This document shows, piece by piece, positions 1 to 35,563 of a DNA stretch of 35,563 nucleotides. The translations under genes were made by a program, and so were the position numbers. The notes below the pieces were generated by a model. It saw only the letters and a program-made list of their open reading frames with translations. It was not told where the DNA came from and did not search any database. This DNA is from Clostridiaceae bacterium (GTDB lineage Bacteria; Bacillota; Clostridia; Oscillospirales; Acutalibacteraceae): NCBI GenBank assembly GCA_016288315.1, contig JAEEYU010000022.1, positions 1 to 35,563 on the forward strand, written 5' to 3'. Numbering within the stretch: the stretch's first letter is position 1; every line of letters starts with the position of its first letter.

Positions 1-1301
1 GCGGTTTCGCCGATTTCATACTGCGCCCAGTCCTGAAGCAGATGCGCATTGACGATTCTCAGAATTGCATCCTTTGCCTTGGTGAAATAGCCGTTCATAA
101 GGTTTATGGTTGCCTCGACGCGGAAGCCGTTTTTCCATTCGCAGTAGTCGAGAACTTCATATTCAATCTCTTTGCCTACTATGCCTTTTGTGGCGTAGAA
201 AACCATTTCAATCATATTGCCGGTGCCGAAGGCGAGGGACATAGGCAGTTTTTTGAGATAAAAGCCGTTTTCTCTGCCGCCGATGAGACCGGTGAAGAAG
301 AAGAGCGCTTCGCTGAAGAAAATGGAGCCGCTGGAGAAATACCAGAGCGCTTTGGTTGAGAATCTTTTACGGAATTTAGGCGCAAGCGCATAGGAGGCGT
401 AGGACATGGGCATGCCGGGGATGCCCGCTACCGTCGGGAGCATATTGAAGTGAAGAACGTCGTTGTAGTAGAGGTCTTCGCCCGAGCCGATGTCTATGCC
501 GCCGATAAGCCCCGTGAGCGTGTAGATGAGCAGGGGCCTGTTGCGGAAGACGGAGAGCACGCCCTTGACGGGGTGCGGGGGCTTTTCACTTTGCGGAACG
601 CGCTCGCGGCTGACAAGAATCCAGAACACATTTGAAATAATCGTAATTAACCAGATTGTTGTTTTGAAGGTTACAAAAGTTTTTGTGATGCTCGTTTTCA
701 TATAGCCGTTGCCGATAAGGTCATAGAGCACGCCCATTATCTGCCCCGGCAGTTTGCCGACAAGGTCGCCGACGAAGTTTGCGGAGACGAGCAGCGATGT
801 TCTCTCATTGGGGTTGGGTGTGAAAACGTTGTCAATGTATCCGCCGCCGCCGAAGAAGGCGCCGACCGTTTCGTTGAAATACATCAGAATCATATAGGCG
901 ATGAGCCTCTGCCCCGCATTGAGACCGAGAGCCGTTGTGATTAACGGGATGAAACAGCTGTAAAGTCCGCCGATGATGCTCGGAATCAGCGAGAGATACT
1001 GGAAGGGCTTGAATTTGCCCCAGCGGGTGCGCATATTGTCGATAATCGCCGCCGAAACGGGGTCGTTTATCATATCATAAACGGCGAGGGCGGCCGTTGC
1101 CTTTGCGTAGCCCTTGGGCTCTATGCCGAGAATCTTGTAAAGCCATATATCCGAACCGACTTCAAACTTGCCGAGAGTAAGCGAGCCGAACGCCTTTGTG
1201 GCAATGTAGGCGATTCTCTCCTTTGTGGTGCAGAAGAAGCGGTTCATATAAGCCCGGTTGAGTTCTATTTCATCCGACTGTCTGATTTTTTCATCATCCA
1301 T
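1..1301 (-). CDS. GPH-family (MelB-like) sugar:cation symporter, MFS, C-terminus cut by window edge
   Basis: Reading the minus strand from the ATG at 1301 gives 433 uninterrupted codons running off the left edge. The protein is a polytopic membrane protein. Near residues 65-90 it has a YDMINDPVSAAIIDNMRTRW segment followed by GKFKPF, the cytoplasmic loop signature of glycoside-pentoside-hexuronide:cation symporters (family knowledge). Several hydrophobic segments follow. It most likely imports a glycoside or sugar acid; the substrate cannot be read from the sequence. Its start lies inside the end of the upstream zinc-ribbon gene (8-nt overlap, 1294-1301), so the two are probably translationally coupled and driven by the promoter at 2221-2249. 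The C-terminal end lies outside the window. Confidence 0.85.
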   Translation of the reverse strand, partial: MDDEKIRQSDEIELNRAYMNRFFCTTKERIAYIATKAFGSLTLGKFEVGSDIWLYKILGIEPKGYAKATAALAVYDMINDPVSAAIIDNMRTRWGKFKPFQYLSLIPSIIGGLYSCFIPLITTALGLNAGQRLIAYMILMYFNETVGAFFGGGGYIDNVFTPNPNERTSLLVSANFVGDLVGKLPGQIMGVLYDLIGNGYMKTSITKTFVTFKTTIWLITIISNVFWILVSRERVPQSEKPPHPVKGVLSVFRNRPLLIYTLTGLIGGIDIGSGEDLYYNDVLHFNMLPTVAGIPGMPMSYASYALAPKFRKRFSTKALWYFSSGSIFFSEALFFFTGLIGGRENGFYLKKLPMSLAFGTGNMIEMVFYATKGIVGKEIEYEVLDYCEWKNGFRVEATINLMNGYFTKAKDAILRIVNAHLLQDWAQYEIGET

Positions 1302-2184
1302 CGTTTTCCGCCTCCTTCCCCTGCGTTTGCCCGGAAAGCTGTTCGTGGTGTTTTTTGGCTTCATCTTCGGCTATCTGCCGTTCTTTTTCCTGCTGTATGG
1401 CGGTAAGGCGCCTGTATTGCTCCGCCCTTATCTCTTCGGGGGTGAGCGTTTTTTCGAGCTCGAAATACTCCTCGATGGGAATGCCGCCGACGTAGCACTG
1501 CCTGTGGGTTACGGGTATGCCCTTTACGAGCACGGCAATATCGACTGCGACGTTGACGACCTGCAGAAGAATATACAGATAAGCGCCGACAGCGAGCGTC
1601 GCGGTGACTGCGCCTGAATCTCCCATAACCGCAAAGCAGACGGCGGAAGCGATTGAAGAGGCGAGGATGAGGACGTCCTGGATGATGTTGCGCGCCCTGC
1701 CCTTCGGTGAGCAGGCGAGGGTGAGAAGAATAAAATGAAGCAGAGTCAGCACAACGGAGAGGGCGAAAAGCAGGGTGCCTGCCAGAAGAAGCAGGGAGTC
1801 CGCTCTTGCCGCGCCGCCGGGCAGGGCTCTGACTGTTTCAGGGTTTATTGCGCCGAAATGGTTGACTATCGTTATCATATTGACGCTGCCGTCGGGGAAG
1901 TCAACGGGCGGCGAGAAGGTCGCTTTTATGAGCGGCAGAAACAGAGGACCTGCGGGCAGGAGGGATGTGATTATTCTTGCGACCGCAAGCTTTGTGCCGA
2001 TAAACGACGCCTTTACCCTGTCAACCTTTTTCTGAAAATGGTAATACTGCACCTCGGCTTTGTCGGCGTCCTGCATAAGGCGCTCCTGAAGGTCGTAAAC
2101 AACTATGTTCGCTCCGCACTGCGGGCAGTGCTGGCGCCAGTCGGACACTTTCAGCTTTTTGCCGCATCTGGGACAGTCTGCCAT
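1294..2184 (-). CDS. Zinc-ribbon membrane protein, unknown function
   Basis: The 296-residue protein starts with a zinc ribbon (CPRC at residues 4-7, CPQC at about 20-23), then a short charged helix. About four hydrophobic segments follow, including stretches around SLLLLAGTLLFALSVVLTLL and IIQDVLILASSIASAVCFAV. The C-terminus is soluble, rich in Glu, Gln and Lys, and looks like a coiled coil. The start is set by a strong GGAGGTG site six bases upstream of the ATG. It is the first gene of a two-gene unit, and its stop overlaps the start of the GPH transporter. I do not recognise a named family. A regulatory or scaffolding role for the transporter is inferred only from the coupling. Confidence 0.75.
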   Translation of the reverse strand: MADCPRCGKKLKVSDWRQHCPQCGANIVVYDLQERLMQDADKAEVQYYHFQKKVDRVKASFIGTKLAVARIITSLLPAGPLFLPLIKATFSPPVDFPDGSVNMITIVNHFGAINPETVRALPGGAARADSLLLLAGTLLFALSVVLTLLHFILLTLACSPKGRARNIIQDVLILASSIASAVCFAVMGDSGAVTATLAVGAYLYILLQVVNVAVDIAVLVKGIPVTHRQCYVGGIPIEEYFELEKTLTPEEIRAEQYRRLTAIQQEKERQIAEDEAKKHHEQLSGQTQGKEAENDG

Positions 2185-2220
2185 TTTTTCACCTCCGATT
2201 CACAGTTGTTATAATATATT

Positions 2221-2249
2221 ATTTTAACATAAGCAGGCGATTAATTCAA
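2221..2249 (-). promoter_or_regulatory. SigA-type promoter for zinc-ribbon/transporter unit
   Basis: On the minus strand, TTGAAT (2249-2244) is followed after 17 bases by TAAAAT (2226-2221), preceded by TG as an extended -10. It sits about 40 bases upstream of the ATG at 2184. Confidence 0.65.
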
Positions 2250-2304
2250 CCGCTTTTTGTCTATTTTTCACAGTTTTTATTGTTCTGAATATGCATAAAG
2301 ATAA

Positions 2305-2332
2305 TTGATTTTTGGCGGATGTCTGCTATACT
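2305..2332 (+). promoter_or_regulatory. SigA-type promoter with extended -10 for the deacetylase gene
   Basis: TTGATT (2305-2310), a 16-base spacer, then TATACT (2327-2332) preceded by TGC, which makes an extended -10. The ATG at 2367 lies about 35 bases downstream. The ATG at 2319 lies inside this promoter, which argues for the later start. Confidence 0.65.
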
Positions 2333-2366
2333 GATAGAGTATCAACGACCCCGGGGAGGCGGATTT

Positions 2367-3260
2367 ATGAAAAAATATATTATTGTCAACGCCGACGATT
2401 TCGGAATGTGCAAAAGCGCAAACGACGCCTGCTTTGAGCTTTTTGAGGCGGGGCGGCTTTATTCCGCAACTGTTATGATGCCCTGCCCTGCGGCGAGGGA
2501 GGCGGTTGAATTCTCGGTGAAGAATCCGCAGTATGCAATCGGAATACACACGACACTTACGTCGGAGTGGCAGAAATACCGCTGGAAGCCGCTCACTGAC
2601 GGCAAAACCCTTATTGACGAAGAGGGGTTTATGTGGCACGAGGCGGATATGGTCGAGAAAAACGCAAGCAGTCAGGACATTGAAAAAGAGGTGCGCGCGC
2701 AGATTGACCTTGCGCACGGGTGGGGGATGAAGCCCTCGCACATTGACAACCACATGGGCTCGCTCTACGGCAACCAGACGGGCAGATTCTCGCTGCTGAA
2801 GCTTGCTTATAAAATCTGCGGAAGCTACGGCTACCCTTACAGAATGTATATAAAAGCGGACAAAAGAGTTGACCCGCGCGGTATTCCGCATTTTGTAAAC
2901 GTTGCTGCCGCCGCTCTCTCGAAGATGTGGGCTAAAAAATACAGGGTGATTACTCCCGATTATCTGCTTTTCCCCGACTGGGACGCACCCGGGATGAAAA
3001 ACTGCGAAAGCTATGAGGACTACCGCAGAAGGATTCTTGAAATATGGACAGACATTCCCGAAGGAATAACGGAGACCTTTGTTCACCCGTCCGTTGAGAG
3101 CGACGAGCTTAAAGGAATCACGAACGCTTGGCAGAGAAGGGTGTGGGAGTATATGCTGCTCAGAGACCCGGAAACGGAAAAATACCTCAATGAGCGGGGC
3201 GTTTATTTCATAAGCTACCGAGACCTTGTTGACCTGAGGATGGGAATAAGAGAGCCGTAA
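2367..3260 (+). CDS. ChbG/YdjC (HpnK)-family carbohydrate deacetylase
   Basis: The 297-residue protein begins almost directly with the family signature VNADDFGMCKSAND (metal-binding Asp-Asp). It continues with GIHTTLTSEW and the metal-binding SHIDNHMG motif at about residue 125. This family hydrolyses N-acetyl groups from chito-oligosaccharides or related sugars in the cytoplasm. The exact substrate here is not determinable. I chose the start at 2367 because GGGGAGG lies 8-9 bases upstream and the promoter covers the alternative upstream ATG (2319). The length is normal for the family. It is monocistronic, between a divergent gene and a bidirectional terminator, so there is no operon partner to suggest a pathway. 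Confidence 0.88.
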   Translation: MKKYIIVNADDFGMCKSANDACFELFEAGRLYSATVMMPCPAAREAVEFSVKNPQYAIGIHTTLTSEWQKYRWKPLTDGKTLIDEEGFMWHEADMVEKNASSQDIEKEVRAQIDLAHGWGMKPSHIDNHMGSLYGNQTGRFSLLKLAYKICGSYGYPYRMYIKADKRVDPRGIPHFVNVAAAALSKMWAKKYRVITPDYLLFPDWDAPGMKNCESYEDYRRRILEIWTDIPEGITETFVHPSVESDELKGITNAWQRRVWEYMLLRDPETEKYLNERGVYFISYRDLVDLRMGIREP

Positions 3261-3267
3261 AAGAAGA

Positions 3268-3300
3268 AACCGTCACAGACTGAAACTGTCTGTGACGGTT
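3268..3300. terminator. Bidirectional Rho-independent terminator
   Basis: A perfect 13-bp stem (3268-3280 with 3288-3300) has a 7-base loop. On the plus strand it is followed by GATTGTTTTT. On the minus strand it is followed by TCTTCTTTT. It therefore ends both the deacetylase and the convergent nitroreductase. Confidence 0.85.
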
Positions 3301-3314
3301 GATTGTTTTTATGA

Positions 3315-3980
3315 TTATTTCCAGATGCCGGCGTCTTTGCCCGAGCCGAGCTCGAAGTGGTATCTGACAATTCCGAGGTCAACCTTTGTGTAGTAGCTGA
3401 AGCCCGCCTTTGCACGGACCTTTTCGCCTTCAAGGGAGAGAAAGAACTTTTGCTGATTTGTTGCGGTGGGGGCGAGCAGAGCCGCTTCAACGCCTTTTCT
3501 GAACCATTCGGGGGAGGTATCGGTGAGGTTGCTTACCTCTTGCGCGGTTCTTGTTTTGCGCTCTTTGCCCTGTGTTTCGCCGTAGCCGAGAGAGATGACG
3601 ATTTCAAGCTTTTCGCCTTTGCCGACCTCATAGGCGGAGGGAATCTTTTTGAAGGTGAGCGCCACCCAGCAGGTGTTGAGACCGAGAGTCTGGGCGTAAA
3701 GCACAATTTTTTCGCCGTAATAGCCGCATTTCTCCTCAAAGCCGGCGCCCTTTTTGCCGATGACGGCTATGTAGTTGCGCACTCCGCTGAAATTGCCGTA
3801 GTGCGCCATGGCGCCGTCAAACGCCTTCGGCTCGTCTTTTACAAGCTGGATATGCAGACCGCTCTCCGAATTGCAGGCGTCAATGAATTTTTCAAGAGCG
3901 TCGATTTTCTCCTGCTCTATCGGTCTGTCGGTGTATCTGCGCACGGAATGCCTCTGCTGCATGGCTTCAAGTAAATCCAT
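3315..3980 (-). CDS. Nitroreductase-family flavoprotein
   Basis: The 221-residue protein opens with MDLLEAMQQRHSVRRYTDRP, the classic FMN-binding start of nitroreductase-fold enzymes (RHSVRRY). It continues with a central ALTFKKIP region and a C-terminal GLGIVRYHFEL-like element. Such proteins use FMN and NAD(P)H to reduce nitro-compounds, quinones or flavins in the cytoplasm. This one resembles the clostridial subgroup often annotated as putative nitroreductase; the substrate is unknown. The ATG at 3980 is chosen because GGAGGAG lies just upstream. The frame stays open 21 codons further but without a ribosome site. It is divergently transcribed from the flavoprotein genes, hinting at a shared redox theme. 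Confidence 0.85.
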   Translation of the reverse strand: MDLLEAMQQRHSVRRYTDRPIEQEKIDALEKFIDACNSESGLHIQLVKDEPKAFDGAMAHYGNFSGVRNYIAVIGKKGAGFEEKCGYYGEKIVLYAQTLGLNTCWVALTFKKIPSAYEVGKGEKLEIVISLGYGETQGKERKTRTAQEVSNLTDTSPEWFRKGVEAALLAPTATNQQKFFLSLEGEKVRAKAGFSYYTKVDLGIVRYHFELGSGKDAGIWK

Positions 3981-4014
3981 AATATTGCTCCTCCGGATAT
4001 ATTTCCATACAGGA

Positions 4015-4043
4015 ATAATATCTTTTTGAAGGCAAAATGTCAA
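4015..4043 (-). promoter_or_regulatory. SigA-type promoter of the nitroreductase gene
   Basis: On the minus strand, TTGACA (4043-4038, perfect -35), a 17-base spacer and TATTAT (4020-4015), 35 bases before the ATG. Confidence 0.75.
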
Positions 4044-4082
4044 CTTTTATTCTTCAGTCACATTAAATCTTTATTTGATTTA

Positions 4083-4111
4083 TTGACGGGCTTTTGGTAA
4101 AATAATATAAA
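4083..4111 (+). promoter_or_regulatory. SigA-type promoter of the flavoprotein operon
   Basis: TTGACG (4083-4088), a 17-base spacer, TATAAA (4106-4111). The start codon follows at 4133 with AGAGGTG as ribosome site. Its -35 lies only about 40 bases from the -35 of the divergent nitroreductase promoter, so one regulator could serve both. Confidence 0.7.
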
Positions 4112-4132
4112 TACTGTGAAAAGAGGTGCGGA

Positions 4133-4750
4133 ATGAACGTTTTGCTGATAAACGGCTCCCCACACGCAAAAGGCTGCACGTGGAGAGCGCTTTGTGAAAT
4201 TCAGAATACGCTTAAAGAAGAGGGAGTTGACTCCGAAATAATCCACATCGGCAACAGGGATATACGCGGGTGCATTGCCTGCGGAACCTGCGCGAAAACG
4301 GGTAAATGCGTTTTTGACGACATTGTAAACGAGGTTGCCGAAAAGCTGAAGGATGCAGACGGTCTTGTAATCGGCTCGCCCGTCTATTACGCCTCCGCAA
4401 ACGCGACGGCAATCGCCTTTATGGACAGACTGTTTTACAGCACGCCCTACCCGAAGGACTGGAAGGTGGGCGCCGCAGTTTCATCGGCAAGGCGCGGCGG
4501 CAACAGCGCAACATTTGACGAGCTCAACAAATACTTTACCATTTCGAGAATGCCCGTAGCGTCGGGGCAATACTGGAACGCCGTTCACGGCTTTTCGGCA
4601 GAGGATGTTGAAAAGGACGAGGAGGGTCTTCAGCAGATGCGCACGCTCGGCAGAAATATGGCGTTCCTGATTAAATCCATAGCGCTCGGCAAGGAGAAAT
4701 ACGGAGCGCCCGCAAGAGAAGATGCAAAGTGGACTCACTTTATCAAATAA
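4133..4750 (+). CDS. Flavodoxin-fold iron-sulfur flavoprotein-like / NADPH-dependent FMN reductase family
   Basis: The 205-residue protein starts with MNVLLINGSPHAKGCT, the FMN phosphate-binding loop of flavodoxin-fold reductases. It has a compact cysteine motif Cys47-x2-Cys50-x2-Cys53-x5-Cys59, the spacing that binds a 4Fe-4S cluster in iron-sulfur flavoproteins (Isf family knowledge). VIGSPVYYASANATAIAFMD is the second flavin-contact segment. It likely carries electrons between ferredoxin-like donors and a small acceptor in the cytoplasm. It heads an operon with a flavin reductase-like gene 18 bases downstream, so the two may exchange flavin or electrons. Cluster binding is inferred from the motif alone. 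Confidence 0.85.
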   Translation: MNVLLINGSPHAKGCTWRALCEIQNTLKEEGVDSEIIHIGNRDIRGCIACGTCAKTGKCVFDDIVNEVAEKLKDADGLVIGSPVYYASANATAIAFMDRLFYSTPYPKDWKVGAAVSSARRGGNSATFDELNKYFTISRMPVASGQYWNAVHGFSAEDVEKDEEGLQQMRTLGRNMAFLIKSIALGKEKYGAPAREDAKWTHFIK

Positions 4751-4768
4751 AACAAAAGGAGTATAATT

Positions 4769-5335
4769 ATGAAAAAAGATCTTGGAGTAAAACCCGCTGT
4801 TTACCCGATGCCCGTTTTAATGATTGCAACCTATGACGAGAACGGCGTTGTCGATGTTATGAACGCCGCCTGGGGTATGATCTGCGAGAGCGATAAAGTT
4901 ACGCTCGCCCTTTCGGAATCACATAAGACGGTAAAGAACATCAAAATCAACAAGGCGTTCACCATAGGCCTTGCAGACGTAAAAAACATCAAGGCGGCGG
5001 ACTATTTCGGAATTGCATCGGGCAACGACACGCCCGACAAATTCGCGCGCACGGGACTGACCGCAGTAAAGAGCGAAAAAGTCAACGCCCCGATTATCGA
5101 CGAGTTCCCGCTGACGATCGAGTGCGAGCTTGCGGAGATAGTCAGAACGGACAATTTCCAGAGCGTTGTGGGCAGAATAGTCAACGTCTGCGTTGAAGAC
5201 AGTCTGCTTGACGAAGACGGAAAATTCGACGTTGAAAAGTCGGGTATTCTTATGTTTGACCAGTTCAAGGCAGGTTACTACGTCACGGGCGAGAAGGTCG
5301 GTCAGGCGTGGTCCTCAGGTATGGAGCTGAAATAA
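4769..5335 (+). CDS. Flavin reductase-like FMN-binding split-barrel protein
   Basis: The 188-residue protein begins with YPMPVLMIATYDENGVVDVM NAAW (split here by a space), then SESHKTVKNIKINKAFTIGL, typical of the flavin reductase-like (DIM6/NTAB) split barrel that binds FMN. The C-terminal part has the usual ECELAEIV and VGRIVNVCVEDSLL strands. It lies 18 bases after the flavodoxin-fold gene with its own AAGGAG site, so it is in the same operon. Its role is probably flavin or electron transfer to or from that partner; the physiological acceptor is unknown. Confidence 0.88.
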   Translation: MKKDLGVKPAVYPMPVLMIATYDENGVVDVMNAAWGMICESDKVTLALSESHKTVKNIKINKAFTIGLADVKNIKAADYFGIASGNDTPDKFARTGLTAVKSEKVNAPIIDEFPLTIECELAEIVRTDNFQSVVGRIVNVCVEDSLLDEDGKFDVEKSGILMFDQFKAGYYVTGEKVGQAWSSGMELK

Positions 5336-5360
5336 GTTAAAACAAAGAGAGGTAATTGTC

Positions 5361-5666
5361 GTGACTTTGGATGAAAAATACCGACAGGAATGGAAAAGAG
5401 CCAAAAAGCTCATTATGAAAAGAAGAAGGAAAAAAGCAATTATCTCACTCGCACTTGCGCTTGCAGGCGCAATAATCGGAACAATATGCTGGAAATTAAA
5501 ACTTGAATCCATGTGGTGCCAGACAGGAATGATTATCGGACCTTGTATGACGATTGTTTTCATATTATTGTCCGTTGAAGTTCTGTTCAGGCGCACACCG
5601 TCAGAAAATGAGATGTTAAGACAAATCAATCAAGCGTATGAAAACGCAAAAATGATGGGAAAATAA
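5361..5666 (+). CDS. Small membrane protein, unknown function
   Basis: The 101-residue product has a very basic N-terminal region (KRAKKLIMKRRRKKA) followed by two hydrophobic segments (about residues 30-45 and 55-75) and a soluble tail. It starts with GTG at 5361, supported by AGAGAGGT seven bases upstream. It follows the flavin reductase gene by 25 bases and precedes a terminator, so it is the last gene of that operon. The codon pattern is somewhat more AT-rich than its neighbours. I do not recognise a family. By its charge pattern the N-terminus should face the cytoplasm. Confidence 0.65.
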   Translation: MTLDEKYRQEWKRAKKLIMKRRRKKAIISLALALAGAIIGTICWKLKLESMWCQTGMIIGPCMTIVFILLSVEVLFRRTPSENEMLRQINQAYENAKMMGK

Positions 5667-5670
5667 AAAC

Positions 5671-5699
5671 ACGGCTTGCAGGTTGAATCTGCAAGCCGT
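5671..5699. terminator. Bidirectional Rho-independent terminator
   Basis: A perfect 11-bp stem (5671-5681 with 5689-5699) has a 7-base loop. It is followed on the plus strand by AATATTTTTG and on the minus strand by GTTTTTATTTT. It separates the flavoprotein operon from the convergent GH92 gene. Confidence 0.85.
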
Positions 5700-5723
5700 A
5701 ATATTTTTGTGATTTTCTGTGAT

Positions 5724-7769
5724 TTATTCAAATTCGCTGTAAGGGATGATGTTTTCATATTTATCGGCGTCAAATTCCTTGCCGCAGATATACGCCTTTT
5801 TAACCTGCTTTTTGCCCTTGACAAATTCGGGTTTGCCTGGACAGAAGGGGTAAAAACCGAGCACGCCGAAAACATACCAGAGAGCCATTGAGCCGTTGTC
5901 TTCGTCACCGGGGAAGCCGTCATCTTTATAAGAGAACGCCTCTTTGCAGAGCTTTTCAACCCAATATGCGGTTTTGTCAACCTCGCCGAGAGCGCTGTAA
6001 ATATAAGGAATATGAAAACTCGGCTGGTTGGAGATTGCGCACTGACCGAAATCGGCTGCCGCCATCTCGGTTATTTCGTGAATCTCGCACTCGTAGCCAT
6101 TGACAACGTAATCGGGCGGGCAGGCGAAGAGGGCGTCGATTTTTTCGATGAGCTTGTCTTTGCCGCCGTAGAGCTCGGCGAGACCTTCAATGTCGTGGGG
6201 GACGGCAAAGGAGTTCTGCCAGGCGCTGCCCTCGGTGTAGTCGCCGCCCCAGCCCTCGGGAACAAAATCGGGGCGGAACATTCCGCTGAAGCCCCTCGCT
6301 CTCATAAAGCCGGTTTCATAATCGAAAAGATTTTTGTAGCTGAGAGCGCGTTTGCGGTAAACCGGCTCAACATCGTCTCTGCCGAGGAGCTTTGCAATTT
6401 CCGCTATGCACCAGTCGCCGTAGGCGGCGTCGAGAGTGAGGTTGACGCTCTCTTTATGCACCTCATAGGGAACATAGCCGAAGGCGCAGTAGGTGGAGGC
6501 GCCGTTCCTGCCGAAATACTCCTGAGGAGAGTCTTCGTTTGCGTGCTTTAGCATGCCTTCAAAGGCGGTTTCGAGGTCGTCCCTCTCAATAAGACCTTTG
6601 ACGGCGGCGTCGCAGATAACGGCGTCAATGAGGGTTGAGGGCATACAGCCGTGCTCGCCGATGGAAAGCCAGCGCGGGAGCCAGCCGCTCTCTTTATATT
6701 CATTGATGAACGACTTGAGCATAAGGCGCAGGTCGTCTTTTGCAACTATGGAGAAAAACGGATAAACGGTGCGGTAAGTGTCCCAGAAGCCGTTGTCGGT
6801 GAAGCGGACGCCGTCGCGCACGCTGCCGTCGTGCGGGCAGTAGTGGTGCTCTTTGCCGCTCACGTCGGGCTCGGAGCATCTGTGCGGGTAGAGGAAGGCG
6901 CGATACATACAGGAGTAGAAGGTTTTTAACTGCTCCTCGTCGTCGCTCTCTATCTTGATGAGGGAGAGGCGGTTTTCCCATTCCTGCTGTGCGAGTTCTT
7001 TTATATCGTCAAACGAGAAATCGCCGATTTCGTTCTGAAGGGAGCGTTCGGCGTATTCAAACGAGATATAGGAGGTGGCGAGGGCAATTTCAACATCCTG
7101 CACTTTGAGGGGGATGTGAATTGCAGTTTCTTTGCCTTCGCCGCTCAGGGCTTTGACACCGTCTTCAACGCTGCGCTGAACGAGGATTCCGTCAACATCG
7201 ACGCTGTCTTCGGGGAAGCGGATTAAGATGTATTCTTTGAAATTGACGTGTTCGCCGCCGGAGCAGTCATCCGTTGTGACATAGAGAAGATTCTCTACCT
7301 TGTTGAATTCGTAGCTGCACCTGCCTGTTACGGGCAGAACGGAGAAGTAATTGCCGCTCTCATTGCGGAAGGAGAGGCGGATTTTTGCGCCTCTGAGCGT
7401 GGGGGTGAGCTCCATTTTGCAACGCGGGCGCAGAAGGTTGTAGCTTAGATAATAAGGAGTGAGAACTGCCTCTTCGGGGCGGAAGCCGGACCAGCGGTCT
7501 TCGCCCGTCTGGTGAACGGGAGCAACCTGGGGGAGGAAGCAGACCGCACCGTAATCCGCAATCCACGGCGAGGGCTGGTGAGTCAGGCGGACGCCTTCAA
7601 ACGAGCGGTGGTCGGGGTGGTAATACCACCTGAGGTTGCCGTCGCTTGTCTGCGGGCAGAACGCCGCCATACCGAAGGGGAGCTGAACGAGAGGCAGGGT
7701 GTTGCCGTTTGAGAAACGGTGCGTTGATTTGCTGCCCTGCTTTGTGTTGACATAATCAGTGTATTTCAT
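5724..7769 (-). CDS. Glycoside hydrolase family 92 (alpha-mannosidase type), no signal peptide
   Basis: The 681-residue protein shows the GH92 order of motifs. Near the N-terminus are GNTLPLVQLPFGMAAF and a substrate-shaping FEGVRLTHQPSPW. In the middle is GFWDTYRTVYPFFSIV. Then come GGDYTEGSAWQNSF (the Glu of YTEG is the usual general acid) and GDEDNGSMALWYVFGVLGFY (the Asp-rich base motif). GH92 enzymes are calcium-dependent inverting exo-alpha-mannosidases. This one starts at a clear CGGAGGTAATT site and has no signal peptide, so it probably acts in the cytoplasm on imported oligosaccharides. It is the second gene after the Big_3 lipoprotein (41-base gap), likely the same transcript. It is slightly shorter than typical secreted members. 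Confidence 0.9.
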   Translation of the reverse strand: MKYTDYVNTKQGSKSTHRFSNGNTLPLVQLPFGMAAFCPQTSDGNLRWYYHPDHRSFEGVRLTHQPSPWIADYGAVCFLPQVAPVHQTGEDRWSGFRPEEAVLTPYYLSYNLLRPRCKMELTPTLRGAKIRLSFRNESGNYFSVLPVTGRCSYEFNKVENLLYVTTDDCSGGEHVNFKEYILIRFPEDSVDVDGILVQRSVEDGVKALSGEGKETAIHIPLKVQDVEIALATSYISFEYAERSLQNEIGDFSFDDIKELAQQEWENRLSLIKIESDDEEQLKTFYSCMYRAFLYPHRCSEPDVSGKEHHYCPHDGSVRDGVRFTDNGFWDTYRTVYPFFSIVAKDDLRLMLKSFINEYKESGWLPRWLSIGEHGCMPSTLIDAVICDAAVKGLIERDDLETAFEGMLKHANEDSPQEYFGRNGASTYCAFGYVPYEVHKESVNLTLDAAYGDWCIAEIAKLLGRDDVEPVYRKRALSYKNLFDYETGFMRARGFSGMFRPDFVPEGWGGDYTEGSAWQNSFAVPHDIEGLAELYGGKDKLIEKIDALFACPPDYVVNGYECEIHEITEMAAADFGQCAISNQPSFHIPYIYSALGEVDKTAYWVEKLCKEAFSYKDDGFPGDEDNGSMALWYVFGVLGFYPFCPGKPEFVKGKKQVKKAYICGKEFDADKYENIIPYSEFE

Positions 7770-7810
7770 AATTACCTCCGTTTGTTTTTGATAGTTAAAC
7801 GGGAAATTAC

Positions 7811-9739
7811 CTATTTCTCAACTTTAACGAAGAAGTATGTTGAAATGTTGTTGGAGTAAATGACATTGACCCGCTGGCTGCCGGTTTCATTATTGAATAC
7901 GGTAGGCGAGACTGAACAGCTGCTGACGGGTATCTCTTTCTCGTCACCGTTTGCATAGACCGCGACAATCTTCATACCGGCAGTGTCGAGTGATTCGCCG
8001 ACCTTGTAGGTTGTTTTGTTTGGTTCTGAGGAAATACTTATTCTCGAAACGGTGTTCTCGGCGTTGACACTGAAATAAGCAATGTAATCACCGTATGTTA
8101 CTTTAATTGTATTTGAGCCGGCCTTATTAAGCTCCGCATTGTGAAGCGTAAAGCCCGTAATGGTCTCTGTTTTGCCGTTTTCACGTTTTGCGCTGACAAC
8201 AATATCGCTCTTGCTGACTGTATCGCCGACGGTATATTTCTTTTTAGGCAGCTGCGAGACGAAGATTTCTTTAATGGGGTTTGCGGTTACCTTGACACCG
8301 AAATGCACTGTTTTGCCGCCGTAGCTTACCGCAACGGGAACACTTGCACCTTCGGATGTAAAGGTGCCTGGTGTGCAGGTAACGTCACTTGCCGTCAGGG
8401 CGACCGCCCTTCCGCTGAGATAAACGGCACGCACGGTAAGACCTTTTGTGTCGAGCGAATCGCCCACATAATAATTGCGTTTTACGGGACCGGTCAGGAT
8501 TTCAATGCTCTGAAGGGTATCCTCCTTGACTCTGACGGTGAAGGTTTTCTTTTTGCCGGCGTAGGTTACCGTAATTGTCTGCAGACCGGGCTGTGTCAGG
8601 TTGGTGGGGGTGCAGGCGAAACCGCTTGAAACTGTTTTTGACGGGGCGTTTTCATAATCTACGGTGAGCTCGAGACCCTCCGTTTCGAGAATGTCGCCCT
8701 GGTAGTAGTTTATCTTTTTGGGACCCTGCTTTATTTCTATGCTCTTAACCGTGTCTTCCTTGACGGTGACGTTGAAGGCGGTTGATTTGTTCTGATAAGT
8801 GACAATGATTTTCTGCACGCCCTTTTCGTTTAAATTGACGGGGGTGCATTTAAAGCCGCTTGTGAGGTTTTCGGAGGTGCCGTCGGTGTAATTGACGGTG
8901 AGAACCATGCCTTTTGTGTCAAGCTTTTCGTTGAGATAGTAAGAAATTCTTGTGGGCTTGGAGGTGACGCGGATTGTTGAAATCATTGCCGATTTGCCCG
9001 AACGGACCGTTACGGGGAAGGTAGCCGTTTTGCCGCCGTAGGATACGGTGACGTTGTGCGTGCCCGCTGCGCTGAAGGAGTCGGGCGAGATTGAAAAGCC
9101 GTCTGAAACGGCGCGGACCGTTCCGCTCTCATACTGTGCGTTGATGACGAGACCTTTTATGTCAATCTTTTCGCCTGAGCCGTAGGTCAGGCGGTTGGGT
9201 TTTGATTTTATTGAGATGCCTTTGAGGGCGTCATCCCTGACCTTGATGCTGAACGTGTCTGTTCTGCCGCCGTAGGAGACGGTGATTTTCTGTGTGCCGC
9301 TGCCCTTTGCAACGGTCGGGCTGTAGCCGAAGCCGCCGGCTATTGTTTTCTCGGTGCCGTCGGTGAATTTAACGTTGACGGTGAGCCCCTTTGTGTCAAT
9401 GGGGCTGCCTGCGTAGTAAACCGATGTTGCGGGAGTTGTTTTTATTGAGATTGATTTTACCGCCTTGTCGGGTGTTGCCTCGGTGACGACGGGAATCTCA
9501 TATTCAGGCTGATAGCCGGGGTCGGGGGTGCCTTCGCCGTTTTCGCCCTCATCGGGAGCGGCGTTTTCACCCTGACCTTCGCCGCCGGGGGTGTTCTCAT
9601 AGTCTGAGGGAGACCGGCCGGAGGGGACGGTGCCGTTTTGTGTGACGGCGCTTTCGCCTTCGGGCGTCTGCGTTCTCTGGCAGGCGGCGGGAATAATAAG
9701 CATTGAAAGTATGAGCAGCGCGCAAAGGATTTTTTTCAT
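7811..9739 (-). CDS. Lipoprotein with seven Big_3-type Ig-like repeats
   Basis: The 642-residue protein has a lipoprotein signal ending in IPAAC (lipidated Cys20). A linker rich in Gly, Glu, Pro and Asn follows, and then seven consecutive repeats of about 80 residues each. A typical repeat contains a Tyr-x-x-Gly-(Asp/Ser)-x-(Ile/Leu)-Asp-Thr-Lys-Gly-Leu element, a short Asp-Gly-Thr hairpin and a closing VTVSYGGKTATF-like strand. This matches bacterial Ig-like group 3 domains, which act as stalks or glycan/protein-binding modules on the cell surface. No catalytic domain is visible. I set the start at 9739 because of AGAGGTAAG upstream. It is co-oriented with GH92 downstream, so it may be the surface glycan-binding partner. 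Confidence 0.85.
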   Translation of the reverse strand: MKKILCALLILSMLIIPAACQRTQTPEGESAVTQNGTVPSGRSPSDYENTPGGEGQGENAAPDEGENGEGTPDPGYQPEYEIPVVTEATPDKAVKSISIKTTPATSVYYAGSPIDTKGLTVNVKFTDGTEKTIAGGFGYSPTVAKGSGTQKITVSYGGRTDTFSIKVRDDALKGISIKSKPNRLTYGSGEKIDIKGLVINAQYESGTVRAVSDGFSISPDSFSAAGTHNVTVSYGGKTATFPVTVRSGKSAMISTIRVTSKPTRISYYLNEKLDTKGMVLTVNYTDGTSENLTSGFKCTPVNLNEKGVQKIIVTYQNKSTAFNVTVKEDTVKSIEIKQGPKKINYYQGDILETEGLELTVDYENAPSKTVSSGFACTPTNLTQPGLQTITVTYAGKKKTFTVRVKEDTLQSIEILTGPVKRNYYVGDSLDTKGLTVRAVYLSGRAVALTASDVTCTPGTFTSEGASVPVAVSYGGKTVHFGVKVTANPIKEIFVSQLPKKKYTVGDTVSKSDIVVSAKRENGKTETITGFTLHNAELNKAGSNTIKVTYGDYIAYFSVNAENTVSRISISSEPNKTTYKVGESLDTAGMKIVAVYANGDEKEIPVSSCSVSPTVFNNETGSQRVNVIYSNNISTYFFVKVEK

Positions 9740-9783
9740 AAACTTACCTCTCGGGAATAACTGCAATAATCTTTATTCTTTAA

Positions 9784-9812
9784 ATTATATAATGCGTTTA
9801 TTGTAATTGCAA
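9784..9812 (-). promoter_or_regulatory. SigA-type promoter of the lipoprotein-GH92 unit
   Basis: On the minus strand, TTGCAA (9812-9807), a 17-base spacer and a perfect TATAAT (9789-9784), 44 bases upstream of the ATG at 9739. This gives the lipoprotein and GH92 genes their own transcript, separate from the upstream esterase. Confidence 0.7.
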
Positions 9813-9830
9813 CAAAAAATGTCAGCACAG

Positions 9831-12059
9831 TTACCCTTTTACACCATTGAACAGTTCATAAAGTTTGTTGAACAACGCAAAAGGCGAATAGACGGTTTTA
9901 CCCGTGGTTCTGCCGTCGGATGTAAAGCGCACCTCGTCAATGCTTAAATCCGCACCCACGCCTGAAAGACATATTTCAAATCCTGTTATTTTGGTGAGTT
10001 TTTCGTTGGCGTATTTTGCGCTGAAAAATGAGCCCTTGATTTTAAGCGAATTCAAGTCGAATTGGGCCTTGTGCCACATTCCGTCTGAGGGTATTTTATA
10101 CGAAACAGAACCGGAATCTGTAAGCGGTGTGAACCATAGTTTGTCTGTATAAAATACCTTAAGCGAACTGATTGTTACATCGGCGGCACCGTTGTTTTTG
10201 ATCATAAACGAAACGGTTCCGTAATTGCTCCAGTCGGTGTTTACATCGGAGCACATAACAGTGTTATTTGAGTCATCGGTATATCGGAAAACCGGTTTTA
10301 CTGTCGATTTTTTCTGTTTTGTAATTATTTTCAACCCGGAATTGCCGCTGAATGCGGAAGCTGCCTTGCAAGCAATGTCCGCTCCTTGTGCCTGCCATAG
10401 ATCATAAAAACCCGTATATTTGACGGGGCTTAAAACTCGCCATGTGTTGCTTGCTTCACAGTCCTGCCAGGATGTGAAGCCGGGAAACACGGAGTCAGGG
10501 AGCTTTTTTGTAATAAAACAGCCGACGGGCATTTTGTAACCGAGTTCTCCTAAAGCATAAAGGTTTGCATCTTGAATATAATATGAATACACATAAGCTA
10601 CGCTTTTAATGTCTTTTATTGAAGAGCTGCTAATTTTTACTGTGTCCGTCGAAATAATTTCCGCGTCAGCAGGCAGATAAACGCCGTCACTTCCCGCCGC
10701 TGTGAAGCCGAGAAGTTTTTTGCCGCCCGAAACAAGGCCTGAACCCGTATTCGAGAATTTAACATATATCGCGTCCGCTTCTGTTTTAACGCTTTTAACC
10801 GTTGCGGTTGTGTAAGTGTTATAAGACCCGTAAACAAGGCCCTGTGCCGCATAAGCCATTCTTTCGCCTATTGGTTTTTTAACCGCCGGATGAACGGGTC
10901 CTCTTTTTTCAATGTAGCTGAGGTCAACATCATAAATCGAAATAAGGGCGCGTGTTCCGGGAGACCGCTTCTGTATTTCTCCAAATTCAATATTCAAATC
11001 AAAGGCTGTTCGTTTTTTGCCGTATTCATATGAAGCAAGGGTTGAAAAGATTATCGGGAGAACCTCCCCGGGTTTTGCAAAATACTCCGAATAACTGCTT
11101 TGCAGAAGATTGAATTCTTTTGTATATTTTCCGTACCGGCAGTTTCCGCCCGCAATTTCAGCTTCACCCTGATACCAAAGCATACCCGTGCAGGTGAATC
11201 TTTTCAGCGCGTTTATTTTTAAATTATAGTTTGCGGTCATATCCGAAGCCTGACTTCTTGTTGCGGCATTCCATTTTTCCGCGTTCAGATACTGCCCTGT
11301 CTCCTCAAGCTGAGCTTTAACCTCCGGGTCGCCGTCTATAGCCTCCCTTGAAAGCCACGACCTCATTGAAGAGGCATTGAGCGACGCGTTGATAATTCCC
11401 ACAGGCATATTGAGCTGTTTTTGAATTTTGTCTGCAAACCAGTACGCAACGGCACTCATATTGTAGGAATAAAGAACATCTTTATATAATGAATCTCCAC
11501 GCACCCACACCGCGTTTGGAATATCGGGCTGAGGTTCATAAGGAACACCTGAATTATTTCCGTTGTATGGGGTAACACCCTGTGCGAGAAGAACACGAAT
11601 GTTTTTATTGAGTGCCTCGTCTTTGCGGAACATGGAATAGCCTAAGCTATCCTGAGTCATGGGATATTCCATATTGCTCTGACCTGAAGCGAGCCAGACC
11701 TCACCGAAAACAACACCCGAAAGCGTCTGAATGGATTCGCCGTTCAGGTAAAGCCGGATTTCGTATTCATCATAACCGCCTGCCGGTGCGTCAAAGGTTA
11801 GAAGGAATGTTCCGTTTGTATCTGCCGTTGTCTCGGGCGATGCGATGATCGTCCCCGTTGTCATACAGACAATTTCCGCCTTTATTGCAACATCCGGGGT
11901 GGATGTGCCGGCAAGCTCGGCAGGGCAATTCTGCTCAAATATCATATTGTCGCCGTAAATGTTGTAAAAGCGGGCAGAAGACTCATCCGCGGCAAAAACG
12001 GAGGCTGCCGTTCCGAGAACAAATGAACCAATCAATAGTGCTGACAAAAGTTTTTTCAT
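9831..12059 (-). CDS. Secreted sialate O-acetylesterase-like (SASA family) protein
   Basis: The 742-residue protein has a signal peptide (cleavage after about residue 23, VFA-A). A small beta domain follows, then the SASA/SGNH catalytic domain with GEVWLASGQSNMEYPM (nucleophile Ser127). Further motifs are VGIINASLNASSMRSWLS, GMLWYQGEAE and a C-terminal GPVHPAVKKPIGERMA carrying the candidate catalytic His. The last 220 residues form an extra beta-rich module starting near SWQDCEASNTWRVLSP that resembles a carbohydrate-binding domain. It probably removes acetyl groups from sialic acids or other acetylated glycans outside the cell. The start at 12059 is chosen because the signal peptide begins there and the promoter at 12096-12124 precedes it; the ribosome site (AAGGGA) is weak. 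Confidence 0.83.
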   Translation of the reverse strand: MKKLLSALLIGSFVLGTAASVFAADESSARFYNIYGDNMIFEQNCPAELAGTSTPDVAIKAEIVCMTTGTIIASPETTADTNGTFLLTFDAPAGGYDEYEIRLYLNGESIQTLSGVVFGEVWLASGQSNMEYPMTQDSLGYSMFRKDEALNKNIRVLLAQGVTPYNGNNSGVPYEPQPDIPNAVWVRGDSLYKDVLYSYNMSAVAYWFADKIQKQLNMPVGIINASLNASSMRSWLSREAIDGDPEVKAQLEETGQYLNAEKWNAATRSQASDMTANYNLKINALKRFTCTGMLWYQGEAEIAGGNCRYGKYTKEFNLLQSSYSEYFAKPGEVLPIIFSTLASYEYGKKRTAFDLNIEFGEIQKRSPGTRALISIYDVDLSYIEKRGPVHPAVKKPIGERMAYAAQGLVYGSYNTYTTATVKSVKTEADAIYVKFSNTGSGLVSGGKKLLGFTAAGSDGVYLPADAEIISTDTVKISSSSIKDIKSVAYVYSYYIQDANLYALGELGYKMPVGCFITKKLPDSVFPGFTSWQDCEASNTWRVLSPVKYTGFYDLWQAQGADIACKAASAFSGNSGLKIITKQKKSTVKPVFRYTDDSNNTVMCSDVNTDWSNYGTVSFMIKNNGAADVTISSLKVFYTDKLWFTPLTDSGSVSYKIPSDGMWHKAQFDLNSLKIKGSFFSAKYANEKLTKITGFEICLSGVGADLSIDEVRFTSDGRTTGKTVYSPFALFNKLYELFNGVKG

Positions 12060-12095
12060 TATTTCAAATATCCCTTTATAACAGTTATGTAAAAA

Positions 12096-12124
12096 AGTAT
12101 ATATTATTACACTTGATTTATCAA
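12096..12124 (-). promoter_or_regulatory. SigA-type promoter of the SASA esterase
   Basis: On the minus strand, TTGATA (12124-12119), a 17-base spacer and TATACT (12101-12096), 37 bases upstream of the ATG. The longer reading frame upstream of this promoter is AT-rich non-coding sequence. Confidence 0.7.
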
Positions 12125-12257
12125 TAGACAGCGTGGAAAACAAAATTAACATTTTTGCTGTGAAAATTATTAAATATTTATTAAGAAAATCGGGGCGGAA
12201 AAACGGAATTTCGGGCGGCAAAAAGCAAAAGTGCATAAAAAAATCACAAAATGAGTG

Positions 12258-12297
12258 TAACTTTAAGTGAAACCACATAATATTGTGGTTAAAGTTA
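12258..12297. repeat. Interrupted inverted repeat in the 12060-12439 intergenic region
   Basis: Outer arms TAACTTT (12258-12264) and AAAGTTA (12291-12297) pair. So do inner arms AACCACA (12271-12277) and TGTGGTT (12284-12290) around TAATAT. One side carries a 6-base bulge. It lies in a roughly 380-base AT-rich gap between divergent genes, upstream of the ECF sigma gene. Apart from this repeat and the promoter at 12096-12124, I see no gene or clear SigA promoter for the plus strand in the gap. It could be an operator; it lacks a T-run, so it is not a typical terminator. Confidence 0.5.
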
Positions 12298-12439
12298 ACA
12301 AATACGCAAAATTTTGTTAATGTTTTTTTAAGAATACAAAAATTCACAAAACCGCATTGACGGGTGTATTATTTACAGAGCGCAAAAAACGGAAGGGGTG
12401 AGAAATATCGGAAACCCGGTTTTGCACGACGGCGGAGAT

Positions 12440-12910
12440 ATGGACAGCCGCTATATAGAAATCGCCGTTGACAGATACAGCAAGATGCTGTTCAGAATAT
12501 GTTTTGCGATTCTTGCCAACAAGGAAGACGCAGAAGACGCTGTTCAGGATACATTTATAAAATACTGCACCGAGGCGCCGACCTTCGGCAGCTGCGAGCA
12601 CGAAAAGGCGTGGCTTATCAGGGTGGCGACAAACATCAGCAAGAATATGTCGAGGTTCCGGGCAAGGCACAAATCCCTGAGTATGGAAGAGGTTGCCGAA
12701 ATAGGAGTTGACGACAAGGATTACGGAGTGTTTGAGTCGATAATGTCTTTGCCCGCCAAATACAAAATAGTTATGGATTTACATTATATAGAAGGTTACA
12801 CGGCAAGCGAGATTTCAATGATAACCGGAGTCAGTGCAGACGCAGTGCGCAAGCGCCTGCAGACGGGCAGAAACAAGCTGAGAAACGAACTTGAAAGGAG
12901 CGGTGACTAA
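12440..12910 (+). CDS. ECF-type RNA polymerase sigma factor
   Basis: The 156-residue protein has a sigma-70 region 2 (about residues 5-70: DRYSKMLFRICFAILANKED then AEDAVQDTFIKYCTEAP). Region 4 follows (about 105-150: LPAKYKIVMDLHYIEGYTAS then EISMITGVSADAVRKRLQ), with no region 1 or 3. It should direct RNA polymerase to envelope-stress-type promoters. The start is uncertain: ATG 12440 gives the usual family N-terminus but its GGAG is very close. A GTG at 12398 in the same frame has GGAAGGG directly against it. The stop overlaps the next gene by one base. It heads a chain of seven tightly spaced genes for lipid synthesis, so it probably controls them and itself. Confidence 0.87.
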   Translation: MDSRYIEIAVDRYSKMLFRICFAILANKEDAEDAVQDTFIKYCTEAPTFGSCEHEKAWLIRVATNISKNMSRFRARHKSLSMEEVAEIGVDDKDYGVFESIMSLPAKYKIVMDLHYIEGYTASEISMITGVSADAVRKRLQTGRNKLRNELERSGD

Positions 12911-13122
12911 TGACAATCAGACAATGTGTTGAGGAATACACAAGAATTATGGGCGGAATTGACATCACGCCGGAATTCAGGGCGCGGCTGACACAGCCGG
13001 CGGCCGGGGCGCAGGCACACGCCGCCTTCCCCGTCAGGACGGCGGTTGCCGCAACGGCGATTACGGGCACGGCAATAGCCGTTGCGCTCGGAATCAGAAG
13101 GCATGTGCGTAACAGAGCTTAA
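12910..13122 (+). CDS. 70-residue single-span membrane protein, candidate mini anti-sigma factor
   Basis: The ATG overlaps the stop codon of the sigma gene (TAATG), so translation is coupled. The protein has a soluble N-terminal part of about 38 residues (ECs VEEYTRIMGGIDITPEFRAR region). One hydrophobic span follows (about 40-60: VAATAITGTAIAVALG), with a basic tail RRHVRNRA. Genes directly after ECF sigma factors usually encode their membrane anti-sigma. Here the cytoplasmic part is far shorter than a normal anti-sigma domain and has no zinc motif. The anti-sigma role is therefore an inference from position and topology; I recognise no family. Confidence 0.7.
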   Translation: MTIRQCVEEYTRIMGGIDITPEFRARLTQPAAGAQAHAAFPVRTAVAATAITGTAIAVALGIRRHVRNRA

Positions 13123-13133
13123 AGGAGAAGAAT

Positions 13134-13727
13134 ATGTCTAAAAAATCACCTGTCATTTATAAAGGTCTGAGACCTCTTGCGGTTGCGGGCTTCACCCCGA
13201 TTATGAGACCCGAAATAATCGGCAAAGAGAACATACCGAAGAGCGGAAGAGTGATTCTCGCAGGCAACCACAAAAAGCCATATGATGTTTTTATGCTCTT
13301 CCTTTCAACAAGAAGATGCCTGCATTTTCTTGCAAAGATTGAGCTTTTCAAGGGGCCGCTCAATTATTTCTTCAAGGCGGCGGGCATAATTCCCGTTGAC
13401 CGTTCAAAGAAGAACCCTCAGGCGCTCGACGCGGCGAGGGACTACCTCAACAACGAGAGCGCAATAGCGATTTTTCCCGAAGGAACGACGAACAAGACGG
13501 ACGCGGTGCTGCTACCGTTCAAAATCGGAGCGGTCAAGATGGCGAGAGACACGGGAGCGCCGATTGTGCCGTTCACAATAAAAGGTCAGTATAAATTAAA
13601 GGGACCGAGACCGGAAATCAGGTTTTACGAGCCCTACTATGTCGGGGATGAGGACCTTGAAACTGAAAACGAAAAGTTCAGGAACTTCATTCTCGAAAAT
13701 CTAACCGACAAAGGAAACGCATCATGA
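13134..13727 (+). CDS. PlsC-type 1-acylglycerol-3-phosphate acyltransferase (copy 1)
   Basis: The 197-residue protein has the acyltransferase block I NHKKPYD (the H-x4-D catalytic pair) at about residue 43. Block III is FPEGTTNKTDAVLLPFKIGA at about 118 and block IV is APIVPFTIKG. It should transfer an acyl chain to lysophosphatidic acid or a related lyso-lipid at the inner membrane face. AAAGGAG lies seven bases upstream of the ATG. It follows the small membrane protein by 11 bases and overlaps the next gene by four bases (ATGA at 13724), so it belongs to the same operon. A paralogue is encoded at 15411. Confidence 0.9.
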   Translation: MSKKSPVIYKGLRPLAVAGFTPIMRPEIIGKENIPKSGRVILAGNHKKPYDVFMLFLSTRRCLHFLAKIELFKGPLNYFFKAAGIIPVDRSKKNPQALDAARDYLNNESAIAIFPEGTTNKTDAVLLPFKIGAVKMARDTGAPIVPFTIKGQYKLKGPRPEIRFYEPYYVGDEDLETENEKFRNFILENLTDKGNAS

Positions 13728-15496
13728 CATACAACGAAAAGACCAATGAACTCAACGTGCCGGACATTACAATGTATGACATGGTCCGCCGCCTTGCGTT
13801 AAAGCATCCGGAGGCGACCGCTTACGAATACCTGGGCACGACGGGAACATACAGGGAGCTTTTTGAGGAGATTGACAGATTTGCGAAATCATTTGCCGCC
13901 TGCGGAGTCAGGGCGGGCGACATTGTTACAATATGCATGCCGAACACACCCGAGGCGGTATTTGCGATATACGCGCTCAACAAAACGGGGGCGGCGGCAA
14001 ACGTGATTCATCCGCTTTCCGCGGCGGCGGAGATACGCAGATACATAAGCTCGGCAAACAGCAGGGTGCTTGTGTGCGTTGATATGTGCGTTGAGAAAAT
14101 AAGCGGAATCATTGACGAAACGGAGCTTGAAAAGGTTGTTGTGATAAGCCCGGCGGACTCCATGCCCGCCCTGCTTAAAACGGCTTACAGACTGAAAAGC
14201 AAAAAAGTAAAGCTGCCGGAAGACGGAAGATTCATTAACCTTAAAGATTTTATTGAGCTCGGCAGAAAAACGGTTCTGCCCCTGACACAGGCGGACCCCG
14301 CACTGCCTGCGGTAATTCTTCACAGCGGCGGCACGACGGGAACGCCCAAGGAAATCGTTCTGACAAACAGGGGCTTCAATTCGCTGGGCACTCAGGCGCT
14401 CATTGTGCTAAAGGATGTTACGGTAAACGACAGGGTGCTTGCCATTCTGCCCGTGTTCCACGCCTTCGGTCTTGGAGTATGCGTTCACGTCACATTCTGC
14501 CTGGGGGCGTGCTCGGTGCTTATTCCGAGGTTTGAGGCGGCGAAGTTCACGAAGCTTATGAAAAAGCACAGACCGTCAATGGTGTTCGGCGTGCCGACGC
14601 TTTATGAGGCGCTTATGAACGCGCCCGACAGCGACAAGCTTGACCTGTCGGACCTCAAGTATCTTGTAAGCGGCGGAGATTCGCTCAGCGAGACGCTTGA
14701 AAAACGCCTTAACAACTACCTTGAAAAGACGGGCGCTGGCATAAAGGTTATTCAGGGCTACGGGCTTACGGAGAGTCTGGGCGCCGTATGCCTCGCTACG
14801 GGCGACGGCTACAAGCCGGGCAGCATAGGCAGACCGCTGCCGGGCAACAGATTCTGCATTGTCGAGCCGGGCACCTGCAACATTCTGCCCACAGGCACCG
14901 ACGGCGAAATCTGCATAAACGGACCCACGCTTATGGCGGGCTACAGAAACAACGAGAAAGAGACAAAAGAGGTTCTTGTGCGGCACGGTGACGGCAGGGT
15001 GTGGCTGCATACGGGCGACATCGGCTGCATTGACGAAGACGGCTGCATATTCTACCGTCTGCGCCTCAAGAGGCTGATTATTTCATCCGGATACAACGTT
15101 TACCCGCAGCACATAGAGAGAATAATCGAACAGCACAGGGCGGTTGCAAAATGCACGGTAATCGGCATTCCGCACCCCTACAAGGTTGAGGTCGCAAAGG
15201 CATACATAGTTCTCAAAGAGAATTACAGAGAGAGCGAAGAGATAAAGTATTCAATAAGAGAGCACTGCAGAAAGAATCTTGCAAAATACAGTGTGCCCGC
15301 CGAGTTTGAATTCAGGGATAAAATACCGCAGACTCTGCTGGGCAAGACAGATTTCAATGCGCTCAGACAGGAGCACATGGCAAAACAGGCAAACGGAGAG
15401 AACAAAACAAATGGAAAGAACATCAAAGAAATCGGCAAACAGAAAGAAGAGGGATCCGGGAACGCTGGGGTTCAGGATGCTGGCACCTGCGCTTAA
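13724..15496 (+). CDS. AMP-forming acyl-CoA synthetase / acyl-adenylate ligase
   Basis: The 590-residue protein carries the full set of adenylate-forming motifs. The P-loop-like LHSGGTTGTPKEIVLTNRG is at about residues 198-216. GYGLTES is at about 345. LHTGDIGCIDEDGCIFYRLR is at about 427 and SGYNVYPQHIE is at about 450. The C-terminal catalytic lysine lies in PQTLLGKTDF at about 539. It activates a fatty or other carboxylic acid as acyl-AMP and probably passes it to CoA. Its place between two acyltransferases suggests that it supplies acyl groups to them. The last 40 residues are a Lys/Glu/Asn/Gly-rich tail outside the domain, encoded where the next gene begins (overlap up to 86 bases). The acyl substrate cannot be read from sequence. 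Confidence 0.9.
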   Translation: MTYNEKTNELNVPDITMYDMVRRLALKHPEATAYEYLGTTGTYRELFEEIDRFAKSFAACGVRAGDIVTICMPNTPEAVFAIYALNKTGAAANVIHPLSAAAEIRRYISSANSRVLVCVDMCVEKISGIIDETELEKVVVISPADSMPALLKTAYRLKSKKVKLPEDGRFINLKDFIELGRKTVLPLTQADPALPAVILHSGGTTGTPKEIVLTNRGFNSLGTQALIVLKDVTVNDRVLAILPVFHAFGLGVCVHVTFCLGACSVLIPRFEAAKFTKLMKKHRPSMVFGVPTLYEALMNAPDSDKLDLSDLKYLVSGGDSLSETLEKRLNNYLEKTGAGIKVIQGYGLTESLGAVCLATGDGYKPGSIGRPLPGNRFCIVEPGTCNILPTGTDGEICINGPTLMAGYRNNEKETKEVLVRHGDGRVWLHTGDIGCIDEDGCIFYRLRLKRLIISSGYNVYPQHIERIIEQHRAVAKCTVIGIPHPYKVEVAKAYIVLKENYRESEEIKYSIREHCRKNLAKYSVPAEFEFRDKIPQTLLGKTDFNALRQEHMAKQANGENKTNGKNIKEIGKQKEEGSGNAGVQDAGTCA

Positions 15497-16061
15497 GCCC
15501 GTTTTTAAACTCTGGTATAATCCGAAAATAATCGGCAGGGAGAATATTCCCGAAAAGGGAGCGCTCGTCATAGCGTGCAACCATATTCACGTTTATGACC
15601 AGTGCCTGACGATAATCTCGACAAAGCGCCCGATTAACTATATGGCGAAAAAGGAGTATTTTGAAGGAAAGCTCCGCGGCTTTTTCAGGTTTGTGGGCTG
15701 CATACCCGTAAACCGCAACGGCAGAGACACCGACGCTGTTGCGAGCGCGCTTACGGTGCTGCGCAGAGACGGGGCAGTGGGAATCTTCCCCGAGGGCACG
15801 AGGAACAAAACGGACGCCTTTTTGCTGCCGTTCAAATTCGGAGCGGTTTCGATGGCAAAAAAGACGGGCGCGATGGTTCTGCCCGCCGCCGTTACCGGCG
15901 ATTATGAATTCCGCAGCAAAAACCTTACCGTGCGTTTCGGGAAGCCCTTCAGCGTTGAGAATATGACTGCGGCGCAGGCCAACGAGAAGCTTTTCAATGA
16001 GGTTGCGGCGCTTATGAATATGAACCTTGAAAGCAACCGCAGCTGCAAAAAAACAGGATGA
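15411..16061 (+). CDS. PlsC-type acyltransferase (copy 2)
   Basis: The protein has block I NHIHVYD (H-x4-D), FPEGTRNKTDAFLLPFKFGA and a closing VLPAAVTGDYEF strand. It is clearly homologous to the acyltransferase encoded at 13134 but diverged, so the two may serve different positions or lipids. Two starts are possible. ATG 15411 (GGAGAG upstream, 216 residues, basic leader KKSANRKKRD) overlaps the ligase gene by 86 bases. ATG 15477 overlaps by 20 bases and matches the shorter paralogue better. I give 15411 but rate the choice even. The gene ends 18 bases before the activase gene, within the same operon. Confidence 0.88.
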   Translation: MERTSKKSANRKKRDPGTLGFRMLAPALKPVFKLWYNPKIIGRENIPEKGALVIACNHIHVYDQCLTIISTKRPINYMAKKEYFEGKLRGFFRFVGCIPVNRNGRDTDAVASALTVLRRDGAVGIFPEGTRNKTDAFLLPFKFGAVSMAKKTGAMVLPAAVTGDYEFRSKNLTVRFGKPFSVENMTAAQANEKLFNEVAALMNMNLESNRSCKKTG

Positions 16062-16079
16062 ATTGAGGAGAACGGAAAA

Positions 16080-18983
16080 ATGAACATAGGTCTTGATGTG
16101 GGTTCAACCACATTGAAATGCGTAGCCGTTGACGACAGCGGCGAAATTGTTTACAAAAACTATCTGCGGCATTTTTCGCAGATAGCGACAAAGTCAGCAG
16201 AGATGCTCAGCGATATTATCAGCAGGCGCCCCGAATTTGCCGGCGCCTGCGTTGCCGTTTCCGGCTCGGCCGGTATGGGCTTTGCACAGCAGCTTGAACT
16301 GCCGTTTGTGCAGGAGGTTTACGCCTCGAGAACAGCGGTTAAAAAGCTTATTCCCGACACAGACGCAGTTATAGAGCTGGGCGGCGAGGACGCGAAAATT
16401 CTCTTTTTCACGGGCGGAACGGAAGTGCGTATGAACGGCTCGTGCGCAGGCGGAACGGGCGCATTCATAGACCAGATGGCATCGCTGCTCGGCGTTGACG
16501 TTGAAGACATGAACGGTCTTGCCGAACAGAGCGAAAAAACCTACACAATCGCTTCGCGCTGCGGTGTTTTTGCAAAATCGGACATTCAGCCGCTGCTCAA
16601 TCAGGGCGCCCGCAAAAGCGACGTTGCGGCAAGCATATTCAAGGCGGTTGTCAACCAGACGGTTGCGGGACTTTCGCAGGGCAGGGAGATAAAAGGCAAG
16701 GTGGTTTACCTGGGCGGTCCGCTCTCCTTCCTTCCCGAACTGCGCAAAAGCTTTGACGAGACTCTGGGGCTTACGGGAGTATGCCCCGAAAACTCGCTTT
16801 ACTATGTTGCTCTCGGCGCGGCTTTTTCACCCGACGCTCAGCCGATGGATTTAAAAGAAATAATCGGGAAAATAAGCTCATACGAATCATCGGCGGGCTA
16901 CATAAGCTGTGAGCCGCTTTTTGAAAACGAGGATGAATATAAAGAATTCACCGCAAGGCACGAAAAGGACACCGTCAGGACGGTTGACAGCATTGTGCCC
17001 GGCGAGGAGCTTTTTCTCGGCATAGATGCGGGCTCGACTACAATCAAGTGCGCGGTCATCAACAAAAACAGGGAAATAGTTTTTCAGAAATATATGTCAA
17101 ACAGCGGCAATCCTGTGACTGCCGTTAAGAATTTTATGACGGAGTTCTACACCCTTCACCCGGGTGTTGAAATCACATATTCCGCCGTTACGGGCTACGG
17201 CGAGGAGATAATCAAAAACGCCTTCGGCATAGACACGGGCATTGTTGAGACAATAGCGCACTACACTGCCGCAAAGCATTTTAAAAACGATGTTGATTTC
17301 ATAATCGACATAGGCGGTCAGGACATCAAGTGCTTTAAAATCAGGAACGGCGCCATAGACAACATCTTCCTCAACGAAGCGTGCTCGTCGGGCTGCGGCT
17401 CCTTCCTGCAGACCTTTGCCGCCGCCTGGGATTACGGCATTGCGGACTTTGCCCGCCTCGGCCTATTTGCCGACAAGCCGGTTGACCTGGGCTCGCGCTG
17501 CACGGTGTTTATGAACTCCTCGGTAAAGCAGGCGCAGAAGGACGGCGCAAGCATTGAGAACATCTCGGCAGGTCTTTCGATAAGCGTTGTAAAGAACGCT
17601 CTTTACAAGGTTATAAGGGCGTCGGGCGCGGATGACCTGGGCAGAAACATTGTTGTTCAGGGCGGAACATTTTTAAACGACGCCGTTTTGCGCGCGTTTG
17701 AAAAGGAAATCGGCAGGAACGTTGTGCGCCCCGACATCTCGGGCCTTATGGGCGCTTACGGAGCGGCAATCTACGCCATGGAACACAAAAAGGGCGGGAG
17801 CACCTGCATAAAAGAGGATGAACTGAAAACCTTTGTTCACGAGGTTAAGGCGATTACCTGCAACGGCTGCCCGAACCACTGCCGTCTGACCGTAAACACA
17901 TTTGCAAACGGCAGAAAATACATAGGCGGCAACAGGTGCAGCAAGCCCGTTTCGGAAGCAAACGCCAAAGACATTTACAACCTTTACGATTATAAAAAAG
18001 AACTGCTCGCAAAATACAGACCCGTGCCCGGCAGGAGGGGAAAAATCGGTATTCCGATGGGACTCAACATGTATGAGCTGCTCCCGTTCTGGCACACGTT
18101 TTTCACGGCTCTCGGCTATGAGGTTGTAACCTCGCCGGAATCAACAAGGGCGCTCTACCTGCTCGGTCAGCACACTATTCCGTCAGACACGGTCTGCTAC
18201 CCGGCAAAGCTTATGCACGGACATATCGAGTATCTTATCAATCAGGGCATAAAAGACATTTTCTACCCCTGCATGACCTACAACATTGACGAAGGTCTGG
18301 GCGACAACAACTACAACTGCCCCGTCGTTGCCTATTACCCCGAGGTTATACGCTCGAACGTCAGGGCGGAAGACCTGAATCTTATATGGGACTATGTGGG
18401 TATTCACCGCAGGAAGGATTTTACGCCGAGAATACGCGCCATAATCAACAGACGGCTCGGCTTTGTGACTCCGAAGGAGATTGAAAAAGCGGTCAAAGCG
18501 GCTTACGAGGAGTATGATTCATATATGAATCTCATCCGCAAAAAGGGCGACGAATACCTTGACCTGGCAAAGAAGAGGAACCTGCCGGTTATTGTGCTTT
18601 GCGGAAGACCCTACCACCTTGACAGCGAGATAAACCACGGCATTGACAAGCTTATCTGCGAATGCGGTGCGGTGCTTGTTACGGAGGATTCCATAAGCGA
18701 CAAGATGCAGAAGTTTGCAACGAACGTTCTTGACCAGTGGACCTACCAGTCACGTCTTTATGCGGCGGCGAAATACATTGCCGACTCGGGCGACAGCAGG
18801 ATAAACCTTGTTCAGCTCGTGTCGTTCGGCTGCGGAACGGACGCCATAACAACAGATGAGGTTCGCAGCATTCTTGAGAGGAAAAACAGAATTTACACGC
18901 AGATTAAAATTGACGAGATAACAAACCTCGGTGCAGTCAAAATCAGATTGAGAAGCCTTTTTGCGGCTTTGGAACAGGAGTAA
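16080..18983 (+). CDS. plsA: Two-domain BadF/BcrA-type activase with DUF2229 domain, plasmalogen synthase subunit PlsA-like
   Basis: The 967-residue protein contains two tandem ASKHA ATPase domains of the 2-hydroxyacyl-CoA dehydratase activator type. Domain 1 is at about residues 2-265 (GLDVGSTTLKCV). Domain 2 is at about 310-580 (GIDAGSTTIKCAV). Each keeps the two cysteines that bridge a 4Fe-4S cluster in HgdC: NGSCAGGTG plus ASRCGVF in the first, NEACSSGCG plus GSRCTVF in the second. A cysteine cluster (CNGCPNHC, about 593) and a DUF2229 region with PSDTVCYPAKL follow. This layout matches PlsA of the clostridial plasmalogen operon, which turns ester lipids into vinyl-ether lipids under anoxia. 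Symbol assigned by architecture and context, not by alignment. Confidence 0.78.
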   Translation: MNIGLDVGSTTLKCVAVDDSGEIVYKNYLRHFSQIATKSAEMLSDIISRRPEFAGACVAVSGSAGMGFAQQLELPFVQEVYASRTAVKKLIPDTDAVIELGGEDAKILFFTGGTEVRMNGSCAGGTGAFIDQMASLLGVDVEDMNGLAEQSEKTYTIASRCGVFAKSDIQPLLNQGARKSDVAASIFKAVVNQTVAGLSQGREIKGKVVYLGGPLSFLPELRKSFDETLGLTGVCPENSLYYVALGAAFSPDAQPMDLKEIIGKISSYESSAGYISCEPLFENEDEYKEFTARHEKDTVRTVDSIVPGEELFLGIDAGSTTIKCAVINKNREIVFQKYMSNSGNPVTAVKNFMTEFYTLHPGVEITYSAVTGYGEEIIKNAFGIDTGIVETIAHYTAAKHFKNDVDFIIDIGGQDIKCFKIRNGAIDNIFLNEACSSGCGSFLQTFAAAWDYGIADFARLGLFADKPVDLGSRCTVFMNSSVKQAQKDGASIENISAGLSISVVKNALYKVIRASGADDLGRNIVVQGGTFLNDAVLRAFEKEIGRNVVRPDISGLMGAYGAAIYAMEHKKGGSTCIKEDELKTFVHEVKAITCNGCPNHCRLTVNTFANGRKYIGGNRCSKPVSEANAKDIYNLYDYKKELLAKYRPVPGRRGKIGIPMGLNMYELLPFWHTFFTALGYEVVTSPESTRALYLLGQHTIPSDTVCYPAKLMHGHIEYLINQGIKDIFYPCMTYNIDEGLGDNNYNCPVVAYYPEVIRSNVRAEDLNLIWDYVGIHRRKDFTPRIRAIINRRLGFVTPKEIEKAVKAAYEEYDSYMNLIRKKGDEYLDLAKKRNLPVIVLCGRPYHLDSEINHGIDKLICECGAVLVTEDSISDKMQKFATNVLDQWTYQSRLYAAAKYIADSGDSRINLVQLVSFGCGTDAITTDEVRSILERKNRIYTQIKIDEITNLGAVKIRLRSLFAALEQE
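18976..18980 (+). promoter_or_regulatory. Ribosome binding site deciding the start of the plsR-like gene
   Basis: AGGAG sits six bases before ATG 18987 and overlaps the last codons of the upstream gene. The junction reads GAG-TAA-GAG-ATG in a single frame, so this site shows the second protein is separately initiated rather than a simple broken end. Confidence 0.75.
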
Positions 18984-18986
18984 GAG

Positions 18987-20264
18987 ATGAATACGGAAGG
19001 CAGAGTTATATTCACAAAGGAAATGAAGAGGGATTACACCATACTTGTTCCCAACATGGCGGAAATCCATTTTGAACTGCTGGCGCGTGTTCTCAGGCAG
19101 CACGGCTACAAGGCGGAGCTGCTGCGCACAAACGGAAGGGAGATTGTTGACGAGGGGCTCAAATACGTTCACAACGACACCTGCTACCCGGCGCTGCTTG
19201 TCATAGGTCAGCTAATAAACGCGCTCAACAGCGGCAGATACGACCCGCACAAGACCGCTCTGCTCATAACGCAGACGGGCGGCGGCTGCAGAGCTTCAAA
19301 TTATATTCATCTGCTGAGAAAGGCGCTCGTCAAGGCGGGCTACGGCTATGTGCCGGTAATCTCGCTCAACCTTTCGGGGCTTGAAAAGAACCCCGGCTTT
19401 AAGTTCACGCCCGCCATGGGTATGAAGTTCCTTTCGTGCCTTATCTACGGCGACCTGATTATGCTGCTCAAAAACCAGGTTAAGCCCTATGAAATCAACG
19501 AGGGAGAGACGGACGCTCTTGTTGACAGATGGATAGCAAAGCTTGTGCGCTTTTTCGGGCAGAACAAGGGCTACGACTATTTTTCGGCAAAGAAGATTAT
19601 GCCTAAAATCACGAAGGATTTTGCCGAGATTCCCGTCAACAAAACGGATAAAATCAAGGTGGGCATAGTCGGTGAAATATATGTAAAATACTCCCCGCTC
19701 GCGAACAACCACCTTGAGGATTTTCTTATTTCGCAGGGCTGCGAGCCGAATGTGCCCGGTCTTATGGGCTTCGTGTTTTTCAAAACAGACAACCGTCTTG
19801 AGGATATAAAGCTCTACGGCGGCAAAAAACTCAAAAAGCTTGTTATGAAAGCGGTTATGTGGTATATGATGCACGTTGAGGCGTGTATTGAACAGGCGGC
19901 AAAGGCATACGGCGATTTTGTCGCGCCCACGCCATACAGACATCTGCGCGAGCTCATAAAGCCCGTTATGGGCTACGGCTGCAAGATGGGCGAGGGCTGG
20001 TTGCTGACGGCGGAGATGATGGAGCTTATTGAAAGCGGATACGGCAACATAGTGTGCGCCCAGCCGTTCGGCTGCCTGCCCAACCATATAGTCGGCAAGG
20101 GAATGGTGAGAAAGCTCAGGGAGATTTACCCCGACTCGAATATTGTTCCCATCGATTACGACCCGGGCGCCACAAAGGTAAACCAGGAGAACAGAATAAA
20201 GCTTATGCTTGCAGTGGCAAAGGAAAACGCCTGCGCTGCCGACATAAAAAAATTCGTTTCGTGA
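18987..20264 (+). CDS. plsR: 2-hydroxyacyl-CoA dehydratase (HgdB/DUF2229-like) protein, plasmalogen operon PlsR-like
   Basis: The 425-residue protein matches the C-terminal, dehydratase-like part of large activase-dehydratase proteins. It has conserved cysteines in HNDTCYPALLVIGQ, TQTGGGCRASNYIHL, VMGYGCKMGEGWL and VCAQPFGCLPNHIVGKG, probably ligands for iron-sulfur clusters. With the upstream protein it reproduces the two-gene plsA-plsR arrangement of Clostridium perfringens; other anaerobes carry both parts as one chain. It starts three bases after the upstream stop and in the same frame. The activase would reduce this subunit at the cost of ATP. A different 2-hydroxyacyl substrate is possible, but the surrounding acyltransferases favour lipids. 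Symbol assigned by architecture. Confidence 0.75.
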   Translation: MNTEGRVIFTKEMKRDYTILVPNMAEIHFELLARVLRQHGYKAELLRTNGREIVDEGLKYVHNDTCYPALLVIGQLINALNSGRYDPHKTALLITQTGGGCRASNYIHLLRKALVKAGYGYVPVISLNLSGLEKNPGFKFTPAMGMKFLSCLIYGDLIMLLKNQVKPYEINEGETDALVDRWIAKLVRFFGQNKGYDYFSAKKIMPKITKDFAEIPVNKTDKIKVGIVGEIYVKYSPLANNHLEDFLISQGCEPNVPGLMGFVFFKTDNRLEDIKLYGGKKLKKLVMKAVMWYMMHVEACIEQAAKAYGDFVAPTPYRHLRELIKPVMGYGCKMGEGWLLTAEMMELIESGYGNIVCAQPFGCLPNHIVGKGMVRKLREIYPDSNIVPIDYDPGATKVNQENRIKLMLAVAKENACAADIKKFVS

Positions 20265-20273
20265 AAATAATTC

Positions 20274-20302
20274 TTGATTAAACGAAAACACTGTGTTATA
20301 AT
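20274..20302 (+). promoter_or_regulatory. SigA-type promoter of the glycine riboswitch transcript
   Basis: TTGATT (20274-20279), a 17-base spacer, perfect TATAAT (20297-20302). Transcription would start near 20310, about 20 bases before the riboswitch. Confidence 0.8.
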
Positions 20303-20330
20303 TTCGCGGTAAAAATAAAACAGTTCGTAT

Positions 20331-20455
20331 GAAGCAAGCAGAAAAGCGTTGCGTTGACTGCCTGCTGACGATCTCCGGAGAATTCCGACAAGAGCGGATG
20401 CCGAAGGTGCAAAGGGGTTCAGCCCCCTAATCTCTCAGGCAAAAGGACGGAGGTA
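20331..20455 (+). ncRNA. Glycine riboswitch, single aptamer with degenerate upstream element
   Basis: The conserved glycine aptamer core is present: GCCGAAGGTGCAAA at 20400-20413, a small GC hairpin, then CTCTCAGGCAAAAGGAC from 20432. It is closed by the pairing of CTCC/GGAGA (20373-20383) with TCTC and GGAG near 20431-20453. Upstream, GCAAGCAG near 20335 can pair with CTGCCTGC near 20358-20365 with one mismatch, consistent with a 5' ghost aptamer of a singlet riboswitch. It precedes an intrinsic terminator and a glycine/alanine symporter, so it controls uptake at transcription level. Confidence 0.9.
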
Positions 20456-20478
20456 TTGAAAAGCGTTTTTGCGTTTTG

Positions 20479-20510
20479 AGTCAGCGGGAGACCGCTGACT
20501 TTTCTTTTTT
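20479..20510 (+). terminator. Riboswitch expression-platform terminator
   Basis: A 9-bp stem, AGTCAGCGG (20479-20487) with CCGCTGACT (20492-20500), has a GAGA tetraloop and is followed by TTTCTTTTTT. It lies between the aptamer and the symporter start at 20533. GCTGAC in the leader (20364-20369) can pair with GTCAGC of the 5' arm, a possible antiterminator. Confidence 0.88.
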
Positions 20511-20532
20511 GCGCGGACGGGAAGGGTATTTT

Positions 20533-22053
20533 ATGTTTGAAAAAATCTTAGCCGTAATCGAAAACGTAAACAACGTCATAAACGGCATTGTATGGGGCTG
20601 GCCCGTGATTATTCTTATTCTCGGCACAGGTCTTATACTGAGCATCAGAACAAGGTTTTTGCAGGTGAGGCATTTCGGGGAATCGCTCAACACGACGATT
20701 ATTCCCACGCTTAAAAGTCTCGGTAAAAAGAAGGAGAAGGACAGCAGGGTAAACTCCGTCTCGCAGTTTGAAGCGTTCTCGACCGCCATTTCAGGCACGG
20801 TGGGAACGGGCAACATAGTGGGCGTTGTTTCCGCCATACTCACGGGCGGACCGGGCGCAGTGTTCTGGATGTGGGTTTCGGCGTTTTTCGGCATGGTCAC
20901 AAACTATGCGGAGAACGTGCTCGGTCTTTATTTCAGAAAAAAAGACAAAAACGGCAACCTCTCGGGCGGCGCGTTCTACTACATCGCCTACGGTCTTAAA
21001 TGGAAGTGGCTCGGCTACCTCGCGGCAGTATTCTGCATGCTTGCCGCCGTCGGTATGAGCGGCGTTCAGACAAACAAGATTTCGGGCACTCTTGCGGAGG
21101 CGGCCTCGCGTATGGCGCAGGTGCAGAACACGGGAACAATCAAGTTCATAATAGGAATTATTGTGGCGGTTATGACTGCGGTGGTCATCATCGGCGGAAT
21201 CAAACGCATAGGCAAGGTGGCATCAATGCTTGTGCCGTTTATGTCGCTTATGTTTATTGTGATGGCGGTTATTTCGATAGCGATTCATTTCAGACACATT
21301 CCCGGCGCATTTGCGCTCATATTCTCAAAGGCGTTCAATTTCAGATCGGTCGGCGGCGGCATTCTCGGCTACGGCTTTTCGCAGGTTATAAGAAAAGGTA
21401 TGGCGAGGGGCGTTTTCTCAAACGAGGCGGGTCTCGGCTCCTCCGTTATAGCGCACTCGGCATCCGAAACAAGAGAGCCCGTCAAGCAGGGTCTCTGGGG
21501 CGTTTTCGAGGTGTTCTTTGACACGTTCATCATCTGCACGCTCACTGCCGTTATGTTCCTGACAAATTTTGACCTCAGCGCACTCTCTGCCGACATGGAA
21601 GACAGCGTTATGTCGATGAATATGTTCTCTGACACCTTCGGCGGCTTCGGAACGGCTGTTTTCTCAATTATTCTGCCGCTGTTTGCGTTCACGACGGTTA
21701 TTGCGTGGTCCTACTACGGCGAGAAGGCGGTTGAATTCGTCTTCGGCGGTTTAAGCGAAAAAGGGCGCAAAGCTGCGGTTGTAATATTCAAGATTCTCTA
21801 CGTTGTGCTTATTGCCGTTTCATCGCTCATCAAGAGCGACCTTGTGTGGGCGGTTGACGACACGTTCAACGGGCTTATGGCGCTGCCGAACCTTATCTGC
21901 GTAATAGCGCTCAGCGGACTTGTCGCGAAAATCACGGCAAACTATTTTGCAAGGAAGAAGGGCGAGAAGGTTGAGCCGATGCTCTCCGCCTACCCCGAAA
22001 TAAACGAGGAGTTCAAAGAGGATATTCTGACATCAAACGAAGAGATGAAATAA
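20533..22053 (+). CDS. Sodium:alanine/glycine symporter, AGCS family
   Basis: The 506-residue protein has about ten membrane segments and the AGCS signature FSTAISGTVGTGNIVGVVSA, followed by GPGAVFWMWVSAFFGM. It also has a later GVFSNEAGLGSSVIAHS motif. It imports glycine or alanine with sodium at the cytoplasmic membrane. The glycine riboswitch directly upstream points to glycine as a relevant substrate. The start at 20533 is preferred because GGAAGGG lies seven bases upstream; in-frame codons further upstream fall inside the riboswitch terminator. It is monocistronic, ending at a hairpin terminator 7 bases after the stop. Confidence 0.93.
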   Translation: MFEKILAVIENVNNVINGIVWGWPVIILILGTGLILSIRTRFLQVRHFGESLNTTIIPTLKSLGKKKEKDSRVNSVSQFEAFSTAISGTVGTGNIVGVVSAILTGGPGAVFWMWVSAFFGMVTNYAENVLGLYFRKKDKNGNLSGGAFYYIAYGLKWKWLGYLAAVFCMLAAVGMSGVQTNKISGTLAEAASRMAQVQNTGTIKFIIGIIVAVMTAVVIIGGIKRIGKVASMLVPFMSLMFIVMAVISIAIHFRHIPGAFALIFSKAFNFRSVGGGILGYGFSQVIRKGMARGVFSNEAGLGSSVIAHSASETREPVKQGLWGVFEVFFDTFIICTLTAVMFLTNFDLSALSADMEDSVMSMNMFSDTFGGFGTAVFSIILPLFAFTTVIAWSYYGEKAVEFVFGGLSEKGRKAAVVIFKILYVVLIAVSSLIKSDLVWAVDDTFNGLMALPNLICVIALSGLVAKITANYFARKKGEKVEPMLSAYPEINEEFKEDILTSNEEMK

Positions 22054-22059
22054 AGAAGA

Positions 22060-22095
22060 ACCGTCCGGAGAAAGATTCCGGGCGGTAATCTTTTT
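22060..22095 (+). terminator. Rho-independent terminator after the symporter
   Basis: A 10-bp stem with one G-U pair (22060-22069 with 22077-22086) has a 7-base loop and is followed by AATCTTTTT. The end of the T-run directly adjoins the next promoter. Confidence 0.85.
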
Positions 22096-22096
22096 G

Positions 22097-22125
22097 TTGA
22101 AAAAGAAAGAAAGAATTGGTATAAT
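22097..22125 (+). promoter_or_regulatory. SigA-type promoter of the HTH-desulfoferrodoxin gene
   Basis: TTGAAA (22097-22102), a 17-base spacer, perfect TATAAT (22120-22125) with an extended TGG before it. The leader to the TTG start is about 70 bases and contains CTTGC-CTT-GCAAG just before the ribosome site, a small hairpin that may touch the AAGGAGG. Confidence 0.8.
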
Positions 22126-22202
22126 CAGGGTAAAGTCCACGCTGCGCAGGTAGTCATCTGCATCCCTCTGTGTTATGCTTGCCTTGCAAGGAGGCGAAAG
22201 CT

Positions 22203-22796
22203 TTGAATAATTATGTGACGGGAGCTGTTATAAAAAAGCTCCGCGAACAAAAGGGTATGACCCAGGCGCAGCTGGCGGAAAAGATATTTGTCAGCGCAAA
22301 GACTGTGAGCAAATGGGAGACGGGGCAGGGCTTCCCCGACATCAGTCTGCTTGAATCGCTCGCTAAGGCGATAGACATCTCGGTAATCGAGCTGTTAAAC
22401 GGCGAGGATATCCGCAACTCCAACAGGTCGGCAAACATCATAAGAGGCAGGTTCTATGTATGCCCCGTGTGCGGAAATGTGATTCACGCAAACGGCGAGG
22501 CGGTTGTGAGCTGCTGCGGAATAACCCTTCCGCCCGCAGAGCCCGAGGAGGACGACGGCGGGCACGCAATCACGGTTGAAGGCGTTGAGGATGAATACTT
22601 TGTTTCGGTAAACCACCCGATGACGAAGGAGCATTATATCTCGTTTATTGCCGCCGTGTCTGAGAGCGGGGTTAATATAGTCAAGATGTATCCCGAAGGG
22701 AATGCCGAAGCGAGGTTTAAAAAGAACCGTGTGAGATTTTTTTATGTTTACTGCAACAGGCACGGACTTTTCCGCCTTGACATGCGAAAGCGGTGA
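22203..22796 (+). CDS. XRE-type HTH protein fused to a desulfoferrodoxin/superoxide reductase-like domain
   Basis: A TTG start at 22203 is set by AAGGAGG eight bases upstream; the ATG at 22170 has no ribosome site. Of 197 residues, about 5-66 form a Cro/C1-type HTH (KKLREQKGMTQAQLAEKIFV and VSKWETGQGFPDISLLESLA). Residues 85-195 resemble desulfoferrodoxin. The rubredoxin-like center I has Cys87, Cys90, Cys104 and Cys105. The superoxide-reducing center II has His121, His138, His144, Cys184 and His187. The Glu-Lys pair that normally precedes the first His is Gly-Gly here. It may be a redox-sensing regulator, an enzyme, or both. DNA target and activity are not readable from sequence. Confidence 0.82.
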   Translation: MNNYVTGAVIKKLREQKGMTQAQLAEKIFVSAKTVSKWETGQGFPDISLLESLAKAIDISVIELLNGEDIRNSNRSANIIRGRFYVCPVCGNVIHANGEAVVSCCGITLPPAEPEEDDGGHAITVEGVEDEYFVSVNHPMTKEHYISFIAAVSESGVNIVKMYPEGNAEARFKKNRVRFFYVYCNRHGLFRLDMRKR

Positions 22797-22841
22797 ACAA
22801 CCGGCTTTGCCGGTAAAAATAAAAAACCGGAGGTATGCTTT

Positions 22842-23711
22842 ATGAAGGAATTCACGATTACCGCGAGGGACGGCCTTGAGCTGTCGGCGGCTCTGTTTGA
22901 GAGTGACGACCCGAAGGCGGTGATTCAGGTTATACACGGCGCCATGGAGCACAAGGAGAGATATTACGATTTCTGCTCCTTTTTAAACGGACAGGGCTAT
23001 GCGGTCATTGTCTCCGACAACCGCGGGCACGGGCACTCCGTAAACGACAGGTATTTTCTCGGCAATTTCGACAGCCCGTCGGATATTGTCGAAGACCAGT
23101 ATGAAATCACGAAATATGTAAAGAAACTTTACCCCGGAAAGGATTTGTATATGTTCGGGCACTCCTTCGGCTCGATGCTTGCAAGAATCTACCTTCAGGA
23201 GCACGACGATGAAATAAAAAAGCTGGTGCTTACGGGCACGATGTTCCCCATGCTCACAGCGGAGGCGGGAACGGCGCTTGCAAAGTGGAACAGCAGAACC
23301 TTCGGCGGCAACACATATAAGGGACCTGTGCCCGCGATTGCAAACTCGGGGGTTGATTTGTGGGTGTGCGCGGATGAAGAGACAATGCGCGCCTACAGAA
23401 ACGACCCGCTGGTGCAGAACTGCAAATACACAAACGACTCCGTCAAGGGGCTGATTGAGGCGGACGCCCTGCTGAAAAAGACGGGCGCATACAGAGTGAA
23501 GAACCCCGGTTTGCGTATTCTTACGGCAAACGGCAGAAACGACGTGTGCAGGGGCACATTTTACGGCCTGCACAAGACGGTTAAGCTGCTCAACAAAATC
23601 GGATACAACAGTGTTTTCACAATCACCTACCCCGGCATGCGCCACGAGGTCATAAATGAAACCGACAGAGCGTCGGTATATAACGACATAGTCCGCTTTT
23701 ACAACAGCTGA
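22842..23711 (+). CDS. Alpha/beta hydrolase (lysophospholipase/monoacylglycerol lipase-like)
   Basis: The 289-residue protein has an oxyanion loop region VIHGAMEHKERYYDF, SDNRGHGHS and the nucleophile motif GHSFGS (Ser108). An acid residue sits in NGRNDV and the His in GMRHEV, giving a complete catalytic triad. It resembles serine aminopeptidase-S33/lysophospholipase-type hydrolases that cleave acyl esters. No signal peptide is present, so it is cytoplasmic. GGAGGT lies before the ATG, 45 bases after the HTH-desulfoferrodoxin gene, so the two may share a transcript. A lipid ester substrate is plausible but not shown. Confidence 0.88.
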   Translation: MKEFTITARDGLELSAALFESDDPKAVIQVIHGAMEHKERYYDFCSFLNGQGYAVIVSDNRGHGHSVNDRYFLGNFDSPSDIVEDQYEITKYVKKLYPGKDLYMFGHSFGSMLARIYLQEHDDEIKKLVLTGTMFPMLTAEAGTALAKWNSRTFGGNTYKGPVPAIANSGVDLWVCADEETMRAYRNDPLVQNCKYTNDSVKGLIEADALLKKTGAYRVKNPGLRILTANGRNDVCRGTFYGLHKTVKLLNKIGYNSVFTITYPGMRHEVINETDRASVYNDIVRFYNS

Positions 23712-23737
23712 CGGATAAATAATCAAAGAAATGAAAA

Positions 23738-23766
23738 ACCCGGAGTGCGGATTGGACACTCCGGGT
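23738..23766. terminator. Bidirectional Rho-independent terminator
   Basis: A perfect 10-bp stem ACCCGGAGTG / CACTCCGGGT (23738-23747 with 23757-23766) has a 9-base loop. It is followed by ATATTGTTTTT on the plus strand and by TTTTCATTT on the minus strand. It separates the hydrolase from the convergent SGNH gene. Confidence 0.85.
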
Positions 23767-23786
23767 ATATTGTTTTTAAGCCAGAT

Positions 23787-25172
23787 TTAATTGCCGCTGA
23801 TTTTTTCAAACAGGGTTTTTATAAGCCCGATGACGAGCTTAAAGGGTCTGAGAAGGGTGCCGAAAATGTCGTTGCGCCCGTAGATTCTGTAAGCGCTGTA
23901 GCCCGAGTCCGCCTTGTAAACAAGCTGGTATGTTCTTGCCGAGACAGTGCCGTCGTCATTTTTCACACCGACGGTAAGATTGGCTCCGATAAGCGGGGGA
24001 TAGGAAATTGAAAGAACGGGACCGTCCATTGAATAGTTCTTTACCGGCAGACCGTTTACAAAAACATAATCAACCTTTTCAAAACGGTCAAGGTCAACGG
24101 TTATGCCCTCTTTTGCCGTTTTGTCGGGAAGGACGGAGAGAATCTGACGCACCATATAGTCGTAGCCCTTCTGCGTGGGATGGGTGGCGGTGAAGGTGTT
24201 GTCTTTGAAATCGCCGAGAAGGGACCAGTCGTTTTCGGTTGCCTGAACCTCGGTGTTTGCAACATCGGCATAAAGAACGTTGAATTCCTTTGCCCATTTT
24301 TCATACTGAAGGTTCATCTTTGTTGTAAGACCGGAGAAAAGCGAGCCGAGAGGGATTACCGTTTCATCGGTGAGGGTGAGCTCGTTGAGAAGGTTGAAGG
24401 AGCCGACCATAACTATTGTGGCGTCGGGGTTGAGCTCCTGAATCTTTCTGATTACGGAAGGATAGTATTGCTTCCAATAATTGAAGCCGAAGTTTATCTC
24501 TCTTATCGCGCTTGAAACGAGGTTTAAAATTCCTTCGGGGCTGCTTAAATCGAAGCTTGCGCCGCCTGCGAGACTGCCGCCGTTTGAAGCGATTCTGTAA
24601 ACGCGGTAGAACACGTCGCACATACCGAGCTCGACGGTGATGAGATCCGCCTTTTTGATGACTTCGATTATGTTGCCGCACTTGCCGCATTCGCCCTCAA
24701 CATAGACCTCGCCCTCTCTTGTGCCGTCAAAGGAACCCTCCCAGCCGAAATAGCGGAGCATTTCATCGTAATACTGGTAGTCAAGCGCGGTGTCGGTGAA
24801 ATTGTCTTCAATTCCGAGCAGGTCCATAACCATACCGACGGTCATGCCGGGGTAGCACAGAGGCCAGAAGTTGCCGCTTGAATCCGTCATATCGTCGGGG
24901 GCGTTGCAGCCGACTGCCTGCGAAATCTGATTGGGAACGGCTCCGACAACGTTGCGAAGGAAATACATATCATACTGACCGCCCTCGTATTCGTCGTTGT
25001 TGATGTAGAAGCCCTCGGCGCCGCAGCCCCTGAAAAGACTGTCGCCTATGGCGAGGTAGCCGCCCTCTTTGCCGTATTGTCTGACCGTTTTTGCGTTTGC
25101 GGAAAAGCCCGTGAATGCAACGCAGGAGATGATTACGGCAACACAGAGAATAACCGAAATGATTTTTTTCAT
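23787..25172 (-). CDS. Secreted SGNH/GDSL-family hydrolase
   Basis: The 461-residue protein has a signal peptide (hydrophobic residues 4-21, cleavage near SANA at 27). Block I follows with AIGDSLFRGCG (Ser45). DLITVELGMCDVFYRV is the block III-like region, where the usual GxND Asn is changed. The C-terminal catalytic segment is TATHPTQKGYDYM, whose His is followed by a normal block V context. It is an extracellular esterase or lipase of unknown substrate. The start at 25172 has AAGGAGG upstream. It follows the GH3-family gene by 25 bases and so is its operon partner. The C-terminus carries a beta domain and a hydrophobic end. Confidence 0.83.
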   Translation of the reverse strand: MKKIISVILCVAVIISCVAFTGFSANAKTVRQYGKEGGYLAIGDSLFRGCGAEGFYINNDEYEGGQYDMYFLRNVVGAVPNQISQAVGCNAPDDMTDSSGNFWPLCYPGMTVGMVMDLLGIEDNFTDTALDYQYYDEMLRYFGWEGSFDGTREGEVYVEGECGKCGNIIEVIKKADLITVELGMCDVFYRVYRIASNGGSLAGGASFDLSSPEGILNLVSSAIREINFGFNYWKQYYPSVIRKIQELNPDATIVMVGSFNLLNELTLTDETVIPLGSLFSGLTTKMNLQYEKWAKEFNVLYADVANTEVQATENDWSLLGDFKDNTFTATHPTQKGYDYMVRQILSVLPDKTAKEGITVDLDRFEKVDYVFVNGLPVKNYSMDGPVLSISYPPLIGANLTVGVKNDDGTVSARTYQLVYKADSGYSAYRIYGRNDIFGTLLRPFKLVIGLIKTLFEKISGN

Positions 25173-25197
25173 AATTCTGCCTCCTTGTGCGGAATTG

Positions 25198-26871
25198 TCA
25201 GTTTTGTATTCTTGAGAGGAAAAACTCTTTTTTCTCTTCATTGTCAAGTGAGTGAACGGGTTTTATCTGCGCGGCGGACGCCCCGAGCGACACGCATCTT
25301 TCAGCCCACTGCCTGTGGGTGCCGGGAATCTGGCGGCGGACGGCGAGTTTGCCGATAAAGCCCTTTTCTCTCTGAGACGGGTAGCGCTTGTTGCACTGCC
25401 CCATATAGTCTTCAGTTTCATCAACGCAGGCGGCAAGGTCAACGCCGCTTTCATCTTCATACAGCAGAACATATCTGCCGGGCACCACGCTGTCATCCTG
25501 ATAAAACAGCCAGTTCTCGATTTTTATGCCGTGCGCCTTTGCAAGCATTTCGACGGTGTTGCGGGCATCTTCCTCGCTGAACTTTTCGCCCGCTATGTTG
25601 AACATCTGCCCCTTGCGGAACACGAAAGAGATGAGGGGGCAGCTGTTGCGGAAACCCCTGACCTCGAGCACATCCTTGAGGCGGTAGCGGTAGAGACCCG
25701 CCTGATTTGTTATGAGAATCTCATATTTTTCGCCTGCCCGCAGGTCGCCTATGCCGAGAACCTCTTCGTTTTCATCGCCGTAGCGGATGAATTCATAATA
25801 GCAGCTGTCGGTCAGAAGCTGCATGTCGGTATTTTCAAGCTCATAACAGGCGGCAACGAGCGCCTCGGAAGCGCCGTAGATTGAAAAATCGAGAGGTATT
25901 CCGTCTGCAAGCGAGCGGATGTATTCAGACGAAGGTCTGAAGGAGGCGTTGCCGATGCTGCTTATGACGGTCATATTAGGCCAGATTCTTTTGAAGAGCG
26001 TTTTGTCAAAGCCCTTTTCAAACTGCGCGCGCAGATATTGCGCACGGCAGGGCATCGGTTTTATGCGCTTTGAAAGATACTTGCGCAGTTCCGGCTTCAT
26101 TTTTATGCTTTTGTCAATTGTGCCTTTTTCAATGTCGTCAACAATCAGACGCCAGTTGTTTTGAAGGTAGGCGACCTGACTGACATTTATGCTGAAAAAT
26201 ACGGAGAATATGAACGAGGCGTCTTCATCCTGCAGGGCGAAGCGGTAGATGTTATAGACATAATCGCCGTCGTGAACATCAAAAAGATTTTTGCCTGGAA
26301 CGGTGAGAATGAACGGGTATAATCTGCCGTATTGCCTTGCGCCTATTTCGGCTATGTTGCTGCATATCATACCGTTTGGCAGGCACTCATTGGTGGCGGG
26401 CGAGAGGAAGATTCCCCTGCCGGACTTATATTTTTTGCCCTGCTTTTCGAGCCGGAGCGCTCCGAGAGCCAGCGCCCTCGTCCAGGTGTAGCGGACGTAA
26501 GCTTTGAGCGAAGCGGCAGTTGCGGGAATGTATTTGGGAACGCCCGACGAGCCGGAGGTTCGCGAAAAGCCGAGAACACGGGAGGAGACGAGAACGTTTT
26601 TTTCGCCGTTTTTGATTCTTTCAATATAAGCGGCGTAATCCTCATAGCCGGATACGGGCACGTTTTTTCTGAAATCTTCGGGAGTTTTTATGCCGGCAAA
26701 ATTGTGAAGGATGCCGAATTCAGTGTTTTTGTTTGATTTTATGATTTTTCTGAGCAGTTCAAGGTTTTCCGCCTCGGGGCTGTATGAAGATTTTTCCATA
26801 CGGCGCAGGTTCTGTTTGCCTTTTGCAACCATTAATTTCATTGCAAACCCGCTCAATGCTTTTCTGAACAT
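25198..26871 (-). CDS. GH3-family acyl-adenylating enzyme (GH3 auxin-responsive family)
   Basis: The 557-residue protein has the adenylate-binding TSGSSGVPKYIPAT motif (about residues 105-118), a YGASEALVA segment, and NQAGLYRYRLKDVLEVRGF, all hallmarks of the GH3 fold. Plant GH3 enzymes join amino acids to jasmonate or auxin through acyl-AMP. Bacterial relatives are common, but their substrates are mostly unknown. The start at 26871 is supported by GAGGT about nine bases upstream and the promoter at 26944-26972. It is followed by a secreted SGNH hydrolase, so the pair may make and remove an acyl modification; this is inference. Confidence 0.85.
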   Translation of the reverse strand: MFRKALSGFAMKLMVAKGKQNLRRMEKSSYSPEAENLELLRKIIKSNKNTEFGILHNFAGIKTPEDFRKNVPVSGYEDYAAYIERIKNGEKNVLVSSRVLGFSRTSGSSGVPKYIPATAASLKAYVRYTWTRALALGALRLEKQGKKYKSGRGIFLSPATNECLPNGMICSNIAEIGARQYGRLYPFILTVPGKNLFDVHDGDYVYNIYRFALQDEDASFIFSVFFSINVSQVAYLQNNWRLIVDDIEKGTIDKSIKMKPELRKYLSKRIKPMPCRAQYLRAQFEKGFDKTLFKRIWPNMTVISSIGNASFRPSSEYIRSLADGIPLDFSIYGASEALVAACYELENTDMQLLTDSCYYEFIRYGDENEEVLGIGDLRAGEKYEILITNQAGLYRYRLKDVLEVRGFRNSCPLISFVFRKGQMFNIAGEKFSEEDARNTVEMLAKAHGIKIENWLFYQDDSVVPGRYVLLYEDESGVDLAACVDETEDYMGQCNKRYPSQREKGFIGKLAVRRQIPGTHRQWAERCVSLGASAAQIKPVHSLDNEEKKEFFLSRIQN

Positions 26872-26943
26872 TGTAAAAGACCTCGGTGATAATCTGAAAC
26901 GGGGATGAACGGCAGTGCGGGCGAACACCCCGATATTAACTAT

Positions 26944-26972
26944 ATTATATTCAAATTCATTATTAAAGTCAA
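26944..26972 (-). promoter_or_regulatory. SigA-type promoter of the GH3-SGNH operon
   Basis: On the minus strand, TTGACT (26972-26967), a 17-base spacer and perfect TATAAT (26949-26944), about 75 bases upstream of the ATG at 26871. The gap 26872-27084 holds only this and the next terminator. Confidence 0.8.
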
Positions 26973-27038
26973 TGAAAAAGGAAAGAGAAGCGGGGAGTTA
27001 AAGACGGCTTTTCGCGGAAGATTCAATAGAAGAAAAAA

Positions 27039-27065
27039 CAGCCGCAGGTTGAGACCTTGCGGCTG
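27039..27065 (-). terminator. Rho-independent terminator of the exporter gene
   Basis: Stem CAGCCGCAGG (27039-27048) pairs with CCTTGCGGCTG (27055-27065) with one bulged base. On the minus strand it is followed by TTTTTTCTTC; on the plus strand no T-run follows. Confidence 0.8.
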
Positions 27066-27084
27066 AGTTGTTGAGAATTGTGAT

Positions 27085-27942
27085 TTATATCAGAGTAAAA
27101 CCGGTGAGCTGGACTATGCTGCCGGCGGCTACGCCGAGGATATAGACGAGAAGGGCAATGCCGATGTTCTCTTTAAGGTTTTTGTTTGTGCGGAACAGAA
27201 CAAGCAGACCTATGCCCGAGCCGGTAAGAAGACCTGCGAGCATTGCGCCCGTGTTTATGACTCCCGAGAGATAAAGCTCGGTTATGACAACGGAGGCGGC
27301 GCAGTTGGGGATAAGCCCGACAAGACCGGATACGGCGCAGCTGACTACGGGGATATTAACAAAGAGCTTACCGAGTGTTTCTTCACCGATAAAATGAATT
27401 GCGGTGTTGAGAACAAAGGTGATTATAAAAATGAAAACCGCTATTTTTACCGTGTGGTGCAGGGCGGAGCGGAAAATGCTCTCCTCCTCGCAGTGGCAGT
27501 CGTCGTTTTCGCAAAGGCAGTGAATCGCCTCCGGCTTTTTGCCCCTTTTGAAAAGGCGCATAACACCGTCAACGGCAAAGCCGAGCACTACGCCCGAGAC
27601 GGCTTTGAAGGCGAGAATTCTGCCGATTAATCTTATATCCGCCTGCTCCGAAATGCAGACGGGGAGCATTTCATCAGAGGTGGATAAAAAGACGGCGATG
27701 AGCGTGCCGAGAGATATAACCCTGCCTGCATAAAAACCCGAGGCGGAGGCGGAAAAGCCGCACTGCGGAACAATTCCGAGCAGACCGCCCGCAAGGGGAC
27801 CGACGGCGCCGGCTTTGCGGATGGCGTTCTCTGCCTTTTCGGAGGTTTTATGCTCGATGAACTCCATGAGGAGATAGGTGGCATAAAGAAAAACTATTAA
27901 CTTGGCATTGTCTTTGAGCGTGTCGAGAAGAACGTCAAGCAT
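27085..27942 (-). CDS. Putative manganese/heavy-metal exporter (10-TM, ArsP_2-type)
   Basis: The 285-residue membrane protein shows two related halves. The first has GGLLGIVPQCGFSASASGFY and the second has GLVGLIPNCAASVVITELYL, consistent with an internal duplication in the putative Mn/heavy-metal exporter family (PF11449-type). A cytoplasmic loop near residues 141-151 is packed with His, Cys and Asp (HCLCENDDCHC), a likely metal-sensing or metal-binding site. It probably exports a divalent metal from the cytoplasm; the metal is inferred. The start at 27942 has AGAGG upstream. The upstream region shows a SigA promoter but no manganese riboswitch that I can recognise. Confidence 0.8.
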   Translation of the reverse strand: MLDVLLDTLKDNAKLIVFLYATYLLMEFIEHKTSEKAENAIRKAGAVGPLAGGLLGIVPQCGFSASASGFYAGRVISLGTLIAVFLSTSDEMLPVCISEQADIRLIGRILAFKAVSGVVLGFAVDGVMRLFKRGKKPEAIHCLCENDDCHCEEESIFRSALHHTVKIAVFIFIITFVLNTAIHFIGEETLGKLFVNIPVVSCAVSGLVGLIPNCAASVVITELYLSGVINTGAMLAGLLTGSGIGLLVLFRTNKNLKENIGIALLVYILGVAAGSIVQLTGFTLI

Positions 27943-27985
27943 GGTCTGCCTCTTTCGTATGGATGATAAATTGAACCGGGCTATT

Positions 27986-28014
27986 ATAATATACTTTACA
28001 GGCGTTTGTGTCAA
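27986..28014 (-). promoter_or_regulatory. SigA-type promoter of the exporter gene
   Basis: On the minus strand, a perfect TTGACA (28014-28009), a 17-base spacer and TATTAT (27991-27986), 44 bases before the ATG at 27942. Confidence 0.75.
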
Positions 28015-28048
28015 GAATCATAATGAGAATTTGTAACAGTTTTGTCAA

Positions 28049-28076
28049 TTGACTTTTTTAATGCGGGTGATATTAT
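28049..28076 (+). promoter_or_regulatory. SigA-type promoter of the polysaccharide deacetylase gene
   Basis: TTGACT (28049-28054), a 16-base spacer, TATTAT (28071-28076). It lies about 55 bases upstream of the ATG at 28131. Confidence 0.6.
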
Positions 28077-28130
28077 ATATATACGCAGATTGAATTACAT
28101 AGACAAAGCAATATATTATACGGAGGCAGT

Positions 28131-29150
28131 ATGAAAAGAATTATATCCGCCGCAGCCGTTCTGCTCTCGGTTATTCTTGTTTTCGCGGGCTGTTCTGTAA
28201 ACAGAGGCAGCGGGGATTTCACAACGGTTGAAAACAGTGAAACTCAGGAGCAGACAGTGACCGAAACCACCGAAAAGGCAAAGCCGAAATACACGCAGGA
28301 GCAGCTTAACAAAATGGTGGCGTTCACGTTTGACGACGGTCCCGGCACTTCAACAACAAACAAGATTCTTGACATGCTCGAGGAATACGGTTTTACGGCG
28401 ACGTTTTTTGTTATCGGGCGCAACATTGACGACAGCACCGCCGCCTCGATGAGAAGGGCAATTACGCTGGGCTGTGAGATTGGCAACCACACGCAGAACC
28501 ACAACACCGGGCTCAACAACCTGCCGATTGACAGGGCAAAGGAAGAGATTGAGGCGACAAGCGACGCCATTGAGAAGGCAACGGGCATAAGGCCGACGCT
28601 TATGCGCCCGCCCGGAGGCAGCTTCTCAAACCTCAAGGGTAAAATCGACTATGCCATTATTCACTGGTGCGTTGACACGAACGACTGGCGCAAAAAGGGC
28701 AGCGCGGGCAATTACCAGGCGGCGAGGAACCTTGCCGACTACATAATCGACCAGGTGTCGGGCAACCCGGGCGCAATAGTTCTTATGCACGATATATACC
28801 AGTTCACGGCGGAAACGGTTGAGATTGTTATTCCCGAGCTTGCCGAAATGGGATACAGAATCTGCTCGGTATCGGAGCTGGCGGAGGCATACGGCGAAAA
28901 GCTGGAGCCGGGTCAGGTCTATTTCAGAATCAACCGCACTACGACGCTCGAACCGGGAAGATATATTGTAAACACGCGTGAAAGTCCGCTGACTCTGCGC
29001 GCGCAGCCCGAGCCCGACGCGGAGGTGCTGCTGAGACTTGCAAAGGGGACCGAAATCACGGTTGAAGCTTGCGAGCACGGCTGGGCGAAGACGTCATACC
29101 GGGGCACGACCGGCTGGGTCAACGCAGATTATCTCACTGAAGCGGAATAA
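28131..29150 (+). CDS. Polysaccharide deacetylase lipoprotein with C-terminal SH3 domain
   Basis: The 339-residue protein has a lipoprotein signal with VFAGC (Cys21) and a Thr/Glu-rich linker. The NodB domain follows: FTFDDGPG at about residue 65, HTQNH metal site at about 120 and LMRPPGGSF at about 155. The end is a bacterial SH3 domain (LTLRAQPEPDAEV then WAKTSYRGTTGWVNADYL). It probably removes acetyl groups from peptidoglycan or another wall polymer outside the membrane, with SH3 binding the wall. GGAGG lies before the ATG. It is a single-gene unit between its promoter and a long hairpin at 29183. Confidence 0.92.
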   Translation: MKRIISAAAVLLSVILVFAGCSVNRGSGDFTTVENSETQEQTVTETTEKAKPKYTQEQLNKMVAFTFDDGPGTSTTNKILDMLEEYGFTATFFVIGRNIDDSTAASMRRAITLGCEIGNHTQNHNTGLNNLPIDRAKEEIEATSDAIEKATGIRPTLMRPPGGSFSNLKGKIDYAIIHWCVDTNDWRKKGSAGNYQAARNLADYIIDQVSGNPGAIVLMHDIYQFTAETVEIVIPELAEMGYRICSVSELAEAYGEKLEPGQVYFRINRTTTLEPGRYIVNTRESPLTLRAQPEPDAEVLLRLAKGTEITVEACEHGWAKTSYRGTTGWVNADYLTEAE

Positions 29151-29182
29151 ATATATAAATTATAAAAAATATTTCATTAAAT

Positions 29183-29216
29183 ATATCCCCGTGCAGAGGT
29201 GCCTGCGCGGGGATAT
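29183..29216 (+). terminator. Hairpin terminator after the deacetylase gene
   Basis: A 14-bp stem with one G-U pair (29183-29196 with 29203-29216) has a 6-base loop and is followed by TGTTATATATTTATG. The T-content is only moderate, so the termination strength is uncertain. Confidence 0.65.
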
Positions 29217-29249
29217 TGTTATATATTTATGTAAAAATTCACACTTGAT

Positions 29250-29276
29250 TGCATAAAAAATGCGTATTTTTGCATA
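29250..29276 (+). promoter_or_regulatory. Pair of overlapping ArgR-box-like sites upstream of argC
   Basis: TGCATAAAAAATGCG (29250-29264) and TGCGTATTTTTGCA (29261-29274) resemble the ArgR operator pattern TGNAT(W4)ATNCA with small deviations and overlap head to tail. They lie about 40-65 bases upstream of the argC -35. The function is inferred from the motif and the gene downstream. Confidence 0.5.
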
Positions 29277-29312
29277 AAACGCCGAAATTAATGAATATCG
29301 GACGTATATATA

Positions 29313-29347
29313 TTGACTTTTAAAGGGTTAGGTTGTATTATTATGCA
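29313..29347 (+). promoter_or_regulatory. argC operon promoter with an ArgR-box-like site on the -10
   Basis: TTGACT (29313-29318), a 17-base spacer, TATTAT (29336-29341). A site at 29334-29347 matches the ArgR pattern TGNAT(W4)ATNCA at all fixed positions and covers the -10, so repression by arginine-bound ArgR would block polymerase directly. Confidence 0.7.
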
Positions 29348-29374
29348 CAGTTTATATTATGGAGTGATATCACC

Positions 29375-30310
29375 TTGTCAAAAGTTTTTATAGACGGCTC
29401 GGCGGGCACAACGGGGCTGAGAATTGTTGAAAGACTCTCGCAGAGAAGCGACATTGAGCTCATCACCCTGCCCGAAGAACTGCGAAAAGACACATCGGCG
29501 AGAAAGCAGGCGCTCAACTCCTGCGACGCCGCCTTCCTCTGCCTGCCTGATGCGGCGGCTGTTGAAGCGGTTTCGCTTGTTGAAAACCCGGATGTAAAGC
29601 TGCTCGACACCTCGACGGCACACAGAACAGCCCCCGGCTGGGCATACGGCTTCCCCGAGCTCGGCGAAGAGTTTCTGAACAGAATAAAAAACGGTAAAAG
29701 AATAGCGGTGCCCGGCTGCCACGCCAGCGGTTTCATCGCCATTGTTTACCCGCTTGTTGAGGCGGGAATATTACCGAAAAGCGCGCTGCTCACCTGCCAC
29801 TCGGTTACGGGCTACAGCGGCGGCGGAAAAAAGATGATTGCGCAGTATGAGGATGAAGGCAGAGACATTGCCCTTGCATCGCCCAGGCAATACGGGCTGA
29901 CTCAGCAGCACAAGCATTTAAAAGAGATGGTTGCCGTGAGCGGAATTGAGAACGCTCCCGTTTTCTGCCCGATAGTTGCCGATTTTTACAGCGGAATGTG
30001 CGTGACCGTTCCCGTTTTTGCAAAAGAGCTTTGCGAGGGCAAAACGGCAGACGATATCAGAGAGGCATACAGAAAAAAATACAGCGACGGCATAGTCCGT
30101 TACAAAGAGAATATCGGCGAGGACGGGTTCATCTGCTCGAATGCGCTGTCGTTTAAAGACAACATGGAAATCTTCGTGCAGGGCAACGACGAGAGAATAC
30201 TGCTGATTGCAAGATACGACAACCTCGGCAAGGGGGCGTCGGGAGCGGCGGTGGAGTGCCTGAATATTCTTCTGGGCGTTGACCGCACGACAGGGCTTGA
30301 CCTTGATTAA
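29375..30310 (+). CDS. argC: N-acetyl-gamma-glutamyl-phosphate reductase (short form)
   Basis: The 311-residue protein starts with SKVFIDGSAGTTGLRIVERL (NADP-binding region). It has LDTSTAHRTAPGWAYGFPEL and the catalytic cysteine motif VPGCHASGF at about residue 113. SGGGKKMIAQYE and QHKHLKEM follow. This is the shorter ArgC class. It reduces N-acetylglutamyl phosphate to the semialdehyde, the third step of arginine synthesis. The start is TTG at 29375 with GGAG ten bases upstream, embedded in the palindrome GTGATATCAC (29364-29373). It is the first gene of the arg operon. Confidence 0.92.
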   Translation: MSKVFIDGSAGTTGLRIVERLSQRSDIELITLPEELRKDTSARKQALNSCDAAFLCLPDAAAVEAVSLVENPDVKLLDTSTAHRTAPGWAYGFPELGEEFLNRIKNGKRIAVPGCHASGFIAIVYPLVEAGILPKSALLTCHSVTGYSGGGKKMIAQYEDEGRDIALASPRQYGLTQQHKHLKEMVAVSGIENAPVFCPIVADFYSGMCVTVPVFAKELCEGKTADDIREAYRKKYSDGIVRYKENIGEDGFICSNALSFKDNMEIFVQGNDERILLIARYDNLGKGASGAAVECLNILLGVDRTTGLDLD

Positions 30311-30331
30311 CAATCCGAAAGGAACAATGAT

Positions 30332-31543
30332 ATGAAACAGACTGAAGGCGGCATCTGCGCCGCAAAGGGCTTTACCGCAAACGGAATTCACTGCGGAATA
30401 AGAAAGAACAAAGGCAAGAGGGATTTATCCCTTATATTCAGCGAAAAGCGCGCGGCGACCGCCTGCGTTTACACAAAGAATCTTGTAAAGGGCGCACCGC
30501 TTGAGGTTACAAGGCAGAACATCTCGGACGGCTACGCTCAGGCGGTTATCTGCAACAGCGGCAATGCAAACACCTGCAACGCAAACGGCAGGGAGATAGC
30601 GCTCGAAATGTGCAACCTGTGCGCAAAGGAGCTCGGAATAAGCGAAAAGGATATTGTTGTTGCGTCAACGGGCGTAATAGGTCAGCCCCTTGACATAACC
30701 CCCATAGCGGCGGGTATTCCGGAGCTTGCAAAAGGGCTCGGCGCAAACGGCAGTGCGGCTGCCGAAGGAATAATGACAACCGACACGGTTGAAAAGCAGA
30801 TTTCGTTCTCGTTTGACATAGACGGCACGGAGTGCAGAATCGGCGGCATAGCAAAGGGTTCGGGCATGATTCACCCGAATATGGCGACAATGCTCGTTTT
30901 TGTTACTACGGACTGCGCCGTTTCGCCCGAAATGCTTCAGAAGGCACTGAGCGCGGACGTTGAGACATCATTCAATATGGTGAGCGTTGACGGCGACACC
31001 TCGACTAACGATATGGTCTGCGTTATGGCAAACGGTATGGCGGGCAACGCCGTGATAGACGCGCCGGGCGCGGCGTTTGACACCTTCTGCAAGGCGCTCA
31101 ATGCAGTTACGGTTCACCTCTGCCGCCTGATAGCGGGCGACGGCGAGGGCGCAACGAAGCTGCTCGAGTGCAATGTCAGAGGCGCAAAGGATGACGAAAC
31201 CGCAAAGACGGTTGCAAAATCGGTCATCTGCTCCTCGCTTCTCAAGGCGGCGATGTTCGGCGCGGACGCCAACTGGGGCAGAGTGCTGTGCGCCATAGGC
31301 TACAGCGGAGCGGATGTTGACGTTGAGAAAATCGACGTTGAGTTTGAATCCGCGGCTGGCGCAATCACCGTGTGCGTAAACGGAGCGGGTGTTGACTTCA
31401 GCGAAGAAAAGGCGAAGGAAATACTTGTTGAAAAAGAGATAAAGATTAACATTGACTTAAAGTCGGGCGAAGGCGGAGCTACCGCCTGGGGCTGCGACCT
31501 CACATACGACTACGTCCGTATTAACGGAGATTACAGAACATAA
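30332..31543 (+). CDS. argJ: Bifunctional ornithine acetyltransferase / N-acetylglutamate synthase
   Basis: The 403-residue protein has GGICAAKGFTANGIHCGIRK at the N-terminus. The self-cleavage site lies in KGSGMIHPNMATMLVF (cleavage before the Thr of ATML, which becomes the nucleophile). SFNMVSVDGDTSTNDMV and a final GGGATAWGCDLTYDYVRING-like end (here GGATAWGCDLTYDYVRIN) follow. It recycles the acetyl group from acetylornithine to glutamate, so the pathway is cyclic and needs no separate ArgA. It lies 21 bases after argC. Confidence 0.95.
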   Translation: MKQTEGGICAAKGFTANGIHCGIRKNKGKRDLSLIFSEKRAATACVYTKNLVKGAPLEVTRQNISDGYAQAVICNSGNANTCNANGREIALEMCNLCAKELGISEKDIVVASTGVIGQPLDITPIAAGIPELAKGLGANGSAAAEGIMTTDTVEKQISFSFDIDGTECRIGGIAKGSGMIHPNMATMLVFVTTDCAVSPEMLQKALSADVETSFNMVSVDGDTSTNDMVCVMANGMAGNAVIDAPGAAFDTFCKALNAVTVHLCRLIAGDGEGATKLLECNVRGAKDDETAKTVAKSVICSSLLKAAMFGADANWGRVLCAIGYSGADVDVEKIDVEFESAAGAITVCVNGAGVDFSEEKAKEILVEKEIKINIDLKSGEGGATAWGCDLTYDYVRINGDYRT

Positions 31544-31553
31544 GGATAAAGCT

Positions 31554-32420
31554 ATGAAAGAAAAAATACCGAATGAACTCAGGGCGGAGATACTTGTAAA
31601 CGCACTGCCCTACATAAAAAGCTACTCGAACAAAACGGTTGTTATCAAATACGGCGGCAACGCCATGATAAACGACGAGCTGCGCGAAGCGGTTATGAGC
31701 GACGTTATTCTGCTCTCGCTTGTAGGCGTAAAGGTTGTTCTTGTTCACGGCGGCGGTCCCGAAATAACGGAGCTGCTCAACAAGGTGGGCAAAAAGACGG
31801 AGTTTGTTGACGGTCTGCGTGTGACGGACGCCGAAACCGCCGAAATGGCTCAGATGGTGCTGGCGGGCAAAATCAACAAGAATCTTGTCAATCTGCTCCA
31901 GATAAAGGGCGGCAAGGCAATAGGCGTATGCGGCCTTGACGGGCATCTGATTGAAGCCAAAAAGCTCGACGAGCGTCTCGGCTTCGTAGGTGAAATCACT
32001 GCAATAAACCCTGAGATTGTCGAGGGCATTCTCGAAAACGGATACATCCCCGTAATTTCAACAATCGGATGCGACAACGAGGGTAATGTTTATAACATCA
32101 ACGCCGACACGGCAGCCGCCGGAATAGCGGGAGCTCTCGGAGCGGAGTGCTTTATTTCGCTGACGGATATTGCGGGCATTCTGCGCGACAAAAACGACGA
32201 GAGCACGCTCATTACCGAAATCTGCGTGAGCGACACGCCCCGGCTTATGGAAGAGGGCATTATCGCAGGCGGTATGATTCCCAAGGTTGAGTGTTGCACG
32301 GAGGCGATACGCCGCGGAGTGAAAAAGGTGTTTATTATCGACGGAAGAATTCCGCACTCGATTCTTATTGAGATGTTCACGAGCGCGGGCATAGGCACAA
32401 TGTTTACGGGGGCTGTATGA
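31554..32420 (+). CDS. argB: N-acetylglutamate kinase
   Basis: The 288-residue protein has the amino-acid kinase motifs VVIKYGGNAMINDELR and VVLVHGGGPEI. NINADTAAAGIAGALGAECF follows, then the C-terminal GGMIPKVECCTEAIRRGV, which in arginine-sensitive kinases forms the regulatory region. It phosphorylates N-acetylglutamate. It starts 10 bases after argJ. The stop overlaps the argD start by four bases (ATGA, 32417-32420). Confidence 0.95.
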   Translation: MKEKIPNELRAEILVNALPYIKSYSNKTVVIKYGGNAMINDELREAVMSDVILLSLVGVKVVLVHGGGPEITELLNKVGKKTEFVDGLRVTDAETAEMAQMVLAGKINKNLVNLLQIKGGKAIGVCGLDGHLIEAKKLDERLGFVGEITAINPEIVEGILENGYIPVISTIGCDNEGNVYNINADTAAAGIAGALGAECFISLTDIAGILRDKNDESTLITEICVSDTPRLMEEGIIAGGMIPKVECCTEAIRRGVKKVFIIDGRIPHSILIEMFTSAGIGTMFTGAV

Positions 32421-33586
32421 TGAATATAAAAGAGACGGATAAAAAATATATAGCCGGCACATACGGGCGTTTTGACCTTGCTCTTGTCAGGGGAAAGGGC
32501 TCGCTTGCTTATGACGAGAACGGCAAAGAATATATCGACCTCGGCACGGGCATAGCGGTAAACGCCTTCGGAATAGGCGATGAGGAATGGAAAAAGGCGG
32601 TTGAAGAGCAGCTTGACGCAATTCCGCACGCATCCAACCTCTATTTTACCGAACCCTGCGCGCGTCTTGCTCAAATGCTCTGCGAAAAAACGGGCATGTC
32701 GAAGGTGTTTTTCGGCAACTCCGGCGCAGAGGCAAACGAGTGCGCAATCAAAGCCGCCCGCAAATGGGGGCTTGACAACAAGGGTGAGGGTTATTCGACA
32801 ATAATCACGCTCAGAAACAGTTTTCACGGCAGAACGGTGACCACCCTTGCGGCAACCGGTCAGGACAGTTTCCATACCGATTTCGGACCGTTCACACAGG
32901 GCTTTGTCTATGCGGATGCGGACGATGCCGCCGACATTGAAAAGCTGGCGGATGAAAACAAATGCTGCGCCGTTATGATGGAGCTTGTTCAGGGCGAGGG
33001 CGGTATTCACGTGCTCTCGAAGGAATATGTTTCAAAAGTGCTTGAAATTGCAAAAGAGAAGAATCTGCTTGTTGTAATCGACGAGGTTCAGACGGGCAAC
33101 GGCAGAACGGGCGAGCTCTACGCCTTTATGAATTACGGCTTTAAGCCCGACATCTTCACAACGGCAAAGGGTCTTGGCGGAGGTCTGCCGATAGGCGCCT
33201 GCGTTTTCGGTGAAAGGACTGCCGACGTTCTCACTGCGGGCTCACACGGCTCAACCTTCGGCGGGAATCCCGCCGCTTGCGCGGGAGCGTGCAGCATACT
33301 CAGCCGTATTGACGGCACCCTTCTTGACGGTGTCAGGAAAAAATCGGAATATATAAAATCACAGCTCGAAAACGCGAAGGGCGTTGAGAATATAAGCGGT
33401 ATGGGTCTTATGCTCGGCGTTAAACCCGTGCGCCCGAAGGCGGAAATAATCGACGCCTGCATGAAAAACGGAGTGCTCGTGCTCGGCGCAAAGGATAAAA
33501 TCCGCCTGCTGCCCGCGCTCAACATTCCCGATGATTTGCTCGAAAAGGGAATTGCGGTTCTCAGGGACGCGCTTGCGGATTATTGA
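32417..33586 (+). CDS. argD: Acetylornithine aminotransferase
   Basis: The 389-residue PLP-dependent aminotransferase shows YIDLGTGIAVNAFGIG, FGNSGAEANECAIKAARKWG and VVIDEVQTGNGRTGELYAF. The PLP-lysine lies in TTAKGLGGGLPIGA, and GSHGSTFGGNPAACAG follows. It converts N-acetylglutamate semialdehyde to acetylornithine using glutamate. Translation is coupled to argB. A second ATG three bases later (32420) is an equal start choice. It precedes the LURP-one-like gene by 16 bases. Confidence 0.94.
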   Translation: MMNIKETDKKYIAGTYGRFDLALVRGKGSLAYDENGKEYIDLGTGIAVNAFGIGDEEWKKAVEEQLDAIPHASNLYFTEPCARLAQMLCEKTGMSKVFFGNSGAEANECAIKAARKWGLDNKGEGYSTIITLRNSFHGRTVTTLAATGQDSFHTDFGPFTQGFVYADADDAADIEKLADENKCCAVMMELVQGEGGIHVLSKEYVSKVLEIAKEKNLLVVIDEVQTGNGRTGELYAFMNYGFKPDIFTTAKGLGGGLPIGACVFGERTADVLTAGSHGSTFGGNPAACAGACSILSRIDGTLLDGVRKKSEYIKSQLENAKGVENISGMGLMLGVKPVRPKAEIIDACMKNGVLVLGAKDKIRLLPALNIPDDLLEKGIAVLRDALADY

Positions 33587-33602
33587 TTAAGGAGACAGTA
33601 AA

Positions 33603-34127
33603 ATGAAGCTTTATATGAAACAGAAGGTCTTTTCGTGGAAAGACAAATCAACCATAAAAGACGAAAACGGTTCTGACAAATATTTTGTTGAGGGCGAGAT
33701 TTTCACAGTCGGCAAAAAGCTGCATATTACCGACACGCAGGGCAACGAGGTTGCCTTTGTGCGTCAGAAGGTTCTGACGCTTATGCCTAAATTCTTTGTT
33801 GATGTAAACGGCGAAGAGGTGGCGGAAATTGTCAAGAAATTCACGTTTTTAAAGCCGAAATATCTTGTCAACGGCCTCGGCTGGGAGGTCAGGGGCGAGT
33901 TTATGGCGCACGACTATGTGATTGAAAAGGACGGCGCACCCATTGTAACCATACACAAAAAATGGATGACCTGGGGCGACACGTTTGAGCTTGACGTGGC
34001 GGACGGAGCGGACGAGGTCTGCGCCCTTGCGGTTGTGCTTGCCATTGACGCGGTTATGGACGCACAGGCGGCGGCGGGAGCAGGCGCGGCGGCAGGAGCA
34101 GGAGCATCGTCGGCAGGAAATAACTGA
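33603..34127 (+). CDS. LURP-one-related (YxjI-like) protein with Ala/Gly tail
   Basis: The 174-residue protein has the beta-barrel pattern of LURP-one-related proteins: KLYMKQKVFSWKDKSTIKDE, a strand pair FTVGKKLHITDTQGNEVAFV, and repeated strands to WGDTFELDVADGADEVCALA, then one hydrophobic helix. The last 20 residues are an Ala/Gly/Ser run (AAAGAGAAAGAGASSAGNN). Family members resemble phospholipid scramblases and Tubby-like folds; the function in bacteria is unclear. It sits 16 bases after argD with GGAG upstream and before the terminator, so it ends the arg transcript without an obvious arginine role. Confidence 0.8.
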   Translation: MKLYMKQKVFSWKDKSTIKDENGSDKYFVEGEIFTVGKKLHITDTQGNEVAFVRQKVLTLMPKFFVDVNGEEVAEIVKKFTFLKPKYLVNGLGWEVRGEFMAHDYVIEKDGAPIVTIHKKWMTWGDTFELDVADGADEVCALAVVLAIDAVMDAQAAAGAGAAAGAGASSAGNN

Positions 34128-34130
34128 AAG

Positions 34131-34152
34131 AACGCCCTTCGGGGCGTTTTTT
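34131..34152 (+). terminator. Rho-independent terminator of the arg operon
   Basis: Stem AACGCCC (34131-34137) pairs with GGGCGTT (34142-34148) around a TTCG tetraloop. The last two stem bases run into TTTTTT. Confidence 0.88.
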
Positions 34153-34219
34153 GATGTCTTTTTTCGATGTCCTGTTTTTTGAACATCAGCCGGTTTAAAA
34201 TGGTATTGAAGCCGCAAGG

Positions 34220-34251
34220 TTGAAATGAAAATGAGGTTATGTTAATATTAT
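34220..34251 (+). promoter_or_regulatory. Possible promoter of the MmeI-like gene
   Basis: TTGAAA (34220-34225) is followed by TAATAT after 17 bases (34243-34248) or TATTAT after 20 (34246-34251). It is a weak match, placed 33-38 bases before the ATG. Confidence 0.4.
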
Positions 34252-34283
34252 TTCAATAACTGCGTGTGAACGGAGAGTTGTTT

Positions 34284-35563
34284 ATGGCACTTAAAAACGC
34301 AAAAGAAACGGAGAAAGCCGCAAAGCAGTTTGTTGAGAACTGGCGCGGCAAGGGCTATGAAAAGGGCGAGAGCCAGAAGTTCTGGATAGAGCTTCTGGAG
34401 CAGGTTTTCGGCGTCAGTAACGCGCCTCAGTTTGTGCAGTTTGAAGACCAGGTAAAGCTCGACAAATCAACGGGCTTTATTGATGTTATGATTCCTTCAA
34501 CGCACGTTATGATTGAGCAGAAAAGCATTGAGAAAGACCTGCGAAAAGGCATAAAGCAGTCAGACGGCACCTTTCTTACGCCGTTTCAGCAGGCAAAAAG
34601 ATACAGCGCAGAACTGCCTTATTCTCAAAGACCCCGCTGGATTGTCACCTGCAATTTCAAAGAGTTTCTTATTTACAATATGGAAAACCCCAACGGTGAG
34701 CCCGAAAGCATTTTGCTTGAAAACCTCGCCAAGGAGTATTACCGGCTGAGCTTTCTTGTTGACGAGGGCAACGAGAACTTAAAGCGGGAGGAAGAAATCT
34801 CAATCAAGGCGGGCGAAATTGTCGGCAGACTTTACGATGCCCTGCGCCGTCAATACAAAGACCCGGAGAGCGAACACGCACAAAAGAGCCTCAACGTGCT
34901 GTGCGTGCGCCTTGTTTTCTGCTTTTATGCGGAGGATGCGGGCGTTTTCGGCAAGCACCTTATGTTCAACAACTATTTAAAGAATTTTGATTCAAAAAAC
35001 TTCCGCAAGGCGGTTATGGATGTTTTCCGCATTTTAAACACAAAGGTTGAAGACCGCGACCCATACGAGGATGAAGACCTTGCCGCCTTCCCCTATGTAA
35101 ACGGCGGGCTTTTTGCCGATGACAGCATAGAGATTCCGCAGTTCACGGATGAAATCAGAGCTCTTGTGCTTGACAACGCAAGCGCAGGTTTTGACTGGTC
35201 GCAGATAAGCCCCACAATTTTCGGCGCGGTGTTTGAGAGCACATTAAACCCCGAAACAAGGCGTTCAGGCGGTATGCATTACACTTCGGTTGAGAATATT
35301 CACAAGGTTATTGACCCGCTGTTTCTTGACGGGCTCAAAGAGGAATTTGAAGGTATAAAAGAGCTGAAGGAGATAAACAACCGCAACAGCAAAATCGAAC
35401 AGTTCCGCAAAAAGCTCGCTTCGCTTAAATTCCTTGACCCCGCCTGCGGTTCGGGCAATTTTCTGACGGAGACTTACATTTCACTGCGCAAGCTTGAAAA
35501 CGAGGCGATTAAGCTCCTGAAATTAAAGAATGACGAACTTGAAGGGCAAGGTCATTTTGAAAA
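34284..35563 (+). CDS. MmeI-like type IIL restriction-modification enzyme, C-terminus cut by window edge
   Basis: The visible 426 codons start at ATG 34284 (GGAGAG seven bases upstream). The N-terminal part holds a PD-(D/E)xK nuclease pattern: Asp67 in FIDVMIP and Glu78-Gln-Lys80 in VMIEQKSIEKD. A helical spacer follows (LNVLCVRLVFCFYAEDAGVF region). Then comes the start of an adenine methyltransferase, with motif I FLDPACGSGNFL at about residue 384. Nuclease and methylase in one chain is the type IIL (MmeI) layout. The catalytic NPPY motif, the target-recognition domain and any partner genes lie beyond the window. The sequence specificity is unknown. Confidence 0.85.
   Translation, partial: MALKNAKETEKAAKQFVENWRGKGYEKGESQKFWIELLEQVFGVSNAPQFVQFEDQVKLDKSTGFIDVMIPSTHVMIEQKSIEKDLRKGIKQSDGTFLTPFQQAKRYSAELPYSQRPRWIVTCNFKEFLIYNMENPNGEPESILLENLAKEYYRLSFLVDEGNENLKREEEISIKAGEIVGRLYDALRRQYKDPESEHAQKSLNVLCVRLVFCFYAEDAGVFGKHLMFNNYLKNFDSKNFRKAVMDVFRILNTKVEDRDPYEDEDLAAFPYVNGGLFADDSIEIPQFTDEIRALVLDNASAGFDWSQISPTIFGAVFESTLNPETRRSGGMHYTSVENIHKVIDPLFLDGLKEEFEGIKELKEINNRNSKIEQFRKKLASLKFLDPACGSGNFLTETYISLRKLENEAIKLLKLKNDELEGQGHFE

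Follow-up and report, generated by a model that had tools for sequence, protein, structure and literature searches.

The stretch of DNA that was analysed, called the window here, is 35,563 nucleotides long and carries seven consecutive open reading frames, all on the + strand, which run from a gene for an ECF sigma factor to a pair of genes resembling plsA and plsR. Two predicted regulatory elements precede the first gene, and the features are arranged as follows.

12310..12342 (approximate limits), + strand: conserved A/T-rich block that precedes the sigma promoter, from an alignment of 30 sigma upstream regions
12344..12372, + strand: putative promoter of the ECF type, TCACA-N16-TGTATTAT, with its end 67 nt upstream of the sigma ATG
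12440..12910, + strand: ECF sigma factor gene (alternative start GTG 12398)
12910..13122, + strand: gene for a 70-aa protein that we interpret as a shortened anti-sigma, with an N-terminal segment, one hydrophobic helix and no extracytoplasmic sensor; 1-nt overlap with the sigma gene
13134..13727, + strand: PlsC-type acyltransferase 1 (Pfam Acyltransferase, E 5.7e-28); 11-nt gap after the 70-aa gene
13724..15496, + strand: AMP-forming acyl ligase of the long-chain fatty-acid ligase type (Pfam AMP-binding, E 5.2e-80, plus C-terminal domain); overlaps PlsC1 by 4 nt
15411..16061, + strand: PlsC-type acyltransferase 2 (Pfam Acyltransferase, E 4e-24); start ATG 15411 or 15477, giving a ligase overlap of 86 or 20 nt
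16080..18983, + strand: PlsA-type protein with activase domain 1, activase domain 2 and a DUF2229 reductase domain (Pfam); 18-nt gap after PlsC2
18987..20264, + strand: PlsR-type protein, a 2-hydroxyacyl-CoA dehydratase-like reductase subunit; 3-nt gap after the PlsA-like gene

The original prediction described seven tightly packed genes, and their boundaries were confirmed, with overlaps or gaps of at most 18 nt throughout. The order that it had proposed to look for in relatives is present as well: two genomes, G132 and G183, have the identical seven genes, and G184 has genes one to six on a contig that stops near the end of plsA. Chance or an assembly artefact is ruled out for the array, and the seven genes are, judging from their sequence, presumably transcribed as a single operon. 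A simple scan of positions 12440-20264 returned nine terminator-like matches on the + strand, all of them intragenic and with stems of 5-7 pairs (18 on both strands of the region, versus 12.0 +/- 3.3 in shuffles). A simple scan for sigma-70-like promoters gave five weak + strand matches within the operon, each scoring 9 of 12 (16 in the region, versus 7.6 +/- 2.9 in shuffles), so that an internal promoter is conceivable.

The sigma factor matches Sigma70_r2 (E 9.8e-11) and Sigma70_r4_2 (E 3.9e-10) in Pfam, and sigma2 and sigma4 are its sole domains, as is characteristic of an ECF factor. It belongs to a single clade formed by the sigma factors of the lipid operons (tree support 98/90), in a tree that omits rows L117 and L118 because too few of their columns were filled. 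The sister sigma clade is adjoined by genes for full-length anti-sigmas.

Regarding the 70-aa protein, a membrane protein had been predicted, and a hydrophobic helix is indeed visible by inspection; its identity has changed, as it looks like an anti-sigma reduced by loss of its sensor domain. The Pfam scan gave no family for it, nor a match for the 2 of the 13 sister anti-sigmas that were scanned. A profile made from 23 of the small proteins matches the N-terminal part of all 13 full-length sister anti-sigmas (E 8.6e-7 to 3.6e-3), which are themselves classed as such by place and shape. Behind the sigma gene of a lipid operon, the same profile finds a matching frame in all 38 cases (E <= 8.1e-13), a set that includes 7 genomes outside the profile set. 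It is the N-terminal match to full-length anti-sigmas that leads us to read the small proteins as sensor-less forms. After its hydrophobic segment the 70-aa protein has only a short basic tail, and the extracytoplasmic part of the 13 sister proteins is absent, a part that is no general criterion, since PMC7406223 puts the soluble share of class I anti-sigmas at about 35%. Moreover, several relatives have small proteins without a hydrophobic helix, and one clade (L138-L148) has lost it, as judged by inspection, which weakens the case for a role in membrane sensing.

The three genes that follow encode putative enzymes of acyl activation and transfer. PlsC1 has HX4D and FPEGT motifs, found by inspection, and resembles the 1-acyl-sn-glycerol-3-phosphate acyltransferase of PDB entry 5kym (E 2.1e-13). 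The best NCBIfam models for the ligase are long-chain-fatty-acid--CoA ligases, with all 25 of the matches listed falling below the cut-offs, and among solved structures 4-coumarate and fatty-acyl CoA ligases rank first. The ligase had been predicted to belong to the sigma-plasmalogen operon; it is present there in the window, but it is an optional part, as 4 of the 23 sigma-linked genomes carry it inside the plsAR operon. An essential place for it was rejected, because it is missing from the other 19 linked operons. In 12 genomes the ligase is found instead in a separate operon, composed of sigma, small gene, ligase and PlsC, that is led by a related sigma. For the ligase homologues at the level of the order (39-44%, L122-L126), tblastn detected none of the other operon proteins adjoining.

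In the PlsA-like protein, Pfam detects two BcrAD_BadFG stretches and DUF2229, and in the PlsR-like protein a weak DUF2229 below the cut-off, and the pair has the domain composition of PlsA/PlsR: two activase domains, a DUF2229 reductase domain and an adjacent second reductase subunit. Cysteines 122/161 and 435/474 of PlsA are invariant in 15 of 15 sequences, and from the HgdC motifs we take them to be the Fe-S ligands of both activase domains. Searches of PDB sequences with PlsR, by phmmer and by profile, gave no relative, but a comparison of folds did, and the fold it indicates supports the PlsR assignment. The assignment to the PlsA/PlsR type, as originally made, holds. Over its full length the PlsA-like protein is 44-52% identical to those of Listeria, Acetoanaerobium, Fusobacterium and Collinsella (38% for Haliovirga), compared with 24-28% for the activase proteins of Paraclostridium and Monoglobus. 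In a tree of 39 rows, made by a quick method, with long branches flagged and with C. perfringens and proven Ger sequences left out, it falls in a clade with Listeria, Collinsella, Acetoanaerobium and Fusobacterium that is distinct from the other activase/dehydratase proteins tested, and the Paraclostridium protein and two family proteins of ~1300 aa lie outside it. The viral contigs scanned with PlsA contained no relative.

The predicted link between the sigma gene and plsAR proved to be real and spread through the genus. Among the 28 genus genomes with a main-clade PlsA, the sigma gene is directly upstream of plsAR in 23; contig ends cut off the view in two, and it is absent in three (G015, G129 and G178), which indicates that the link is not obligatory. 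The cargo between sigma and plsAR differs among the linked operons, with PlsC genes there in 17 of 23, and one genome (G153) has sigma and two PlsC genes but no match to PlsA. Outside the genus, a single unrelated ECF gene lies no more than 5 kb away, on the strand of the PlsA-like gene, among 137 PlsA-like loci, in a search with the genus-sigma profile only (E < 1e-3), by which remote ECFs could be missed. At least 3 kb of upstream sequence was available for 109 of these loci, two (L091 and L092) are of the ~1300-aa outgroup type, and the 137 loci do not equal 137 species, because some genomes contribute more than one locus and some are present in two collections. The scan of named genomes covered the best 80 of at least 582 relatives. 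The ECF at locus L170 was rejected as the same system, since it scores 24.7 bits against the sigma profile; a zinc-finger-type anti-sigma and a terminator-like hairpin before plsA, both seen by inspection, also count against it.

Upstream of the sigma genes, the pattern TCAC[AC]-N16-[CT]GTNT is found in 43 of 51 cases and in both clades, with 0.005 expected per region, a pattern that was defined post hoc from the alignment and for genes that share ancestry. The -10 element differs between the clades: among the genes with a match, all 10 of the sister group read CGT, and 32 of the 33 from lipid operons read TGT. The stricter TCACA-N16-TGTNTTWT has one exact match in the window's genome, at the sigma promoter, and its reversed control also has one. 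A regulon search of 28 genomes with the exact pattern gave 45 matches, 15 of them at sigma genes; the remaining 30, versus 14 for the reversed control pattern in the same genomes, suggest that there may be further targets. AAC at -35 with CGT at -10, and likewise an autoregulated promoter, were early criteria for ECF factors that have since been removed from the definition (PMC8103513); the window departs from these elements with TCACA and TGT, and in the sister group the genes with a match combine TCAC[AC] with CGT. In G015, which lacks the sigma-small-PlsC-ligase-PlsC cassette ahead of plsA, the A/T-rich block and the promoter, with a spacer one base shorter (15), stand directly before plsA, as expected if this promoter drives plsAR.

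Taken together, the locus is probably an operon that serves to remodel membrane glycerolipids and is autoregulated by its ECF sigma, which would transcribe it from the TCAC[AC]-N16-[CT]GTNT promoter. The tiny sensor-less anti-sigma would restrain the sigma, from either the membrane or the cytoplasm. The ligase may activate fatty acids that the two PlsC enzymes would then put onto (lyso)glycerophospholipids as acyl chains, and PlsA/PlsR, as an ATP-driven Fe-S activase with a dehydratase-type reductase, would convert sn-1 esters to ethers, most likely vinyl ethers (plasmalogens). We infer promoter recognition by the sigma, inhibition by the small protein, the enzyme products and the physiological role from comparison. 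The earlier interpretation as a whole is thus partly supported: the PlsA/PlsR-type pair and the sigma link are kept, and the 70-aa protein as putative anti-sigma and the ligase as an optional component are the changes.

With respect to regulation, a housekeeping sigma could drive the operon, the ECF gene being a passenger with other targets or hardly any. The window promoter can be read as TTCACA-18-TATTAT, which fits sigma-70 in 10 of 12 positions, and G015 keeps the promoter block without a close sigma (best match 35%) and with the shortened spacer, which would suit a housekeeping factor. We nevertheless find this improbable, because the sister-group sigma genes that have the pattern (10 of 13) show CGT at equal spacing, and 7 of 10 aligned ligase-operon promoters have TGTTTC or TGTATC instead of a TATAAT-like hexamer. 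Just as hard to favour is the idea that the small downstream proteins are membrane peptides with another role. They are ~46-79 aa long as called, against an average of 101 +/- 33 for the class I anti-sigma domain (PMC7406223), some have no hydrophobic helix, and the profile gives weak matches or none to the anti-sigma candidates of more distant sigmas; the genes of the small proteins, however, occupy the position of a cognate anti-sigma, and the profile ranks the 13 sister anti-sigmas above all other scanned proteins except L249, a family member.

As for the chemistry, the pair could be Ger-like and produce saturated alkyl ethers rather than plasmalogens, an alternative that we hold to be possible though unlikely. 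PMC13274423 considers no definite assignment between PlsA and the alkyl-ether enzyme Ger currently possible from primary sequence. The same source links two activase domains hypothetically to Ger. Their number does not separate Ger, however, and was rejected as proof of it, since two such stretches also occur in the Listeria, Fusobacterium, Collinsella and Haliovirga proteins, and expressed plasmalogen synthases are labelled with Act1 and Act2 in the legend of Fig. 8 of PMC12838417. In addition, Listeria, a reported plasmalogen maker (PMC9702350), groups with the window in the tree lacking proven Ger sequences. A soluble substrate, such as a 2-hydroxyacyl-CoA, with an incidental neighbourhood of lipid genes, is very improbable. 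The wider family is catalytically diverse, and the nearest folds to PlsR are 2-hydroxyacyl-CoA dehydratase and benzoyl-CoA reductase; against this stand the identities given above, the separate clade of the Paraclostridium protein and the PlsC genes between sigma and plsA.

How anaerobes regulate their plasmalogen synthesis still counted as unsettled in 2020 (PMC7884928), and a TetR/AcrR-like gene of facultative anaerobes has been mentioned since (PMC9702350). In the available text of the literature on ECF or other sigma factors with plasmalogens, ether lipids or plasmalogen-synthase clusters, the myxobacterial system was the sole ECF link found, and passages of PMC7884928, PMC6362236 and PMC10601643 discuss plasmalogens and other sigma factors with no sigma tied to plsA. 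If an ECF sigma is dedicated to these genes and acts on a compact promoter, two small genes and one reporter would suffice to test this control, and an apparent dedicated switch in gut bacteria would offer a genetic handle on plasmalogen-type lipid control in anaerobes. The genus also displays a sigma lineage in which the anti-sigma is seemingly sensor-less and the promoter -10 element differs in step. Speculatively, and with more doubt than belief on our part, a lineage of gut Clostridia may have converted an ECF system that sensed the envelope into a homeostat for membrane lipids. With the anti-sigma sensor discarded, the sigma would respond directly, through the helix or short peptide that is left, to the bilayer or a lipid precursor, and it would set the ratio of ester to (vinyl-)ether lipids by driving interchangeable combinations of acyl activation, acyl transfer and ester reduction.

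Several known systems share parts of this arrangement. In E. coli Aas, a PlsC domain is fused to an acyl-ACP ligase for lysophospholipid acylation. Both PlsC proteins hit the Aas-type models PRK08633 and PRK06814, and PlsC2 also hits PRK08043, with every score far under the cut-off; unlike Aas, the window has separate genes, two PlsC copies and a coupling to PlsA/PlsR. Class I anti-sigmas and the short class II CnrY are likewise encoded beside an ECF gene. The small proteins share the N-terminal segment with longer anti-sigmas and usually have one membrane helix (by inspection), the likeness to CnrY being one of general features, but they are ~46-79 aa long without a sensor domain and, in the L138-L148 clade, without the helix too. 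The plsA-plsR genes of C. perfringens (CPE1195/CPE1194) and the fused plsA of Enterococcus, Lactococcus and Listeria are alike in having two activase and two reductase domains, with the Listeria protein in the same clade as the window PlsA, and plsAR measures 4,185 bp in the window, close to the 4,199 bp of the fragment that was cloned from C. perfringens (PMC12838417). In contrast to these, the window plsAR stands behind an ECF sigma gene, in many relatives with acyltransferase genes as well. According to PMC9702350, facultative anaerobes, E. faecalis among them, have a TetR/AcrR-like gene upstream of plsA that strict anaerobes lack, and in Collinsella a gene with a TetR-like C-terminal domain is found at this place. 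Finally, Myxococcus xanthus, with CarQ/CarR and the plasmalogen desaturase CarF, also joins an ECF sigma, an anti-sigma and plasmalogens (PMC9131029); there, inactivating the anti-sigma requires an oxygen-dependent desaturase, and the sigma so released activates carotenoid genes, whereas in the window the sigma gene heads a putative oxygen-independent ester-reductase operon and the likely anti-sigma is a fragment.

The seven-gene operon described in the original prediction, which runs from an ECF sigma factor and a small protein through a PlsC–ligase–PlsC set to plsA and plsR, is borne out in its open reading frames, boundaries, and Pfam families. Its genes are tightly packed: the sigma stop and the start of the small gene have one base in common (TAATG), the ligase and first PlsC genes overlap by 4 bases, the second PlsC gene starts within the ligase gene (overlap of 86 or 20 bases), and gaps of 18 and 3 bases precede plsA and plsR, respectively. 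The sigma start codon is uncertain within 12398–12440, and by inspection the nearest relatives have a similar in-frame stretch 5' of the sigma ATG, after a purine-rich ribosome site. The source assembly (2.15 Mb, 77.7% complete, with the window as contig 31) encodes three PF01553 proteins, two of them in this operon. Behind it lie:

20365–20460, glycine riboswitch, 3' of plsR and before the AgcS symporter gene
20476–22053, AgcS sodium:amino-acid symporter, behind the glycine riboswitch

These two elements probably form a unit separate from the lipid operon. A terminator-like hairpin (20478–20501) overlaps the start of the listed AgcS ORF, so the true start is probably the ATG at 20533. Farther on are a helix-turn-helix protein whose C-terminus partially matches desulfoferrodoxin (22170–22796) and, on the minus strand, a GDSL-type lipase ORF that adjoins and slightly overlaps a GH3-family ORF (23787–26928).

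The PlsA search covered 45 genus genomes, counting the one that holds the window, and found a match in 32, of which 30 have a PlsA-type protein, 28 belonging to the main clade (68–100% identity) and two to another PlsA clade (57–59%); the remaining two matches are an isolated activase alone (33–34%). A same-strand sigma gene stands no more than 3.7 kb upstream of plsA in 23 of the 28 main-clade genomes, and the genes between them are PlsC–ligase–PlsC in 4/23 (the window, G132, G183, and G184), two PlsC genes in 12, one PlsC in 1, and neither PlsC nor ligase in 6. The sigma gene is missing upstream of plsAR in three main-clade genomes (G015, G129, and G178), and contig ends cut the locus in two (G131 and G185). 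In G131, PlsC2–plsA–plsR opens one contig and sigma–small–PlsC–ligase closes another, which would fit the gene order of the window. The cargo of the operon is modular, and its common denominator is therefore glycerolipid acylation plus ether formation; the ligase was rejected for this role, since the cargo varies between genomes.

A sigma–small–ligase–PlsC2 operon occurs in 12 genus genomes, nine of which carry the sigma–plsAR operon too, and the PlsA search found none in the other three (G127, G143, and G179). G152 has sigma–small–PlsC–ligase–PlsC apart from plsA, its PlsA being of the other clade, and G153, without a match in the PlsA search, has sigma–small–PlsC–PlsC. In a midpoint-rooted sigma tree of 56 rows, the lipid-operon sigmas form one clade (support 98/90) that splits into a plsAR/PlsC type (95/88) and a ligase–PlsC type (100/97). 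The adjoining sister group (96/95), joined to it at a fork of 86/88 that is not starred, has ordinary-sized anti-sigmas behind its sigma genes.

A profile of the small protein, built from 23 sequences and run on the genes called in 20 loci, gave as its top matches, besides L249 (itself a profile member), all 13 full-length proteins (189–371 aa) beside sister sigmas; they match near the N-terminus with E values from 8.6e-7 to 3.6e-3, and the next protein scores 0.012. For the candidates that accompany more distant sigmas (L265–L268), the match is weak, at E no better than 0.15, or absent. A matching frame follows 51/51 sigma genes: 38/38 lipid-operon sigmas (E 8.1e-13 or better), seven of them outside the profile building (L149–L152, L155, L250, and L251), and 13/13 sister sigmas (E 4.4e-7 to 2.7e-3). 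Because they match the N-termini of sister anti-sigmas and recur behind sigmas, the small proteins are read, from sequence, as anti-sigmas cut down to an N-terminal segment plus mostly one hydrophobic helix; by inspection, the clade of L138–L148 lacks the helix too. Class I anti-sigma domains measure 101 ± 33 aa, according to PMC7406223.

An alignment of the DNA upstream of 30 sigma genes shows a common block that ends in TCACA...TGT. The pattern TCAC[AC]-N16-[CT]GTNT, set after the alignment was seen, was sought within 300 nt upstream; it precedes 24 of 26 sigma genes of the plsAR/PlsC type, 9 of 12 of the ligase type, and 10 of 13 of the sister type, against an expectation of 0.005 per region. 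These 51 genes are related by descent and not independent events. Eight genes are without it: in L152 the sequence extends just 82 nt upstream; L143, L115, and L120 have TCACG or TCACT at the same place; L252, L253, and L256 have another gene immediately upstream; the last is L251. The −10 trio begins with C in 10/10 matched sister-type genes and with T in 32/33 matched lipid-operon genes (exception L136). Elsewhere in the loci of these genes the pattern is rare, with 71 occurrences across 1.63 Mb of strand, a count that includes those before the 43 matched genes. A stricter version occurs once in the window's genome, at this sigma promoter. According to PMC8103513, a co-transcribed anti-sigma and positive autoregulation are original ECF features, and its AAC/CGT criterion for ECF promoters agrees only in part with the block found here.

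In G015 (locus L033) the sigma–PlsC–ligase–PlsC cassette is missing, and the promoter block lies directly 5' of plsA, with a spacer of 15 bases rather than 16:

G015 promoter block, 340 nt before plsA

Since the block stays directly before plsA without the cassette, this natural rearrangement, as read from the DNA, ties the promoter to plsAR. A close sigma was not found in G015 (best 35%; genome 97% complete), and the arrangement suggests that another sigma uses its plsA promoter.

Among the best 80 of 582 named relatives of the window's PlsA, the closest come from gut Clostridia, with identities of 79% in Ruminococcaceae bacterium UBA1236, 71% in a goat-colon Clostridia genome, 68% in Neglectibacter sp. 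X58, and 66% in Clostridium sporosphaeroides; Ruminococcus flavefaciens MC2020 stands at 55%. Of 137 PlsA-like loci from beyond the genus, 109 have 3 kb or more of upstream sequence and two are of a ~1300-aa type; a search of these loci with the sigma profile, limited to the same strand and a distance of 5 kb, showed one ECF, an unrelated one (L170). This different sigma, just 5' of plsA in a related Clostridiales genome (L170:2260–3416), is accompanied by a zinc-finger-type anti-sigma (by inspection), and a terminator-like hairpin separates it from plsA.

A plsA–plsR pair is also present in archaeal MAGs titled Methanocorpusculaceae or Methanocorpusculum (L211:9974–14187 and L215:6662–10892), and in the family that includes G186 (33 genomes, G186–G218), 16 genomes have a PlsA with 57–59% identity to the window's, two of them partial. 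A binning error is unlikely for L211 and L215, because archaeal-type genes (AlaRS, RadA, Orc1, and a geranylgeranyl-reductase family protein) adjoin on the same contigs; each of the two genomes has one PF01553 protein. A methanogen with a bacterial-type ester-reducing lipid enzyme is surprising, and no paper combining "Methanocorpusculum" and "plasmalogen" was found in the open-access literature searched.

The mechanism that we infer goes further than the genes present, their homology, and the promoter pattern: the active sigma would most likely raise the whole operon, its own gene included, the small protein would set a threshold, the ligase and PlsC pair would supply or repair acyl chains, and PlsA/PlsR would reduce sn-1 esters. 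The enzymes are already known; what is new is the ECF-led arrangement with a sensorless anti-sigma, which was not found described for plsAR in the open-access literature searched. The known link between an ECF and plasmalogens is the myxobacterial CarQ/CarR system with CarF (PMC9131029), which differs from the window's operon in enzyme, direction, and targets alike.
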